Source of the DNA: Bradyrhizobium cosmicum
GTDB lineage: Bacteria > Pseudomonadota > Alphaproteobacteria > Rhizobiales > Xanthobacteraceae
Direction of reading: 5' to 3'
NCBI RefSeq assembly: GCF_007290395.2
Contig: NZ_CP041656.2
Coordinates: forward strand, 2,666,001-2,730,000
Length of the DNA: 64,000 bases
Positions 1 to 64,000 of the stretch are shown here, one piece after another. The position numbers and the translations under genes are program-made. Every line of letters begins with the position of its first letter. The stretch's first letter is position 1. The notes under the pieces were generated by a model that made no database searches, was not told the origin of the DNA, and saw only the letters and a list, made by a program, of their open reading frames with translations.

Positions 1-1855
<1,855 letters not shown>

Positions 1856-1946
1856 GGGTCCTCGCTTTAGGTCATCTGTCGTTGCCGTCATGCCCTGCAA
1901 TCGCATGAGCCGATCATTTTGCCTTGGCACGTCCGTGCCAAAAGCT

Positions 1947-2031
1947 CGTCATGCCCGGGCTTGTCCCGGGCATCCACGTTCTTGGTGCCGCACGAAGGCC
2001 GTGGATGGCCGGGACAAGCCCGGCCATGACG
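1947..2031. repeat. Palindromic intergenic repeat (GTCATGCCCGGGC type) between gcvH and gcvP
   Basis: Two arms, 1947-1977 and 2001-2031, are nearly inverted copies (cgtcatgcccgggcttgtcc... against ...gggacaagcccggccatgacg). Each arm also contains its own smaller palindrome. Such an element can fold into a long hairpin in RNA. It lies inside the gcv transcription unit, so it could attenuate gcvP or stabilise the upstream mRNA; that is inference. Confidence 0.85.
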
Positions 2032-2055
2032 ATCGCGGGCATCCGCATCGCCATC

Positions 2056-2424
2056 TCACGCCGTATGGGCCTTGTACGCCGCTTCATCCATGAGGCCGCC
2101 GAGCTCGCCCTTGTCGGCAATCCTGATCTTGAAGAACCAGGCCTTGCTTTGCGCATCGGAATTGACCAGGGCCGGCTCGGCGGTGAGGGCGTCATTCACC
2201 TCGAGCACTTCGCCGGTCACAGGCGCGTAAACGTCGGAGGCGGCCTTGACCGATTCCACCACGGCGGCAGCTTCCGCCTTCTTCAGCGCGCGGCCGACCT
2301 TGGGCAGTTCGACGAACACGACGTCGCCGAGCTGCGACTGCGCGTAGTCGGTGATGCCGACGGTGGCGACATCGCCGTCGATGGCGAGCCATTCATGGTC
2401 GGAGGTGTACAGCGTCGTGGTCAT
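2056..2424 (-). CDS. gcvH: Glycine cleavage system H protein (lipoyl carrier)
   Basis: This 122-residue protein has the full length of GcvH. It carries the aminomethyl group on a lipoyl arm between the P-, T- and L-proteins. The lipoylation site is Lys60 in the motif VVESVKAAS, and the N-terminus (YTSDHEWL) is characteristic. The start at 2424 follows the gcvT stop by about 10 bases, which suggests co-transcription and possible translational coupling. No oddities. Function is certain by family. Confidence 0.97.
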
Positions 2425-2434
2425 TCTCGGATCC

Positions 2435-3583
2435 TCAGCGTTTGTAGGTGTTTTTCACGAAGGGCATCGCGGCGACTGTGAGGGCCAGGCGCTGGCCGCG
2501 CACCTCGGCGAAGATTTGCGTGCCGAGCGCGCTCGATGCAGTGGGCACGTAGCCCATCGCGACCGGCGCATTCAGGCTCGGGCCGAAGCCGCCCGATGTC
2601 ACTTTTCCAATCGGCTCGCCGCCTGCGCTGGTCGCGAACAGCAGCGCGCCTTCGCGCACCGGCGCGCGGCCCTGGGCCAGCAGGCCGACACGGCGGCGGG
2701 ATGCGCCGTTGTCGAAATGAGCGAGGATCTTTTCCGCACCCGGAAATCCGCCGGCGCGCGCGCCGCCGCGGCGTCGGCTCTTCTGCACCGACCATTCCAG
2801 CGCGGCCTCGACCGGGGTGGTGTCCGTGTCGATGTCGTGGCCGTAGAGGCAGAGCCCGGCTTCCAGCCGCAGGCTGTCGCGGGCACCCAAGCCGATCGGC
2901 ATCACGTCGGGGTTTTCCAGCAGGGTCTTTGCAAGCCGCTCGGCATCGGCGGCGGGGACCGAAATCTCGAATCCGTCCTCGCCGGTGTAGCCGGAGCGCG
3001 AGACGAAACAGTCGAGGCCGGCGACCTTGTGCGGGCCGGCGTCCATGAACTTCATGGATGGCGCCTCTGCACATAATTTCGCCAGCACCGATTCCGCCTT
3101 CGGGCCCTGCAACGCGACCAGCGCGCGGTCTTCAAGCGAATCGATGATGCAGTCGCCGGAGAGATTCGCGCGCAGATGCGCTTCGTCGGCGTCCTTGCAG
3201 GCGGCGTTGACGACCAGGAACAGGTGGTCACCGAAATTGGCGACCATGAGATCGTCGAGGATGCCGCCGCCCTCATTGGTGAACTGGGCGTAGCGCTGCC
3301 GGCCCGGTGCAATCGCGACGATATCCTGCGGCACCAGCCGCTCCAGCGCGCGGGCGGCGTCCTCGACCTTGCCCGATTTCGGCCGGAGCGCGATCTGGCC
3401 CATGTGGGAGACGTCGAACAGGCCGGCGGAAGAGCGGGTCTGCAGGTGCTCTTTGAGCACGCCCGCGGGGTACTGCACCGGCATGTCATAGCCCGCGAAC
3501 GGCACCATCTTGCCGCCGAGGGATAGATGCAGCCCGTGAAGGGGCGTTCTTTTCAGGGAGTCTTGGTCGTCGCGCGCAAGCAT
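2435..3583 (-). CDS. gcvT: Aminomethyltransferase, T-protein of the glycine cleavage system
   Basis: The 382-residue protein transfers the C1 unit from aminomethyl-lipoyl-GcvH to tetrahydrofolate and releases ammonia. Near the N-terminus it reads [20 protein letters not shown], followed by the folate-site stretch LFDVSHMGQ. The C-terminal barrel contains the family stretch [12 protein letters not shown]. It is the first gene of the gcvTHP unit and lies directly downstream of a tandem glycine riboswitch. The ATG at 3583 is close to a small hairpin (3592-3610) that may be part of the expression platform. Length and motifs are normal. Confidence 0.96.
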
Positions 3584-3591
3584 TACGGGGC

Positions 3592-3610
3592 CCTCGGCGG
3601 TTCCCCGAGG
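3592..3610 (-). promoter_or_regulatory. Hairpin between riboswitch and gcvT start (candidate expression platform)
   Basis: On the minus strand CCTCGG and CCGAGG pair around a short loop, 9 bases upstream of the gcvT ATG. The loop and 5' flank are G-rich and could pair with, or contain, the ribosome binding site. No U-tract follows, so control of translation is more likely than termination. This is inference from position and sequence only. Confidence 0.45.
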
Positions 3611-3639
3611 ACGATTCCCCGGTGGACACCAGTCGAAGC

Positions 3640-3815
3640 CCCATCTGTCGCTGTGCCTGAGAGTATTATCCCGTCGGCGGACGCTGTCCGGGCCTTAAAC
3701 CCGCCAGTGCCTCTTTCCAGATGTCGTCAAAGCCACGCGGTCCTTTTGCCTGAGAGTTTCCGGGGCGGTTGCTCCTTCGGCGCCGGCACCAATGCCGGTC
3801 TCTCCCGACGTGGCC
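3640..3815 (-). promoter_or_regulatory. Tandem glycine riboswitch controlling gcvTHP
   Basis: Read on the minus strand, the region holds two consecutive glycine aptamers. Aptamer 1 (about 3815-3732) contains GGAGAG, then GCGCCGAAGGAGCAA, then AAACTCTCAGGCAAAAGGAC, all close to the consensus. Aptamer 2 (about 3722-3640) contains a diverged 5' strand (GAAAGAGGC) and the conserved closing element ATACTCTCAGGCACAG. The known role of this class is to activate glycine catabolism genes when glycine is abundant. It sits just upstream of gcvT with the correct polarity. Confidence 0.93.
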
Positions 3816-3831
3816 GTACGATACAGATGGG

Positions 3832-3861
3832 TACAGACCACAGGGCGGCCAAGCCTGTCAA
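3832..3861 (-). promoter_or_regulatory. Candidate sigma-70 promoter of the gcv operon
   Basis: On the minus strand a perfect TTGACA (3861-3856) is followed after 17 bases by GTCTGT (3838-3833; TCTGTA if shifted by one). The -35 is strong and the -10 weak. Transcription would begin a few bases to about 15 bases before the first riboswitch aptamer, which is the expected layout. Confidence 0.55.
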
Positions 3862-4051
3862 CGCAGGCTTTGCGCCTTTCCAAAGGGATTGCAACGGGAT
3901 TGCGCTGAGGCGGCAACCCACTGATCTGTCTGCACAGTTTCTGGACAGCGAAGCTGGCCTTGTCTAAAAGCGCTCTGGCCCGCAGATATCAGTCCAAACT
4001 CGCGGTTTGGAAGGCAAGTCAGCGGGTCCAAGCACACCCGATTGGATGAAC

Positions 4052-6733
<2,682 letters not shown>

Positions 6734-6739
6734 GCAGCC

Positions 6740-7972
6740 ATGCGCCTCGTTCCGCGAGGAATTGGGCTTCGCGATCCCAACTTAAGGGATCGCCTCTACG
6801 AATTGCTGGAGCACGATCCGCTGGCCTATTCGGCCGGATCGCGCTTCATCCAGCTCATCATCGGCGTCATCGTGCTCAACGTGACTGCGATGATCCTCGC
6901 CTCGGTGCCGGAGCTCGACGCGGAGTTCGGTGCGCTGTTTTCGGGGATCACGATCCTGTCCGTGATCGTGTTCGCGCTGGAATATGCCGCGCGGCTGTGG
7001 ACGGTGGCGGGTCACACGCAACGCAAGGCCTCGGCGCTCGCCGACCGGCTCGGCTATGCCTTCTCGACGCTCGGCATCATCGATCTGCTGGCGTTCCTGC
7101 CCGCCGCGATCGTGCTGGCGACGGGTCGGCACGCGACGCTGGCCGCCCTCGGCGTGCTGCCGTTCTTCAAGCTGATACGATACTCGCCGGCGATGCGCTC
7201 GCTGCTGGCCGCCGTGCACGCCGAGCGGCGTGCGCTGATCGGCTGCATCGTCATCCTGATCGGCGCGGTGCTGACCTTCGCCTCGCTGCTCTACGCCATC
7301 GAGCGCGACGTGCAGCCGGACAAGCTCGGCACCATCCCGCAGGCGATGTGGTGGGCGATCGTGACGCTCGGCACCGTCGGCTATGGCGACGTCGTGCCGG
7401 TGACGGCGCTCGGAAAATTCGTCTCCGTCTTCACCATCGTCAGCGGCTTCGCCATGATCGCGCTGCCGGTCGCGATCATCTCGACCGCCTTTGCCGAAGA
7501 GGTGAAACGGCGCGATTTCGTCGTGACCTGGGGCATGCTGGCGCGGGTGCCGCTGTTCTCGCATCTGTCGGCCGCGGAGATCGCCGACATCATGCGGCTG
7601 CTCCGCGCGCGCACCGTCGAGCAGGACGAGATCCTGGTGCGGCGGGGCGACGCCGCCTCGTCGATGTACTTCATCACCGCCGGTGAGGTCGAGATCGCGC
7701 TGCCGAGCCAGCAGGTGCGGCTCGCCGACGGCACCTTCTTCGGCGAGATCGCGCTGCTGCACAAGACCAAGCGCAGCGGCACCGTGACGGCGACGCGCAA
7801 GACGCGGCTCTTGGTGCTGGATGCTCACGATTTTCACGCCCTGATCGAACGCATGCCGACGCTCGCCGAGCACGTCCACACCACCGCCAAGGCGCGGCTC
7901 GCCGACACCGGCGACCTTGCGCCGGCTGAACTGGCACAGGCCGAACAGGAAGACGGGCGCCGCGGCAAGTAG
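6740..7972 (+). CDS. Cyclic-nucleotide-gated potassium channel (MlotiK1-like)
   Basis: The 410-residue membrane protein has six predicted transmembrane segments (roughly residues 30-250). The pore helix and K+ selectivity filter read TLGTVGYGD. A cytoplasmic cyclic-nucleotide-binding domain (about 275-385) follows; its phosphate-binding cassette reads FFGEIALL...RSGTV with the conserved Glu and Arg. The architecture matches the Mesorhizobium loti MlotiK1 channel, which is gated by cAMP. S4 has few basic residues, so ligand gating rather than voltage gating is likely. It begins 6 bases after the alaS stop and may be co-transcribed with it, a curious pairing with no obvious functional link. Confidence 0.88.
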   Translation: MRLVPRGIGLRDPNLRDRLYELLEHDPLAYSAGSRFIQLIIGVIVLNVTAMILASVPELDAEFGALFSGITILSVIVFALEYAARLWTVAGHTQRKASALADRLGYAFSTLGIIDLLAFLPAAIVLATGRHATLAALGVLPFFKLIRYSPAMRSLLAAVHAERRALIGCIVILIGAVLTFASLLYAIERDVQPDKLGTIPQAMWWAIVTLGTVGYGDVVPVTALGKFVSVFTIVSGFAMIALPVAIISTAFAEEVKRRDFVVTWGMLARVPLFSHLSAAEIADIMRLLRARTVEQDEILVRRGDAASSMYFITAGEVEIALPSQQVRLADGTFFGEIALLHKTKRSGTVTATRKTRLLVLDAHDFHALIERMPTLAEHVHTTAKARLADTGDLAPAELAQAEQEDGRRGK

Positions 7973-7975
7973 CCG

Positions 7976-8260
7976 TCAGTGCCTGTCGAGGAACGGCGCG
8001 ACCACCTCGCGCGTCTCCTTGCTCGGCACCACAGGCACGATCTCGAAGGTCATGCCTTTGCCCTGGCAGTTCAGAACCCATTCCTGCAGCAGGCGGGCGT
8101 CGTCGCATTCCATCAGCTGGAAGCAGCGGTCGAAATTTGGCTCGATCCAGCTGCCGAGATATTTGAGGCCGTCCGGAAACTTGACGCCCTCGTCGCGCAC
8201 GCGGCGGTAGACCGGAATGGGATCGCGATCCCTGAAGCGTTCGATCACCATGAAAAGCAT
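7976..8260 (-). CDS. DUF3303 family protein
   Basis: This small 94-residue protein begins MLFMVIERFRDRDPIPVYRR and contains LGSWIEPNFDRCFQLMECDD, which I recognise as the DUF3303 family. The fold is probably a ferredoxin-like alpha/beta domain. The biochemical role is unknown. It lies 5 bases after the DUF3455 gene on the same strand, so the two are probably one transcript, and it is convergent with the channel gene. Confidence 0.8.
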   Translation of the reverse strand: MLFMVIERFRDRDPIPVYRRVRDEGVKFPDGLKYLGSWIEPNFDRCFQLMECDDARLLQEWVLNCQGKGMTFEIVPVVPSKETREVVAPFLDRH

Positions 8261-8265
8261 AGGCC

Positions 8266-8766
8266 TCAGCCCTTCTTCAGGAAGACGTAGACGGCGGAGT
8301 AGGGCGCGCTCCTGAACTCGCCGGCTTTCTCGCAGGCGCCGTCGAGCTTGCCGCCGTGGGTGTTGATGCGCTGGACCGTGGTGACGGGCGTCAGGACGCC
8401 GCTGCCGCGGTGAGCGGTGACGTCCAGCTTCAGCCAGGCGATGTCGGCCGCGGTGGCGCCCGGCGCGTTGCCGACGGCCTTGCCGACCACGGCGCTACCG
8501 TCGGCCAGCTCCCAATTCGGGCCCGCATAATGTCGGCCGATGGTCTTGCCTTCGGACAGCAGCGTCGCGATCGGTTCACGGAAGGCCCAGGCGAGCTTGC
8601 CGTCGGTGCCGGCCTTGCACTCATAGACCTGCGCGCCTTCGGCATGGACGCTAAGCACGAGGGACTCGTCCGGCGCTGCGATGGCGTCAGGGAGCGGGTC
8701 CGCGGCGGCCGCCGGTCCGATCATAGCCGCGAGCAGCAGGGTGGGGGCAGCAAGCTTGATCCACAT
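8266..8766 (-). CDS. Secreted DUF3455 family protein
   Basis: A 166-residue protein with an N-terminal signal peptide (MWIKLAAPTLLLAAMIGPAA, cleaved near AAA-DP). The mature part contains GAQVYECKA and the C-terminal YSAVYVFLKKG typical of DUF3455. Function is unknown; it is presumably periplasmic. The start at 8766 has an upstream GGAG; a GTG four codons earlier is less likely. It is followed by the DUF3303 gene. Confidence 0.8.
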   Translation of the reverse strand: MWIKLAAPTLLLAAMIGPAAAADPLPDAIAAPDESLVLSVHAEGAQVYECKAGTDGKLAWAFREPIATLLSEGKTIGRHYAGPNWELADGSAVVGKAVGNAPGATAADIAWLKLDVTAHRGSGVLTPVTTVQRINTHGGKLDGACEKAGEFRSAPYSAVYVFLKKG

Positions 8767-8786
8767 GGTGGTCTCCACGAAGCTCC

Positions 8787-8824
8787 CAAAAAAGAAAACG
8801 GGCCGCGCTTGTCGCGCGGCCCGT
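8787..8824 (-). terminator. Rho-independent terminator of icd
   Basis: On the minus strand a 10-11 bp GC-rich stem (ACGGGCCGCGC paired with GCGCGGCCCGT, 8798-8824) is followed by TTTTCTTTTTT. It lies 40 bases after the icd stop codon and before the DUF3455 gene. Confidence 0.9.
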
Positions 8825-8864
8825 GATGATGTCCGGCCCAGTCGGGCGAAATTGCGGATGGCCG

Positions 8865-10079
8865 TCAGGCCGCCAGCGCCTTTGCCAGGTTATCCGCGAC
8901 CTTGTCGAGGAAGCCGGTGGTCGAGAGCCAGCGCTGGTCGGCGCCGACCAGGAGCGCGAGGTCCTTGGTCATGTAGCCTTCCTCGACGGTGTCGACGCAG
9001 ACCTTCTCCAGCGTGTTGGCGAACTTGGCGAGCTCGACATTGTTGTCGAGCTTGGCGCGGTGGGCGAGGCCACGGGTCCAGGCGAAGATCGACGCGATCG
9101 AGTTGGTCGAGGTCTCCTTGCCCTTCTGGTGCTCGCGGTAGTGGCGGGTCACGGTGCCGTGAGCGGCTTCGGCCTCGACGGTCTTGCCGTCGGGGGTCAG
9201 CAGCACCGAGGTCATCAGGCCGAGCGAGCCGTAGCCCTGCGCGACCGTATCGGACTGCACGTCACCGTCGTAGTTCTTGCAGGCCCAGACATAGCCGCCG
9301 GACCATTTCAGCGCCGAGGCCACCATGTCGTCGATCAGGCGGTGCTCGTAGGTCAGGCCCTTGGCCTCGAATTCCTTCTTGAACTCGCGGTCATAGATGT
9401 CCTGGAAGATGTCCTTGAAGCGGCCGTCATAGACCTTGAGGATGGTGTTCTTGGTCGACAGATAGACCGGATAGTTGCGCAGCAGGCCGTAGTTCAGCGA
9501 GGCGCGGGCGAAGTCGATGATGGAGTCGTCGAGATTGTACATCTCCATGGCGACGCCGGCGCCCGGGGCCTTGAACACTTCCTTCTCGATCACGGTGCCG
9601 TCCTCGCCGACGAACTTCATCGACAGGGTGCCCTTGCCCGGGAATTTGAAGTCGGTGGCGCGGTACTGATCGCCATAGGCGTGGCGGCCGATGATGATCG
9701 GCTTGGTCCAGCCGGGAACCAGGCGCGGCACGTTCTTGCAGATGATCGGCTCGCGGAAGATCACGCCGCCGAGGATGTTGCGGATGGTGCCGTTCGGCGA
9801 CTTCCACATCTGCTTGAGGTTGAACTCCTTCACCCGGGCCTCGTCCGGAGTGATGGTGGCGCACTTGACGCCGACGCCGACCTTCTTGATGGCTTCGGCG
9901 GCGTCGATGGTGACCTGATCGTTGGTCTGGTCTCGGTACTCCATCCCCAGGTCGAAATAGAGCAGCTCGACGTCAAGGAACGGGTTGATCAGCTTGTCCT
10001 TGATGTACTGCCAGATGATCCGGGTCATCTCGTCGCCATCGAGTTCGACGACGGGATTGGATACCTTGATTTTTGCCAT
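8865..10079 (-). CDS. icd: NADP-dependent isocitrate dehydrogenase
   Basis: The 404-residue enzyme oxidatively decarboxylates isocitrate to 2-oxoglutarate in the TCA cycle. The N-terminus ([20 protein letters not shown]) and the length indicate the dimeric, eukaryote-like NADP-IDH subfamily used by many alphaproteobacteria. Substrate-site stretches SPNGTIRN and [12 protein letters not shown] are intact. It is followed by a strong terminator and stands alone as a transcription unit. Confidence 0.96.
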
Positions 10080-10426
10080 GATCGGGGAAGCCCTCTTGGG
10101 AACGGCGCCACCTGCGCCAATTTGAATATCCGCCGCCTCTTAGCACCGCCGCGCGGCGGGCGAAAGCCAAGTGATTATGCACTTTTAGCCGATCCAGCTT
10201 CCTCAGATGGGGGGCGGGTAACGGCCCGGCCGCGAGGGCGGGGCTGAGCTTTCAAGCGAGATTCAAAAGTCGAATCCAACCCGTTATTTCCCTTGAGAAT
10301 TTCGTCAGGACAGGCAAACGACAGGCGAACGGGCGGTCGGTCCAGGATGGGGCCAAGGCCGGCTTTGAATCAATTCCTGAAGAGCGCCCTGCCAAGGCCT
10401 TGAGAACCCAGTGAAAGCGAAACGAG
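10080..10426. other. 347-base intergenic region between divergent icd and trmJ-like genes
   Basis: No open reading frame or RNA gene is convincing here. The region must contain promoters for both flanking genes. I see a short inverted repeat ATTC-N7-GAAT at 10261-10275 and a TTGAGA at about 10293, but no well-spaced -10 partner. Confidence 0.5.
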
Positions 10427-11626
10427 ATGTCGGGGACTGACAAGAGCAAGGCGGGCCTTTCCCTCGACGGTCCCATCGTGATCCTGGTCGAGCCGCAGCT
10501 CGGGGAAAACATCGGCATGGCCGCGCGCGCCATGGGCAATTTTGCGCTCGGCGCCTTGCGCATCGTCAACCCGCGCGACGGCTGGCCCAACATCGCCGCC
10601 CAGCGCGCCGCGGCCGGCGCCGACCATATTCTGGAAAAGGTCGAATTGTTTGGCACGGTCGAAGAGGCGGTGGCCGATCTCGATCTGCTGTTCGCGACCA
10701 GCGCGCGCCCGCATGACCAGGCCAAGCCGGTGGTCGGGCCGGAAGCCGCCGCCGCCGAAATCTCCGGCCACGTCGCGGCGGGAGGCAAGGCTGGTATCCT
10801 GTTCGGCCGCGAGCGCTGGGGCCTGACTAACGAGGAGGTCGGGCTCTCCAACCGCATCATCACCTTTCCGGTCAATCCGGGCTTTGCCTCGCTGAACCTC
10901 GCCCAGGCGGTGCTGCTGGTCGGCTATGAATGGTTCAAGCGGGCAACCTCAGGCGAACTGCCGCATGCCATGCCGGAGCGCTCCGAGCGCGCTTCGCAGC
11001 ACCAGATCCAGGCCTTCTTCGAGAACCTGATCCGGGAGCTCGACAAGGTCGAGTTCCTGCGCCCGGCCGAGAAGCGCGACACCATGCTGGTGAATTTGCG
11101 CAACATCTTCACCCGCATGGACCCGACCAAGCAGGACATGCACACCCTGCACGGCGTGGTGATGGCGATTGCCGAGGGGCGCAAGGGTCCGGCCAAGGGC
11201 GGCGTGCTCGACGGCGAGCAGGCCACGCGCCTGCGCGCGCTCTTGGCCGAGCACGGGCAGGGCGGCGGGGTGTCCGACAGCGGCTCGACCGTGCGTGGCC
11301 TCGCCCGCCTGCTCCGCCGCAACCCGACCGATGCCGAGCGCCTGCTCTGGCAGGCGCTCACGCGCGATCGCCGTTTCGCGGGAAGCTTCAAGCGCCAGAC
11401 CCCGGTCGGTCGCCACATCCCGGACTTCGTCTCGTTCCCGCACCGGATCGCGATCGAGCTGGTGAACCCGGCCGAGAACGAGACGATCGCGGCGGACCGC
11501 GCGGGCCGGCGGACGTGGCTCGAGGCACGGGATTATCGTGTGATCGAGATCCTGGCGGCAGACGTGGAGCGGGATCTCGAGGCGCAACTGGTGAGATTGC
11601 AGGCGATGATCGAGCAAGCTTCGTAG
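10427..11626 (+). CDS. TrmJ-type tRNA (Cm32/Um32) methyltransferase fused to a C-terminal DUF559 domain
   Basis: Residues 1-255 form a SPOUT methyltransferase of the TrmJ/LasT type. Motifs are NIGMAARAMGNF, the knot stretch FGRERWGLTNEE and NPGFASLNLAQAV. It would 2'-O-methylate position 32 of certain tRNAs using SAM. Residues about 275-395 match DUF559, a PD-(D/E)xK nuclease-fold domain: LARLLRRNPTDAERLLWQAL, FKRQTPVGRHIPDF and a C-terminal YRVIEILAADVERDL. The usual ELDGGQH stretch is replaced by ELVNPAENE, so the second acidic residue and the His are lost and nuclease activity is doubtful. TrmJ alone is about 250 residues. The stop codon abuts an intergenic repeat. Confidence 0.88.
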   Translation: MSGTDKSKAGLSLDGPIVILVEPQLGENIGMAARAMGNFALGALRIVNPRDGWPNIAAQRAAAGADHILEKVELFGTVEEAVADLDLLFATSARPHDQAKPVVGPEAAAAEISGHVAAGGKAGILFGRERWGLTNEEVGLSNRIITFPVNPGFASLNLAQAVLLVGYEWFKRATSGELPHAMPERSERASQHQIQAFFENLIRELDKVEFLRPAEKRDTMLVNLRNIFTRMDPTKQDMHTLHGVVMAIAEGRKGPAKGGVLDGEQATRLRALLAEHGQGGGVSDSGSTVRGLARLLRRNPTDAERLLWQALTRDRRFAGSFKRQTPVGRHIPDFVSFPHRIAIELVNPAENETIAADRAGRRTWLEARDYRVIEILAADVERDLEAQLVRLQAMIEQAS

Positions 11627-11629
11627 GTC

Positions 11630-11721
11630 TCGTAGGTGGATTAGCCGAAGGCGCAATCCACCTCCTTGCTATCCGAGCGGAGAGAGAGGTGGTGGATTAC
11701 GCTTCGCCAATCCACCCTTCG
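11630..11721. repeat. Intergenic inverted repeat, GTAGGGTGGATTAGC family, copy 1
   Basis: The arms read cgtaggtggattagccgaag and (inverted) ...gcttcgccaatccacccttcg, enclosing a second inner pair GCAATCCACC / GGTGGATTAC. The same family recurs at 14017-14108 and 15492-15605. It lies between convergent genes. Confidence 0.88.
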
Positions 11722-11741
11722 CACCAGTTGCGATTCAGCAT

Positions 11742-12125
11742 TCACTTGCCGGGCGGGTCGAGGAACACGTAGAGCGCGGAGATCCTGCCGTCCTCCGCGA
11801 TGATGACGTCCCACCCGGTGTAATCAGGTGCTTCGCCGCGCGGACCCGATCCCCAGGCCAGCCGCCCGGCGTTGTGAAGCGCCTGCGGCTCGCCTGTCGG
11901 CGTGTAGACGAAGTGGGGATGCGTGGCGCGCAGATCGCCGGCGAACTTGTCGATCGCGTCGCGACCGACAATGATGCCTGGCGGTGCGTACAGGGCGCCG
12001 TTCTCGGTCCAGAACTCGTCGATGGCGGCGCGGCGGCGCTTCGCGTCGCCCTCGCCGAAAACCTCCTGAAGGTTGCGACGGAGCAACTCGTGGATGCGAT
12101 CCGCGGATGTATTGAGTTGGGTCAT
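11742..12125 (-). CDS. NTF2-like (SnoaL/SgcJ type) protein
   Basis: A 127-residue protein starting MTQLNTSADRIHELL with an upstream GGAG. The pattern (N-terminal helices, FWTENGALYAPPG, a C-terminal strand ending ALYVFLDPPGK) fits the nuclear-transport-factor-2-like superfamily, whose members are small cone-shaped barrels used as enzymes or ligand-binding proteins. The substrate cannot be deduced. It stands alone between two repeat elements. Confidence 0.72.
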   Translation of the reverse strand: MTQLNTSADRIHELLRRNLQEVFGEGDAKRRRAAIDEFWTENGALYAPPGIIVGRDAIDKFAGDLRATHPHFVYTPTGEPQALHNAGRLAWGSGPRGEAPDYTGWDVIIAEDGRISALYVFLDPPGK

Positions 12126-12150
12126 AGTTGTCTCCAAATTCCACTGGCCT

Positions 12151-12241
12151 CGTAGGGTGGGCAAAGCGAAGCGTGCCCACGTGTTTCGACTGATTGATCG
12201 AGGTGGTGGGCACGGCGCTTGGCGCCTTTGCCCACCCTACG
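12151..12241. repeat. Intergenic inverted repeat, GTAGGGTGGGCAAAGCG family, copy 1
   Basis: The arms are cgtagggtgggcaaagcgaa and (inverted) gcctttgcccaccctacg, with an inner pair GTGCCCAC / GTGGGCAC. A second copy is at 20519-20613. It occupies nearly all the space between the SDR gene end and the NTF2-like gene start. Confidence 0.9.
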
Positions 12242-12256
12242 AATTGAGTTCGCGCG

Positions 12257-13009
12257 TCAGATCTGCACCTGGCCGCCGTCGACGAAGAGTTCGACGCCGT
12301 TGACGAAGCTTGCTTCGTCCGACGCCAGGAACAGCACGGCCTTGGCGATCTCCTCGGGCTGTCCGACGCGGCCGGCCGGGATCAGGCCCGCGAGATAGCT
12401 CTTGGTGCCCTCCGCCTGCTCGCCGGCGCCAAACAGATGATTTAGGCCGGGCGTCTCGGTGACACCGGGGCTGATGGCGTTGACGCGGATGTGCCGGTCC
12501 TTCAGGTCGAGGATCCAGTTGCGCGCGAAGTTGCGCACCGCGGCCTTGGTTGCCGAATAGACGCTGAAGGCCGGCGTACCCGAAATGCTCGTGGTCGATG
12601 CGTTCAGCACGATGGAGGCGCCGTCGCGGAGCAAGGGCAGTGCCTTCTGCACGGTGAAGAGGACGCCCTTCACGTTGGTGTCGAACGTGCGCTGATAGTG
12701 CTCCTCGGTGATCGCGCCGAGCGGTGCGAATTCGCCGCCGCCTGCATTGGCGAAGATCGCGTCGATGTGCTGGTGCTTCTGCTGCACGGCATCGTAGAGC
12801 CGGTCGATGTCGGCAAGGTTGGCCATATCGCCCTGCACGCCGGTCACGCGGCCGCGGATCGATTTCACCGCAGCGTCGAGTGCATCCTTGCGGCGGCCGG
12901 TGATGAACACCGAAGCGCCCTCGGCCGCAAAAGCCTTGGTGGTCGCAAGGCCGATGCCGCTCGTGCCGCCGGTCACCACCACGACCTTGTTGTTGAACCT
13001 GTCAGTCAT
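12257..13009 (-). CDS. SDR-family oxidoreductase
   Basis: A 250-residue classical short-chain dehydrogenase/reductase. It has the dinucleotide-binding motif TGGTSGIG (residues 13-20), the structural NAGG and the catalytic SVYSATK with Tyr and Lys. The Arg in ITGRRKD after strand 2 suggests NADP(H). The substrate is unknown. It is divergent from a LysR regulator, with a palindromic operator between them, so it is the probable regulated target. Confidence 0.9.
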   Translation of the reverse strand: MTDRFNNKVVVVTGGTSGIGLATTKAFAAEGASVFITGRRKDALDAAVKSIRGRVTGVQGDMANLADIDRLYDAVQQKHQHIDAIFANAGGGEFAPLGAITEEHYQRTFDTNVKGVLFTVQKALPLLRDGASIVLNASTTSISGTPAFSVYSATKAAVRNFARNWILDLKDRHIRVNAISPGVTETPGLNHLFGAGEQAEGTKSYLAGLIPAGRVGQPEEIAKAVLFLASDEASFVNGVELFVDGGQVQI

Positions 13010-13064
13010 CGTCCGTCTCCGTTGGAAGCATTTGGCAGAAGCGCCGTTGCCCCTCGTAGATGCC

Positions 13065-13115
13065 TATAGAACGATGATGCGAGTAGACGGCGAATATGGT
13101 ACGCATCGTTCTATA
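13065..13115. promoter_or_regulatory. Palindromic operator between SDR gene and LysR regulator
   Basis: The left arm TATAGAACGATGATGCG (13065-13081) and the right arm CGCATCGTTCTATA (13102-13115) are inverted copies apart from an extra AT in the left arm. They are separated by about 20 bases. The site lies in the 115-base gap between divergent genes, as expected for a LysR-type regulator binding site. Confidence 0.75.
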
Positions 13116-13124
13116 TGAGGAACG

Positions 13125-14021
13125 ATGAAGACTGATCTGAACGACTTTGCCTATTTCGCCGAGGTGGTCGGGCACGGCGGCTTTGCTGCCGCCGGACGGG
13201 CCTTGCGCGAGCCCAAGTCAAAGCTCAGCCGGCGGATTGCCGGGCTGGAAGAGCGCCTGGGCCTGCGCCTCATCGAACGATCGAGCCGCCGCTTTCGCGT
13301 CACCGAAGTAGGGCAGGCCTTCTACGAGCGCTGTCGTGCGATCCTGGCCGAAGCCGAACAGGCCGAGGCGCTGGTGACGCAAGCGCAGGCCGAACCCCAT
13401 GGCCGCATTCGCTTCAGTTGCCCGACCGGCATGGTCGCGGAAATCTTCGGGCTCACGTCGAACTTCCTGATCCGCTATCCCAAGGTTCGCCTGCAACTCG
13501 TCGCCATCGACCGGCCGGTCGACCTGATTGAAGAGCGGATCGATGTGGCTCTGCGCGTTCGTTCCGTCCTTGTCGGGGATGCGGCGCTCACCATGCGGTC
13601 GCTGGGGACGTCCACGCGCATCCTGGTCGCGAGCCCGCAATTGGCAAGCCGGCTGCGAACCCTGGATGATTTGAACGCGCTTCCGACGCTGGCGACTTCA
13701 GATGAGGACAATCTGGTCGAATGGCATCTGGAGACGGACGACGGGCGCGCTCGCGTCGTCAAACACGAACCACGCATGGGTTGCGGTGACTTTGGCGCGG
13801 TGCGGGATGCGGCGGTCGCCGGCCTCGGTATTGCGCTGTTGCCGGATCACCTCTGCCGGGAGGCGCTCGGGCAAGGTAAGCTCGTCCATGTGCTCTCGGA
13901 ATGGCGCGGTCAACGCGGCCTGGTGCATCTCGTCTTCACGACCCGACGAGGCCTGCCGCGGGCGGTCCGCGCGCTGATCGATCATCTGGCGGCCGGCTTT
14001 TCCAAGACGTTGGTTTCGTAG
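13125..14021 (+). CDS. LysR-family transcriptional regulator
   Basis: A 298-residue LTTR. The N-terminal winged helix (residues 1-60) reads MKTDLNDFAYFAEVVGHGGF and continues LREPKSKLSRRIAGLEERLG; the C-terminal part is a substrate-binding-like effector domain. The start at 13125 follows GAGGA. It probably controls the divergent SDR gene and itself through the palindrome at 13065-13115. The TAG stop (14019-14021) is part of the following intergenic repeat. Confidence 0.92.
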   Translation: MKTDLNDFAYFAEVVGHGGFAAAGRALREPKSKLSRRIAGLEERLGLRLIERSSRRFRVTEVGQAFYERCRAILAEAEQAEALVTQAQAEPHGRIRFSCPTGMVAEIFGLTSNFLIRYPKVRLQLVAIDRPVDLIEERIDVALRVRSVLVGDAALTMRSLGTSTRILVASPQLASRLRTLDDLNALPTLATSDEDNLVEWHLETDDGRARVVKHEPRMGCGDFGAVRDAAVAGLGIALLPDHLCREALGQGKLVHVLSEWRGQRGLVHLVFTTRRGLPRAVRALIDHLAAGFSKTLVS

Positions 14022-14108
14022 GGTGGATTAGCCGAAGGCGTAATCCACCTCTTTGCCAACCGAGCGGACTGAGACGTGGTGGATTACGCTTCGCTAATCC
14101 ACCCTACG
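14017..14108. repeat. Intergenic inverted repeat, GTAGGGTGGATTAGC family, copy 2
   Basis: The arms are cgtagggtggattagccgaa and (inverted) cgcttcgctaatccaccctacg, with an inner pair GTAATCCACC / GGTGGATTAC. It lies between the converging LysR and GGDEF genes, and the LysR stop codon overlaps its first bases. Confidence 0.92.
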
Positions 14109-14112
14109 CAGC

Positions 14113-15333
14113 TCAGGCGGCGACGCTGGTCTCATTCGTGGCGCGCTTGCTGCCGGCCTGAAGCCGGCGCAGCGCGGTCAGGTTCAGATCGATCGAAGCC
14201 AGGCAGCAGCGAGACTTGCCGCTGGATTTCGCCTCGTAGAGGGCTCCATCCGCCACCGCAAGCAGCTCGGCCACCTGGGAGCCATGATCCGGTGACAGCG
14301 CAATGCCCACGCTCGCACCAACACTGGCGCGGGTCTCGCCATCGAGCTGATAGGGCGCCCCGATCTCGCCGACGATGCGTTGTCCCATCGCCAGCGCCTG
14401 CTCGGCTGTGACGTTTTCAACGAGCGCGACAAATTCGTCGCCGCCCATCCGCGCAATTGCCGCGCTCTCCGGCACTGCCTTGCGCAGTCGCTCGGCGGCT
14501 CCCTTGAGCACCCGATCGCCGGCTCCATGTCCGAACGTGTCGTTGATCGGCTTGAACTCGTCGAGATCCACGAAGAACAGGGCAACAGGGCGGTCCTCAC
14601 GACTGGATTGCGCGATCTTCGCCTCCAGCGCGTCGATGAATCCCGCGCGGTTCAGCAGACCCGTGAGCGCGTCATGGTGCGCGCGATGGCTGTTCTCGCG
14701 CTCGGCCCGCATGGTCGTGATCAGCATCCTGTTGAGCCGGAAGGCCGCGCCCGCCATTGCCGCGAGATACATCGGGATCTGATAGATCATGATGTAGAGC
14801 ATCGGCTCGCCGAGAAGAGCGATGTACACGGCGACGGGGCCGAGGCTGATCAGCATCATGAGTCCTGCAAATCGTGGCGCGCCGAAATTGCGGAAGCAGA
14901 TGCCGCCGATCATGGCCGCCGTGGACATCGAGGCGAGCATCGCGACCAGCCAGTCGCCGCTGCTGATGCTCGCGATAGCGCCCAGTCCGAGGCTGAGACT
15001 CCAGGCCATCGAGAGCAAGAGATGAAGATCGGTCGGGGTGGGCCGGTGCAGCCGGATCGCGCGATGCGCCGCGACCAGAACCGCGAGGCGCGCAAGGCAA
15101 ATCATCAGTTCGAGCACGAACCAGGCGACAAGCAGCCCGGTCTGCAGCCGATACGCGATGATCGCCGCGATCGCGACCGAATTGATGGCGCCGCCCGCGA
15201 AGATCGGGACCGCACCGAAGAGTTGGGAGATGAGGGCTGCGCGAATGTCGCCCGGCACGTCGGGGCCGACATCCGTCAACCAACGCATCAATCGCCAGCG
15301 CGGCAAGCTGTATCGTCCGCCTTCGGACCGCAT
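14113..15333 (-). CDS. Membrane-bound diguanylate cyclase (GGDEF domain)
   Basis: The 406-residue protein has an N-terminal half of six or more hydrophobic segments (about residues 25-200) and a C-terminal GGDEF domain (about 225-385) with intact ARMGGDEF, so it should make c-di-GMP from GTP. The RxxD inhibitory site that normally lies five residues upstream is absent (ESAA instead), so product feedback is probably missing. The frame is open from 15459. I chose 15333 because an AAGGGG lies upstream; an alternative is 15288. The signal sensed by the membrane part is unknown. Confidence 0.85.
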   Translation of the reverse strand: MRSEGGRYSLPRWRLMRWLTDVGPDVPGDIRAALISQLFGAVPIFAGGAINSVAIAAIIAYRLQTGLLVAWFVLELMICLARLAVLVAAHRAIRLHRPTPTDLHLLLSMAWSLSLGLGAIASISSGDWLVAMLASMSTAAMIGGICFRNFGAPRFAGLMMLISLGPVAVYIALLGEPMLYIMIYQIPMYLAAMAGAAFRLNRMLITTMRAERENSHRAHHDALTGLLNRAGFIDALEAKIAQSSREDRPVALFFVDLDEFKPINDTFGHGAGDRVLKGAAERLRKAVPESAAIARMGGDEFVALVENVTAEQALAMGQRIVGEIGAPYQLDGETRASVGASVGIALSPDHGSQVAELLAVADGALYEAKSSGKSRCCLASIDLNLTALRRLQAGSKRATNETSVAA

Positions 15334-15491
15334 CCCAGAGCATCCCCTTCTCTTGCGGATGACCAAAGACGAGGGGGTGCTAAGGCCGCCTTTACAGACC
15401 CGCCTGATCGCGATCCGTGCTTGATGGAAGGTAAATTCGATGAGGGCTCGCCACGACATGCCCGCGGTCGCGCCGGCTGTGCGCTTCGTCA

Positions 15492-15605
15492 GTAGGGTAG
15501 ATTAGCGAAGCGTAATCCACCTCCTTGCTAGGCGGGCGGACAGAGAGGTGGTGGATTACGCTCGCGGACTGCGCTTTGCGCAGCCGCGGGCTAATACACC
15601 CTACT
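15492..15605. repeat. Intergenic inverted repeat, GTAGGGTGGATTAGC family, copy 3 (with extra segment)
   Basis: The arms are gtagggtagattagcgaagc and (inverted) ...gggctaatacaccctac. About 20 extra bases around ctcgcggactgcgctttgcg are inserted in the right half, forming a further small hairpin. The stop codon of the adjacent minus-strand gene (15604) lies in the repeat edge. Confidence 0.85.
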
Positions 15606-16353
15606 ATCGCCCGAGCTGGACCTCGCGTTGGACCTCTATCCATGTCGCCCTTGCCACCGCCAGCAGCCTGCCGCCCTCGTCATGCGCAGCAGCCTCGGCG
15701 GTGCGCTTGCGGCCGTCGCGGCCGGTGGACCAGGCGGTGATGATGCAGCGCTCGCCGGGACGAGGCCTTGCCTCGATCCGGGCCGACATCCGGCCCAGCA
15801 GGAGTGGGGCCTTGTCGAAGCCGTCGCTTTCCTGGTTGTAGTTGCAGGCATAGCCGGTGGGGCAATCGAGCGCCGACCAGAGAAACTCGTCGGCGACGAG
15901 GCCGTCGTCGGCGGCCAGCGTCGGATCGGGTGTCCAGCTCGCCGCGAGAACGGCGTTCCGTGAATGACGTCCGAGCGGTCCGGCGAAGATGCGCAGGCCG
16001 TCGCCCTTGGCCCGCGCGGGGCCGCAGACGAAACAGGTCGGCAGCGGATGTTCGTGCGGCTTCACCGGCGTCAATAGCTCGGCGGCGCAGGCTTCCTCGA
16101 AACTGGCTGTCTCCACGCGCGCGAGCTCCAAGCCCGCCGCCCGCCCGGTCGCGACGACCTTTGCGCCGTCGCGAAGCTCCCACGCGCCGTCGCCGGTCGC
16201 GATCGCATCGAGCGATGTGTCCAGCGGCGGCGGGGCGCGCAGCGTCACTTCCGCAGCCCCGGGAATATGCCGGGCGAGCCGGCCGCAGACATAACCGCCA
16301 TTGCCGGAGTTCGGGGGACCGCAATAGCGCTTGTCGATGATGATCTCGGTCAA
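15604..16353 (-). CDS. Uncharacterised protein, possible hotdog-fold thioesterase
   Basis: A 249-residue protein. It contains a CFVCGPARAKGDGLRIFAGP motif, and the C-terminal pattern GRLLAVARATWIEVQ resembles the last strand of thioesterase-superfamily hotdog domains. The overall size would allow two hotdog repeats. No catalytic residues can be assigned with confidence and the substrate is unknown. Its TAG stop comes from the adjoining repeat. It may be a separate unit or follow the quinone oxidoreductase gene (37-base gap). Confidence 0.6.
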   Translation of the reverse strand: MTEIIIDKRYCGPPNSGNGGYVCGRLARHIPGAAEVTLRAPPPLDTSLDAIATGDGAWELRDGAKVVATGRAAGLELARVETASFEEACAAELLTPVKPHEHPLPTCFVCGPARAKGDGLRIFAGPLGRHSRNAVLAASWTPDPTLAADDGLVADEFLWSALDCPTGYACNYNQESDGFDKAPLLLGRMSARIEARPRPGERCIITAWSTGRDGRKRTAEAAAHDEGGRLLAVARATWIEVQREVQLGR

Positions 16354-16389
16354 CGGTTGACTGCCTCTTCTGTCGTCGCCTCACGCACT

Positions 16390-17370
16390 TTATCTGATCT
16401 TGAGGACAATTCTTCCCTGAACCATGCGATTGGCGACGGCTTGCATGGCTTCGGTGGCCTCGTCCAAGGGGAGGATGCGATCGATATGCGGGCGGATTTT
16501 TCCTTGAGCCAGTAACTGCACCAGCGCATCGTTCATGCGCGCGGCTTCCGTGGAGAATTTTTCCGCCCAGGCGCCGACGAAGACGCCGATGATGGAATAA
16601 TTCTTCAGGAGCGGCAGGTTCATCGGGATCGAGGGAACCTCGCCGCTGGTGAAGCCGATCGGCATCAGCCGTCCACCCCACTTCATCAGTCGGGCGATCT
16701 GCTCGAAGATCGCACCGCCGACATTGTCGAAGCCGATATCGATGCCGTCTCCCGATGTGATCGACTTGATCCGGTCGCGCAGATCCTCGCTGCGATAGTT
16801 GACGACATCGCTGGCGCCGTAGTCGCGCACCAGGGCGGCCTTGTCGTCGGACCCGACCCCGGCGATGACGCGCAGGCCCAGATGGCGGCCGAGGTCGACG
16901 GCGGCGAGGCCCACCCCGCCGGCAGCGCCGGTGACAAGCAGCGTTTCGCCGTGTTTGGCCCGGGCCCGCTCGACCAGCGCATAGTAGGCCGTGCCGTAAT
17001 TGTGCAGCACCGTCGCCGCGGCTTCGAACGCGACGCCATCGGGCAGAAGCACGCTCTTCGATGCCTTGGCTGTCATCCGTTCGGCGTAGCCGCCGGTCCA
17101 GCTGCTGCAGGCCACGCGATCGCCGGGCCGGAAGGCCGTGACCTTGTCGCCGATTGCGACGACGATTCCGGACGCTTCCGTCCCGGGCACGAAGGGGGTC
17201 GGCGGCCGCATCTGGTACAGGCCCGAGACCATCAGTTGGTCCATGAAGCTCACGGAGGCCGCATGGACGTCGATGAGAATCTCGTCGGCGGCCGGCTTCG
17301 GCTCGTCGATCTCGCCGAGGCGCAAATCGCTGGGGCCAGTGAACGACTTGCAGAGAACCGCTTTCATCAT
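16390..17370 (-). CDS. Zinc-less NADPH:quinone oxidoreductase (MDR superfamily)
   Basis: A 326-residue medium-chain reductase. The N-terminal GroES-like domain contains PFVPGTEASGIVVAIGDKV. The Rossmann domain has the cofactor motif TGAAGGVGLAA (about residues 145-155). Structural and catalytic zinc ligands are missing, as in quinone oxidoreductases and enoyl reductases. Its start overlaps the stop of the PAS-HTH regulator gene by four bases (ATGA), so the two are translationally coupled in one operon with the MddA-like gene. Confidence 0.88.
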   Translation of the reverse strand: MMKAVLCKSFTGPSDLRLGEIDEPKPAADEILIDVHAASVSFMDQLMVSGLYQMRPPTPFVPGTEASGIVVAIGDKVTAFRPGDRVACSSWTGGYAERMTAKASKSVLLPDGVAFEAAATVLHNYGTAYYALVERARAKHGETLLVTGAAGGVGLAAVDLGRHLGLRVIAGVGSDDKAALVRDYGASDVVNYRSEDLRDRIKSITSGDGIDIGFDNVGGAIFEQIARLMKWGGRLMPIGFTSGEVPSIPMNLPLLKNYSIIGVFVGAWAEKFSTEAARMNDALVQLLAQGKIRPHIDRILPLDEATEAMQAVANRMVQGRIVLKIR

Positions 17371-18044
17371 GACTCTCCCATGTCTCTCAGCGGCGTCGCA
17401 TATCCCGCGACGAGCTTGACGAAATCGGCCTGCCGCGCGGTGCCGGTCTTTTCAAACAGGCGGCGGACATGCGTCCTGACCGTCGTCGCGGCCACGCCGA
17501 GTGCCGCGGCCACTTCGGGAATGCCGCCGAGTTCGACGATCGCGAGCAGCACGCGCAGCTCGGTCGGCGTCAATCTGAACGCGTCGCGCAGCGCATCCGA
17601 GCGAGGTGGTATCGTCAGCGCCACCTTGCGGACAAACACTGCGGCGACGGCGCGGTAGGCAGCCCCCGCACGTCGGCGTGGGCCTGACGTCAGCGGCAAG
17701 ACGTGGGCGATGTGGCGCGCCCCGTCCACGCCGACCATCGGGATGGCGCTTTCGCGGGTGCCCGCGGCTGCATCGCCGCGGCCGCACGCCGCGAAGGCCT
17801 GCCGCAACCGATGCGTGACCATGGGATCGCAGGCCATCAGTTGCCCGCGGATCTCCAGCAGGACGTTGTACGCATCCAGCATGGCCCGCCCGGCGGCATT
17901 GGTGTGAATGAGACGTCCGTCCGCATCGACGAGATAGAGGCTGGCGTCGAGACCATCGAGGGTGTCGGCGAATGCAGCGGCGTCCGCGGCTTCCGGTTCG
18001 GGCGTTCGGGCGGCCGCGAGCGTGCGGCATGGCACAACGTTCAT
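17367..18044 (-). CDS. PAS and LuxR-type helix-turn-helix regulator
   Basis: A 225-residue protein. A PAS-like segment (about residues 30-75: LDASLYLVDADGRLIHTNAA) is followed by a C-terminal HTH of the LuxR/FixJ type (LTPTELRVLLAIVELGG, then TVRTHVRRLFEKTGT). It lacks a receiver domain. The start at 18044 overlaps the end of the MddA-like gene (ATGA), and its own stop overlaps the next gene's start in the same way. It probably regulates this operon in response to a small molecule or redox signal. The same frame is open far upstream, but that part is out-of-frame sequence of the preceding gene. Confidence 0.82.
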   Translation of the reverse strand: MNVVPCRTLAAARTPEPEAADAAAFADTLDGLDASLYLVDADGRLIHTNAAGRAMLDAYNVLLEIRGQLMACDPMVTHRLRQAFAACGRGDAAAGTRESAIPMVGVDGARHIAHVLPLTSGPRRRAGAAYRAVAAVFVRKVALTIPPRSDALRDAFRLTPTELRVLLAIVELGGIPEVAAALGVAATTVRTHVRRLFEKTGTARQADFVKLVAGYATPLRDMGES

Positions 18045-18832
18045 TGCGGCGCTCCGGCAGGCCGCGGCGACGGGCGCTCGTCGCTGCGGCGGCGACCGAA
18101 CAGACGCGGCACCAGCATGGGAACGCGCCGGCGATACTCCTGGTAGGTCGCGCCGAACGCGGCGATCAGGTCCCGTTCCTCGAACTGCAGCGCGACCAGG
18201 ATGTAGGCCGTGTTGGCGATGGCGAACAGCAGATGGCCGGCGGTCATCTCGGGCGTGCCCCAGAACGCGAGCAGGAAGCCCAGCATGAGCGGATGGCGCA
18301 CGATCTTGTAAAGCAGCGGGGTCTTGAAGGATTGACCTGGCATCTCGGTGCCGCGGAGCGCGACGAAAGCCTGGCGCAGGCCGAACAGGTCGAAATGATC
18401 GATCATGTGGGTCGAGGCAAACGCGATCAGCCAGCCGAGCCAGTGGACGCCGATCAGCAGCCAGGCCGCAATTCCGTGGACCTGCCAGACCGGAGCCGGG
18501 ATCGGGCGCCACTGCCAGAACAGCAGCAGGAGGATCAGGCTGGAGAGCAGCACATAGGTGCTGCGCTCGCAGGCGGGTGGGAGGAATTGGGTCAACCATC
18601 GTTTGAAGGATGCGCGCGCCATCACGCTGTGCTGGATTGCAAACAGGCTCATCAGCAGCAGGTTGACGACGATGGCCTCGCCCGGATTTGCGGCAGCACC
18701 GACGTCGATCGGCGTGTCGATCGACTTGGGCACGACATAGTTGCCGACGAAACCGAGCGCATAGAGAAATGAAGCGGTGAAGATGCCATAGCTCACGATG
18801 GCGTAGAGCAGGATTGCGAGGCGCGCGACCAT
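18041..18832 (-). CDS. mddA: Methanethiol S-methyltransferase-like membrane protein (MddA / NnrU family)
   Basis: The 263-residue integral membrane protein has five or six hydrophobic helices. Features of the MddA/NnrU branch of the isoprenylcysteine methyltransferase superfamily are GFVGNYVVPKSID, IQHSVMAR, ERSTYVLLSSL, MIDHFDLFGLRQ, IVRHPLMLGFLLAFW and EERDLIAAFG...YRRRVPML. MddA methylates methanethiol to dimethyl sulfide with SAM. The exact substrate here is inferred from similarity I recall. It is the first gene of a three-gene unit and is divergent from a SARP-hydrolase fusion. Confidence 0.75.
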   Translation of the reverse strand: MVARLAILLYAIVSYGIFTASFLYALGFVGNYVVPKSIDTPIDVGAAANPGEAIVVNLLLMSLFAIQHSVMARASFKRWLTQFLPPACERSTYVLLSSLILLLLFWQWRPIPAPVWQVHGIAAWLLIGVHWLGWLIAFASTHMIDHFDLFGLRQAFVALRGTEMPGQSFKTPLLYKIVRHPLMLGFLLAFWGTPEMTAGHLLFAIANTAYILVALQFEERDLIAAFGATYQEYRRRVPMLVPRLFGRRRSDERPSPRPAGAPQ

Positions 18833-18942
18833 GGATTTTCCTATTGTGCCTGATGAGGCGGTGCCGCATGCAGGAGCATGAGTCGCTCGCTGGCGAGCTG
18901 GCTCGATCTGGCCCGAATGTTACCGCTCGACCGTCCCCTGCA

Positions 18943-18957
18943 CGTCCCCCGGGGACG
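18943..18957. promoter_or_regulatory. 15-base palindrome upstream of the SARP-hydrolase gene
   Basis: CGTCCCC-C-GGGGACG is a perfect palindrome 23 bases upstream of the SARP-hydrolase ATG, inside the 148-base gap between divergent genes. A half-site-like CGTCCCC also occurs at about 18932. It is a plausible operator for either local regulator; no direct evidence. Confidence 0.4.
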
Positions 18958-18980
18958 CAGCGAGGGGAGGGAGGATTTTG

Positions 18981-20522
18981 ATGACGGCTTTCTCGCTCGG
19001 GGCGTTCGGGTTCCCCGAGGTCCATGCCGACGGCCGCCCGATCAAGCTGGCCTTGCGCAAGGGTCTTGCGCTGCTGGTTTATCTCGCGGAGGCCAAGGTC
19101 GCCGTGGCACGGGACGTCATTGCCACGCTGCTGTGGCCCGAGACGGACCGCGAGACCGGCCTGGCGCGATTGCGGCGCCTGCTTCACCGCGTCGAGATGA
19201 CGCTGGGCCAGCCGGTGTTCGAGACCGACCGCGCCAGTGTGCGATGGTCTCCGGCGGTCGAACTGACGATCGACTCACATGTGTTCGAGAGCGCCTGTGA
19301 TGCTGGCGACTTCGAGCAGGCCTGCGCGATCTATCGGGGCGACTTCCTCGCCGGCTTCGCCCTGGATGGCTGTTCCGAATTCGAGGACTGGGCGTTCTTC
19401 CGGCGGGAGGCGCTGCGAGGACGGCTCATGCATGCGCTGGAGCGTCTGGTGCAGGACAGGAACGCCGCCGGCGACCATTTTGCCGCGACCGCGCATGCGG
19501 GCCGGCTGGTCGAGCTCGATCCGCTCAGCGAAGTGTATGGCCGGCACCTGATCCGCAGCCTGCTGCTCGCCGGCGACAGAAGCGCGGCGGAACGGCAGCA
19601 TGCGGCACTGACGCGGCGACTGCGGGACGAGCTCGGGGTGGCGCCGGAAGCCGAGACGGAGGCGCTGATGAGCCCCGCGGCGGCGGCGCATGCCGCCCCG
19701 ATGACGCGCTATGTCAAGGGCGCCGGCGTTCATCTGGCCTATCAGACCTATGGCAGCGACCCGCTCGACATCCTGGTCATGCCCGGTTTCGTCTCACATG
19801 TGGAACGCGCCTGGGAGCATCCCGCGAGCCGCGCGTTTCTGGCGTCATTGATGAAGCTTGGGCGCCTGGTCGTTTTCGATCGTCGCGGCATCGGACTGTC
19901 CGACCGGGTCGGATCAGCCCCGGGCATCGACGTCACCGCACAGGATATCGGCACGGTGCTGCGGGCGGCGGATTCGCGCCGCGTCGTGCTGTTCGGCGCA
20001 TCCGAATGCGGGCCTGCCTGCATCAAATTTGCCGTCGATGAGCCGCGTCGCGTGGTCGGGCTCATCTTGTTCGGCGCGCTGGCCAAGGGCTGCTGGTCAC
20101 AGGACTATCCGCACGCGCTGCGCGCCAGCCAGTATGACGCCTGGAGCAAGCATCTCATCACGCAATGGGGCGGCCCGGTCGGGATCGAAGCGTTTGCGCC
20201 GAGCCTGGCCAATGATCCGCAGGCGCGGGCCTGGTGGGCCGGGCTGCTGCGCGCGGCCTCCAGCCCCGGCGGCATCTCCGCCGTGCTGGAGGCGTTTCGC
20301 GACGCCGACGTGCGGCATCTTCTGCCGAAGATCGCCGTGCCGACGCTGGTGCTGCACCGGCGGGACGACAAGGCCGTGCGGATCGCGGCCGGCCGCGATA
20401 TCGCAAGCCGGATCAAAGGTGCGGAGTTCGTCGAGCTCGACGGCAGTGATCACTGGTTCTTTGCGGGGGATCAGGAGCCGGTGCTCGCGGCGATCGGGCG
20501 GTTTATGAAACGCATATTGTAG
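18981..20522 (+). CDS. SARP-type activator fused to an alpha/beta hydrolase domain
   Basis: A 513-residue two-part protein. Residues 1-95 look like an OmpR-type winged helix and 95-235 like the bacterial transcriptional activator (TPR-like) domain of SARP regulators. Residues 240-513 are an alpha/beta hydrolase of the kind found fused to class III adenylate cyclases (VKGAGVHLAYQTYG, VVFDRRGIGLSDRV). The nucleophile stretch is FGASECG, which departs from GxSxG. The Asp (HRRDDKAVR) and His (DGSDHW) are present. It may act as ligand sensor rather than enzyme. The ATG at 18981 follows GGGAGG. The TAG stop is shared with the following repeat. Confidence 0.82.
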   Translation: MTAFSLGAFGFPEVHADGRPIKLALRKGLALLVYLAEAKVAVARDVIATLLWPETDRETGLARLRRLLHRVEMTLGQPVFETDRASVRWSPAVELTIDSHVFESACDAGDFEQACAIYRGDFLAGFALDGCSEFEDWAFFRREALRGRLMHALERLVQDRNAAGDHFAATAHAGRLVELDPLSEVYGRHLIRSLLLAGDRSAAERQHAALTRRLRDELGVAPEAETEALMSPAAAAHAAPMTRYVKGAGVHLAYQTYGSDPLDILVMPGFVSHVERAWEHPASRAFLASLMKLGRLVVFDRRGIGLSDRVGSAPGIDVTAQDIGTVLRAADSRRVVLFGASECGPACIKFAVDEPRRVVGLILFGALAKGCWSQDYPHALRASQYDAWSKHLITQWGGPVGIEAFAPSLANDPQARAWWAGLLRAASSPGGISAVLEAFRDADVRHLLPKIAVPTLVLHRRDDKAVRIAAGRDIASRIKGAEFVELDGSDHWFFAGDQEPVLAAIGRFMKRIL

Positions 20523-20613
20523 GGTTGGCAAAGCGGAGCGTGCCCACCATCTCGATCAACGCGGCCGAGAAAATTTGGTGGGCACGGCGCTGCGCGCCTT
20601 TGCCCACCCTACG
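20519..20613. repeat. Intergenic inverted repeat, GTAGGGTGGGCAAAGCG family, copy 2
   Basis: The arms are gtagggttggcaaagcggag and (inverted) gcctttgcccaccctacg, with inner GTGCCCACC / GGTGGGCAC. It lies between the converging SARP-hydrolase and TetR genes, and the upstream gene's TAG stop is in its first bases. Confidence 0.9.
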
Positions 20614-20623
20614 AAGTACGACC

Positions 20624-21292
20624 TCACACCGCTTCAAGCTGATCCGCCGCGCGCTTCTTCTTCGCCCTGGATTGGCCGAGCAGCGGGCCGGCGGTCAGCG
20701 CTGCCGTATCCGCCACGCCCGGATCGCGCGAGATCATCGCCGCGACGATGGCGCCGTCGATCAACAGCCCGAGCTGATGCGCGAGCACTGCAGGCTCGCT
20801 CGAGCCGAGCTCGCCGGCGAGCTTCTCGATGTGGCCGAGCACGATCTTCTTGTGCTTCAACGCGATGTTGCGGAACTGCTTGGCGTCCTTGTCGTGCTCG
20901 CCGACCGCGTTGATGAAGGGGCAGCCGTAGAAGCGCTCCTGCGCGAACCAGCTCTTCAGCGCCGGAAAGATACGCGTCAGTTTCGCCTGCGCGTCGCCGC
21001 CGCCGTCTTCCATGGCGCCGATGAACCATTCGCGCCACTGCTTGCCTTCGCTCTCCAGCACCGCGTTGACGAGATTGGTCTTGGAGCCGAACAATTTGTA
21101 GAGCGTGGTCTTCGCCGTGCCGGCTTCCTCGATGATCGCGTCGATGCCGGTGGCGTTAATGCCGTTCTTGCAGAACAGATGCGTCGCGGCGCTCAAGAGG
21201 CGCCCGCGCGCGGACTCGTCTTCGCCTGCAAAGGAATGCGGTGAATTGGATGTCTTCTTTGATGATGTCTTGTTCAGTGAGGGCTTGGCCAT
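20624..21292 (-). CDS. TetR/AcrR-family transcriptional regulator
   Basis: A 222-residue TetR-type repressor. After a 28-residue Ser/Lys-rich tail, the HTH domain (about 29-75) reads LLSAATHLFCKNGINATGID and then TAKTTLYKLFGSK. The C-terminal ligand domain contains ERFYGCPFINA. It is divergent from the OsmC gene, and a palindrome near the OsmC start (21491-21504) is a likely binding site, so it probably represses the OsmC/acyl-CoA-dehydrogenase/rhodanese genes. The ligand is unknown. Confidence 0.88.
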   Translation of the reverse strand: MAKPSLNKTSSKKTSNSPHSFAGEDESARGRLLSAATHLFCKNGINATGIDAIIEEAGTAKTTLYKLFGSKTNLVNAVLESEGKQWREWFIGAMEDGGGDAQAKLTRIFPALKSWFAQERFYGCPFINAVGEHDKDAKQFRNIALKHKKIVLGHIEKLAGELGSSEPAVLAHQLGLLIDGAIVAAMISRDPGVADTAALTAGPLLGQSRAKKKRAADQLEAV

Positions 21293-21490
21293 GAGTCCAA
21301 ACTTACCCGCAGCCGCGTCGCCTCAGCAAGCCGCATCTGTTCTGCGCTGAAAAGATTCGCAGGCGGCGGGCCGTCTGCATCGCCATTGAGCAAGCGACCG
21401 CTGATCAATCCGCGGGCAGGGATCGCTAAGCAGCTCCAATGCTTCGCCTTTTGTTTTTGGCCTGCTCTGGCACGCTCCATGCAAGGAAAC

Positions 21491-21504
21491 AGACCGTTCG
21501 GTAT
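21491..21504. promoter_or_regulatory. Candidate TetR operator upstream of the OsmC gene
   Basis: AGACCGTTCGGTAT has the core palindrome ACCG-TT-CGGT, typical of TetR/AcrR half-sites (ACCG/CGGT). It lies about 32 bases before the OsmC ATG, where a bound repressor would block transcription. Confidence 0.5.
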
Positions 21505-21535
21505 CCTGCCGTTTTCCACGGCTGCCAGGGAGAAT

Positions 21536-22081
21536 ATGATGACTGCCGTCGTTCAAAAGACAGTGCTGACGGGGTGCCTTGCGCCCATCGACAAGAATGG
21601 CCTCGAGCAACTGATTGCGAGCGGCAAGGCCAATCCGAAGGTCATCAAGACCTTGAAATGCAAGACGGTCGCGGAGGGCAAGTTCCGCCACGCCAACTAC
21701 ATCCGCAACCTGCCGCCCTACATCGTCGACGAGCCGCCGGGACTTCTGGGCGACGACACCGCGCCCAATCCGTCGGAAGCTTCGCTCGCCGCGCTCGGCT
21801 CCTGCCTTGCGGTCGGCCTGCATGCCAACGCCGTGCATCGTGGCTGGATCGTCAACAAGCTCGAGCTCGAACTCGAAGGCGACCTCAACATCACCGCGGT
21901 CTGGGGCACCGGCGACATGTCGGACAAGCCCGTTGGATTTACCGATGTGCGCGTCAAGGTCGACATGGAATGCGAGGGCATCTCGCAGGACGAGATCAAC
22001 GCTCTGGTCGCCCATGTGAAGAAATGGTCGCCAGTGGCCAACACCTTCACCCGCCCGGTCAATCTCGAGGTCGGCATCTAG
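21536..22081 (+). CDS. OsmC-family protein
   Basis: A 181-residue member of the OsmC/Ohr superfamily, which are thiol peroxidases or related sulfur-handling proteins. The conserved Cys appears in ALGSCLAVGLHANA; the second redox Cys may be DMECEGIS. The start chosen (21536, MMTAVVQKT) is preceded by AGGGAG; the frame extends to 21386 without support. It is the first gene of a unit with an acyl-CoA-dehydrogenase-fold protein and a rhodanese. Confidence 0.85.
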   Translation: MMTAVVQKTVLTGCLAPIDKNGLEQLIASGKANPKVIKTLKCKTVAEGKFRHANYIRNLPPYIVDEPPGLLGDDTAPNPSEASLAALGSCLAVGLHANAVHRGWIVNKLELELEGDLNITAVWGTGDMSDKPVGFTDVRVKVDMECEGISQDEINALVAHVKKWSPVANTFTRPVNLEVGI

Positions 22082-22116
22082 GCTGACGGCAACAGGACAA
22101 GGTGCGGGAGACGATC

Positions 22117-23250
22117 ATGGGTTCACTGGCTTTCTCACGGGCCGACATTTTGGATCAGCCCGCACCGTCCATTGCCGACGAGGTGGCGCGGATTGCACGC
22201 GAGCAACTCGCGCCGCTCGCCGCCGGCATCGACGACGGTTCGGTCTATCCGGCCGAGGTGTTGCGCAAATTCGGCGAGGTCGGCGCCTGGGGCAGTCATG
22301 TGCCGCACGAAGGTCCTGCGGATCTCCGCTGTGCCATCCAGGCGATGGCGGCGATCGGCGAAGTCTGCGGCGGCACGGCCTTCATGGCCTGGTGCCAGAA
22401 CACGCTGGTCTGGTACGCCGCCAACTCGACCAATATGAAGCTTGCAAAGCGCTTCGGAGACGCCTTCTCGACCGGCCGCGTGCTCGGCGGCACCGGGCTC
22501 TCCAACCCCATGAAGAGCTTTTTCGGCATCGAGAAGCTCAAGCTGAAGGGGCGCAAGGTCGAGGGCGGCTATGTCGTGCGTGGCGCGCTGCCCTGGGTCT
22601 CCAATCTCGGTCCCGACCATTACTTCGGCACGATCTTCGAGCGGGAGGACGATCAGGGCAGCGCAAGTGGCGCGCCCGGCACGGTCATGTTCCTGGCCGA
22701 TTGCTCCGATCCCGCAATCACGCTGACGCCCTGCAAGCCGTTCCTCGCCATGGACGGGACCGGCACCTACGGCGTGCAGTTCCGCGACGTCTTCGTCCCG
22801 GACGATCTGATCCTCGCCGATCCGGCTGGGCCTTTCGTCAAGAAGATCCGCGCCGGCTTCATTCTGCTCCAGGCCGGCATGGCGCTCGGGCTGATCAGGG
22901 ACTGCATCAACGTCATGGACGAGGTCGATGCGCCCCTCGGGCACATCAACCGCTATCTGCCGCAGCAGCCGGTGGATTTCCGCGCGCTCGCCGCCGAGCT
23001 CGAGAGCGAAACCATGGCGCTGGCGCGCGATCCCTACAACGAGGAGGAGACCTACTGGCGCAAGGTGATCGCGCTACGCCTGCGCGCCGGCGAGGCCAGC
23101 GTCGCGGCGGCGCATGCGGCGATGCTGCATTGTGGCGCGCGCGGCTACCTCAAGAGCCACCGCGCGCAGCGGCGCCTGCGCGAAGCTTATTTCGTCGCGA
23201 TCGTCACGCCCGCCACCAAGCAGTTGCGCAAGATGCTCGCCGATTCCTGA
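22117..23250 (+). CDS. Acyl-CoA dehydrogenase-fold flavoprotein
   Basis: A 377-residue member of the acyl-CoA dehydrogenase superfamily, which includes true dehydrogenases and flavin monooxygenases of the DszC/SfnB type. Recognisable stretches are EVCGGTAFMAWCQ, the flavin region ALPWVSNLG and the C-terminal helical domain. I do not see a clear catalytic Glu of the dehydrogenase type. Placement between OsmC and rhodanese genes suggests a sulfur-compound substrate, which is inference. The ATG at 22117 follows GGGAG. It begins 35 bases after the OsmC stop. Confidence 0.78.
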   Translation: MGSLAFSRADILDQPAPSIADEVARIAREQLAPLAAGIDDGSVYPAEVLRKFGEVGAWGSHVPHEGPADLRCAIQAMAAIGEVCGGTAFMAWCQNTLVWYAANSTNMKLAKRFGDAFSTGRVLGGTGLSNPMKSFFGIEKLKLKGRKVEGGYVVRGALPWVSNLGPDHYFGTIFEREDDQGSASGAPGTVMFLADCSDPAITLTPCKPFLAMDGTGTYGVQFRDVFVPDDLILADPAGPFVKKIRAGFILLQAGMALGLIRDCINVMDEVDAPLGHINRYLPQQPVDFRALAAELESETMALARDPYNEEETYWRKVIALRLRAGEASVAAAHAAMLHCGARGYLKSHRAQRRLREAYFVAIVTPATKQLRKMLADS

Positions 23251-23301
23251 CCTTTACGAGTCCACCCCCGAAGACCCCTCAACCTCAACGGAGAGGCTGC
23301 C

Positions 23302-24180
23302 ATGACTGACGTCCTGATCACTGCCGTCGAACTTGCCGATCTCTTGAAGACAGAGCCGTGTGTCGTCATCGACACCCGTAATCCCGACGCCTACGCCGCC
23401 GGGCATTTGCCTGATGCCGTCAACGTGCACGAGATTTTCACCTTCCTCGCGACCTCGACGCCTGAGGGCATGGCCGAACTGAAGACGAAATTCGCGGACG
23501 CGTTCGGCGGCGCGGGCCTCTCCGGCAAAGAGACGGCCGTGATCTACGAGCAGTCAATGAACTCCGGCTTCGGCCAGTCCTGCCGCGGCTATTATCTGCT
23601 CACCATGCTCGGCTATCCCAAGGTGAAGGTGCTGCATGGCGGCTTCGACGCCTGGGCGGGCGCGGGCTTTCGGGTGACGACGGACGTGCCGACGCCGGCC
23701 AAGGCGTCGTTCGCGATCGTGCCTGAAGCGGGCGAGATCCTGATCGACGCCAAGACCATGCTTGGCGCGGTCGGCAAGCCCGGCATCGCCATCCTCGACG
23801 TGCGCGACGTCGACGAGTGGATCGGCGACAGTTCGTCTCCGTATGGCAAGGACTTCTGCCCGCGCAAGGGCCGCATCCCCGGCGCCGTCTGGCTGGAATG
23901 GTATCGCATGATGAAGCCAACCGCCGAAGGTCCGCGCTTCAAGTCCAAGGACGAGATCTTGGCGGAATGCGCCACCGTCGGCATCACGCCAAGCACGCCG
24001 GTCTATCTCTACTGCTTCAAGGGCGCACGCGCATCGAACACTTTCCTCGCGCTGAAGAATGCCGGCGTGAAGGATGTCCGGATGTATTTCGGCTCCTGGA
24101 ACGAATGGTCGCGCGATCCGTCGCTGCCGATCGAGCAGGGACTGCCGATTGCATCGGAGATGACGACCAAGGCGGCGTGA
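23302..24180 (+). CDS. Sulfurtransferase with two rhodanese domains
   Basis: A 292-residue protein of thiosulfate/3-mercaptopyruvate sulfurtransferase type. The N-terminal domain (1-130) has VVIDTRNPDAYAAGHLPDAV. The C-terminal domain (145-285) carries the catalytic Cys in YLYCFKGARASN. The N-terminal domain appears to lack a loop Cys (IYEQSMNSG), as is usual for tandem rhodaneses. It moves sulfane sulfur to thiophilic acceptors. It is the last gene of the OsmC unit and is convergent with the sigma-54 activator gene. Confidence 0.9.
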   Translation: MTDVLITAVELADLLKTEPCVVIDTRNPDAYAAGHLPDAVNVHEIFTFLATSTPEGMAELKTKFADAFGGAGLSGKETAVIYEQSMNSGFGQSCRGYYLLTMLGYPKVKVLHGGFDAWAGAGFRVTTDVPTPAKASFAIVPEAGEILIDAKTMLGAVGKPGIAILDVRDVDEWIGDSSSPYGKDFCPRKGRIPGAVWLEWYRMMKPTAEGPRFKSKDEILAECATVGITPSTPVYLYCFKGARASNTFLALKNAGVKDVRMYFGSWNEWSRDPSLPIEQGLPIASEMTTKAA

Positions 24181-24186
24181 TCGTCG

Positions 24187-26115
24187 CTAACTGAAGGCTC
24201 GCGGACGGGGCGCGATTCCCAGCGCCTTGATCCGCGAGGCCAGCGTCGTCGGCTTGATGTCGAGCATTTCGGCCGCGCCGCCGGGGCCGAACACCTTTCC
24301 GGCGCAGGCCTCCAGCGCGGCCAGGATATTGGCGCGCTCGTGATCGCGCAGCTCCGCTGACGTCATGACGGCCGGGCGAGCGTCGGCCTTCTGACGCGCG
24401 GCGCTGGTTACGGGCTGTGCGCCGGAAGGGTCGGGCAGGTCGATGCGCAAGCGGCCGTTCTGCGACAGGATCGCGGCGCGCTCGATCACGTTCTGCAATT
24501 CGCGGACGTTGCCGGGCCAGTCGTAGCGGGACAGCCGCCGCGCATCGCCTTCCGACAGGCGCAAATTCGATTTCAGCGCCTTGCTCTCGCGCGTCAGAAA
24601 ATGTTGCGCCAGCAGGGGGATGTCCTCGCGCCGTTCGCGCAAGGGCACGGTCTCGATCGGAAACACGTTGAGGCGGAAATAGAGGTCCTCGCGGAAGCGT
24701 CCGCGCTGCACCTCCTGCTTGAGATCGCGATTGGTCGCGGCGATGACGCGGACGTCGACCGCGCGCGTGCGCTCCTCGCCGACGCGCTCGAAATTGCCTT
24801 CCTGCAGCACCCGCAGCAGCTTGCCCTGCAGTTCGAGCGGGATCTCGCCGACCTCGTCGAGGAATAGCGTGCCGCCGTCGGCGAGCTCGAAGCGGCCGAT
24901 GCGGTCGCGCATCGCACCGGTGAAGGCGCCGCGGACGTGGCCGAAGAACTCGCTCTCGAACAATTCGCGCGGGATCGCGGCGCAGTTGACGCGGATCAGC
25001 GGCCGGTCGCTGCGGCTGGAGTCCTCGTGGATGGCGCGCGCGATCAACTCCTTGCCGGTGCCGGACTCGCCGGTGATCATCACCGCCGCCGTGGTCGGCG
25101 CCACCAGCTTGACCTGGCGCAGCGTCTTCTGGATCGCCTCGCTTTGGCCGATGATGCCGCGCGGGTTGGTCTCGATGCGGATTTCTTCCTGGAGATAGGC
25201 GTTTTCGAGCTCCAGCCGCTCGCGCAGGCGGTCGACTTCGGCGAGCGCTGCATGCAGCTTCTCGTCGGCCTCGCGCCGCTGGCTGACGTCGCGAAACACC
25301 ACGACGGCGCCGACCACCACGCCGCGGTCGCGGATCGGGGTGGAGGTGTACTCGACCCAGGCCGGCGAGCCGTCCTTGCGCCAGAACACCTCGCCGTCGA
25401 CCTGGTGCACCGCGCCGTCGCGGAACGCCGCGTAGATCGGGCAATCGTGGTCGGGATAGTGGCTGCCGTCGTGATGGGTGTGGTGGACGATCGGGTGGAT
25501 CTCCTTGCCGACCAGCTCCTCGGCGGTCCAGCCGAGCATGCGCTCGGCCGCCGGGTTCACGAAGGTGGTCTTGCCCTCGGCATTGACGCCATAGATGCCT
25601 TCGCCGGCCGCGCGCAGGATCAGCTGGTTCTCGCGCTCGATATCCTGGAAGACGCGCTCCACCCGCTGCCAGGTCGAGATGCCGCTGCGCATGTGGTCCT
25701 CGGCGGCGGCATCGACATTGCGGCGGCGGCGGGCGTCGAGATCGGTGAGGGTGAGCTGCACCAGCGTACGTCCGTCATGGGGCAGGACGCAGCCGGCATA
25801 TTCGAGCCTGAGCGTCTGTCCGGTGGCATGGCGCGGGTTGAGCGACGTGGTCCAGTAGGCGCCCTTGTGCAGCACGGCCTGGGTGAACACGGTGAGGGCC
25901 GGAAGTTCGCCGGCGTGAAGGGTGCTGGCGCTGGTCTGGCGCAGCAGCGCGCGGTCGTAGCCGAGCAGGGCGCAGGCGGCCGGATTGGCATCGACGATCT
26001 GGTCTCCATAGGGATCGACCAGGAGGGTCGCCTCGACCGATGCCTCGAACGCTGCAACGCGCGGATCGAGGGGCTGGGCGACGTCGTCGTGGGGGAGTAT
26101 TGGCGTCGGCGTCAT
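24187..26115 (-). CDS. PAS-PAS sigma-54-dependent activator, likely regulator of the cyanate operon
   Basis: A 642-residue enhancer-binding protein. Two PAS domains (about 15-110 and 160-285) are followed by a linker helix and an AAA+ domain (about 320-550). The AAA+ part has Walker A GESGTGKE, the sigma-54 contact loop GAFTGA and Walker [12 protein letters not shown]. The C-terminal Fis-type HTH reads [23 protein letters not shown]2 contains an unusual His-rich stretch [15 protein letters not shown], which could bind metal or cofactor. The ATG at 26115 touches the first of three palindromes in the shared control region, so autoregulation is likely. The longer open frame upstream is not part of the gene. 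Confidence 0.9.
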
Positions 26116-26168
26116 TACGAAATCTCGTAAATTAATTACGAATTTTCGTATATCACGAGTTTTCGTAA
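26115..26168. promoter_or_regulatory. Three tandem 16-bp palindromes, probable upstream activating sites
   Basis: TTACGA-AATC-TCGTAA (26115-26130), TTACGA-ATTT-TCGTAT (26136-26151) and TCACGA-GTTT-TCGTAA (26153-26168) are three copies of one dyad. They lie 60-110 bases upstream of a sigma-54 promoter, the standard position for enhancer sites of sigma-54 activators. They also abut the activator's own start codon. Confidence 0.85.
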
Positions 26169-26225
26169 TGGCCAAGCCCGGCGGAAAATGCTGCGTCATC
26201 AGGGCACTGGCCGCTCCTGAGGCGG

Positions 26226-26240
26226 TGGCATGCTCCTTGC
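26226..26240 (+). promoter_or_regulatory. Sigma-54 (-24/-12) promoter of the cyanate operon
   Basis: TGGCATG-N4-TTGC matches the sigma-54 consensus, with GG and GC exactly 10 bases apart. Transcription should start near 26252, about 23 bases before the first gene. Confidence 0.88.
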
Positions 26241-26274
26241 GTAATTCCTGCTGCAATGACGCGCAGGAGGTCCG

Positions 26275-27654
26275 ATGTCCATTTTCGACAATCCGTTTGA
26301 TCCCGATCGCAAGCTTCGAGCCGGCTGTGCCTGTGGCCAACACCAATCCGCGGCCGAGCACGAGCAGGCCACGGCGCTGCACTGCGAGCCCGTCGAGAGC
26401 GAGGAGAAGCGCTACGAGGGCGTCGTCGCCTCCGCGGTGATGCGTGCGATGTTTCCGCAGGACGTGGCGCGGCGCGCCTTCCTGAAATCGGTGGGCGCGT
26501 CCACGGCGCTCGCCGCGCTCTCGCAATTCTTTCCGATCAAGACGGCGACCGAGGTGTTCGCTCAAACCGGCACGCCCGAGAAGAAGGACCTCAAGGTCGG
26601 CTTCATCCCGATCACCTGCGCCACCCCGATCATCATGGCGGCGCCGATGGGCTTCTACGCCAAGCATGGTCTCAACGTCGAAGTGGTCAAGACCGCCGGC
26701 TGGGCCGTGATCCGCGACAAGACCATCAACAAGGAATACGACGCAGCCCACATGCTGGCGCCGATGCCGCTCGCGATCTCGCTGGGCTTGGGGGCCAACG
26801 CCATTCCCTTCGCCGTGCCCGCGATCGAGAACATCAACGGGCAGGGCATCGTGCTGGCGAACAAGCACAAGGACAAGCGCGATCCAAAGGACTGGAAGGG
26901 GCTGAAGTTCGCGATCCCGTTCGACTATTCCATGCACAACTACCTGCTGCGCTATTATCTCGCCGAGCACGGGATCGATCCCGACACCGATGTGCAGCTG
27001 CGCTCGGTGCCGCCGCCGGAGATGGTTGCGAACCTGCGCGCCGACAATATCGACGGCTTCCTCGCGCCCGACAACATCTGCCAGCGCGCGATTTATGACG
27101 GCGTCGGTTTCATGCACCTGCTGTCCAAGGAGATCTGGGACGGCCATCCCTGCTGCAGCTTCGCCGCCAGCCGCGAGTTCATCACCACCGCGCCGAACAG
27201 CTTTGCCGCGCTGACCCGTGCCATCGTCGATGCGACCGCCTATGCATCCAAGGCCGAGAACCGCAAGCAGATCGCGGAAGCCATCGCGCCGGCCAACTAC
27301 ATCAACGCGCCCGTGACGGTGCTGGAGCAGGTGTTGACCGGCACCTATGCCGACGGTCTCGGCGGCGTGAAGACCGACGCCAAGCGCGTCGATTTCGATC
27401 CGTTCCCCTGGCAGTCCTTCGCGGTGTGGATGCTGACGCAGATGAAGCGCTGGGGCCAGATCAAGGGCGACGTCGACTATAAGGCGGTCGCCGAGCAGGT
27501 CTATCTGGCGACGGATACGAAGAAGCTGATGACCGAGATGGGCCTGTCGCCGCCGGCGAGCGCGTACAAATCGTTCACGGTGATGGGCAAGAATTTCGAT
27601 CCGGCCAAGCCGGAGGACTATGTCGCGAGCTTCAAGATCAGGAAGGCGTCGTGA
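26275..27654 (+). CDS. Cyanate/nitrate-type ABC transporter substrate-binding protein
   Basis: A 459-residue NrtA/CmpA/CynA-type periplasmic binding protein. A Tat signal (ARRAFLKSVGAS, about residues 66-77) follows an unusual 60-residue N-terminus with Cys and His residues (CACGQHQ...LHC). The mature domain contains VGFIPITCATPIIMAAPMGF, characteristic of the nitrate/bicarbonate/cyanate group. CAGGAGG precedes the ATG. The cyanase gene at the end of the operon makes cyanate the most likely ligand. A repeat element separates it from the permease gene. Confidence 0.85.
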   Translation: MSIFDNPFDPDRKLRAGCACGQHQSAAEHEQATALHCEPVESEEKRYEGVVASAVMRAMFPQDVARRAFLKSVGASTALAALSQFFPIKTATEVFAQTGTPEKKDLKVGFIPITCATPIIMAAPMGFYAKHGLNVEVVKTAGWAVIRDKTINKEYDAAHMLAPMPLAISLGLGANAIPFAVPAIENINGQGIVLANKHKDKRDPKDWKGLKFAIPFDYSMHNYLLRYYLAEHGIDPDTDVQLRSVPPPEMVANLRADNIDGFLAPDNICQRAIYDGVGFMHLLSKEIWDGHPCCSFAASREFITTAPNSFAALTRAIVDATAYASKAENRKQIAEAIAPANYINAPVTVLEQVLTGTYADGLGGVKTDAKRVDFDPFPWQSFAVWMLTQMKRWGQIKGDVDYKAVAEQVYLATDTKKLMTEMGLSPPASAYKSFTVMGKNFDPAKPEDYVASFKIRKAS

Positions 27655-27674
27655 GCACGAGCCGCGCTCTCTTC

Positions 27675-27811
27675 GCCTCTCCCCGCATGCGGGGAGAGGC
27701 CGACGCGCGTAGCGCGGCGGGTGAGGGGGGCTCTCCGCGAGTCCGTCTGTCACCTCCCTTGCGGAGAGCCCCCCTCACCCCAACCCTCTCCCCGCACGCG
27801 GGGAGAGGGAG
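27675..27811. repeat. Intergenic inverted repeat (CCTCTCCCCGC family) inside the cyanate operon
   Basis: The outer arms contain the palindromes CCTCTCCCCGCATGCGGGGAG and CCTCTCCCCGCACGCGGGGAG. The inner arms GGTGAGGGGGGCTCTCCGC and GCGGAGAGCCCCCCTCACC are perfect inverted copies. The right edge (GGGGAGAGGGAG) lies directly before the permease ATG and forms its ribosome binding site. Confidence 0.92.
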
Positions 27812-28654
27812 ATGACCACCCCCTCCCTCCGCCTCCGCGCCGGCCTCGTCTCGATCGCGCTGCTCGCGGCGTTCCTTGGCATCTGGCATCTCGCCACGCG
27901 TTCGACCGCGCCGGTCGCAACGATGAGCCCGGAATACGCCAAGCTGATGGGTCTGACCGCGACGCAGGGCAAATCCGCGATGCCCGGGCCGCTCGATGTC
28001 GGGGCAAAGTTGTGGGAGCATCTGAAGCGGCCGTTCTACGACAACGGGCCGAACGACAAGGGGCTCGGCATTCAGCTTGGCTATTCGATCGCGCGCGTCG
28101 GGCTCGGCTATCTGCTCGCGGTGCTCGTCGCCATCCCGCTCGGCTTTCTGATCGGGATGTCGCCGCTGCTCAGCAAGGCGCTCGATCCGTTCATCCAGGT
28201 GCTCAAGCCGATCTCGCCGCTGGCCTGGATGCCGCTGGCGCTTTACACTATCAAGGATTCTTCGATCTCGGCGATCTTCGTCATCTTCATCTGCTCGATC
28301 TGGCCGATGCTGCTCAACACCGTGTTTGGCGTGGCGAGCGTGCGGAAGGAATGGATCAACGTCGCGCGCACACTGGAGGTCGGCACACTCCGGCGCGCCT
28401 TCACGGTGATTCTGCCGGCGGCCGCGCCGACGATCCTGACCGGCATGCGCATCTCCATCGGGATCGCCTGGCTCGTGATCGTCGCCGCCGAGATGCTCGT
28501 CGGCGGCACCGGCATCGGCTATTTCGTCTGGAACGAGTGGAACAACCTCTCGATCACCAACGTGATCATCGCGATCCTGCTGATCGGGATCGTCGGCATG
28601 CTGCTTGACCAGATCCTCGCGCGCTTCACGCGCATGGTCACCTTTCCGGAGTAG
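27812..28654 (+). CDS. ABC transporter permease of the cyanate operon
   Basis: A 280-residue inner-membrane permease of the NrtB/SsuC/TauC type with about six helices. The cytoplasmic coupling loop is in ARTLEVGTLRRAFTVILPAA. It forms the channel with the ATPase encoded next. Translation is predicted to use GGGAGAGGGAG from the preceding repeat element, one base before the ATG region. The GTG of the ATPase gene lies 5 bases after its stop. Confidence 0.9.
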   Translation: MTTPSLRLRAGLVSIALLAAFLGIWHLATRSTAPVATMSPEYAKLMGLTATQGKSAMPGPLDVGAKLWEHLKRPFYDNGPNDKGLGIQLGYSIARVGLGYLLAVLVAIPLGFLIGMSPLLSKALDPFIQVLKPISPLAWMPLALYTIKDSSISAIFVIFICSIWPMLLNTVFGVASVRKEWINVARTLEVGTLRRAFTVILPAAAPTILTGMRISIGIAWLVIVAAEMLVGGTGIGYFVWNEWNNLSITNVIIAILLIGIVGMLLDQILARFTRMVTFPE

Positions 28655-28659
28655 GGGCT

Positions 28660-29583
28660 GTGACCGACAAATTCGTCTCGATCGAAGGCATAGCAAAACG
28701 CTATCCGGGCGCCAATGGCGCCACGACGGCCGTGTTCGAGAATCTGTGGCTGTCGATGGCGCGCGGCGAGTTCTGCTGCGTGATCGGCCATTCCGGCTGC
28801 GGCAAGACCACGGTGCTCAACATCCTCGCCGGCCTCGATGCGCCGAGCGAAGGCGCCGTCATCGTCGACGGGCAGGCGATCTCCGGTACCAGCCTCGACC
28901 GGGCCGTGATCTTCCAGAGCCACGCGCTGCTGCCCTGGCGCACCGTGCTCGGCAATGTTTCCTACGCGGTAACCTCGAAATGGCCGAAATGGGACCGCGC
29001 CAAGGTCAAGGCGCATGCGCAGAAATTCATCGACCTCGTCGGCCTGACAGGCTCGGAACACAAGCGCCCCTCGGAACTGTCAGGCGGCATGAAGCAGCGC
29101 GTCGGCATCGCGCGTGCGCTGTCGATCACGCCGAAGATGATGCTGATGGACGAGCCGTTCTCGGCGCTGGACGCGCTGACGCGCGGCACGCTGCAGGACG
29201 AGGTGCGGCGCATTTGCCTCGAGACCGGGCAGACCGCGTTCATGATCACCCATGACGTCGACGAGGCGATTTATCTCGCCGACAAGATTTTCCTGATGAC
29301 CAACGGTCCCGGCGCGGTGCTGGCGGAGGTCGTCGAAAATCCCTTGCCCAGGGATCGCGGCCGTACCGATCTACACCGCCACCCGCTGTACTACGCGCTG
29401 CGCAACCACATCATCGATTTCCTGGTGACGCGCAGCAAGACGTTCACCACCGAAAGGCCCGATCACGATCCGCGCCACGTGCCGGTGGTGCATATCGGCA
29501 AGCCCGGGCTGACGATCGCGTCGACCGGCGAAGAGCAACGACAGACCTGGACACCCGGGACCAGTCCCGGATTGACTGCTTAA
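28660..29583 (+). CDS. ABC transporter ATPase of the cyanate operon
   Basis: A 307-residue NrtD/SsuB-type ATPase. Walker A is GHSGCGKTT, the signature is LSGGMKQR, Walker B is MLMDEPFSAL, and the switch His is in FMITHDVDEA. The start is GTG. About 40 residues at the C-terminus (after FTTERPDHDPRH) extend past the usual end. The last dozen codons contain CCCGGGACCAGTCCCGG, resembling the GTCATGCCCGGGC intergenic repeat, so the tail may have been added by a repeat. Confidence 0.9.
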   Translation: MTDKFVSIEGIAKRYPGANGATTAVFENLWLSMARGEFCCVIGHSGCGKTTVLNILAGLDAPSEGAVIVDGQAISGTSLDRAVIFQSHALLPWRTVLGNVSYAVTSKWPKWDRAKVKAHAQKFIDLVGLTGSEHKRPSELSGGMKQRVGIARALSITPKMMLMDEPFSALDALTRGTLQDEVRRICLETGQTAFMITHDVDEAIYLADKIFLMTNGPGAVLAEVVENPLPRDRGRTDLHRHPLYYALRNHIIDFLVTRSKTFTTERPDHDPRHVPVVHIGKPGLTIASTGEEQRQTWTPGTSPGLTA

Positions 29584-29598
29584 GAAGGGAGACCTGAC

Positions 29599-30081
29599 AT
29601 GAAACGCGAAGACCTCACCGAGAAGCTGCTCGACATCAAGCGCGAGAAGGGCTGGACCTGGAAACACATCTGCGAGCAGATCGGCGGTTATTCCGAGGTG
29701 CTGATCGTCGGCGCGATTCTCGGCCAGATGAAGCTGACGAAGCCGCAGGCGGCCAACGCCGGTGAGCTGTTCGGCCTGTCGAAGTCGGAAGTTTCGATGC
29801 TGAACGAAACGCCGATGCGCGGGATGCCCATGCCGCCGACCGATCCGCTGATCTATCGATTCTACGAACTGGTCATGGTCAACGGACCGGCCTGGAAGGC
29901 GCTGATCGAGGAGGAGTACGGCGACGGCATCATGTCGGCGATCGACTTCGACATGGTGATGGAGCGCCTGCCCAACCCGAAGGGCGACCGCGTCAAGATC
30001 ACGATGAGCGGCAAGTTCCTGCCGTACAAATATTACGGTGCCAGCGGCAACGTGCCCGAGTACGGCTTCAAGGAGGGGTGA
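29599..30081 (+). CDS. cynS: Cyanase (cyanate hydratase/lyase)
   Basis: A 160-residue cyanase that converts cyanate and bicarbonate to ammonia and CO2. Catalytic residues fall in YRFYEL (Arg and Glu) and GIMSAIDF (Ser). The N-terminal helical domain and C-terminal KYYGASGNVPEYGF are complete. It lies 15 bases after the ATPase gene behind AAGGGAG. As last gene of the operon it identifies the substrate of the transporter and gives the cell a nitrogen-scavenging or detoxification route. Confidence 0.96.
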   Translation: MKREDLTEKLLDIKREKGWTWKHICEQIGGYSEVLIVGAILGQMKLTKPQAANAGELFGLSKSEVSMLNETPMRGMPMPPTDPLIYRFYELVMVNGPAWKALIEEEYGDGIMSAIDFDMVMERLPNPKGDRVKITMSGKFLPYKYYGASGNVPEYGFKEG

Positions 30082-30084
30082 AGC

Positions 30085-30150
30085 CGCGAATGGCGAATTG
30101 CGAGTAGCGAGTAGCGAACAAGGTTTCTCATTCGCTACTCGCCAATCCCT
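30085..30150. repeat. Intergenic inverted repeat (GCGAGTAGCGA type)
   Basis: GCGAATGGCGAATTGCGAGTAGCGA with a duplicated AGTAGCGA faces TCGCTACTCGCCAATCC. The element lies between the converging cynS and zeta-subunit genes and could form a hairpin in either transcript. Confidence 0.75.
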
Positions 30151-30156
30151 TCTCGC

Positions 30157-30480
30157 TTACTTCCCCGCCTTGACCTCGGCCGCCGCCACTGCGATCAGCT
30201 CGCTCATCTTGGCGCGAATCGCCTGCTCGGTGATGGCGACGTTCTTGGCGGCGAAATCGGCCATGACCTTGCGCAGGACGTCGGCATCGCCGGCTTCCTC
30301 GAAATCGGCCGCAACGACTTCCTTGGCATAGGCCGTGGCGGCCTCGCCGGTGATTCCGAGCTTTTCGGCGGCCCAGAGCCCGAGCAGCCGGTTGCGGCGG
30401 GCTTCCGCCTTGAATTTCTGCTCCTCGTCGAGGGCGAACTTCTTCTCGAAGCCTTCCTCGCGCTTGTCCAACGTGCTCAT
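30157..30480 (-). CDS. ATPase inhibitor subunit zeta (DUF1476)
   Basis: A 107-residue helical protein starting MSTLDKREEGFEKKFALDEE, the hallmark of DUF1476. In Paracoccus and relatives this protein is the zeta subunit that inhibits ATP hydrolysis by the F1-ATPase through its N-terminal region. Length matches. A longer frame to 30567 lacks family support. Divergent from purC. Confidence 0.88.
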   Translation of the reverse strand: MSTLDKREEGFEKKFALDEEQKFKAEARRNRLLGLWAAEKLGITGEAATAYAKEVVAADFEEAGDADVLRKVMADFAAKNVAITEQAIRAKMSELIAVAAAEVKAGK

Positions 30481-30787
30481 GCCTTTTCCAATTCCCTGCT
30501 GACTGGACCCGGGGCCCTCGTTGCGAGAGCGCCGTCGCATGCCTAGATAGGGGGCACGAATCGGCAAAACAACAGGCCGTTAGCCGCAGGCAAGGCGGTA
30601 TAAGTTGGCATCGAATGAGCCGGATCGATTGTGCTGGGACAGCCAATCGGATAGGTTGCCTAAAGGCTTGGTTCCCGTTCTGTTTCCATGGGGTCCCGGT
30701 CGTTCACGGCAGCTCCGCTGTGGGTCGTATTCCTGGTAACCGGAGCACACCAAATACATGGATTTCAACAAAACACGGTACATCCCC
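30481..30787. other. 307-base region between divergent zeta-subunit and purC genes
   Basis: No gene is supported. It should hold the purC promoter and possibly a leader; I could not identify a convincing -35/-10 pair. The purC frame extends to an ATG at 30758. Confidence 0.5.
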
Positions 30788-31555
30788 ATGAGCCGTCGGC
30801 GTCGCATTTATGAAGGCAAGGCAAAGGTTCTTTACGAAGGCCCGGAGCCCGGTACCCTGATCCAGCACTTCAAGGATGACGCCACCGCGTTCAATGCGAA
30901 AAAACATCAGGTGATCGAGGGCAAGGGTGTCCTCAACAACCGGATCTCGGAGTACCTGTTTCAGCACCTCAACGACATCGGGGTGCCGACCCACTTCATC
31001 CGCCGCCTCAACATGCGCGAGCAGCTGATTCGCGAGGTCGAGATCGTGCCGCTCGAGGTGGTGGTGCGGAACGTCGCCGCCGGCTCGCTGTCGCAGCGCC
31101 TCGGCATCGAGGAGGGCACACAGCTGCCCCGCTCGATCATCGAGTTCTACTACAAGAACGACCAGCTCAACGACCCCATGGTGTCGGAAGAGCACATCAC
31201 CGCCTTCGGCTGGGCGACGCCCCAGGAGATCGACGACATCATGGCGCTCGCCATCCGCGTCAACGATTTCCTCACCGGCCTCTTCCTCGGCATCGGCATC
31301 CGCCTCGTCGACTTCAAGATGGAGTGCGGCCGGCTGTTCGAGAACGAGATGATGCGCATCATCGTCGCCGACGAGATCTCGCCGGATAGCTGCCGCCTGT
31401 GGGACATCAAGTCGAACGAGAAGCTCGACAAGGACCGCTTCCGCAGGGATCTCGGCGGCCTCCTGGAGGCCTATACCGAAGTCGCCAAGCGACTCGGCAT
31501 CCTCATGGAGAACGAGCGTCCGGCGGGCTCCGGCCCGGTGCTGGTGAAGAGCTAA
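30788..31555 (+). CDS. purC: Phosphoribosylaminoimidazole-succinocarboxamide (SAICAR) synthase
   Basis: A 255-residue enzyme joining CAIR and aspartate with ATP in purine biosynthesis. The start [20 protein letters not shown] and the motifs [18 protein letters not shown] and LVDFKMECG are typical. An in-frame ATG at 30758 would add 10 residues ([10 protein letters not shown]); family length favours 30788, but neither has a strong ribosome site. It heads a purC-purS-purQ run. Confidence 0.93.
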
Positions 31556-31567
31556 GAGGGATCTAAC

Positions 31568-31807
31568 GTGAAGGCACGTGTCACCGTTACCTTGAAAACG
31601 GGCATCCTCGATCCGCAGGGCAAGGCGATCGAAGGCGCGCTGAAGTCGCTCGGCGTCGACGGCGTCGCCAGCGTCCGGCAGGGCAAGGTGTTCGACATCG
31701 AGCTCGCCGGCGCCGACAAGGCCAAGGCGGAAGCGGCGTTGAAGGACGCCGCCGACAAGCTCTTGGCGAACACCGTGATCGAGAACTATCGGGTGGAACT
31801 GCTCTGA
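31568..31807 (+). CDS. purS: Phosphoribosylformylglycinamidine synthase subunit PurS
   Basis: A 79-residue protein of normal PurS size ([20 protein letters not shown]), starting at a GTG. PurS bridges PurQ and the small-type PurL in the FGAM synthase complex. Its TGA overlaps the purQ ATG by one base (TGATG), giving translational coupling. Confidence 0.94.
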
Positions 31808-32508
31808 TGAAGGCCGCGATCCTCGTATTTCCCGGGATCAATCGCGAACGCGACATGGCGCGTGCTCTGAGACTCATCTCGGGCCACGAGCCCGCGATGG
31901 TCTGGCACGCCGAGACGTCGCTCCCGGCGGGCACCGATCTCGTGGTGGTGCCGGGCGGCTTCTCCTACGGCGACTATCTGCGCTGTGGCGCGATTGCGGC
32001 GCGGTCGCCCGTGATGAATGCGGTGCGGGACTATGCGGCCAAGGGCGGCCTCGTGCTCGGCGTCTGCAACGGTTTCCAGATCCTCTGCGAGTCCGGCCTG
32101 CTGCCAGGCGTGCTGATGCGCAATGCGCGGCTGAAGTTCATCTGCAAGGACGTGCATCTGCGCGTCGAGCGCTCCGACACCCCGTTCACCCGCGGCTACA
32201 ATGCGGGTCAGGTGATCCGCGTGCCGGTCGCGCACGGCGAAGGCAATTACGAGGCGGACGAGGAGACCATCAAGCGGATCGAGGGCGAGGGGCGGGTGCT
32301 CTATCGCTATTGCTCCGCCGACGGCGCGGTCGACGAGAGCCACAACATCAACGGCGCGGCGCATTCCATCGCCGGTCTCGTCAACGACAGGGGCAACGTG
32401 CTCGGCATGATGCCGCATCCCGAAAACCATGTCGAAGACATCATGGGCTGCACCGACGGCCGCGGCCTGTTCGCGGGCCTGGTCCAGCATCTGGAAAAGG
32501 CCGCGTGA
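31807..32508 (+). CDS. purQ: Phosphoribosylformylglycinamidine synthase subunit PurQ (glutaminase)
   Basis: A 233-residue class I glutamine amidotransferase that feeds ammonia to PurL. The nucleophile Cys is in GVCNGFQIL, and the His/Glu pair is in [11 protein letters not shown]. Its partner, the small PurL, is encoded at 35676-37886 rather than directly adjacent. The stop overlaps the GTG of a TctC-type gene (GTGA). Confidence 0.95.
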
Positions 32509-33485
32509 TCTGGTTCGTGGCGAAGCGGCTCTCGGCCGCCATTGCCGTCGTCGCGTTTGCGTCCGCTGCGTTGGCGCAGGACTTTCCCAAGCGTCCCGTG
32601 ACCATGATCGTGCCGTTCGCGGCAGGCGGCACCTCGGACGTGATCGCGCGCACGGTCGCCGAGCAGATGGGCATCGCGCTCGGCCAGACCATCGTGATCG
32701 AGAACGTGGCCGGCGCCGGCGGATCGACCGCGCTGGCGCGGGCCTCCCGCGCCGAGCCTGACGGCTACACCATCGCGATCGGCAATGCCGGCACGAATGC
32801 GGCGACCTACACGATCTATCCGAAGCTCCCCTTCACGCCCGAGTCCTTCGTGCCGATCGGAATGGTGGCGAAGACGTTCGGCATCGTCGCGCTGCGCAAG
32901 GACTTTCCGGCGAAGGACCTGAAAGAGTTCATCGCCTACGCCAAGGCCAACCCGGGCAAGGTCAATCTCGGCCATGCCGGCGTCGGCTCGTCGAACTACC
33001 TGATCTGCAAGAGCTTCGTCACGGCAGCGGGGATCGACGCCACGCTGATCGGCTATCGCGGCGCTGCGCCCGCGCTCACCGACGCGATCGGCGGCCAGAT
33101 CGACGGCGTCTGCGATGCCGCTGCCTCCGTCTCGCAGTCGATCAACGAGAAGCTGGTGCGGGGACTCGTGGTCGGCTCGACCGTGCGGCTCGCCACGGTG
33201 GCAGACCTGCCGACGTCGGCGGAAGCGGGGCTTCCCGAATTCGAGGCGCAGGGCTGGAATGGCCTGTTCGCGCCCAAGGGCACGCCACCGGCCGTCATCG
33301 CGAAGCTGAACGCCGCCGCGCGCACGGCCGTGGAGACCGACGCCGTGAAGAAGCGTTTTGCCGAGTTGTCGACGGTTGCGCCCGATGACAATGAGCACAC
33401 GCCGGAGCTGCTCCAGCAGCTCGTGACCCGCGACGTCGATAAATACCGGAAGCTGCTGGCGGACGACGCCAAAGATCAGAAGTGA
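32505..33485 (+). CDS. TctC/Bug-family periplasmic substrate-binding protein
   Basis: A 326-residue solute-binding protein of the tripartite tricarboxylate transporter family. The signal peptide is [19 protein letters not shown]. The family motif is [19 protein letters not shown], followed by [14 protein letters not shown] [13 protein letters not shown]. No TctA or TctB genes are nearby, so it is an orphan receptor, as is common in beta- and alphaproteobacteria. The GTG start overlaps the purQ stop by four bases, so it is translationally coupled to a purine gene, which is odd. The open frame upstream to 32310 is out-of-frame purQ sequence. Confidence 0.88.
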
Positions 33486-33504
33486 AGGCGCTCAAGAGAC
33501 AGGC

Positions 33505-33870
33505 GTGCCGAAGCCTTGGAACGAAATCACTGAATTCTACCGGGACCTGGTTGAGCGAGGCATGCAGATACAGGGGATGCTTCAACTCGCCGAGCGGATT
33601 GAAGAGTCGCGCTATGCTGCCGGAATTTTCGGCGAGACGTCCATGCACGATCTTTGTGTGATGCAGACCCCAGAAGGTGCGTTTTGGCAGGGGCCGTATC
33701 TTAGGATCTCTCCCCGGTTCGATGGGACCATCGAGTTTCGATATATCGACACGCAGGTCATCGCGAGACAGTGGAATCGGATCGTGAATGAAGGCGATGC
33801 CTTTGCTAGGCTGATCGCTTTCTTTGATCAGTTGCACTGGTTTGCCAGGAGTTATGGCCCTTCTCCCTGA
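33505..33870 (+). CDS. Uncharacterised protein
   Basis: A 121-residue soluble protein that I do not recognise (starts with GTG: MPKPWNEITEFYRDLVERGM). It is rich in aromatic residues toward the end (FFDQLHWFARSYGPSP). The codon and base composition are less GC-rich than its neighbours. It lies 19 bases after the TctC gene. It may be a recently acquired or fast-evolving gene; function unknown. Confidence 0.6.
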   Translation: MPKPWNEITEFYRDLVERGMQIQGMLQLAERIEESRYAAGIFGETSMHDLCVMQTPEGAFWQGPYLRISPRFDGTIEFRYIDTQVIARQWNRIVNEGDAFARLIAFFDQLHWFARSYGPSP

Positions 33871-33881
33871 AGCAACCCGTG

Positions 33882-33968
33882 CCCCCGGATGGAGCCCAAG
33901 CGTAATCCGGGACGGCACTTTACACGAGAGACTTTCCCGGATTGCGCTTCGCTCCATCCGGGCTACGC
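33882..33968. repeat. Intergenic inverted repeat, CCCGGATGGAGCG family, copy 1
   Basis: The arms are ccccggatggagcccaagcg and (inverted) gcgcttcgctccatccgggc, with inner TAATCCGGGA / TCCCGGATTG. A second copy is at 48980-49067. The stop of the adjacent minus-strand exporter gene (TAG, 33963) lies within the repeat. Confidence 0.88.
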
Positions 33969-34937
33969 GCGAGAACGCCACTTCAGCCGTTCCGCCGGCA
34001 CCGTCATCGCGGCGACGCCGGCCATGACCAGCAATAGCCCCAGCGCCAGGTTCGACGGCACGCTCTCGCCGAGCAGCAGCACGGACAGGCCGACGCCAAT
34101 CGGAATGCGCAGGTAGCCTTGCGCGTTGGTCGTCAGCGTACCGAGCCGTCCCAGGCACATGTAGAACAGCATCAATCCCAGCGCGCTGGAGACAATACCC
34201 ATCACTATGGTGGCGACGATCGCCGTCGGCGTCGGGTGCAGCGTCCAGGGCTGGTCGATGATCAGCGAGGGCGGCAGCAGCACGAGGCCACCGAACAGCA
34301 GCGAGCCGGCCGCCACCACCATCGGGTCGTAGTCGGAGAGCCGCAGGCCGAAGATCGTCGCGCAGGCAAAGGAGATGGTGGCGAGCAGGATCGCGATCTC
34401 CGCGATGATCTCGCTGCCGAAGCCGCGCAGCGCGTCGAGGCCGACGATGACGATGGTGCCGGCAAGGCCGAGGATCGCGCCCGCGAGCTTCAGCAGCGTG
34501 GCCGGCTCGTGCCGCGTGATCAGCGAAGTGATCAGGAAAGCGAAGATCGGCGTCGTCGAGGCCAGCACCACCGTGTTCGACGCCGGCACATATTGCTGCG
34601 ACCAGGTGATGATCAGGAACGGGAACGTCGAGTTGATCAGCTGCTGGACCGCGAACAGCTTCCAGGCCTTCACGTCGGTCGGCAGGCTGATGCCCCGCAT
34701 CCACAGGATCGCGACCAGGAAGGCGGCGGCGATCAGCGAGCGCGCCGAGATGAAGGTGATCGGCGGGATGGTGGGAAGCGCGAGCTTGGCCAGCGGATAG
34801 GTCGAGCTCCAGCAACAGGCGAGCGCGAACAGCAGCGCGTAGTCGCGCCAGTTGCGCGCGCCGGTGGCGGCCGTGGATGGCAATGGCGATGCGACGGAGG
34901 CCGCTGTGCGGCCCGCCCTTGATGTGCTCTGCGGCAC
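33963..34937 (-). CDS. DMT-family (EamA) transporter
   Basis: A 324-residue membrane protein with about ten helices in two EamA repeats (residues about 30-160 and 175-310), the pattern of drug/metabolite exporters. Typical stretches are LACCWSSTYPLAKLAL and ASTTPIFAFLITSL. The substrate cannot be predicted. The C-terminus ends in KWRSRA, with the stop supplied by the repeat. Confidence 0.88.
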   Translation of the reverse strand: MPQSTSRAGRTAASVASPLPSTAATGARNWRDYALLFALACCWSSTYPLAKLALPTIPPITFISARSLIAAAFLVAILWMRGISLPTDVKAWKLFAVQQLINSTFPFLIITWSQQYVPASNTVVLASTTPIFAFLITSLITRHEPATLLKLAGAILGLAGTIVIVGLDALRGFGSEIIAEIAILLATISFACATIFGLRLSDYDPMVVAAGSLLFGGLVLLPPSLIIDQPWTLHPTPTAIVATIVMGIVSSALGLMLFYMCLGRLGTLTTNAQGYLRIPIGVGLSVLLLGESVPSNLALGLLLVMAGVAAMTVPAERLKWRSRA

Positions 34938-35012
34938 CTTGGTTCTGCTCCCCGGCGCGATAGCGCTTGGCCCAACTCTGGGCGAGGGGACGCGAAAAGG
35001 GAAGGTGTCGAG

Positions 35013-35492
35013 CTATGCGTTCGGCTGCACGGCCGGCTTCCGCTTCACCCGCTTGATCGTGCCGGAGAAGGTGAACAGAGGCCGCCCGCCGGATGTCAGC
35101 TTGCCGCGCAGGAAGATCATCGAGCCGCCGGCGCGGGATACTTCGCCGACACACTCGATCAGCTCGCCCTCGCGTGCCGCGTCGAGGAAATCGCAGGCGA
35201 AATTGGTGGTCACCGCCGGCCCATCCAGTTCGTGGGTGGCGATCGCGAACAGGCAATAGTCGGAAAACGCCATGAAGCAGCCGCCATGGACGTTTCCGGA
35301 GCCGTTGAGGTGCTTTTTCTCGACCCGGAAGGCGCTGCGGACGCTGCCGTCGTCCTCGATCTTGTGCCAGAACGGGCCGATATGGCTCTCGAAACTGTCG
35401 CGAATCCAGGTTCGCCAGCCTTTGAATTCGCCCTCGGTGGCGATGTGCAGGTCGGGGCGGCGGGACGGGGGCGCTTTGGTCAATTCGTGCAA
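35013..35492 (-). CDS. PaaI-type hotdog thioesterase
   Basis: A 159-residue single hotdog domain. The active-site region reads NGSGNVHGGCFMAFSDYCLF (the HGG motif of the PaaI/YbgC group), followed by TTNFACDFLDAAREGELIEC. It probably hydrolyses an acyl-CoA. It is divergent from purL and upstream of the exporter gene, with a 75-base gap. Confidence 0.85.
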   Translation of the reverse strand: MHELTKAPPSRRPDLHIATEGEFKGWRTWIRDSFESHIGPFWHKIEDDGSVRSAFRVEKKHLNGSGNVHGGCFMAFSDYCLFAIATHELDGPAVTTNFACDFLDAAREGELIECVGEVSRAGGSMIFLRGKLTSGGRPLFTFSGTIKRVKRKPAVQPNA

Positions 35493-35675
35493 GGAAATGG
35501 GCCTTCAATTACGGGTCTTTAGCCCTTAAATCCGATCCGTCAGCGCCTTGCAATTCCTGTTCCCGCCGACCCCGCCTGCAAAACGTGGGACAGCGGGAAA
35601 ATGCTTGATAAAGGGCTTTTCGTAGGCCCCCGATGTTCCTAAGAACGGCCACAGCACGCCGAAAGCCCCGAATCC

Positions 35676-37886
<2,211 letters not shown>

Positions 37887-37902
37887 GCGCTGCCGCGAAC
37901 TC

Positions 37903-37986
37903 CGTCATTGCGAGGAACGAAGCGACGAAGCAATCCAGACTGTCTCGACGGAGAGACTCTGGATTGCTTCGCTTCGCGCAATGACG
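37903..37986. repeat. Intergenic inverted repeat (CGTCATTGCGAGGAACGAAGCGA type)
   Basis: The arms are cgtcattgcgaggaacgaag and (inverted) cttcgcgcaatgacg, with inner GAAGCAATCCAGA / TCTGGATTGCTTC. It lies between the converging purL and acyltransferase genes. Confidence 0.9.
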
Positions 37987-38004
37987 AGTGGAGAGACCTC
38001 GTCC

Positions 38005-39192
38005 TCACAACACGTGTGACGCGCCCGGAATTTTCCGCAAGGCCCCCGTCAGTCCCCAGCTCAGGATCACCGTGAGCACGAAGCCGATTGCGGCCTTCAC
38101 GATCGCCGGCCATCCGTAGTCGAACAGCGCGTACTGGATCCACAGCGCAATCGGGTAGTGCACCAGGAACATGCCGTAGGCATCCGCCTGCATGCGGTCG
38201 AGCAGGTTCGGCGCGGGCGACTTCTGGTGCAGGAAGAAGGCGAGGATCGCGAGCAGGATCGAGCCCGAGAACAGCACGAAGAACGTGCTGTAGATCGCCT
38301 GATACCAATGCGGCTGCGGGTCGGGATTGCCGAGGATTTCGCGCTTGATGTAGATCATCACCCACATCAGGCAATAGGGGATCGGCGTCACGATAACCCA
38401 CGTCCAGCGGCTCTTCGGCAGCTGCCCGTCGGCGCTGAGGATGCCGCGGTCGAAATTCGCAGCACCAACGCTGACGCCGATGAAGAAATACGCGAAGTAG
38501 AGCAGGATGCGGCTCGCCTGCACCGAGAACGGCCCGAGCTCGAACCATTTGCTGCCGCCGAAATAGAGCAGCGCCGGCACGTAGACGATTGCGGTGACGA
38601 CGACGAGCAGCAGCCAGAACACGGCCGGCTGGTCGAAGCCGCGCAGCGAGACGCGGTTGACCGGGTCGACCAGATGCGCCGAGACCCGGTAGAGCAGGCT
38701 TGCGGTCAGGTCGAACGCCAGCAGCACCCATACGAACCAGATCGGACCGCTCGGCCACGGGCCTGATGTGATCGTCTTCCACCAGAAGGAAGCGAAGGTC
38801 AGTTCGGGATCGGCCCGCAGCGCGATCGCGTAATAGGCGAGCGGAATGACGGTGAAGGCCGCGATGACGAACGGCAGGCCGAGCCGCAACAGGCGGTCGC
38901 GCAGGAAAACCTGCGGCGCCTTGCGCGCGATGCCGGACCACGTGAACAGTCCCGACAGGAAGAAGAACATCGCCATGAAGAAGCTGTCGGTGGCGAGCAC
39001 GACGACGTCGAAACCGATCCAGGATGCGGGATCGGTGTGACCGAAATGGGTGTAGGGAAGGACGGCGTGATGCAGCAGCACCACCAGCGTCAGGAAGGTG
39101 CGGGTTCGATCCAGCGACAGATTGCGCGCCCTGGCCTTCGGCGCGGCGTCCGCCTCCGCACCGATCGTCGCGGAATGTGACATCGTGATCAT
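38005..39192 (-). CDS. Membrane acyltransferase (acyltransferase family 3)
   Basis: A 395-residue protein with about ten transmembrane helices. The N-terminal motif LVVLLHHAVLPYTHF has the His typical of the OpgC/NodX/OafA superfamily, and FFFLSGLFTWSGI follows in the expected place. Such enzymes acylate sugars or glycans at the inner membrane. The substrate is unknown; there is no glycan cluster nearby. Start taken at 39192; a Met at 39183 is also possible. Confidence 0.85.
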   Translation of the reverse strand: MITMSHSATIGAEADAAPKARARNLSLDRTRTFLTLVVLLHHAVLPYTHFGHTDPASWIGFDVVVLATDSFFMAMFFFLSGLFTWSGIARKAPQVFLRDRLLRLGLPFVIAAFTVIPLAYYAIALRADPELTFASFWWKTITSGPWPSGPIWFVWVLLAFDLTASLLYRVSAHLVDPVNRVSLRGFDQPAVFWLLLVVVTAIVYVPALLYFGGSKWFELGPFSVQASRILLYFAYFFIGVSVGAANFDRGILSADGQLPKSRWTWVIVTPIPYCLMWVMIYIKREILGNPDPQPHWYQAIYSTFFVLFSGSILLAILAFFLHQKSPAPNLLDRMQADAYGMFLVHYPIALWIQYALFDYGWPAIVKAAIGFVLTVILSWGLTGALRKIPGASHVL

Positions 39193-39371
39193 GGCGGCCC
39201 CGGTCGCGCTTCTTTCCCGGTCCGACTGTGCCGCCCGGAACCCGATTCAGCAAGCGCAGTTTGTGTCAGGGTACCGGCGACGGGCCGGGAGGAACCAGTT
39301 CCCCGCTCCGCAGTTAATGTTCCCGAATAGGTTGAGCGGCCGCTGCGTGCTGCCTTGAGTCGGAGTTGGCG

Positions 39372-39545
39372 ATGACGATCCTGAAATGGGCGCTGATCTT
39401 CTTACTTGTTTCGATCGTGGCCGGCGTGCTCGGCTTCACCGGAATCTCGGCCGCTTCCGCCGACATCGCCCGCTTCCTGTTCTATGTCTTCGTCGTGATC
39501 TTCCTGGTGCTGCTGATACTCGGGCTCACGATCTTCAGGGCGTAG
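39372..39545 (+). CDS. Small membrane protein, DUF1328 family
   Basis: A 57-residue protein, [20 protein letters not shown] followed by [20 protein letters not shown], with two hydrophobic helices. The sequence matches the DUF1328 (YtjA-like) family, whose function is unknown though it is often stress-related. The stop is at 39543-39545. It faces the alpha/beta hydrolase gene. Confidence 0.82.
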
Positions 39546-39562
39546 GGGCGCTGCTCCGGCCC

Positions 39563-40666
39563 TCAGTCGCGTGCGAAGGGCATGACGCGGGCCACCAGCT
39601 CCGCCAAGAACTGATCAGGGCGATCGAACGGAATGAAATGGTCGCCGCCGCTGACCCAAACAAACTCCTTGTGCGGGGCGGTGATCTCTTTGAAATAGCG
39701 CTCGGCGGGTTCGCCCGGCGTCACGCCGTCCTCCTCGCCCTCGATGAAGAACATCGGGATCGAAAATTCGAACCCGAGCGAGGCCGTGTCGCTCTGAAAC
39801 ATCGGCCCTTTTCGTCCGGTCAGATACCTGGCCGAGAAGATCGCACCTCTTCGCCAATTGTACAAATCGAGCAGCGAGAGCCCGGGCATGAAAAGCGGTG
39901 GGACGGGACCTGTAATTTGGAAACCATCGGCGGGCGGCAGACCCAGCGCGCTGCTCCATCTGTCCGCAATCAGGCGATTTTCCGGGGTGAGGGTCGGTTG
40001 TGAAGCGATCGGCGCCAATTCCGCCAGGGCCTCGCGATTGTTGGTGGCTGCCGCAAGCCTTTGCAGGCGCCCGATCGTGAGCTCGAAGGCCTTCTCGAAT
40101 GTCGTCCTGCCAACCACCTGACCTGCGCCGACATAGGCAGAGAACAGATCCGGGCGTTGCTTCACCATGTGAATGCCCAAAAACGAGCCCCAGGAATGCC
40201 CAACCAGGACTATCCTCTCCTTGCGTAGATGCGCTCGCAGATACTCGGCCAGTTCGACACCATCCTGCGTCATGCGCTCAAGTGTCATGGTTGGCGCGAG
40301 CGCGCCACCAGCCGCGCCATAGGTGCGGCCGGTGCCGCGCTGGTCCCACTGCACAACGGTAAAATGCTTTTCCCACGGCAGCCAACCCGACGAGATCGGC
40401 AACGTGGTGCCTCCGGGTCCCCCGTGGACAAACAGGAGAACCGGGTTATCCCGATCCTCACCGCGGATTTGAATCCATTGCCTGATGCCGCCGATATCGA
40501 CGAACTCACCCTCCTGGACGCCCTTGGGCGAGCGGATCGCGAGGGTTTCGATCGCAAGGTGCTGGCGATAGGCGCGAAACCCCAGTCCGGCAGCGGCCAC
40601 CGCAAGGAGGACGCCAGCCGCTCCCAGCAACGAGACCCCAACCAGTCTTGCGGCCTTGCGTGGCAT
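39563..40666 (-). CDS. Alpha/beta hydrolase, proline iminopeptidase-like, membrane-anchored
   Basis: A 367-residue protein with an N-terminal hydrophobic segment (about residues 8-30), probably an anchor or uncleaved signal. The hydrolase core has the oxyanion stretch FVHGGPGGTT, the nucleophile VGHSWGSF, Asp in EGEEDGVTP and His in GGDHFIPF. HGGPG is the hallmark of the proline iminopeptidase branch. It probably acts in the periplasm on peptides or esters. Confidence 0.85.
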   Translation of the reverse strand: MPRKAARLVGVSLLGAAGVLLAVAAAGLGFRAYRQHLAIETLAIRSPKGVQEGEFVDIGGIRQWIQIRGEDRDNPVLLFVHGGPGGTTLPISSGWLPWEKHFTVVQWDQRGTGRTYGAAGGALAPTMTLERMTQDGVELAEYLRAHLRKERIVLVGHSWGSFLGIHMVKQRPDLFSAYVGAGQVVGRTTFEKAFELTIGRLQRLAAATNNREALAELAPIASQPTLTPENRLIADRWSSALGLPPADGFQITGPVPPLFMPGLSLLDLYNWRRGAIFSARYLTGRKGPMFQSDTASLGFEFSIPMFFIEGEEDGVTPGEPAERYFKEITAPHKEFVWVSGGDHFIPFDRPDQFLAELVARVMPFARD

Positions 40667-40733
40667 CTTGTGCCTTGTTCGGACCGGGGGAACGCGGCCT
40701 CATGATCGGCCCGGCGTCACAGCGCCCGTGAGC

Positions 40734-41093
40734 CTACCCCACTTCCTCGATTTTCACCTTGTCCGGATAGAAGGCGAGGTGACCGGAAATCTCGGTCATC
40801 GCGGGGAAGGGCGTCTCGTAGGTCCAGATCGCGTTGTCCAGAGTCTTGCCGTCGGCCTTGACGCTGTAATAGCTCGCGTCCCCCTTGTAGGGGCAATGGG
40901 TGACGCGGTCGGTGCGCTCCAGCAACTCCATGTTGGCGTCCTGCCGCGGCACATATTGCACCGCCGGGTATTTGGCCTCTTTCAAGGTCAGCGCCTTGCT
41001 GGTCTCGGCGATCACGATGTCGCCAGCCGTGACGCGGACGCGGCGGGGGTTCTGGGTGATGGTGATGGGGTGGTCGGGCCCTGGGAGCTTCAT
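40734..41093 (-). CDS. DUF427 family protein
   Basis: A 119-residue protein with the typical DUF427 pattern: IVIAETSKALTLKE, then VQYVPRQDANMELL, then HCPYKGDASYYSV, ending YETPFPAMTEISGHLAFYPD. The biochemical function is unknown. Start set at 41093 (MKLPGPDHPITI). Confidence 0.85.
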   Translation of the reverse strand: MKLPGPDHPITITQNPRRVRVTAGDIVIAETSKALTLKEAKYPAVQYVPRQDANMELLERTDRVTHCPYKGDASYYSVKADGKTLDNAIWTYETPFPAMTEISGHLAFYPDKVKIEEVG

Positions 41094-41286
41094 GATTTCA
41101 CGCCTTTTCGATCGATCTGCCGCGCGCGGCACTTTGTCGTGCCTTTATCCTGACGGGATGGGAGATATAGTGCCGGAAGGCGTGACGTAGAAGGCCGTTC
41201 ACGCTAAGTTTGGACCTGCCGGCAAGTTTGGTTTTCCAGATCGGGACCCCGGCAGCGATTGGACGACGAGACAGGAGCCAGCCCGA

Positions 41287-41523
41287 ATGCCCATGGACGC
41301 CCACGATATCGAGGCGATGATCAAGGCAGCAATCCCCGATGCCGAGGTGACGATCCGTGACCTCGCCGGCGATGGCGACCACTATGCCGCGACCGTGATC
41401 TCGGAATCCTTCCGCGGCAAGTCTCGCGTCCAGCAGCACCAGATCGTCTACCGGTCCCTGCAAGGCCAGATGGGCGGCGTGCTGCATGCGCTGGCGCTGC
41501 AAACCGGGGTGCCCGGTACTTGA
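41287..41523 (+). CDS. BolA-family protein
   Basis: A 78-residue BolA/IbaG-type protein. These partner monothiol glutaredoxins in iron-sulfur trafficking. It has the invariant His in the signature RVQQHQIVYRSL and an acidic substrate-binding loop. AGGAG lies about 10 bases upstream of the ATG. The likely partner glutaredoxin gene (45497) is in the same window but separated by ltrA and the egt genes, whereas the two are adjacent in many relatives. Confidence 0.9.
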   Translation: MPMDAHDIEAMIKAAIPDAEVTIRDLAGDGDHYAATVISESFRGKSRVQQHQIVYRSLQGQMGGVLHALALQTGVPGT

Positions 41524-41559
41524 TTCGACTGCATCTGATCTGATCGGGACGGGGGCTCG

Positions 41560-42777
41560 ATGATGGCTGCGGACAATCCGCGCGGCGCGATGTTTCGCGT
41601 CATCGTGCCGAACCAGCACAGCCGCGTCACCAATGCCGAGCTGTTCTTCGATCTCGTCTTCGTCTTCGCCGTCACGCAGGTGTCGCATACGCTGCTGCAC
41701 CATTTCACGCCGCTCGGCGCCGTGCATGTCACGGTGCTGTTTCTCGCGGTGTGGTGGGTGTGGGTCTACACCGCCTGGGTCACCAACTGGCTCGATCCCG
41801 ACCTGACGCCGGTCCGCATCCTGATCTTCCTGATGATGCTGGGCGGCCTCGTGCTGTCGACGACGATCCCGACCGCGTTCGAGGGGCGGGGCCTGTGGTT
41901 CGCGATCGCCTACGCCACGATGCAGGTCGGACGTACCGCGTTCTGGCTGCTTGCAACCCCGCGGCATCGGACGGCGGTTCGGCACAACGCGATCCGTATC
42001 CTGGTCTGGCTTTCCATATCTGCGGTGCTGTGGATTGCGGGCGGTGTCGTCGAGGGCGACACGCGGCTGTTTTTGTGGATCGTCGCGGTTGGCTGGGAGT
42101 ACATTGCGCCAGCGGTGCGGTTTTGGGTCCCGAAGCTCGGCTTCTCCTCGGTCGAGGCCTGGCGCGTGGAAGGCGGCCATATGGCCGAACGCTGTTCGCT
42201 GTTCGTCATCATCGCGCTCGGCGAGGCCGTCGTCGTCAATGGCGCGACCTTTGCCGAGCTGGAGTGGAATGCGGCGAACATGATCGCGTTTATCTCCGCG
42301 CTTATCGGCAGCATCGCGATGTGGTGGATCTACTTCCACAGAGGTGCCGAGGCGGGCGCCGAACTGATCTCGAAAAGCGTGGATTCGGGCCGGCTCGCTC
42401 GGCTCGCCTACACCTATTTGCATATGCCGATCATCGCCGGCATCATCCTCACCGCGGTGTCGGACGAACTGGTGTTGAAGCATCCAGCCGGGCATTCCGA
42501 TGTAAGGACCATCGTCAGCACCATCGGCGGGCCGCTGGTATTCCTGGTCGGCACCATCCTGTTCAAGCACGCGATTCGCGGTTTCCTCCAGCTCTCGCAC
42601 GGCATCGGCATCATTTTGTTGCTGGCGCTGTGTTGGTTCGCCGCCGATCTCTCGCCGCTCTGGCTGTCGGTCGCGACCACCGTGATCATGATCGTGGTCG
42701 CGGTGTGGGAATCGGTGTCGCTGGGGGCGGCGCCGGAGGAGGAGGCGCACGAGAGCGCGTCCGGCGGTAGTGCTTGA
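41560..42777 (+). CDS. Low temperature requirement protein A (LtrA) family membrane protein
   Basis: A 405-residue protein with about ten transmembrane helices. The conserved N-terminal motif ELFFDLVFVFAVTQVSHTLL and the mid-protein HMAERCSLFVIIALGEA identify the LtrA family. The molecular function is unknown. It follows BolA by 36 bases and may be co-transcribed. Confidence 0.88.
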   Translation: MMAADNPRGAMFRVIVPNQHSRVTNAELFFDLVFVFAVTQVSHTLLHHFTPLGAVHVTVLFLAVWWVWVYTAWVTNWLDPDLTPVRILIFLMMLGGLVLSTTIPTAFEGRGLWFAIAYATMQVGRTAFWLLATPRHRTAVRHNAIRILVWLSISAVLWIAGGVVEGDTRLFLWIVAVGWEYIAPAVRFWVPKLGFSSVEAWRVEGGHMAERCSLFVIIALGEAVVVNGATFAELEWNAANMIAFISALIGSIAMWWIYFHRGAEAGAELISKSVDSGRLARLAYTYLHMPIIAGIILTAVSDELVLKHPAGHSDVRTIVSTIGGPLVFLVGTILFKHAIRGFLQLSHGIGIILLLALCWFAADLSPLWLSVATTVIMIVVAVWESVSLGAAPEEEAHESASGGSA

Positions 42778-42784
42778 GCAAGCG

Positions 42785-42913
42785 CCTCGTCCTTCGAGAC
42801 GACCGCTCCGCGGTCTCCTCAGGATGAGGCTAAGCGGCATCGGTGGTCAATGAAACTGCTGCCGCGCACTCCGCTCCTGAGGAGCCTGCGAAGCGGGCGT
42901 CACGAAGGATGGG
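42785..42913. repeat. Intergenic inverted repeat (CCTCGTCCTTCGAGACG type)
   Basis: CCTCGTCCTTCGAGACG near 42786 and CGTCACGAAGGATGGG near 42898 are imperfect inverted copies, with inner CTCCTCAGGATGAGG / CTCCTGAGGAGCC. This pattern is common at 3' gene ends in Bradyrhizobium-type genomes. It lies between converging ltrA and egtD. Confidence 0.7.
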
Positions 42914-42934
42914 CCGCAAGCGACGGCTGGAGCG

Positions 42935-43906
42935 TTACTCCGCCACCTCAAGCGCATGCACCGAAAACATCTTCGCGGCATCCGTCCAGCTCTCGCGCAC
43001 CTTCCAGCCCGCACCTTGCGCTAGCGCGGCAAAACGCTCGAGGCTGTATTTGTAGCTGTTCTCGGTGTGAATGCTCTCGCCCGGGCGGAACGAGAAGCTG
43101 GTGCCGAGCAGCCGCACGGTCTGGTTCTTCTTGCTGATCAGGTGCATCTCGATGCGGTGCCGCTCGCGATTGTAGATCGCGCGATGGGTGAAGGCGGATA
43201 GATCGAAATTGCCGCCGAGCTCGCGGTTGATGCGCACCAGCACATTGAGATTGAAGCGCGCGGTGACGCCAGCCGCATCGTTGTAGGCGTCGTGGAGCAC
43301 ACGCTCGTCCTTCTCGAGGTCGGCGCCGATGATCATCTGAGCTCCCGCACCCAGAATCTCGCGTGCGCTCTTTAGGAAAGCTTGGGCCTGCTCCGGCTCG
43401 AAATTGCCGATGGTCGAGCCGGGGAAGAAGCCGACCTTGGGCATTGAAGCGACCGCCTTTGGCAGCTCGAACGGGGTGGTGAAATCGGCTGCCACCGGAT
43501 AGATGCCGAGCGACGGAAAGTCCCGCTTCAGGCCGTTGGCCTGCGCCTTCAAAAAATCGCCGGAGATGTCGACGGGCACATAGGCCGCGAACTTGCACTG
43601 GTTGAGCAGCAGGCGGACCTTCGTGGTCGCGCCCGCGCCGAACTCGACCAGCGCCGCATGCTCCGGAATGATCTTCGCGATCTCGCTGCCACGCTCCTTC
43701 AGGATCGATAGCTCGGTGCGGGTGGGATAATATTCCGGCAGGCGCGTGATCGCCTCGAACAGCTCCGAACCGGTCGCGTCGTAGAAATATTTCGGCGACA
43801 GCTTTTTCGGCTGCTGCGACAGGTCCTCGATGGCTTCGCGGGCGAAGGCGGTGGTCTGCTCGTCGGGAAGATGGGCTTCGGCCAAAGCGCTGGCGTGCAC
43901 ATTCAT
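42935..43906 (-). CDS. egtD: L-histidine N-alpha-methyltransferase (ergothioneine biosynthesis)
   Basis: A 323-residue SAM-dependent methyltransferase that trimethylates histidine to hercynine. It has the family start LSPKYFYDATGSELFEAITR, the SAM motif VEFGAGATTKV and FFPGSTIGNFEP. The ATG at 43906 follows AGGAG. It lies 51 bases after egtB on the same strand, so the pair forms an operon for the first steps of ergothioneine synthesis. Confidence 0.95.
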   Translation of the reverse strand: MNVHASALAEAHLPDEQTTAFAREAIEDLSQQPKKLSPKYFYDATGSELFEAITRLPEYYPTRTELSILKERGSEIAKIIPEHAALVEFGAGATTKVRLLLNQCKFAAYVPVDISGDFLKAQANGLKRDFPSLGIYPVAADFTTPFELPKAVASMPKVGFFPGSTIGNFEPEQAQAFLKSAREILGAGAQMIIGADLEKDERVLHDAYNDAAGVTARFNLNVLVRINRELGGNFDLSAFTHRAIYNRERHRIEMHLISKKNQTVRLLGTSFSFRPGESIHTENSYKYSLERFAALAQGAGWKVRESWTDAAKMFSVHALEVAE

Positions 43907-43957
43907 GATACTCTCCTGAACGCGCTGTCCGGCGCGCATTTGTCGTCGGATGTGAAT

Positions 43958-45205
43958 TTACTCGTAATCGGCGAGCCGCAATCCCGTGAACTGCCAGCGG
44001 TGGTGCGGATAGAAGAAGTTGCGATAGGTGATACGGCTGTGCCCTTCCGGGGTTGCGAGCGAGGAGCCGCGCAGCACCAGCTGGTTGACCATGAACTTGC
44101 CGTTGTATTCGCCGAGCGCGCCTTCGACCGCGCGATAGCCGGGGTAGGGTGAATAGGAGGAACGGGTCCACTGCCAGACGATGCCGAAGGCATCGTTGAG
44201 CGCGCCCGCGCGGGCCGCAACCTCCCATTCCATCTCGGTCGGCAGGTGCTTTCCGGCCCAGCGCGCAAACGCATCGGCCTCGTAGTAGCTGATGTGGCAG
44301 ACCGGGGCGTCGGGATCGATCGGCTTGAGCCCCGCCAGTGTCATCACCTGCCATTGACCGTCGACCTCGCGCCAATGGCCCGGAGCCTGCCAGTCTTCCT
44401 TGCTGGCGGAAGCAAAGCCGTCCATCAGCCACAGGGTCGCTTTCGCATAGCCGCCGTCGCGCATGAAGGCGAGCCATTCGGCGTTGGTGACGAGATTGCG
44501 GGCGATCTTGACCGGGCCGACCAAGGCGCGATGCGCCGGCTTCTCGTTGTCGAAATGGAAGCTGTCATCGACATGCCCGACGGTGTGAATGCCTTCGTTC
44601 AGAGACAACCAATTTTCGCCCGTCCGTGTCGCGGCCGGAAAGCGCCAGTTCGGATCGTAAGCCGGTGAGACCGGATTTTGTGCGAAGGCGTGCAGGATGT
44701 CGGTGAACATCAATTCCTGGTGCTGCTGCTCGTGGTTGAGCCCGACCTCGACCCGCGGCGCCAAGGCCTGAAGCTTGTCCTCGCCGGCCTCGCGGAAGAA
44801 TTTGACGACAGCCGCGTCGACATATTTTCGATAGGCGCCGACCTCGCCAGCACTCGGCCGGGTGATGTCGCCGCGATGCCCCCGTGCATGGCGCGGGCCG
44901 GCGCTGACGTAATAGGAATTGAACAGGAACGCGAAATCGGGATGGAAGGGCCGGTAGCCGGGCGCGTGCTCGCCGAGCAGGAACTGCTCCCAGAACCAGG
45001 TGGTGTGCGCCCGGTGCCATTTCGCCGGGCTTGCGTCCGGCATGGACTGGATCTGCTGGTCCTCGGGCGACAGGGGAGCGGCCCGCCGCTCGGTCTCGTT
45101 GCGGACGGTGAGAAATGCGTCTTCCAGCCGCTGGGCGAGGTTGCCCGGGGCGGAGGACGGTGACGAAATCGGGGAGGTGGCCGTAGCGGAGGCTTGTTTC
45201 GTCAC
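43958..45205 (-). CDS. egtB: Ergothioneine biosynthesis sulfoxide synthase EgtB
   Basis: A 415-residue non-haem iron enzyme that joins hercynine to a thiol (gamma-Glu-Cys or Cys) to make a sulfoxide. An N-terminal DinB-like domain has the iron ligands in AHTTWFWEQF and NHEQQHQELM (HxxxH). The C-terminal formylglycine-generating-enzyme-like domain ends FFYPHHRWQFTGLRLADYE. The GTG at 45205 is chosen because GGAG lies upstream; the frame extends to 45256. Neither egtC nor egtE is next to it. Confidence 0.94.
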   Translation of the reverse strand: MTKQASATATSPISSPSSAPGNLAQRLEDAFLTVRNETERRAAPLSPEDQQIQSMPDASPAKWHRAHTTWFWEQFLLGEHAPGYRPFHPDFAFLFNSYYVSAGPRHARGHRGDITRPSAGEVGAYRKYVDAAVVKFFREAGEDKLQALAPRVEVGLNHEQQHQELMFTDILHAFAQNPVSPAYDPNWRFPAATRTGENWLSLNEGIHTVGHVDDSFHFDNEKPAHRALVGPVKIARNLVTNAEWLAFMRDGGYAKATLWLMDGFASASKEDWQAPGHWREVDGQWQVMTLAGLKPIDPDAPVCHISYYEADAFARWAGKHLPTEMEWEVAARAGALNDAFGIVWQWTRSSYSPYPGYRAVEGALGEYNGKFMVNQLVLRGSSLATPEGHSRITYRNFFYPHHRWQFTGLRLADYE

Positions 45206-45390
45206 GTTTTTCTCCAGACAGGACAAGAGAACGTTGTTCGCGTTGCCCGGTTCCAAAACCGGGGTTTGTCCTAGATAGGGGCTCCGTTACGGTATGAAAG
45301 TCCTGCCCGGTGATGATATTCGTGCCATCATGTAATGGGCCCCATGCCCTCACGATCGGCTGCCGAGGGGCTGTTCGCCGGCATTTTACT

Positions 45391-45418
45391 TTGGATGCAC
45401 AACGGTTTGGGCTACATA
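45391..45418 (+). promoter_or_regulatory. Candidate promoter of grxD
   Basis: TTGGAT (45391-45396), 16 bases, TACATA (45413-45418), followed by TATAGG. It is an acceptable sigma-70-like pair about 75 bases before the glutaredoxin start. The local AT-rich patch stands out in a GC-rich region. Confidence 0.4.
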
Positions 45419-45496
45419 TATAGGCAGGTATCGGGTTAAATCGGCTGAGCCGGCCCGGAGTGATTGGTTAGGGCTCCGCCCCAGAAGGACATGGAT

Positions 45497-45823
<327 letters not shown>

Positions 45824-45826
45824 TGC

Positions 45827-46378
45827 GTGCCCGCGCTGACGCGCCGGTTCGGCGGCGCGCAGCTCGAGGTCATCGTTGCTGACATCACCACACTGAGCGT
45901 TGATGCCATCGTCAACGCAGCCAACACGTCGCTCCTTGGCGGGGGCGGCGTTGACGGCGCGATCCATCGGGCGGCCGGGCCGGACCTGGTGGCAGAATGC
46001 CGTACGCTCCACGGCTGCAAAACGGGCGACGCCAGGATCACCAAGGGTTATCGGCTCAAGGCCGCGCATGTGATCCACACCGTCGGACCGGTCTGGAATG
46101 GCGGCACGCTGGGCGAGGACGATCTGCTGGCCTCCTGCTATCGCCGCTCGATGGAGCTGTGCCGGGAGCACGAACTGACCTCGGTGGCATTCCCCGCGAT
46201 TTCGACCGGCGTTTTCCGTTTCCCCGCCGACCGGGCAGCCGATATCGCCGTTCACACGATGATTGAAGGGCTCCCGGCCGCGCCATCCGTTGCTCGCGTC
46301 GTGTTCTGCTGCTTTGCAGAGCCGAGCGCCAGGCTTCATGCCCAGGCGCTTGCGCGACACAGCGGCCCTTGTGCCTGA
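45827..46378 (+). CDS. Macrodomain protein, probable O-acetyl-ADP-ribose deacetylase
   Basis: A 183-residue MacroD/YmdB-type domain. The ligand-binding signature is [20 protein letters not shown] followed by AIHRAAG; HTVGPVW and ISTGVFRFP are in the expected places. It would hydrolyse O-acetyl-ADP-ribose or remove ADP-ribose from proteins or nucleic acids. It starts with a GTG 3 bases after the grxD stop, so it is very probably translated from the grxD transcript. Confidence 0.9.
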
Positions 46379-46423
46379 TGACGCCGTCAGTACACTCCGC
46401 CCGCCACGTTCCGGGGAGGGGCT

Positions 46424-47710
46424 ATGATTTCACGGTCTGGACTGCGCTCGTTCGTCTGCGGCACGCTGGTCGCGTTAGGTGCGGTCACGCTCGCGCGCGC
46501 TGAGGGCACCTACGAGATTCCGGCCGGCGCGCATTTCAATCCGGAGAAGCTCTCGAGGATCAGCGAGTTCTTCAAGAACGAGGTCGCGACCGGCAAGATC
46601 GCCGGCGCAACCGTGTTGATCAAGCAGCATGGCAAGCCGGTCTACCACGAAGCGTTCGGCGTGCAGGACGTGGCGAGCAAGGCGCCGATCACGGACAAGA
46701 CGATCTTCCGCTTGTTCTCGATGAGCAAGGCGATCACGTCCGTCGTCGCGGTGCAGTTGATCGAGGACGGCAAGATCAAGCTGGATGATCCCGTCTCGAA
46801 ATACATCCCGTCCTTCGCCAATGTGAAGGTCGGCGTCGAGAAGAAGGCCGACGACGGCACCAAGTCGCTCGAGCTCGTGCCGCCCACGCGGCCGATGACC
46901 GTGCTCGACCTGATGCGCCACACGTCCGGCGTCACCTATGGCTTCTATGGCGACAGCTTGGTGCGCAAGGCCTATCGCGACGCCAACATCTATGCCGGCG
47001 ATTTCGACCTTGCCGAGTTTGCTGAGCGGATCGCGAAACTGCCGCTGCACAATCAGCCGGGCGCGCTCTGGCAATACGGCCATTCCACCGACATCCTGGC
47101 GCGCGTGATGGAGGTCGCGACCAGCAAGCCGTTAATCGACATCATGCGGGAGAAGCTGTTGGGCCCGCTCGGCATGGTCGACACCGGGTTCTTCGTCACC
47201 GACCCCGAGAAGCAGAAGCTCCTGGCGCAGCCGGTGCCGAACGACAGTGATTTCCGGGTCGGCCGGATCAACGATCCGACCGTCGTCAAGAAGATCCAGT
47301 TCGCCAGCGGCGGCATGGTCACGACCATGGCGGACTATGAGCGCTTTGCGCAGATGCTGCTCAACGGCGGCAGCCTCGACGGCAAGACCATCCTCAAGCC
47401 CGACACCTTCAAGCTGATGGTGACCGACCAGGTCGGCCCGGGTTCCGGCGTCGATCGTGATTACTTCTACTTTCCTGGGGACGGTTTTGGCTTCGGCCTC
47501 GGGCTCGCGGTCCGCACCGATCCCGGCAATGCCAAACCGCCGCCGCCCGGCAATCTCGGCGAATTGAAGTGGGACGGCGCCTCCGGCTGCTATTTCGTGA
47601 TCGACCCCAAGCAGGACATGTTCTTTGTTCTGCTGGAGCAGACCCCGACCGAGCGCCAGCGCGTGCAGCGGACATTGAAGCAGTTGGTCTATGAAGCCAT
47701 GGAGAAGTGA
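46424..47710 (+). CDS. Serine hydrolase, class C beta-lactamase/esterase family, copy 1
   Basis: A 428-residue protein with a signal peptide (about residues 1-27, ending LARAEG). The beta-lactamase-related fold has SxxK in FSMSKAITS and a Tyr motif in YGHSTDI. Such periplasmic enzymes are esterases or DD-peptidase-like proteins. A closely similar gene follows with 20 bases of overlap, so they arose by tandem duplication. Confidence 0.88.
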   Translation: MISRSGLRSFVCGTLVALGAVTLARAEGTYEIPAGAHFNPEKLSRISEFFKNEVATGKIAGATVLIKQHGKPVYHEAFGVQDVASKAPITDKTIFRLFSMSKAITSVVAVQLIEDGKIKLDDPVSKYIPSFANVKVGVEKKADDGTKSLELVPPTRPMTVLDLMRHTSGVTYGFYGDSLVRKAYRDANIYAGDFDLAEFAERIAKLPLHNQPGALWQYGHSTDILARVMEVATSKPLIDIMREKLLGPLGMVDTGFFVTDPEKQKLLAQPVPNDSDFRVGRINDPTVVKKIQFASGGMVTTMADYERFAQMLLNGGSLDGKTILKPDTFKLMVTDQVGPGSGVDRDYFYFPGDGFGFGLGLAVRTDPGNAKPPPPGNLGELKWDGASGCYFVIDPKQDMFFVLLEQTPTERQRVQRTLKQLVYEAMEK

Positions 47711-48974
47711 TGCGTTCGGGCGCCGCGCTTTGATCGCGGCGCTCGTCCTTCTGTCCGGGGCCGTGGGCGCGACGGCGGGTCCGGATGGACGCGCAGCGCA
47801 CAGTTTCTCGCCCGAAGGCCTGGCAAAAATCTCCGACTACATCCGGAACGAGGTTGCGACTGGCAAGATCCCGGGTGCGATTCTGCTGCTGCAGCAGCAC
47901 GGCAAGCCGGTCTATTACCAGCAGTTCGGCGTCCGCGACGTCGTCACTGAAATTTCGATGAGCGCGGACACGATCTTCCGCCTCTACTCGATGTCGAAGC
48001 CGATCACGTCAGTCATGGCGATGATGCTGGTCGAGGGGGGCAGGCTTTCGCTCGACGATCCTGTCGCGAAATACATTCCGGCGTTTGCCGGGATGAAGGT
48101 CGGCGTCGAGAAGAAGGCCGAGGACGGCAAGGTTGCGCTGGTGCTGGAGCCGCTGGAGCGTCCGGTCACGATCAGGGATCTGCTGCGCCATACCGCGGGT
48201 TTGCCCTACGGCTATCAAGGCGGCGGCGCGGTGCGAGAGCTCTACGCCGCGGCTAACCTCTTCGACAGCGATCTCAGCAATGCCGATTTCGTGGCGAAGG
48301 TCGCCACGCTGCCGTTGGTCGAGCAGCCCGGCACGGTGTGGGACTACGGCCATTCAACCGACGTGCTCGGTCGTGTCGTCGAGGTGATCTCGGGAAAGAC
48401 GCTGCTGCAGTTCGAGAAGGAGCGGCTGCTCGATCCGCTTCACATGACCGAGACGGCGTTCTTCGTTGCCGATCCCGCCAAATTCCCGCGTATCGCCGAG
48501 CCGATGCCGGCCGACCGCAACATCAATCCGACGACGCAGCTGCGCGATATCAGGCGGCCGGTGGCATGGGAATCGGGTGGCGCCGGCATGGTCGGCACAA
48601 TCGGCGACTATGCCCGCTTCACGCAGATGCTGTTGAACGGCGGCAGCTACGAGGGGCGGCGCTATCTCAAGCCCGAGACCATCGCGCTGATGGCGTCGGA
48701 CCACGTCGGCCCCGAGACCGGGATCGCGCGCGACCAGAATTACTATCCGGGCGGGAGTTCCGGTTTCGGCCTCGGCTTCGCCGTCCGCACCTCGGTGCCG
48801 TCAGGCACGTCGTGGCCGCTCGGCGAATATCGCTGGGACGGCGTCGGCGGCACCTTCTTCTTCATCGATCCCGAAGACGATGTGTTCGGGATCTTCATGG
48901 TGCAGACACCGTCGCAGCGCGGCCGGATTCAGCTGGCGTTGAAGACGCTGATCTATCAGGCGATGGGGCGCTGA
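47691..48974 (+). CDS. Serine hydrolase, class C beta-lactamase/esterase family, copy 2
   Basis: A 427-residue paralogue of the preceding gene. SxxK is in YSMSKPITS and the Tyr motif in YGHSTDV. Shared stretches include VATGKIPGA / VATGKIAGA and MKVGVEKKAEDG / VKVGVEKKADDG. The N-terminus (RRALIAALVLLSGAVGATAG) is a signal peptide. The start ATG at 47691 lies inside the end of the first gene, so translation is coupled; an alternative start inside the signal region cannot be ruled out. Confidence 0.86.
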   Translation: MKPWRSDAFGRRALIAALVLLSGAVGATAGPDGRAAHSFSPEGLAKISDYIRNEVATGKIPGAILLLQQHGKPVYYQQFGVRDVVTEISMSADTIFRLYSMSKPITSVMAMMLVEGGRLSLDDPVAKYIPAFAGMKVGVEKKAEDGKVALVLEPLERPVTIRDLLRHTAGLPYGYQGGGAVRELYAAANLFDSDLSNADFVAKVATLPLVEQPGTVWDYGHSTDVLGRVVEVISGKTLLQFEKERLLDPLHMTETAFFVADPAKFPRIAEPMPADRNINPTTQLRDIRRPVAWESGGAGMVGTIGDYARFTQMLLNGGSYEGRRYLKPETIALMASDHVGPETGIARDQNYYPGGSSGFGLGFAVRTSVPSGTSWPLGEYRWDGVGGTFFFIDPEDDVFGIFMVQTPSQRGRIQLALKTLIYQAMGR

Positions 48975-48979
48975 CGTTT

Positions 48980-49067
48980 CGTAGCCGGGATGGAGCGCAG
49001 CGCAATCCGGGAATATCTTTCCGCGACGCGAGAACCCCGAATTTCGCTGCGCTCCATCCGGGCTACA
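48980..49067. repeat. Intergenic inverted repeat, CCCGGATGGAGCG family, copy 2
   Basis: The arms are gtagccgggatggagcgcag and (inverted) ctgcgctccatccgggctac, with a less conserved centre. It lies between the converging serine hydrolase and threonine aldolase genes. Confidence 0.9.
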
Positions 49068-49070
49068 GGA

Positions 49071-50138
49071 TCATGCTCCGCGAACGATCTCTCTGATGTA
49101 GCCGATCGTTTCCTCAACCTGGGCCGCATTGACGTCGAGATGGGTGCAGGCACGAATGCGGCCGTCCATCATCGCGAGCGTCACGCCACGCTGGCGCAGT
49201 GCGGCGACCATCTTGTCGCCGGGGATGCCGGCGCCATCGGGCTTGAAGAACACGAGATTGGTCTCGGGCTCCTGCACCTCGATGCCTGCGATCTGCGACA
49301 GACCGCGGGCGAGCGCGCGCGCATTGGCGTGATCATCGGCGAGACGGTCGACGTGATGGTCGAGCGCGTAGATGCAGGCGGCCGCGCAGATTCCGGCCTG
49401 CCGCATCGAACCGCCGAGACGCTGCTTCCACTGCCAGACCGCGTCGATGAAGGCGCGCGAGCCTGCGAGCACGCCGCCGATCGGGGCGCCGAGGCCCTTG
49501 GAGAAATCGATCCAGGCCGAATCCCACCCCGCCGTCATGTCGCGCGGAGAGATGCCGCTCGCCACCGTGGCATTGAGCAGGCGCGCGCCGTCCATGTGGG
49601 TGACGAGGCCGTGCTGCTTGGCGATGGCGACGATCTCGTCGAGTGCCGCCTTCTTCCAGATCGTGCCGCCGCCGATATTGGCGGTCTGCTCGACGCTGAC
49701 GACGGTCTGCGGCGGCTGATAGCGCGTGCGCGGATGCAGCGCCTTGCGGAACGTCTCCGGCGTGAACTGGCCGTCGGCGCCCTTCAACTGCGTCACCTGA
49801 AAGCCGCCGATCGCGGCATGCGCGCCGCCTTCGCGGGCGATGATGTGCGCGCTCTCATGCGCCAGGATCTCGTCGCCGGGGCGGCAATGCACCAGCGTCG
49901 CGGTGACGTTGCACATCGTGCCCGACGGCATGTAGACCGCAGCCTCCTTGCCGAGCAGCTCGGCGACGCGTTCGCACAGCGCATTGACGGTCGGATCGTC
50001 GCCGACCTGCTCGTCGCCGACCTCGGCACGCGCCATCGCCTCGCGCATCGCAGCCGTCGGCTTGGTCTGCGTGTCCGACAGCAGATTGATGCGCACCGGC
50101 GGCGCCTTGGGATCGATCGGGGGAGGGGTGTAGAGCAT
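49071..50138 (-). CDS. Low-specificity L-threonine aldolase (PLP-dependent)
   Basis: A 355-residue fold-type I PLP enzyme that cleaves threonine/allo-threonine to glycine and acetaldehyde. The start MLYTPPPIDPKAPPVRINLL is followed by SDTQTKPTAAMREAM; the PLP Lys is in DFSKGLGAPIGG, and the cofactor contacts are in YMPSGTMCNV and HMDGARLLNA. AGGAGG precedes the ATG at 50138. Glycine produced here could feed the glycine cleavage system at the window's left end, though the genes are far apart. Confidence 0.9.
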   Translation of the reverse strand: MLYTPPPIDPKAPPVRINLLSDTQTKPTAAMREAMARAEVGDEQVGDDPTVNALCERVAELLGKEAAVYMPSGTMCNVTATLVHCRPGDEILAHESAHIIAREGGAHAAIGGFQVTQLKGADGQFTPETFRKALHPRTRYQPPQTVVSVEQTANIGGGTIWKKAALDEIVAIAKQHGLVTHMDGARLLNATVASGISPRDMTAGWDSAWIDFSKGLGAPIGGVLAGSRAFIDAVWQWKQRLGGSMRQAGICAAACIYALDHHVDRLADDHANARALARGLSQIAGIEVQEPETNLVFFKPDGAGIPGDKMVAALRQRGVTLAMMDGRIRACTHLDVNAAQVEETIGYIREIVRGA

Positions 50139-50183
50139 GAGACGCCTCCTATCGGCGGGGACGGCCACTGACGTGGCTCTCAA

Positions 50184-50213
50184 GAAAAAAGGCCCCGGCG
50201 AACCGGGGCCTTT
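50184..50213 (-). terminator. Rho-independent terminator of rpsD
   Basis: On the minus strand AAAGGCCCCGG pairs with CCGGGGCCTTT around a short TTCG loop, followed by TTTTTTCTTG. It begins 14 bases after the rpsD stop. Confidence 0.93.
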
Positions 50214-50226
50214 CGATCATCAGATT

Positions 50227-50844
50227 TTAGCGCGAATAGAATTCGACGACCAGATGAGGCTCCATCTGTACCGGGAACGGCACGTCGGAGAGAGCGGGGA
50301 TGCGGATGTATTTCGCGGTCATCTTGCCATGGTCGACTTCGAGATAGTCGGGGGTGTCACGCTCGGGAAGCTGACTGGCCTCGAGGACGTGAGCGAGCTG
50401 CTTGGAGGCTTCCTTGACCTCGATCACGTCGCCGACCTTGAGCTGGTAGCTCGAGATGTTGACCTTGCGGCCATTCACCTTGATGTGGCCGTGGTTGATG
50501 AACTGGCGCGCGGCGAAGATCGTCGAGACGAACTTGGCACGGTACACGACCGCGTCGAGACGACGCTCGAGCAGGCCGATCAGGTTCTCGCCGGTGTCAC
50601 CCTTGAGGCGGCTCGCCTCGACATAGATGCCATGGAATTGGCGCTCGGAAATGTTGGCGTAATAGCCCTTCAGCTTCTGCTTGGCACGCAGCTGCACGCC
50701 GAAGTCCGAGAGCTTGCCCTTGCGGCGCTGGCCGTGCTGGCCGGGGCCGTATTCGCGGCGGTTCACGGGGCTCTTCGGGCGGCCCCAGATGTTCTGGCCC
50801 ATACGGCGATCGAGTTTGTACTTCGCCTCACTGCGCTTAGTCAT
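50227..50844 (-). CDS. rpsD: 30S ribosomal protein S4
   Basis: A 205-residue S4 ([20 protein letters not shown]). It lacks the N-terminal zinc-binding Cys set, like many alphaproteobacterial S4 proteins. The S4 RNA-binding domain (about 95-155) contains [18 protein letters not shown]4 nucleates 30S assembly and in several bacteria represses its own mRNA. It is monocistronic, with a clear terminator and a strong promoter about 150 bases upstream. Confidence 0.97.
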
Positions 50845-50952
50845 CGCGTCCTCTTCAGGTACATGGTTTGAGGAAACGCGCCCTCCTGTGTGACGGGCTA
50901 GCCCGGCACTGACAGGTCCGATCCCCAAAGCATAGGAGGCAGGACCACGGGT

Positions 50953-50986
50953 CGCGAAACGCTTCGCGGGCCGAAATCGGCCCGCG
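50953..50986 (-). promoter_or_regulatory. Alternative hairpins in the rpsD leader
   Basis: A perfect hairpin CGCGGGCCGA / TCGGCCCGCG (50965-50986) lies at the very start of the predicted rpsD transcript. A second stem CGCGAA / TTCGCG (50953-50968) uses part of the same bases, so the two are mutually exclusive. This may be an S4-responsive leader, or the first hairpin may be a terminator of the upstream gene. Confidence 0.45.
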
Positions 50987-50996
50987 AGCAGGCGGC

Positions 50997-51025
50997 TTTT
51001 AGGTGAGTTTGGGGTTCGCTGTCAA
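50997..51025 (-). promoter_or_regulatory. Sigma-70 promoter of rpsD
   Basis: On the minus strand TTGACA (51025-51020), 17 bases, then CTAAAA (51002-50997). The -35 is perfect and the spacing ideal. The start would be near 50990, giving a leader of about 145 bases. Confidence 0.65.
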
Positions 51026-51041
51026 TGTGAATAGGCCGGAA

Positions 51042-51809
51042 TCAGGCCCCAACCGCCCGAATCGGCTTGGACCCGGCCGCCCGCAATTCGGCAGTGATTT
51101 CAGTGTTCAGGACCTGTTCCAGCTGGGTCAGGACCCGGGCGATCGGGGCGGCGTCGGTGACCCGGTGGTCCCAGCGGATCACGACATGGATGCTCTGGTC
51201 GGCCTCGACCACCCCATAGCTCACGATGAACGGGCCGGGTGTGATGGGGTGGAGTTCGCCGCCGCCATAGGCGGCCACCGAGCTCACCGCGAAGCTGCCG
51301 AACCAGTTGCCGCGCTGCCGGCCGAAGTTCAGCCCCACGGCCCAGGACAGGCGCCGCAGCGGCAGCGGCAGGCGGGTCGCCCGCATGATCTTGCGGAACA
51401 TGGGCACGTCGTCGACCGGCGCCGTCTTGGCGCGCCGGATCTCGGCATCGATCGCGGCCAGCGCCATGGCCTCCGGAGCCGCGATTCGCTGCGGCATCAC
51501 GCACTCCTCGCCGTCCTCGACCCGGGCGATAGCCACCAGCGCTACGCTCTTGGGCAGCTCGTAAAGCATAGGCCAGGGCCATTTGGCATAGACCGTGCGC
51601 AGGATCGGCTCGTCCCTGGCGACCAAGGCAAAGGCCTTGACGAACATCGCGGCCCAGCCGGCCGGGGCCACGGCGGCGGCGCGGGCCTCCAGCAGGGGGC
51701 GAATATTGAGCGATCGGGACAGCGAGACGAACGGCACGTCCATCGACGCGCGCATGAGGTCGCAAATCAGGCGGCGCGGCAGCGAAATGGTCTTGGGCGT
51801 CCCGCGCAT
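51042..51809 (-). CDS. E2-like acyltransferase domain protein lacking lipoyl domain
   Basis: A 255-residue protein resembling only the catalytic domain of 2-oxoacid dehydrogenase E2 (CoA-dependent acyltransferase, chloramphenicol acetyltransferase-like fold). The catalytic stretch near the C-terminus is RWDHRVTDAAPIARVL, with the DHRxxD pattern. There is no lipoyl or E1/E3-binding domain and no E1 or E3 gene nearby, so it is not part of a classical complex. The acyl donor and acceptor are unknown. Confidence 0.72.
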   Translation of the reverse strand: MRGTPKTISLPRRLICDLMRASMDVPFVSLSRSLNIRPLLEARAAAVAPAGWAAMFVKAFALVARDEPILRTVYAKWPWPMLYELPKSVALVAIARVEDGEECVMPQRIAAPEAMALAAIDAEIRRAKTAPVDDVPMFRKIMRATRLPLPLRRLSWAVGLNFGRQRGNWFGSFAVSSVAAYGGGELHPITPGPFIVSYGVVEADQSIHVVIRWDHRVTDAAPIARVLTQLEQVLNTEITAELRAAGSKPIRAVGA

Positions 51810-51915
51810 GGGTCTTTCGGTTCCCGCTGATCAAAAGATGTGCAGCGAGCGGGTTCCCGCTCGCCGCTCGCTCTAGCATGAAACCAACCCGCTTGGGGCC
51901 GGTCGGTTCGCCGCA

Positions 51916-52299
51916 TCAAGGCGCCGGCGAGGCCAGTGGCTTGGTCTTGTCGACGACGTAAACTCCCAGCACTTTCATAGCCTTATCGCCATGGGCTTTG
52001 GCGTCATGCACGACGCCTGCGGGGATCTGGTAGGAATCGCCGGCTTTCAGGGTTTTTTCCGGCTGGCCGTCGATCAGGAGATTGAGTTCGCCTTCGAGCA
52101 CGTAGCCAGTCTCGATGCCCGGATGGGTATGACGTCCGGCCGCACCGCCTGCCGGGACTTCCGCGATGGCGGTGATGGTGTTGTAGCCGTCCGGAAATTC
52201 GACCTTCTGCAGCGGGGTGCGCTTGATGCCGGGCTGCTGGGCGAACGCGGTAACGGCAAGACCGGTAAAGGCAAGAGCGAGCAAAGTCTTTTTGAACAT
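51916..52299 (-). CDS. Secreted cupin-domain protein
   Basis: A 127-residue protein with a signal peptide (MFKKTLLALAFTGLAVTAFA). The single cupin barrel has metal-ligand motifs GRHTHPGIETGYVLEGE and IPAGVVHDAKAHG. It could be a small periplasmic metal-dependent enzyme or binding protein. GGAGG precedes the start at 52299. Confidence 0.85.
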   Translation of the reverse strand: MFKKTLLALAFTGLAVTAFAQQPGIKRTPLQKVEFPDGYNTITAIAEVPAGGAAGRHTHPGIETGYVLEGELNLLIDGQPEKTLKAGDSYQIPAGVVHDAKAHGDKAMKVLGVYVVDKTKPLASPAP

Positions 52300-52366
52300 T
52301 TGTTTCCTCCCTGGACGGCCGACCCTAGCAGCGCCGCCGTTCCCGGCAAGGTGGCAATCGGCCTGT

Positions 52367-53140
52367 TCAGCGCCTGATGCCCTCGAACGCCGCCATGATG
52401 CCACGCTGGAACAGCGACCAGTCGAAGCCGAGCGCGATGGCACGGTAGCCGCGATCGACCAGGGCGTTGGCCTGATCGGCGGTGCGGGCGACGCCGCCGA
52501 TCGGCACGCCGCTTCTGAGGATGCCGGCTTCCGCGCGCGCGACCAGCTCCAGCAATTCCGGATCGTCCATCTGTCCGCGCTTGTTGATGGAGGTGGCGAG
52601 ATCGCCGGGGCCGATCACCGCGACGTCGATGCCGGGCGTTGCCATGATCTCGTCGATGCGGTTGACGGCATCGACATGCTCGATGGTGATCATGCAGATC
52701 ATCTCGTCGTCGGCGCTGGCCATGTAGTCCGGCATCGACTGGCCCCACCGGAACGGCGCGTGGAAGGGACCCCAGAGACGGTCGCCGCGCGGCGGATAGC
52801 GCACGCTACGCACCGCCTTCTCGGCGTCGGCGCGATTGGTGATCATCGGGAAGTTGATGCCGAAGGCGCCGATGTCCATCGGCGCTTTCGCAAGCCACGG
52901 CTCGTTCGCGGCAATCCGCACCAGCGGCGTGCATGGCGTGCCCGTGGTGGCGGCGATCATGGCGTGCGCTTCGGTCAGCCCGATCGGCCCGTGCTCGAGG
53001 TCGACGATGATCCAGTCGAGCGAACGCGCCATGATCTGGACCAACTGCACGCTTGGGATGGTCGCGATCGCACCGAAGGCGGGGCGCCCCTCGCTCCACA
53101 ATTGGCGGAGTCGGTTGAGCGGCGTTGCGGGGACCGGCAT
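52367..53140 (-). CDS. HpcH/HpaI-family aldolase
   Basis: A 257-residue class II pyruvate aldolase. Motifs are WIIVDLEHGPIGL (N-terminal), TIEHVDAVNRIDEI and VAVIGPGDLATSI, which form the metal and substrate site. The physiological substrate (such as 4-hydroxy-2-oxoheptanedioate or a sugar acid) cannot be told from sequence. The gene stands alone on the minus strand between the cupin and murI genes. Confidence 0.88.
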   Translation of the reverse strand: MPVPATPLNRLRQLWSEGRPAFGAIATIPSVQLVQIMARSLDWIIVDLEHGPIGLTEAHAMIAATTGTPCTPLVRIAANEPWLAKAPMDIGAFGINFPMITNRADAEKAVRSVRYPPRGDRLWGPFHAPFRWGQSMPDYMASADDEMICMITIEHVDAVNRIDEIMATPGIDVAVIGPGDLATSINKRGQMDDPELLELVARAEAGILRSGVPIGGVARTADQANALVDRGYRAIALGFDWSLFQRGIMAAFEGIRR

Positions 53141-53213
53141 GAAATGAACCCTGGAATAAACTGCGCGGGGAGGACGACGGCGAAGCCTAGCAGTACGCCG
53201 TCGGGGCGCAAAG

Positions 53214-54011
53214 TCAGGCCGGCGCGCGGCCGCCGAAGAACGGCGTCAGCGTGGCGCTGAGGCCATGCGCGCGGTTCGAGGTGAAGATCATCTCGGCGCC
53301 CGACTGGGCTTTGCCGCCAGGATGTGGGCCGAGCAGGTCCGAGACGCGGCGGGCGATGGCGGGCGCCGGGTCGATCCACGCCACCGGCCAGGGCGACAGC
53401 CGCTTCAGCCGGTCGAGCAGCAGCGGATAATGCGTGCAGGCGAGCACCACCGTGTCGGTGCGCGCACTGGAATCCGCGGGATCGCCGACGAAGCACGGGG
53501 CGAACTCGGCGAGGATGTCGCCGTCGCTGATCGGATGGCCGCCGAGTTCGCGTTCGGCGAGCGAGGCAAGTTCGGGCGAGCCCACCAGCGTCACCTCGCA
53601 GCCCTGCGCGAAATCGCGGATCAGCGCCTTGGTATATTCACGCTTCACCGTGCCCTTGGTGCCGAGCACGGAGACGCGGCGGGTCTTCGACTGTGCGCAG
53701 GCCGGCTTGATCGCCGGCACCGTGCCGACAAAGGGCAGGGAATAAGCGGCGCGTAAGTGGGATAAGACCAGGGTGGACGCCGTGTTGCAGGCGATGACGG
53801 CGAGGTCAGGGTCATGCGTGCCGATCAACTCCCCCATCAGCGGCACGACGCGGGCGATGATCTCGTCCTCGCTGTGGTGGCCGTAGGGGAAGAAGGCGTC
53901 GTCGGCGACATAGACGTAATGCGCGTCCGGGCGCGCGGCCACGACCTCACGCAGCACCGTGAGTCCACCAAGGCCGGAATCGAACACCAGGATGGTCGGG
54001 GAATTGGTCAC
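53214..54011 (-). CDS. murI: Glutamate racemase
   Basis: A 265-residue cofactor-independent racemase making D-glutamate for peptidoglycan. The two catalytic Cys are in VIACNTAST and VLACTHYPLL, and the N-terminal motif is VFDSGLGGLTVL. Normal length. Divergent from the GST gene. Confidence 0.95.
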   Translation of the reverse strand: MTNSPTILVFDSGLGGLTVLREVVAARPDAHYVYVADDAFFPYGHHSEDEIIARVVPLMGELIGTHDPDLAVIACNTASTLVLSHLRAAYSLPFVGTVPAIKPACAQSKTRRVSVLGTKGTVKREYTKALIRDFAQGCEVTLVGSPELASLAERELGGHPISDGDILAEFAPCFVGDPADSSARTDTVVLACTHYPLLLDRLKRLSPWPVAWIDPAPAIARRVSDLLGPHPGGKAQSGAEMIFTSNRAHGLSATLTPFFGGRAPA

Positions 54012-54267
54012 GTCGCTACCTTAGCCCGACATGGTTACCATTCGGTTTTTAGGGCGGTTTTGCGGCGAGGCCGCTGGGTGACGATCAAAAACGGTTCAAT
54101 TTGGTGATGGTCGCATGTTCCCGCTGTGAGCCGGGATGCCGCGCTGCGGACGGCGTCGGGCGGGGGGGGGGCCGCGTCCATGACAGGAGCATGGCGGACA
54201 GCTTCTCCGGATGACGGAGTATGATAGGACGCCACGACTGACCGGTTCGCAGTTGCAGGAGCCTCCC

Positions 54268-54909
54268 ATGCTCACCGTCCACCATCTCGGCAAGTCGCAA
54301 TCCGAGCGCATCGTCTGGCTCTGTGAGGAGCTTGGAATCCCCTATGAGCTGAAGCGCTACACGCGCGATCCCGTCACCATGCTGGCGCCGGCCGAGTACA
54401 AGGCGTTGCATCCGATCGGGGCGGCGCCCGTGATCACGGATGGCGATCTTCTGCTCGCCGAATCCGGCGCCATCGTCGATTACATCCTGGTTAAATACGG
54501 CAATGGCCGGCTCGTGCTCGGCCCGGACCAGCCTGGTTTCGCGCAGTTCCTGTACTGGTTTCACTTCGCCAACGGCACGCTGCAGGCCGGCATGGGCCGG
54601 TTGATGATCCTGAACCGGCTGAAGCTTGCTCAGGACAATCCGATGCTGGTCGCGACCAGGACACGCGTCGACCGGGCCTTCGATCTGGTCGACGCGCGCG
54701 TTCGTGATGCCGAATATCTTGCCGGCGACACCTTCACCACCGCCGACATCATGATGGGCTTCTCGCTCACCACGATGCGCTACTTCCAGCCCTACGATCT
54801 GTCGCGCTGCCCGAACGTGGTGAAATATCTCGGCCGCATCGGTGCCCGCCCGGCCTATCGGCGTGCGATGGAGAAGGGTGATCCCGGCATGGCGCTGCTG
54901 CTGAGCTGA
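54268..54909 (+). CDS. Glutathione S-transferase family protein
   Basis: A 213-residue GST. The N-terminal thioredoxin-like domain has HHLGKSQSERIVWLCEELG, the cis-Pro region GAAPVITDGDLLLAESGAIV and a helical C-terminal domain. It resembles the URE2p/YfcG-like and beta-class proteins. AGGAG precedes the start at 54268. The physiological substrate is unknown. Confidence 0.88.
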   Translation: MLTVHHLGKSQSERIVWLCEELGIPYELKRYTRDPVTMLAPAEYKALHPIGAAPVITDGDLLLAESGAIVDYILVKYGNGRLVLGPDQPGFAQFLYWFHFANGTLQAGMGRLMILNRLKLAQDNPMLVATRTRVDRAFDLVDARVRDAEYLAGDTFTTADIMMGFSLTTMRYFQPYDLSRCPNVVKYLGRIGARPAYRRAMEKGDPGMALLLS

Positions 54910-54922
54910 GCGGCCGCCCGGT

Positions 54923-55729
54923 CTATGCAGTCCTGTTCGTGGTCGCCGCCCGCTCCGTCGCCAGCTGCTTCTGCAAGCGATCGATGTTCTGCAGCAGGCG
55001 CTGGCTGGTCAGCACCAGGAAATAATAGCCGAACTGCGGATCCTGGAAGTAGATCTCGAGCAGGCGGTCATAGGTGATCGTCAGCACCTGGCCGTCTTCG
55101 ATGCACTGGATCGTTCCGGTGCGGCGGTTATCCGGCGTCAGGAAGCCGAGTTCTCCCATGAGAGCTCCAGGCCCGATCTCGACATTGATCTCCTTGACCA
55201 GGAATTTACCGGTGACCGTGAGGAGCATCTCCTTGGCTGGATCGCCCAGCTTGAACAGCGTGTCGCCGCGGCGATATTTGCGCTCGGTCATGAACGGCTT
55301 GAGCCACTCGATCGACATGTCGCCTTCGGCGGCATGGCGGGCCTTCTTGACCAGCTTGAGCATCTGCCGCAGCCGCAGCGCGTTGATCGGGAGCATCAGG
55401 AGGTAGAGCAGGAACGTCGCGACGTTGGCGGAGAGTGCACCGAATATGGCGAAGAAGGCGCAGCCGATCATGTTGGCGACGCGCAGCGGCACCATCGTCC
55501 GCATCAGCAGGGTTGCGACGAAGAAGCCGGCGCCGACAGTAGCGAACAGATTGGCGAGTGTGATGTTGTGGACGAAGATCTCCAGCATCCGATTGAAGAT
55601 CGCGTCGTAGGTGACGTTATCGGGATCGAGGCCCATCTGGACCAGGATCTTCGCGATCCTGAGGTTATCCGTCGCCGCGTCGAGAATGCGATCGAGGATC
55701 GACGAAATGTCTGCGCTGCCGGACGGCAT
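54923..55729 (-). CDS. Membrane protein with cyclic-nucleotide-binding domain
   Basis: A 268-residue protein. The N-terminal part has two or three hydrophobic helices (about residues 50-120), followed by a CRP-type cNMP-binding domain (about 150-245: RRGDTLFKLGDPAKEMLLTV, GPGALMGELGFL...NRRTGT). The phosphate cassette is GALMGELGFL followed by Arg-Arg, so binding is plausible. It has no DNA-binding domain and no pore. It might act as a membrane cAMP/cGMP sensor. Confidence 0.78.
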   Translation of the reverse strand: MPSGSADISSILDRILDAATDNLRIAKILVQMGLDPDNVTYDAIFNRMLEIFVHNITLANLFATVGAGFFVATLLMRTMVPLRVANMIGCAFFAIFGALSANVATFLLYLLMLPINALRLRQMLKLVKKARHAAEGDMSIEWLKPFMTERKYRRGDTLFKLGDPAKEMLLTVTGKFLVKEINVEIGPGALMGELGFLTPDNRRTGTIQCIEDGQVLTITYDRLLEIYFQDPQFGYYFLVLTSQRLLQNIDRLQKQLATERAATTNRTA

Positions 55730-55982
55730 GGTACTAACCTCGCGTAAGGCCTTCAGTCCTGGTCGGTATCGTATAGCCGAAATCGAGTGACGACCGCTTG
55801 AATGGAGCCTTCGGCCGTCATGCCGCAAGAGGCAAATTTTAGCCTGATCGGTGATTTCGGCAATTGCCCGTTGGTTGCGCATGGCCGTGGTGCGCCCGTG
55901 ATTCGGGACCCGGCGCAGGCTTCGACGTCGCGGTGGGACCTTTGCGGCGCGGGCGAGGGCGCAGGCCGGCCTTGTCTCGACC

Positions 55983-57080
55983 CTACGGCTTGGCGGCGGG
56001 CTGCACGATCTGCTGCTCGACAAGGCCGAGGTGCCCCGGCAGCGCACCGGCGCGCAGCAACATGGCGACGCTGTTGGCCTCCTCCAGGGTGAAATTGCCG
56101 GAGATTTGGCCGGAACCCCCGGTGATGGGCTCGCGGATCACCGGAGCCGAGATCACCTTATCGTCGAGCACGATGGCGAAGGGCTTTCCGATGTTTTCCT
56201 CGGTGACGTGGGCGAAGCGCCGCGTGCCGCGGCCATTGAAGCGGAACGAGGCGATCGGCTCATTCGCTGCACTCGCAAAGCCCGGCCCCGCATAGCTGAC
56301 GTCGTCGCCATCGAGCGCGCCGTCCCTGGCGACCAGATAAGGGCGCTTGTCCTTGAAGCCGAACAGGACGTCGCTGCCAGGAGGCGGCGTGCCGGATTGC
56401 GCCTGCTCGACCGGCATCGAGAGGTCAACCAGGCGGAAGCTGACCTTGACCTTTCTGGCGAAGATCGCGGTGATGCGCTCGGGCTCCATTTCGCCCGGCA
56501 CGAAGATGCGGATACGGTCCGCACCGTCAGGCTGGACGCTGGCGAGCTTGACGCCGGAATCCTTGAGACGCTGCTCGATCATGGCGATGGAATCCTCGAC
56601 GAGATCGCGCAGCCGTGCGGCGGATGCGGCATCGGTCGGCGCGAGCCTGACCAGCCCGTCGCCGCCGTCGGTCACGGTGAGCGCATGCGACGGCAGTCCT
56701 TCCGCGGCCGAGGCGAGCTTGCGTGCGAGCTGTTCGCGGCCCTTGGCATCTGCGATCTTCAATTCGACGCCGCCGTCGCGGATCGCAAGCCCGGAGAAGG
56801 CGATCTTGCTCTCGCGCAGGGTTTTGTAGACCTCGTCGCGCAAATCCGTGACGACGCTCTCGCGCAGCACGTCGCTATCCACCTTGTAGACGATGCGTGA
56901 GCCGCCCAGCTTCTCCATCTTGTCGCCGACGAAGGCCGCGATCCTGGCGCGCACCTTGTCGAACTGGCTGTCCGCGGCGAGCGCGGCGCGGGGCATGGCG
57001 ATCGCCGCAGCCATGATCGCCGACGTCATGGCGAGCACGGCAATCAGTCTTGTCATCCGGTCCCGCAGGAGCAGGGGCAT
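55983..57080 (-). CDS. SecD-like periplasmic domain protein without membrane bundle
   Basis: A 365-residue protein with a signal peptide (about residues 1-35, ending PRAALAAD). Two regions match the periplasmic P1 domain of SecD: the base (AFSGLAIRDGGVELKIADAK, IEQRLKDSGVKLASVQPDGA) and the head (KPFAIVLDDKVISAPVIREP, GGSGQISGNFTLEEANSVAM). It ends at LRAGALPGHLGLVEQQIVQ, precisely where the first transmembrane helix after the ectodomain would begin in SecD. It is therefore a stand-alone SecD ectodomain, probably a periplasmic chaperone-like factor. Confidence 0.8.
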   Translation of the reverse strand: MPLLLRDRMTRLIAVLAMTSAIMAAAIAMPRAALAADSQFDKVRARIAAFVGDKMEKLGGSRIVYKVDSDVLRESVVTDLRDEVYKTLRESKIAFSGLAIRDGGVELKIADAKGREQLARKLASAAEGLPSHALTVTDGGDGLVRLAPTDAASAARLRDLVEDSIAMIEQRLKDSGVKLASVQPDGADRIRIFVPGEMEPERITAIFARKVKVSFRLVDLSMPVEQAQSGTPPPGSDVLFGFKDKRPYLVARDGALDGDDVSYAGPGFASAANEPIASFRFNGRGTRRFAHVTEENIGKPFAIVLDDKVISAPVIREPITGGSGQISGNFTLEEANSVAMLLRAGALPGHLGLVEQQIVQPAAKP

Positions 57081-57210
57081 CGTGTCCTCGCGTATCGCAG
57101 CAGGGCGCTGACGGGCAACTCTGCCGCCAGTCCTTGGTCCCGCAACGGCGTGAGGAGGTTCAATCGGCCCGCCTTGGCACGGGCCGGCCCGGATTCTCGC
57201 GCTGTAACCG

Positions 57211-57960
57211 CTAGATCACGCGCTCGCTGTGGACACAGCGGCAGTCCATCTCGTAGTCGAGACCGACGACCGGGGGCCGGTTGAAGTACCAGGTCACGCC
57301 GTGGCGCGCCGCGCCGCGCCGGCCCAACTCGCTGGCGAGGAAGGGGTGGATGTCGTGCACGGTATAGACCTGGACGCCGGTGGTGTCGCGCCAGCTGCCG
57401 CCAAAGGCGCTCATCCGGCGCTCCATCTCGCCGAGCACGTACTTTGCCTTTTCCAGCATGCCCTCAGGGCTGGTGTCGCCCAGCCGCACCGTGTGGTCGC
57501 GGTAGTTGGCCTTGCCTTCGACGGATTCTCCGCTGCCGGCGACGACGAAGGATGGTGCGGCATCCGTGGCCGGTACGGTGAAGGAGAAGGCGTGAAAGCT
57601 CGGCTCAGCGGGCGGGGCGATCTCGGGACAGACATTGCTGCGCGCGACCGGATTGACGCCGTCCTTCATGATGCCCCATTCGATCAGGGTCTTGATGTAG
57701 ATCTCGTTGAAGGCCTTGAACCCTTCTTCGGTGAACGGCGCGGGCGATCGCAATTCGCAGGCGCCGAACGCGGTCAGCGGCCGGCCGGCCTGTTTCAGCA
57801 TGTCGGCGATCCGCGCAAAGCCCGCCTTGAGCGGCACCGGCTCGGCGAAACGCACGCGCTCGATCGAGAAGCCCGGCAGGGCGGCGATGCCGCAGGAATA
57901 CTGGCTGACGCCCGGCATGAAACGGTAGCCGCTGTTGGGTGCTTCGACGGTGCTGATCAT
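57211..57960 (-). CDS. Uncharacterised protein, possibly CnbZ-like deaminase (RidA-related)
   Basis: A 249-residue protein. I do not recognise it with certainty. The sequence (VSQYSCGIAALPGFSIERVR, AFGACELRSPAPFTEEGFKA, VHDIHPFLASELGRRG) recalls the CnbZ type of 2-aminomuconate deaminases, which contain RidA-like folds. It is encoded 64 bases after the livF-type ATPase gene on the same strand, so it probably acts on a compound imported by that transporter or on its breakdown product. This is inference with low certainty. Confidence 0.5.
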   Translation of the reverse strand: MISTVEAPNSGYRFMPGVSQYSCGIAALPGFSIERVRFAEPVPLKAGFARIADMLKQAGRPLTAFGACELRSPAPFTEEGFKAFNEIYIKTLIEWGIMKDGVNPVARSNVCPEIAPPAEPSFHAFSFTVPATDAAPSFVVAGSGESVEGKANYRDHTVRLGDTSPEGMLEKAKYVLGEMERRMSAFGGSWRDTTGVQVYTVHDIHPFLASELGRRGAARHGVTWYFNRPPVVGLDYEMDCRCVHSERVI

Positions 57961-58024
57961 GATGCCTCTTTGACCTGAAGGGAACGACGGGTTCGCGCGC
58001 TCATTGGCTGGCTCATCGGTTTGC

Positions 58025-58756
58025 TCATTCTTGGAGCACGCCGAGATAGGCGTCGCGCACGATGGGATCGGCGAGCAGCTCGGAGCCCGATCCCTCGCGC
58101 ACGATGCGCCCCATGTCCATGACGAAGGCGTGGTGACAAAGATCGAGCGCGGTGGTGACGTCCTGCTCGACCAGCAGGATCGACATGCCCTTGGCGTTGA
58201 GGGCGCGGAGCGCGGCCACCAGCTGTTCGACCAGCAGCGGCGAAAGCCCGAGCGACAATTCGTCGATCATCAGCAGGAGAGGCGCGCTCATCAGCCCGCG
58301 GCCGATGGCGCACATCTGCTGCTCGCCGCCCGAGAGCGTCGCGGCGGCCTGCCGGCGCCGTTCGAGCAGCCGGGGGAAGGTGGCGTAGACCTGGTCGAGA
58401 TCCCGCGCGACCGCGGCCCGTCCGTCCCTGCGCAGATAGGCGCCCATCAGCAGGTTTTCCTCGACGCTCATGGCGCCGAACAGACGACGCCCTTCCGGCA
58501 CGTGCACGATGCCGTGGCCGAGGATCTCCGCGGCACTTCCGCCGGTGAGATCGCGGCCCTCCGAGAAGCACTCGCCTGCGGACATCGGGAGCAGCCCGGA
58601 GAGCACGCGCATCAGGGTGGACTTGCCGGCACCGTTGGAGCCGATCAGCGCGGTGATCTCGCCGCGGCGCACAGCGATATCGACGCCCCAGAGCACCTGG
58701 ATCTCGCCGTAGCCCGCGCACAGCCCCTTGGTTTCCAGGATCAGCGAGCTAGCCAT
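58025..58756 (-). CDS. livF: Branched-chain-type ABC transporter ATPase LivF
   Basis: A 243-residue ATPase of the HAAT family. Walker A is GSNGAGKST, the signature is LSGGEQQM, and Walker B reads LLMIDELSLGL. It overlaps the preceding ATPase gene by 8 bases. It powers uptake together with LivG, H, M and the binding protein. The binding protein resembles those for amides, aromatic acids or amino acids, so the true substrate is open. Confidence 0.9.
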   Translation of the reverse strand: MASSLILETKGLCAGYGEIQVLWGVDIAVRRGEITALIGSNGAGKSTLMRVLSGLLPMSAGECFSEGRDLTGGSAAEILGHGIVHVPEGRRLFGAMSVEENLLMGAYLRRDGRAAVARDLDQVYATFPRLLERRRQAAATLSGGEQQMCAIGRGLMSAPLLLMIDELSLGLSPLLVEQLVAALRALNAKGMSILLVEQDVTTALDLCHHAFVMDMGRIVREGSGSELLADPIVRDAYLGVLQE

Positions 58757-59498
58757 GGCCGGCGTTCCGCTGCGCGTATTTCTGTCCGAGATAGGCTTCG
58801 ACCACCGCCGGATTGCTGATCACCTCGCGCGGTGCGCCGTCGGCGATGAGCGTTCCGTTGTGCAGGACCACGATGCGGGTGCAGACGTTGAGCACGACCT
58901 TCATGAGATGCTCGATCATCACGATGGTGATGCCGCCGGCTGCAAGCTCGTGGATCAGCCTGGTGGCGCGCTCGACCTCCGCGCTGTTGAGGCCGGCGTT
59001 GACCTCGTCGAGGAACAGCAGCTTCGGTTTCATGGCGAGCGCCTTGGCGAGCTCGAGCCGCTTGCGCATCGCAAGCGTGAGCGTTGCGGCCGGCTGTAAG
59101 GCCTGCGCCTCGAGCCCGACGAAGGCAAGATGCGCGCGCGCCGCCTCGCGCGCTCCCTTCAGGCTGGCGCCCGGCTGCGAGAACAGCGCGGCGGCCGCGA
59201 CATTGTCGAGCGCGGTGAACTCGGAAAAGGGCTGCACGATCTGAAAGGTGCGCGACAGGCCGAGGCGAGCGGCCTGATAGGTCTTGATGCGCGTGATGTC
59301 GGTGCCGTCGAAGGTCACGGTGCCGGAATTGGCGGGCGTAACGCCGCAGATCGTGTTCACCAGCGTGGTCTTGCCGGCGCCGTTCGGGCCGATCAGGCCG
59401 AGGACTTCGCCTCTTGCGACCGACAACGTGACATCGCGCAGCGCCTGCAGGCCCGAGAAGTGGCGCGATACGCGCTCGAGGCGAAGAAGCTCAGACAT
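58749..59498 (-). CDS. livG: Branched-chain-type ABC transporter ATPase LivG
   Basis: A 249-residue ATPase. Walker A is GPNGAGKTT and Walker B is LLFLDEVNAGL. The signature motif is diverged (LTLAMRKRLELAKAL instead of LSGGQ or LSYGQ), a variant seen in some HAAT transporters for aromatic or amide substrates. It overlaps livM by 8 bases and livF by 8 bases, so the whole set is tightly coupled. Confidence 0.9.
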   Translation of the reverse strand: MSELLRLERVSRHFSGLQALRDVTLSVARGEVLGLIGPNGAGKTTLVNTICGVTPANSGTVTFDGTDITRIKTYQAARLGLSRTFQIVQPFSEFTALDNVAAAALFSQPGASLKGAREAARAHLAFVGLEAQALQPAATLTLAMRKRLELAKALAMKPKLLFLDEVNAGLNSAEVERATRLIHELAAGGITIVMIEHLMKVVLNVCTRIVVLHNGTLIADGAPREVISNPAVVEAYLGQKYAQRNAGHG

Positions 59499-60426
59499 GC
59501 TTCACCCTCCGCCAGAGACGATCGGGGCGCAGGGAGCTCAATCCATGCGGCAGGAACAGCAGCAGGAGCACGATGAGCAGGCCAAGCACACCGGTATGGA
59601 TCTGGATGTAGTTGCGCCAGACGACCTCTTCGAGGCCGAGGTAGAGAAATGCGCCGCAGGCGACGCCAAGCGGCGAGCCGAGGCCGCCCATCAGCGCCAT
59701 GACGATCGGCTTGACCGAGTAGAGCACGTCGAACACGTCGGACGGGTCGATGTAATGGACCCAAGCGGCATAGATGCCGCCGGCCGCGCTGACGAAGCAC
59801 GCCGACAGGCCGAAGGCGGCGGCCTTGTAGAGCGTGGTATTGAGCCCGACCATGCTGGAGGCGGTCTCGTTCTGCCTGATGCAGGCGAGGGCGAAGCCGA
59901 GCTTGGAGCCGCCAACGATGATCGCCATCAGCGCCGTCGCCAGCAACACGCCCCACATCGCGAAGAAGAAGAACGTTGCCTCCGCCATGATGCCAGCGCC
60001 GGAGGCGAGCGGGATGTTGAGGCCCATGCCGCCGCCGGTGAGATCGGTGGCGTTGTTGACGAGCTCGCGCAGCACTTCGGCCAGCGACAGGCTGGCGATG
60101 GCGAAATAATGTCCGCGCAGACGCAGCAGCACGGCGCCGAGAGCCGCGGCGGCGACAAATGCGCTCAGCGTGGCAAATGCGACCGCTGCCCATAGCGGCC
60201 ATCCGTGGCCGAGCAGGACGCCGGCGGCATAGGCGCCGTATCCGAAGAACGCGGCTGTCGCGAAGGATGGATAGCCGGCGAGTCCGCCGACGACGTTCCA
60301 GGACAGTGCCAGCACCGCATAGAGGCAGGCGATGGTGCCGAGCCGCAGCGCATAGGCGCCGCCGAACAACGGCAGCGCGGCGACGGCCGCGATCAGGACC
60401 AGCAGTGCGATGTTGCTCCGGGTCAT
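59491..60426 (-). CDS. livM: Branched-chain-type ABC transporter permease LivM
   Basis: A 311-residue permease with about eight to ten helices, typical of LivM: LSWNVVGGLAGYPSFATAAF near the N-terminus and LRLRGHYFAIASLSLAEVLR in the middle. The start overlaps the LivH stop (ATGA). It forms the channel with LivH. Confidence 0.9.
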   Translation of the reverse strand: MTRSNIALLVLIAAVAALPLFGGAYALRLGTIACLYAVLALSWNVVGGLAGYPSFATAAFFGYGAYAAGVLLGHGWPLWAAVAFATLSAFVAAAALGAVLLRLRGHYFAIASLSLAEVLRELVNNATDLTGGGMGLNIPLASGAGIMAEATFFFFAMWGVLLATALMAIIVGGSKLGFALACIRQNETASSMVGLNTTLYKAAAFGLSACFVSAAGGIYAAWVHYIDPSDVFDVLYSVKPIVMALMGGLGSPLGVACGAFLYLGLEEVVWRNYIQIHTGVLGLLIVLLLLFLPHGLSSLRPDRLWRRVKHV

Positions 60427-61289
60427 TCAAAGCCCTTCCGGCCGACCAGGCCCTGCGGCCGAAGCACCAGGAAGACGATCAGCAGGACGAAGGACAGCGT
60501 CGTCGCATGCGACGGGCCGAGGAAGGTCGATCCAACGCCCTCGACCAGCGCCAGCAACAATCCGCCGGCGAGCGCTCCGGAGACGCTGCCGAGTCCGCCG
60601 AGCACGCAGACCACGAAGGCCTTGCCGAGATAGGCCGACGACGTCAGCGGCGAGATCGGGAAGATCAGCGCCATCAGCACGCCGGCGCAGCCCGCGAGCG
60701 CCGCCCCCAGGCCGAAGGCGATGGCGTAGATCGAGGGGACGTTGACACCCATCAGCACGGCGGCGTCGCGGTCGAGCCTGACAGCGACGATGGCACGGCC
60801 GATCCTGGAACGGCGCAGCAGCAGATAGAGCAGGCCGGTCAGCGCGAGCGCCGCGGCGGTCGCGATCAGGCGGTCGACCGGCACGACGACATCGAAGATC
60901 GAGACCGACCCCAGCGACGGCGTCAGCGTCAGCTTGCGATAATCGGCCTTGAAGAAATAGATCATCGCGTTGTTGAGGATCAGGTCGAGGCCGAACGTCA
61001 GCGTCAGCGTCACCAGCACGGGCGCCGTGATGACGCGGTTGAGGACCAGGCGCTGCAGCACATAGCCGAGCACGAAGAACAGGGGCGCCGCGACGATGAC
61101 GGCGTACCAGGGCGGGATATGCAGGGCGTTGTAGAGCCCGAACGCCAGGTAGGCGCCGAGCACGATGAAGGAGCCGTGGATCAGGTTGATGACGTTGAGC
61201 ACGCCCCAGACCAGCGAAAAGCCGATCGCGATGCAGGCGTAGAGGCAGCCCAGAACGAGCGCGTTGATAAGAATCTGGGCGGCTTGCAT
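60423..61289 (-). CDS. livH: Branched-chain-type ABC transporter permease LivH
   Basis: A 288-residue permease with about eight helices. Family stretches are IGFSLVWGVLNVINLIHGSF and AFVVCVLGGLGSVSGALAGG. It lies 15 bases after the binding-protein gene and overlaps LivM by four bases. Confidence 0.9.
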   Translation of the reverse strand: MQAAQILINALVLGCLYACIAIGFSLVWGVLNVINLIHGSFIVLGAYLAFGLYNALHIPPWYAVIVAAPLFFVLGYVLQRLVLNRVITAPVLVTLTLTFGLDLILNNAMIYFFKADYRKLTLTPSLGSVSIFDVVVPVDRLIATAAALALTGLLYLLLRRSRIGRAIVAVRLDRDAAVLMGVNVPSIYAIAFGLGAALAGCAGVLMALIFPISPLTSSAYLGKAFVVCVLGGLGSVSGALAGGLLLALVEGVGSTFLGPSHATTLSFVLLIVFLVLRPQGLVGRKGFE

Positions 61290-61304
61290 CAGCGGCGGGC
61301 CGGC

Positions 61305-62525
61305 TCAGTTCACGCCGATTTTCAGATCGCCCTGCTTGATGGCCTGTGGAAACAGCACCACGGGCTTGCCTCCCTGGATCTGGAAGACCGGCGGATCGAG
61401 CGAGTTGATCTGGCCGTTGGCGCCGAACTTCACGGGACCGAAGAACGTGACGACATCGAGCTTGGCGAGTTCGTCGCGCACCTTGTCGCGGTCGAGCGAG
61501 CCGGCCTTTTCGATCGCGATCTGGAACAGTGCGCCGCAGAGCGCGGCGGAGGCCTGGCCGTAATCGGGCTCGCTGTTGTACTTGGCCTTGAACAGCTTCA
61601 CGAAATTCGCGGTCGTGCCGAAGATGTCCTTGCCGTCATATTGCTCGGCCGGATGCCACCACGCGGCGCTGGAGACGTTCTCGGCCGCAGGTCCCAGTGC
61701 GTCGATGAATTCCTGATAGGCGGGGCCCGCGATCATCGTGACGACAGGCGCCTTCATCTGCTGGTCGACCATCTGCTTGCGCACGAGCAGCAGGTCGTTG
61801 GTGTAGCCGGTGACGAAGATCCATTGCGGCGCCAGCGACTTGATCTGCGACAGGGCGGCGGAGTGATCGAGCGTGCCGATGGAATATTTCTCGGAATAGA
61901 CGACCTCGTAGCCTTCCGCCTTCGCCGACTTCTCCATCTCCTGCGCGATCGCGAGCGGAAACAAGTCGTTGCGGGCGAGGATCGCGACCTTCTTCACGTC
62001 GGGGACCTTGGTCTTGATGATCTTGGTCAGCGGCGTGGTGAGCGTGTCGTTCGGCGTGAAGGTCCCGAACAGGTATTTGTAACCCTGGTCGTAGACCTGC
62101 GACGACGAGGCGGTCGCGGCCAGCGTTGGCACCTTGTACTTCTCGGACACCGTGCTCGCCGCCTTCGCGGCGCCCGAACCGAAAGCGCCGAACATGAAGT
62201 TGACGTTGTCCTGGCTGATCATCTGCTCGGTGGCCTGCACGGCGCGCGGCGTGTTCGACTGATAGTCGGTGTAGACGATCTGCACCTTGTACTTCTTGCC
62301 GCCGACCGAAATGCCGCCGGCCTTGTTGGCCTGCTCGGCCCAGAGATCGTAACCCTGTTGCTGCTTGACTGCCTCGGGCGCCAGCGCGCCGGTGATCGGC
62401 AGCGGCGCGCCGAAGCGGATGATGTCCTCGGCGGAGGCGGCGGACAGTTGCGCTCCGAGCGCCAGCACCGCGGCGCTCAACGGAAAGGATCGACGAACGC
62501 GGCGAGCAACCCACGACTGATTCAT
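61305..62525 (-). CDS. livK: Branched-chain-type ABC transporter substrate-binding protein
   Basis: A 406-residue periplasmic binding protein of the Leu/Ile/Val family (type I fold) with a signal peptide (RRSFPLSAAVLALGAQLSAA). The first mature strand reads IIRFGAPLPITGALAPEAV, followed by GYDLWAEQANKAGGI. The substrate is unknown; the family also binds amides, urea and aromatic acids. It is the first gene of the operon and is divergent from a LysR regulator. Start at 62525 by signal-peptide logic. Confidence 0.88.
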   Translation of the reverse strand: MNQSWVARRVRRSFPLSAAVLALGAQLSAASAEDIIRFGAPLPITGALAPEAVKQQQGYDLWAEQANKAGGISVGGKKYKVQIVYTDYQSNTPRAVQATEQMISQDNVNFMFGAFGSGAAKAASTVSEKYKVPTLAATASSSQVYDQGYKYLFGTFTPNDTLTTPLTKIIKTKVPDVKKVAILARNDLFPLAIAQEMEKSAKAEGYEVVYSEKYSIGTLDHSAALSQIKSLAPQWIFVTGYTNDLLLVRKQMVDQQMKAPVVTMIAGPAYQEFIDALGPAAENVSSAAWWHPAEQYDGKDIFGTTANFVKLFKAKYNSEPDYGQASAALCGALFQIAIEKAGSLDRDKVRDELAKLDVVTFFGPVKFGANGQINSLDPPVFQIQGGKPVVLFPQAIKQGDLKIGVN

Positions 62526-62578
62526 CTCAGGAATTCTCCATGGCGGTCTCTCTGCGTTCAAGCATGGCAAATCCACCA

Positions 62579-62620
62579 TTCGAATAAAAGCATTGAAATT
62601 AGAGGTCTTAGATCGAATAA
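62579..62620. promoter_or_regulatory. Direct repeats in the liv/LysR intergenic region
   Basis: TCGAATAA occurs at 62580-62587 and again at 62613-62620, 33 bases (about three helical turns) apart, in an AT-rich patch between divergent promoters. This is a likely binding region for the LysR regulator. Confidence 0.45.
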
Positions 62621-62695
62621 TTAGAACGCTAGCCAGCCGCCTGCCGTCCCGTTGGGCAGCGCCGGCTGGCTGGTTTCATGAGGGAAGGCCCGCTT

Positions 62696-63598
62696 GTGAT
62701 CGAGTCCGCTGCCATCCGATATTTTCGCGAAGTGACCGAAAGCGGTTCGATCAAGCAGGCCGCGACTGCGCTCCGGATCGCGCCGAGCGCCATCAGCCGG
62801 CAGGTCCAGGCGCTCGAGGAGGAGTTGTCGGTCAAGCTGTTCGAACGCGGGGCGCGCGGCATGATGCTGACCGATGCAGGCCGGTTGCTCTATCGCTACG
62901 CAGTCGAGAACCGCCACCAGCTCGACGGCATCCGGGTCAAGGTGCAGGAATTCGAGACGATGCGCCGCGGCCAGGTCAAGTTCGCGGCCGTCGAAGGTAT
63001 GGTCACGAACTTCCTGTCCAATTTCGTGATCGATCTGTCCGCCAACTATCCCGGCATTTCGACCTCGATGACCGTGGTGGGCTCGCGCGCGGTGGCCGAG
63101 ATGGTCAGCCGCAACGAGGTCGATCTCGGGCTGGTGTTCGGACGCGCACCTCGCCGCGAGCTGATCGAGCTTGCGCGCATGCGCCAGTCGCTGTGCCTGA
63201 TCGTGTCGCCGAAGCATTCGCTGGCCTATCGCGACAGCTGCTCGGTCAAGGAGCTGGCCGGCCTCCGCGTCGTGGTGCCTGATCCATCCTTCGGCATCCG
63301 GCAGGAGATCGATCGTGCCTGCGCCAATGCCAAGGTGCGGCTCGAAATCTGCAACGAGACGAACTCGCTGGCCTTTGCCCAGACACTGGCCGCGCGCACG
63401 GATCTGGCGACGTTCCTGCCGCGCGATACCGCAATGCCTTCGATCGAGGCGGGCCGGCTGGTCGCCGTCCCCCTGCGCGACAAGCGGCTGGAAGCAACGC
63501 AGGTGACACTGGTTCAGCTTGCCGGCCGCAACATGTCGCCGTCGGGCAGGCTGGTGGCCGATCTGCTGATCGGGCGGATGAAGGCCTCGCGAGAGTGA
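62696..63598 (+). CDS. LysR-family regulator of the liv-type operon
   Basis: A 300-residue LTTR. The HTH (residues about 8-60) contains GSIKQAATALRIAPSAISRQ, followed by an effector-binding domain. The GTG at 62696 (VIESAAIRYF) follows GAGGGAAGG at a good distance; an ATG at 62678 in the same frame would add six residues. It is divergent from the transporter operon, so it most probably controls it in response to the transported compound. Confidence 0.88.
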   Translation: MIESAAIRYFREVTESGSIKQAATALRIAPSAISRQVQALEEELSVKLFERGARGMMLTDAGRLLYRYAVENRHQLDGIRVKVQEFETMRRGQVKFAAVEGMVTNFLSNFVIDLSANYPGISTSMTVVGSRAVAEMVSRNEVDLGLVFGRAPRRELIELARMRQSLCLIVSPKHSLAYRDSCSVKELAGLRVVVPDPSFGIRQEIDRACANAKVRLEICNETNSLAFAQTLAARTDLATFLPRDTAMPSIEAGRLVAVPLRDKRLEATQVTLVQLAGRNMSPSGRLVADLLIGRMKASRE

Positions 63599-63765
63599 CG
63601 GTGCTCGCGTGCCGCCTCTCGATTCGTGCACGGCCAGCCATGGACGAACGCCAAATCATCCATCATTGTACTCTGGCTTGACCGGCCAATCGGTCGAGGC
63701 CTCGCCACACCAAAATGTCAAAAGACAGGGGGCGGGGAAATGCATCTGAGGGAGGACGGAATTCC

Positions 63766-64000
63766 ATGGCGGGCATCCACGCGCTCGATCGCCTTATCGG
63801 CAACGACTATCCGGAGCTTTTGACGGACGAAGAGGTCCGGGCCTTCGAGCAGGTCCCCTACGCGAAACGCGTCGCGGCCGAGAGCACCTATGATGCCATC
63901 AGGCTCGGTGCCGAGCGCAACCCCGATGGCGCGGCGATCCAGTTCCTGCAGAATGCCGACCCGGCCGATACGCCCATGGTGGTCACGTACCGCGACTTCA
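63766..64000 (+). CDS. Acyl-CoA synthetase / AMP-binding enzyme, N-terminal fragment
   Basis: The first 78 residues are in the window: MAGIHALDRLIGNDYPELLT, later AKRVAAESTYDAIRLGAERN, then MVVTYRDF, the usual lead into the AMP-binding domain of fatty-acyl-CoA synthetases. GGAGG lies about 11 bases before the ATG. The gene runs off the right edge, so catalytic motifs are not visible. It might process an acid linked to the adjacent transporter. Confidence 0.7.
   Translation, partial: MAGIHALDRLIGNDYPELLTDEEVRAFEQVPYAKRVAAESTYDAIRLGAERNPDGAAIQFLQNADPADTPMVVTYRDF

Follow-up and report, generated by a model that had tools for sequence, protein, structure and literature searches.

The cynA-cynB-cynD-cynS operon of Bradyrhizobium cosmicum is preceded by three dyads, a -24/-12 site and a divergent gene for an activator of PAS-PAS-AAA+-Fis architecture, all lying in the 64,000-nucleotide window that constitutes the whole stretch of DNA analysed here. 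We hold it highly probable that this activator, a CynF-type protein bound at the three dyads, activates cynABDS via sigma-54 on a signal sensed by its PAS domains and also represses its own gene. The CynF switch is already known from one Pseudomonas strain, and the rigid layout of the sites is kept in many related bacteria.

Organization of the cyn locus

The activator gene (24187..26115, minus strand) encodes a 642-aa protein with PAS1, PAS2, a sigma-54 AAA+ domain with GAFTGA and a Fis-type HTH. The PAS domains and Sigma54_activat were detected in the translated reading frame, GAFTGA was present in its sequence and the HTH_8 match was weak (19.9 bits, under the Pfam cut-off of 22), so the divergent sigma-54 activator with GAFTGA and two PAS domains of the preliminary description is indeed encoded there. 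On the plus strand, AGGAGG, read directly in the sequence at 26265..26270, is the likely ribosome-binding site of cynA (26275..27654), a substrate-binding protein matching NMT1_2, and is followed by cynB (27812..28654), an ABC permease exceeding the TIGR01183 cut-off, cynD (28660..29583), an ABC ATPase whose best match, TIGR01184, scored just below cut-off, and cynS (29599..30081), a cyanase exceeding both NCBIfam cut-offs and carrying the Pfam cyanate lyase domains. The substrate of the cyn ABC transporter is suggested by its position and homology. No LysR or CRP-type regulator was found beside the cyn operon in the locus examined, the divergent gene being the sigma-54 activator. A TetR-type regulator lies three genes beyond the divergent activator.

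Dyad 1 (26115..26130, core 26117-26128) matches TTACGA-N4-TCGTAA exactly, while dyad 2 (26136..26151, core 26138-26149) and dyad 3 (26153..26168, core 26155-26166), which follow at spacings of 21 and 17 bp, respectively, each have one mismatch to this long dyad. Three copies of the long dyad had been reported, which holds exactly for the first and, for all three, at the level of the 12-base core, ACGA-N4-TCGT. The activator ATG (26113-26115) shares one base with dyad 1, in agreement with the earlier placement of the activator start at the edge of that dyad. A candidate -24/-12 promoter, TGGCATGCTCCTTGCG, with one mismatch to TGGCAYRNNNNTTGCW, is located at 26226..26241 (plus strand), where such a promoter had been proposed before the cyn operon, its GG lying 72 bp past the first base of the core of dyad 3. 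Taken alone, this match is weak evidence, because the sigma-54 pattern at ≤1 mismatch has 183 sites in the genome compared to 135 for the reversed control. The genome contains one sigma-54 gene. No sigma-70 promoter for the activator gene was found in the region of the activator start and dyad 1.

Relationship of the activator to CynF and the sensed signal

In Pseudomonas pseudoalcaligenes (oleovorans) CECT5344, mutation showed CynF to be essential for expression of cynABDS, and the locus has a divergent Fis-like sigma-54 regulator, the gene order cynABDS, a proposed sigma-54 promoter before cynA and a printed cynF-cynA gap of 268 bp (PMC6627978). A Pseudomonas mendocina cyn locus (L258) has a 268-bp cynF-cynA gap, hemE after cynS and perfect dyads; the gap and hemE would tie it to the CECT5344 locus, and its activator was used as a stand-in for CECT5344 CynF in the sequence comparison. 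The B. cosmicum activator is 59% identical over 632 aa to this protein, in which the HTH_8 match is absent altogether, and, judged by sequence and gene order, is a CynF orthologue.

A His-rich stretch in PAS2 had been singled out as odd. The stretch is present but ordinary, since H207, H211 and C225 are invariant across 42 aligned N-termini and close variants of HH..DG..CPI recur in six of the nine loci inspected whose match is confined to PAS2, and it was rejected as a special feature. The predicted structure of the PAS pair (mean pLDDT 82.9, pTM 0.47) retrieved generic PAS neighbours whose TM-scores on the query did not exceed 0.38 among the 50 matches listed, and no ligand is therefore proposed from it.

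With a PAS2 of this common type, CynF might sense something general, and the operon might respond not to cyanate but to a redox signal or to starvation for nitrogen. This reading is unlikely, though it deserves serious consideration: CECT5344 given no cyanate still makes a low level of cyanase when starved of nitrogen or supplied with nitrate or glutamate (Table 1 of PMC6627978), ammonium represses cynABDS there and overrides cyanate (PMC6627978), and a NitA-like branch of activators serves the cyanide-nitrilase cluster nit1C instead. However, cyanase in CECT5344 is over ten times higher with cyanate than under nitrogen starvation (2677 vs 176; PMC6627978), and among 144 activator loci cynS is found divergently downstream in 131 and nit1C in 3, the remaining ten, seven of them incomplete, showing neither. 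In the mechanism that we prefer, the signal read by the PAS domains would be cyanate or a cyanate derivative.

Geometry of the triple dyad upstream of CynF homologues

The wider survey of DNA upstream of CynF homologues covered 140 distinct regions, namely the 144 activator loci minus L231 (contig end) and three duplicates. One homologue set consisted of the best 80 matches of a longer list. Neighbourhoods from a 47-genome set were taken without G422, G375, G037 and G362 (partial or PAS2-only) and the same-genus G115, G126 and G133, and a 72-genome set contributed ten new genomes, the rest, nearly all PAS2-only, being left out. The triple was found in 130 of the 140 regions, in Alpha- and Gammaproteobacteria and beyond dinucleotide shuffles, with dyads 1 and 2 spaced 21-23 bp apart in these 130 and dyads 2 and 3 spaced 17 bp apart in 123 of them. 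In 127 of the 140 regions, those whose triple was reached in ≤1 of 200 shuffles and whose -24/-12 site has ≤2 mismatches, the distances between dyad 3 and the -24 element fall into classes approximately 11 bp apart; the value of 78 for L240 depends on a doubtful dyad 3. Ten regions had no significant triple, though most of them have the activator beside cyn genes, and two of the ten (L216 and L221) also lacked a good -24/-12 site. Further triples in the collected loci precede a cynA-type gene (L275) and cynS (L277), both 5-6 kb from the activator, and at L275 no significant triple was found upstream of the activator gene itself.

These loci bear directly on whether the dyads only repress the activator's own gene, with cynABDS being activated via other sites or by an activator acting from solution. 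That dyad 1 overlaps the start codon and that the triple almost always stands upstream of an activator gene would suit such a role, but the two triples that precede distant cyn genes, the L275 activator lacking one, and the quantised distance to the -24 element, which self-repression does not need, make it very improbable. In the favoured mechanism, CynF would be an enhancer-binding protein of the sigma-54 type that serves cyanate use specifically, each of the three ACGA-N4-TCGT dyads would be taken by one CynF dimer, and the active hexamer would therefore be gathered on the DNA, as with NorR. Its AAA+ ring would contact sigma-54 RNA polymerase at the candidate promoter, about seven helical turns away, and the cynABDS promoter would open. 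Bound CynF would also hold back its own gene, as may be expected because dyad 1 abuts the activator start codon, an arrangement that autoregulation fits.

Co-occurrence of activator and dyads in Bradyrhizobium

The activator is accompanied by the spaced triple dyad in 83 of the 195 genus genomes surveyed, the exceptions being one genome with only a contig-end activator fragment and one with only a 3-mismatch pattern match, and the reversed triple pattern at ≤3 mismatches matched in 6 of the 195. Closer inspection of 35 genus genomes identified a divergent activator in 14, all 14 with three dyads and the -24/-12 site; in 11 others, which have a cynA operon with no adjacent activator, neither dyads nor the -24/-12 site were found when scored with the long 16-base dyad, the wider counts using the 12-base core. 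The preliminary description would have been contradicted by dyads missing beside orthologous operons; they are missing in those 11 relatives, but only where the activator is missing as well. The dyads are most likely the activator's own sites, and the earlier proposal that the cyanate operon has a sigma-54 system of its own gains support from this co-occurrence and from the recurrent geometry. Another DNA-binding protein, such as a global nitrogen regulator, might use the dyads while the divergent activator works elsewhere, as ammonium repression of cynABDS in CECT5344 could suggest (PMC6627978), but across the genus gains and losses of the dyads go with those of the activator, and the B. cosmicum genome has a single triple of such spacing at ≤3 mismatches, which leaves this explanation scarcely credible.

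At ≤1 mismatch, the long dyad has four sites in the 7.27-Mb genome, three of them here within 54 bp, compared to three sites for the reversed pattern; the fourth near-match (G000:C1:975752) was rejected as a second target, being at the chance level given by this control. The core triple (spacings 21-23 and 17-18, ≤4 mismatches summed) occurs once in the window, counting both strands, at the cyn locus. Although the single long dyad at ≤3 mismatches is not enriched in the window (6 found vs 8.4 expected), the idea of a repeat arising by chance in A+T-rich intergenic DNA has negligible probability and is refuted, because the geometry recurs in the 83 genus genomes and 130 upstream regions beyond dinucleotide shuffles.

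Implications and comparison with known systems

CynF and NitA are likely to belong to a single proteobacterial family of enhancer-binding proteins that respond to cyano compounds. This family would carry its own rigid enhancer for three dimers, with spacings of 21-23 and 17-18 bp and helical phasing relative to the -24 element, and would place cyanate and cyanide nitrogen use under one code, with transporters that can replace one another (CynABD, an FNT channel or no transporter nearby). Activator and enhancer would be gained and lost as a unit in Bradyrhizobium. The finding made in one strain would then become a testable regulatory code of sequence and geometry that points to genes for cyanate and cyanide under sigma-54 control where genomes are unannotated, the two targets away from their activator included, and the presence or absence of the module across one genus would provide a natural series for testing its function.

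NtcA also governs cyanase genes, and both NtcA and CynR belong to other regulator families and are not known to involve sigma-54. CynR, of LysR type, governs a cyanase operon (PMC6627978). The preliminary description drew a contrast with these regulators that implied novelty, but the contrast is not new, because sigma-54/CynF control of cynABDS has been published with mutants (PMC6627978), and we rejected sigma-54 control of cyanate genes as a new finding. The available sections of that account of the cyn genes make no mention of upstream dyads (PMC6627978), and no description of a triple-dyad enhancer was found in the published texts searched.

B. cosmicum shares with the CynF-cynABDS system the divergent sigma-54 regulator, the cynABDS order and the proposed sigma-54 promoter, and with L258 also the three dyads, whereas dyads 1 and 2 are 23 bp apart in L258 but 21 bp apart in B. 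cosmicum and the activator-cynA gap, ATG to ATG, is 268 and 159 bp, respectively. NitA-nit1C, known from CECT 5344 (PMC11049912), resembles it in its homologous divergent activator, triple dyad and TGGCAC promoter. The NitA-like loci (L226, L306 and L312) have the same triple before nit1C, with a dyad 2-3 spacing of 18 bp compared to 17 bp in B. cosmicum, and their activators form a separate clade with 100/100 support in a 61-row tree (L059, L240, L241, L268 and L278, with <500 readable activator residues, were left out). NitA membership was rejected for the B. cosmicum activator, which faces cynABDS instead of a nitrilase cluster and falls outside that clade. NorR-norVW of Escherichia coli likewise has a divergent activator and three dyads upstream of a sigma-54 promoter, and in NorR the three sites scaffold the oligomer (PMC2941729). 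GTCA-like dyads upstream of norVW were read 21 and 24 bp apart and 67 bp from the -24 GG. NorR differs in being a GAF sensor for NO with its own dyad sequence and target, whereas the B. cosmicum activator is PAS-PAS; NorR membership was rejected on an NF003451 score of 372.8 bits, below the cut-off of 476, and on PAS domains with no GAF listed. The CynF module would place a second three-dimer enhancer, with conserved helical phasing, beside that of NorR.

Organization of the cyanate locus

Profile matches in the window, which lies in a single-contig genome of 7.27 Mb, identify a forward-strand operon (26275-30081) for a substrate-binding protein, permease, ATPase and cyanase, to which we apply the name cynABDS, thereby presuming the substrate of the transporter. 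Divergent from it is a 642-aa activator (24187-26115) that combines PAS domains and a GAFTGA-bearing AAA+ domain of the sigma-54 type with a weak match to a Fis-type HTH; its nearest named relatives in a tree of 61 rows are from Bradyrhizobium. Between the activator and cynA, three cores of the form ACGA-N4-TCGT, exact in every copy, were located at 26117, 26138 and 26155, followed by a -24/-12 site at 26226-26241; re-reading of the sequence bore out the coordinates at which a preliminary description had placed three tandem dyads and a sigma-54 promoter. The longer dyad, TTACGA-N4-TCGTAA, has one mismatch in each of two of the three copies. Nested G+C-rich inverted repeats resembling a mobile palindromic element separate cynA from cynB (27675-27809), with 24-nt outer arms at 27676-27699 and 27785-27808 and 23-nt inner arms at 27719-27741 and 27758-27780.

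At one mismatch or fewer, the long dyad occurred at four sites genome-wide, three of them at this locus, and its reversed-pattern control at three; the core triple at the observed spacings occurred once in the window. The single long dyad at up to three mismatches was not enriched in the window (6 observed versus 8.4 expected). Genome-wide, the sigma-54 motif was only mildly enriched (183 sites versus 135 for the reversed control), and the -24/-12 site carries weight because its position is conserved, not through motif frequency.

Activator loci and enhancer geometry

The activator N-terminus was searched in two genome sets, 397 from the order and 398 from the phylum, and extra loci came from an alignment scan of named genomes; all of these were selected on activator similarity only, and genus loci on cynS. 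Among the 144 loci that contain an activator (L numbers), 131 had cynS divergently downstream of it, together with a leading binding-protein gene (115), a gene for an FNT channel assigned by Pfam (PF01226; 11) or neither at that position (5, including L259, with permease, ATPase and cynS). Three loci instead carried the cyanide-nitrilase cluster nit1C, assigned from a nitrilase of the Nit6803 family accompanied by genes of the MSMEG_0572 and MSMEG_0568 families; their activators formed one clade (support 100/100) in the 61-row tree, where adjoining long-branched rows leave its neighbours unsure. The remaining ten comprised seven that were cut short (L218, L231, L234, L262, L264, L299, L311), L272, with ABC genes and no cynS within 7 kb, L275, with a cynA-type gene 6.3 kb from the activator, and L277, with cynS-FNT 5.2 kb away on the opposite side. 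In L224, L227, L228, L229, L230, L236, L241, L246, L247, L293 and L294, the FNT gene adjoins cynS and replaces CynABD in the divergent CynF-type layout, making its product a candidate cyanate channel.

We scanned 140 distinct activator-upstream regions at spacings of 19-25 bp (dyads 1-2) and 15-20 bp (dyads 2-3), counting a triple when less than 5% of 200 dinucleotide-shuffled versions matched it as well. A triple was present in 130 regions, 129 of them matched by at most 1 in 200 shuffles. Dyads 1 and 2 were spaced by 21 bp in 62, 22 bp in 49 and 23 bp in 19 regions, and dyads 2 and 3 by 17 bp in 123, 18 bp in 6 (all three nit1C regions had this spacing) and 19 bp in 1. A -24/-12 site (up to two mismatches) followed the triple in 128 of the 130, the exceptions being L234, which is cut short, and L290, where none is present. 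Across 1.71 Mb scanned, with overlapping stretches counted twice, two further triples (up to three mismatches) lay outside activator-upstream regions, 228 bp upstream of the cynA-type gene in L275 and 260 bp upstream of cynS in L277. In the latter, from a Paraglaciecola MAG, the triple next to the activator gene itself points toward genes judged by eye to encode a porin and a small protein of NTF2-like type, possibly a second CynF target.

No significant triple was found in 10 of the 140 regions (L210, L212, L214, L216, L219, L221, L267, L272, L275, L295). Partial remnants were a 17-bp pair in L219 and L221 and a 23-bp pair in L295 and L267; L210, L212 and L214 retained a good -24/-12 site preceded by different sequence, perhaps reflecting drifted specificity. 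L267 is from Thiohalophilus thiocyanatoxydans, named for thiocyanate oxidation, and its activator stands beside cynABDS.

The distance from the dyad 3 core start to the -24 GG, taken in 127 regions, was 61-62 bp in 2, 69-74 in 81, 78-84 in 24, 92-97 in 17, 104 in 1 and 113-114 in 2. Activators were clustered at 70% identity, and the resulting 30 values from 25 clusters, which are not fully independent, were put to a Rayleigh test: R was 0.67 (p ~1e-6) at 10.5 bp, and the period that fitted best was close to 11.0. In the largest cluster, values shift by about whole turns, from 70-74 to 62, 82-84 and 94, whereas the shift from 95-97 to 81-82 in the Halomonas-Pseudomonas cluster is not a whole turn and speaks against a strict rule. 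These distances make helical phasing of dyad 3 to the -24 element likely, not proven.

Co-inheritance of activator and enhancer in the genus

The spaced triple (up to three mismatches) and the activator N-terminus (aa 1-290, E<=1e-40) were each searched in the same 195 genus genomes. Each matched in 84, and both together in 83, with zero triple mismatches in 78 and one in 5. Genome G116 had the triple pattern alone, at three mismatches, and G150 the activator alone, as a fragment (aa 59-290) on a fetched stretch that stops at the contig edge. The reversed triple matched in 6 of 195 genomes at up to three mismatches, so lone three-mismatch matches carry little meaning.

Closer inspection covered 35 genus genomes with loci picked by cynS, which all 35 carry. 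The activator was divergent from the binding-protein gene in 14, and all of these showed three dyads plus a -24/-12 site matching with no more than one mismatch. A binding-protein operon without an adjoining activator was present in 11 (L035, L038, L046, L048, L049, L055, L061, L062, L063, L066, L067); in all 11, cynA is preceded at 96-130 bp by the end of a conserved gene for a sulfurtransferase, and none had a dyad at up to three mismatches in the 400 bp upstream of cynA or a triple at up to four anywhere in the fetched stretch. Nine had cynS without ABC genes within the stretch (L036 and L044 being cut short), and L052 ends before reaching the binding-protein gene. The sulfurtransferase gene lies beyond the activator in 7 of the 14 activator loci, about 2.1-2.2 kb (five) or 3.8-4.2 kb (two) before cynA, and is absent from the fetched stretch in the other seven. 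Because the module extends to further genera and families, a joint loss of activator and enhancer as one unit within the genus appears the simpler reading of these sequences. Separately, L047 (G011) and L291 have a cut binding-protein match with cynS soon after, most transporter genes apparently having been lost from the cyn operon and the activator and dyads retained.

Comparison with known systems

In Pseudomonas pseudoalcaligenes CECT5344, CynF is essential for expression of cynABDS, which is induced by cyanate and repressed by ammonium; that work also proposes a sigma-54 promoter and notes similar cyn clusters in alpha-, beta- and gammaproteobacteria (PMC6627978). The P. mendocina EF27 locus (L258), standing in for CECT5344, has the same 268-bp activator-cynA gap as printed for that strain, hemE after cynS, three perfect dyads and an activator 59% identical to that of the window over 632 aa. 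Together with the published role of CynF, these likenesses identify the window system, by homology, as a CynF system of the kind already known from CECT5344. The related NitA is described as belonging to the Fis family of sigma-54 regulators, its gene being divergent from nitBCDEFGH (PMC11049912). No mention of the dyads was found in the literature covered on cyanase, cynF, cynABDS or nit1C with sigma-54, or on Bradyrhizobium cyanate, a coverage that takes in few subscription articles and, of PMC6627978, text passages but not Figure S1.

The three-dyad layout of the window matches that of NorR-norVW, a system that requires three enhancer sites, which serve as a scaffold for higher oligomers (PMC2941729). 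If CynF acts alike, its three dimers, one per dyad, would form an active ring, with the PAS domains presumably sensing the signal; CynF would then activate cynABDS in the window organism and may repress its own gene via dyad 1. Upstream of norVW in E. coli MG1655 we find GTCAATTTGAC, GTCATATCGAC and GTCATTTTGAC at 21 and 24 bp spacing, which we ourselves equate with the published NorR sites, and the third of these dyads starts 67 bp upstream of the -24 GG.
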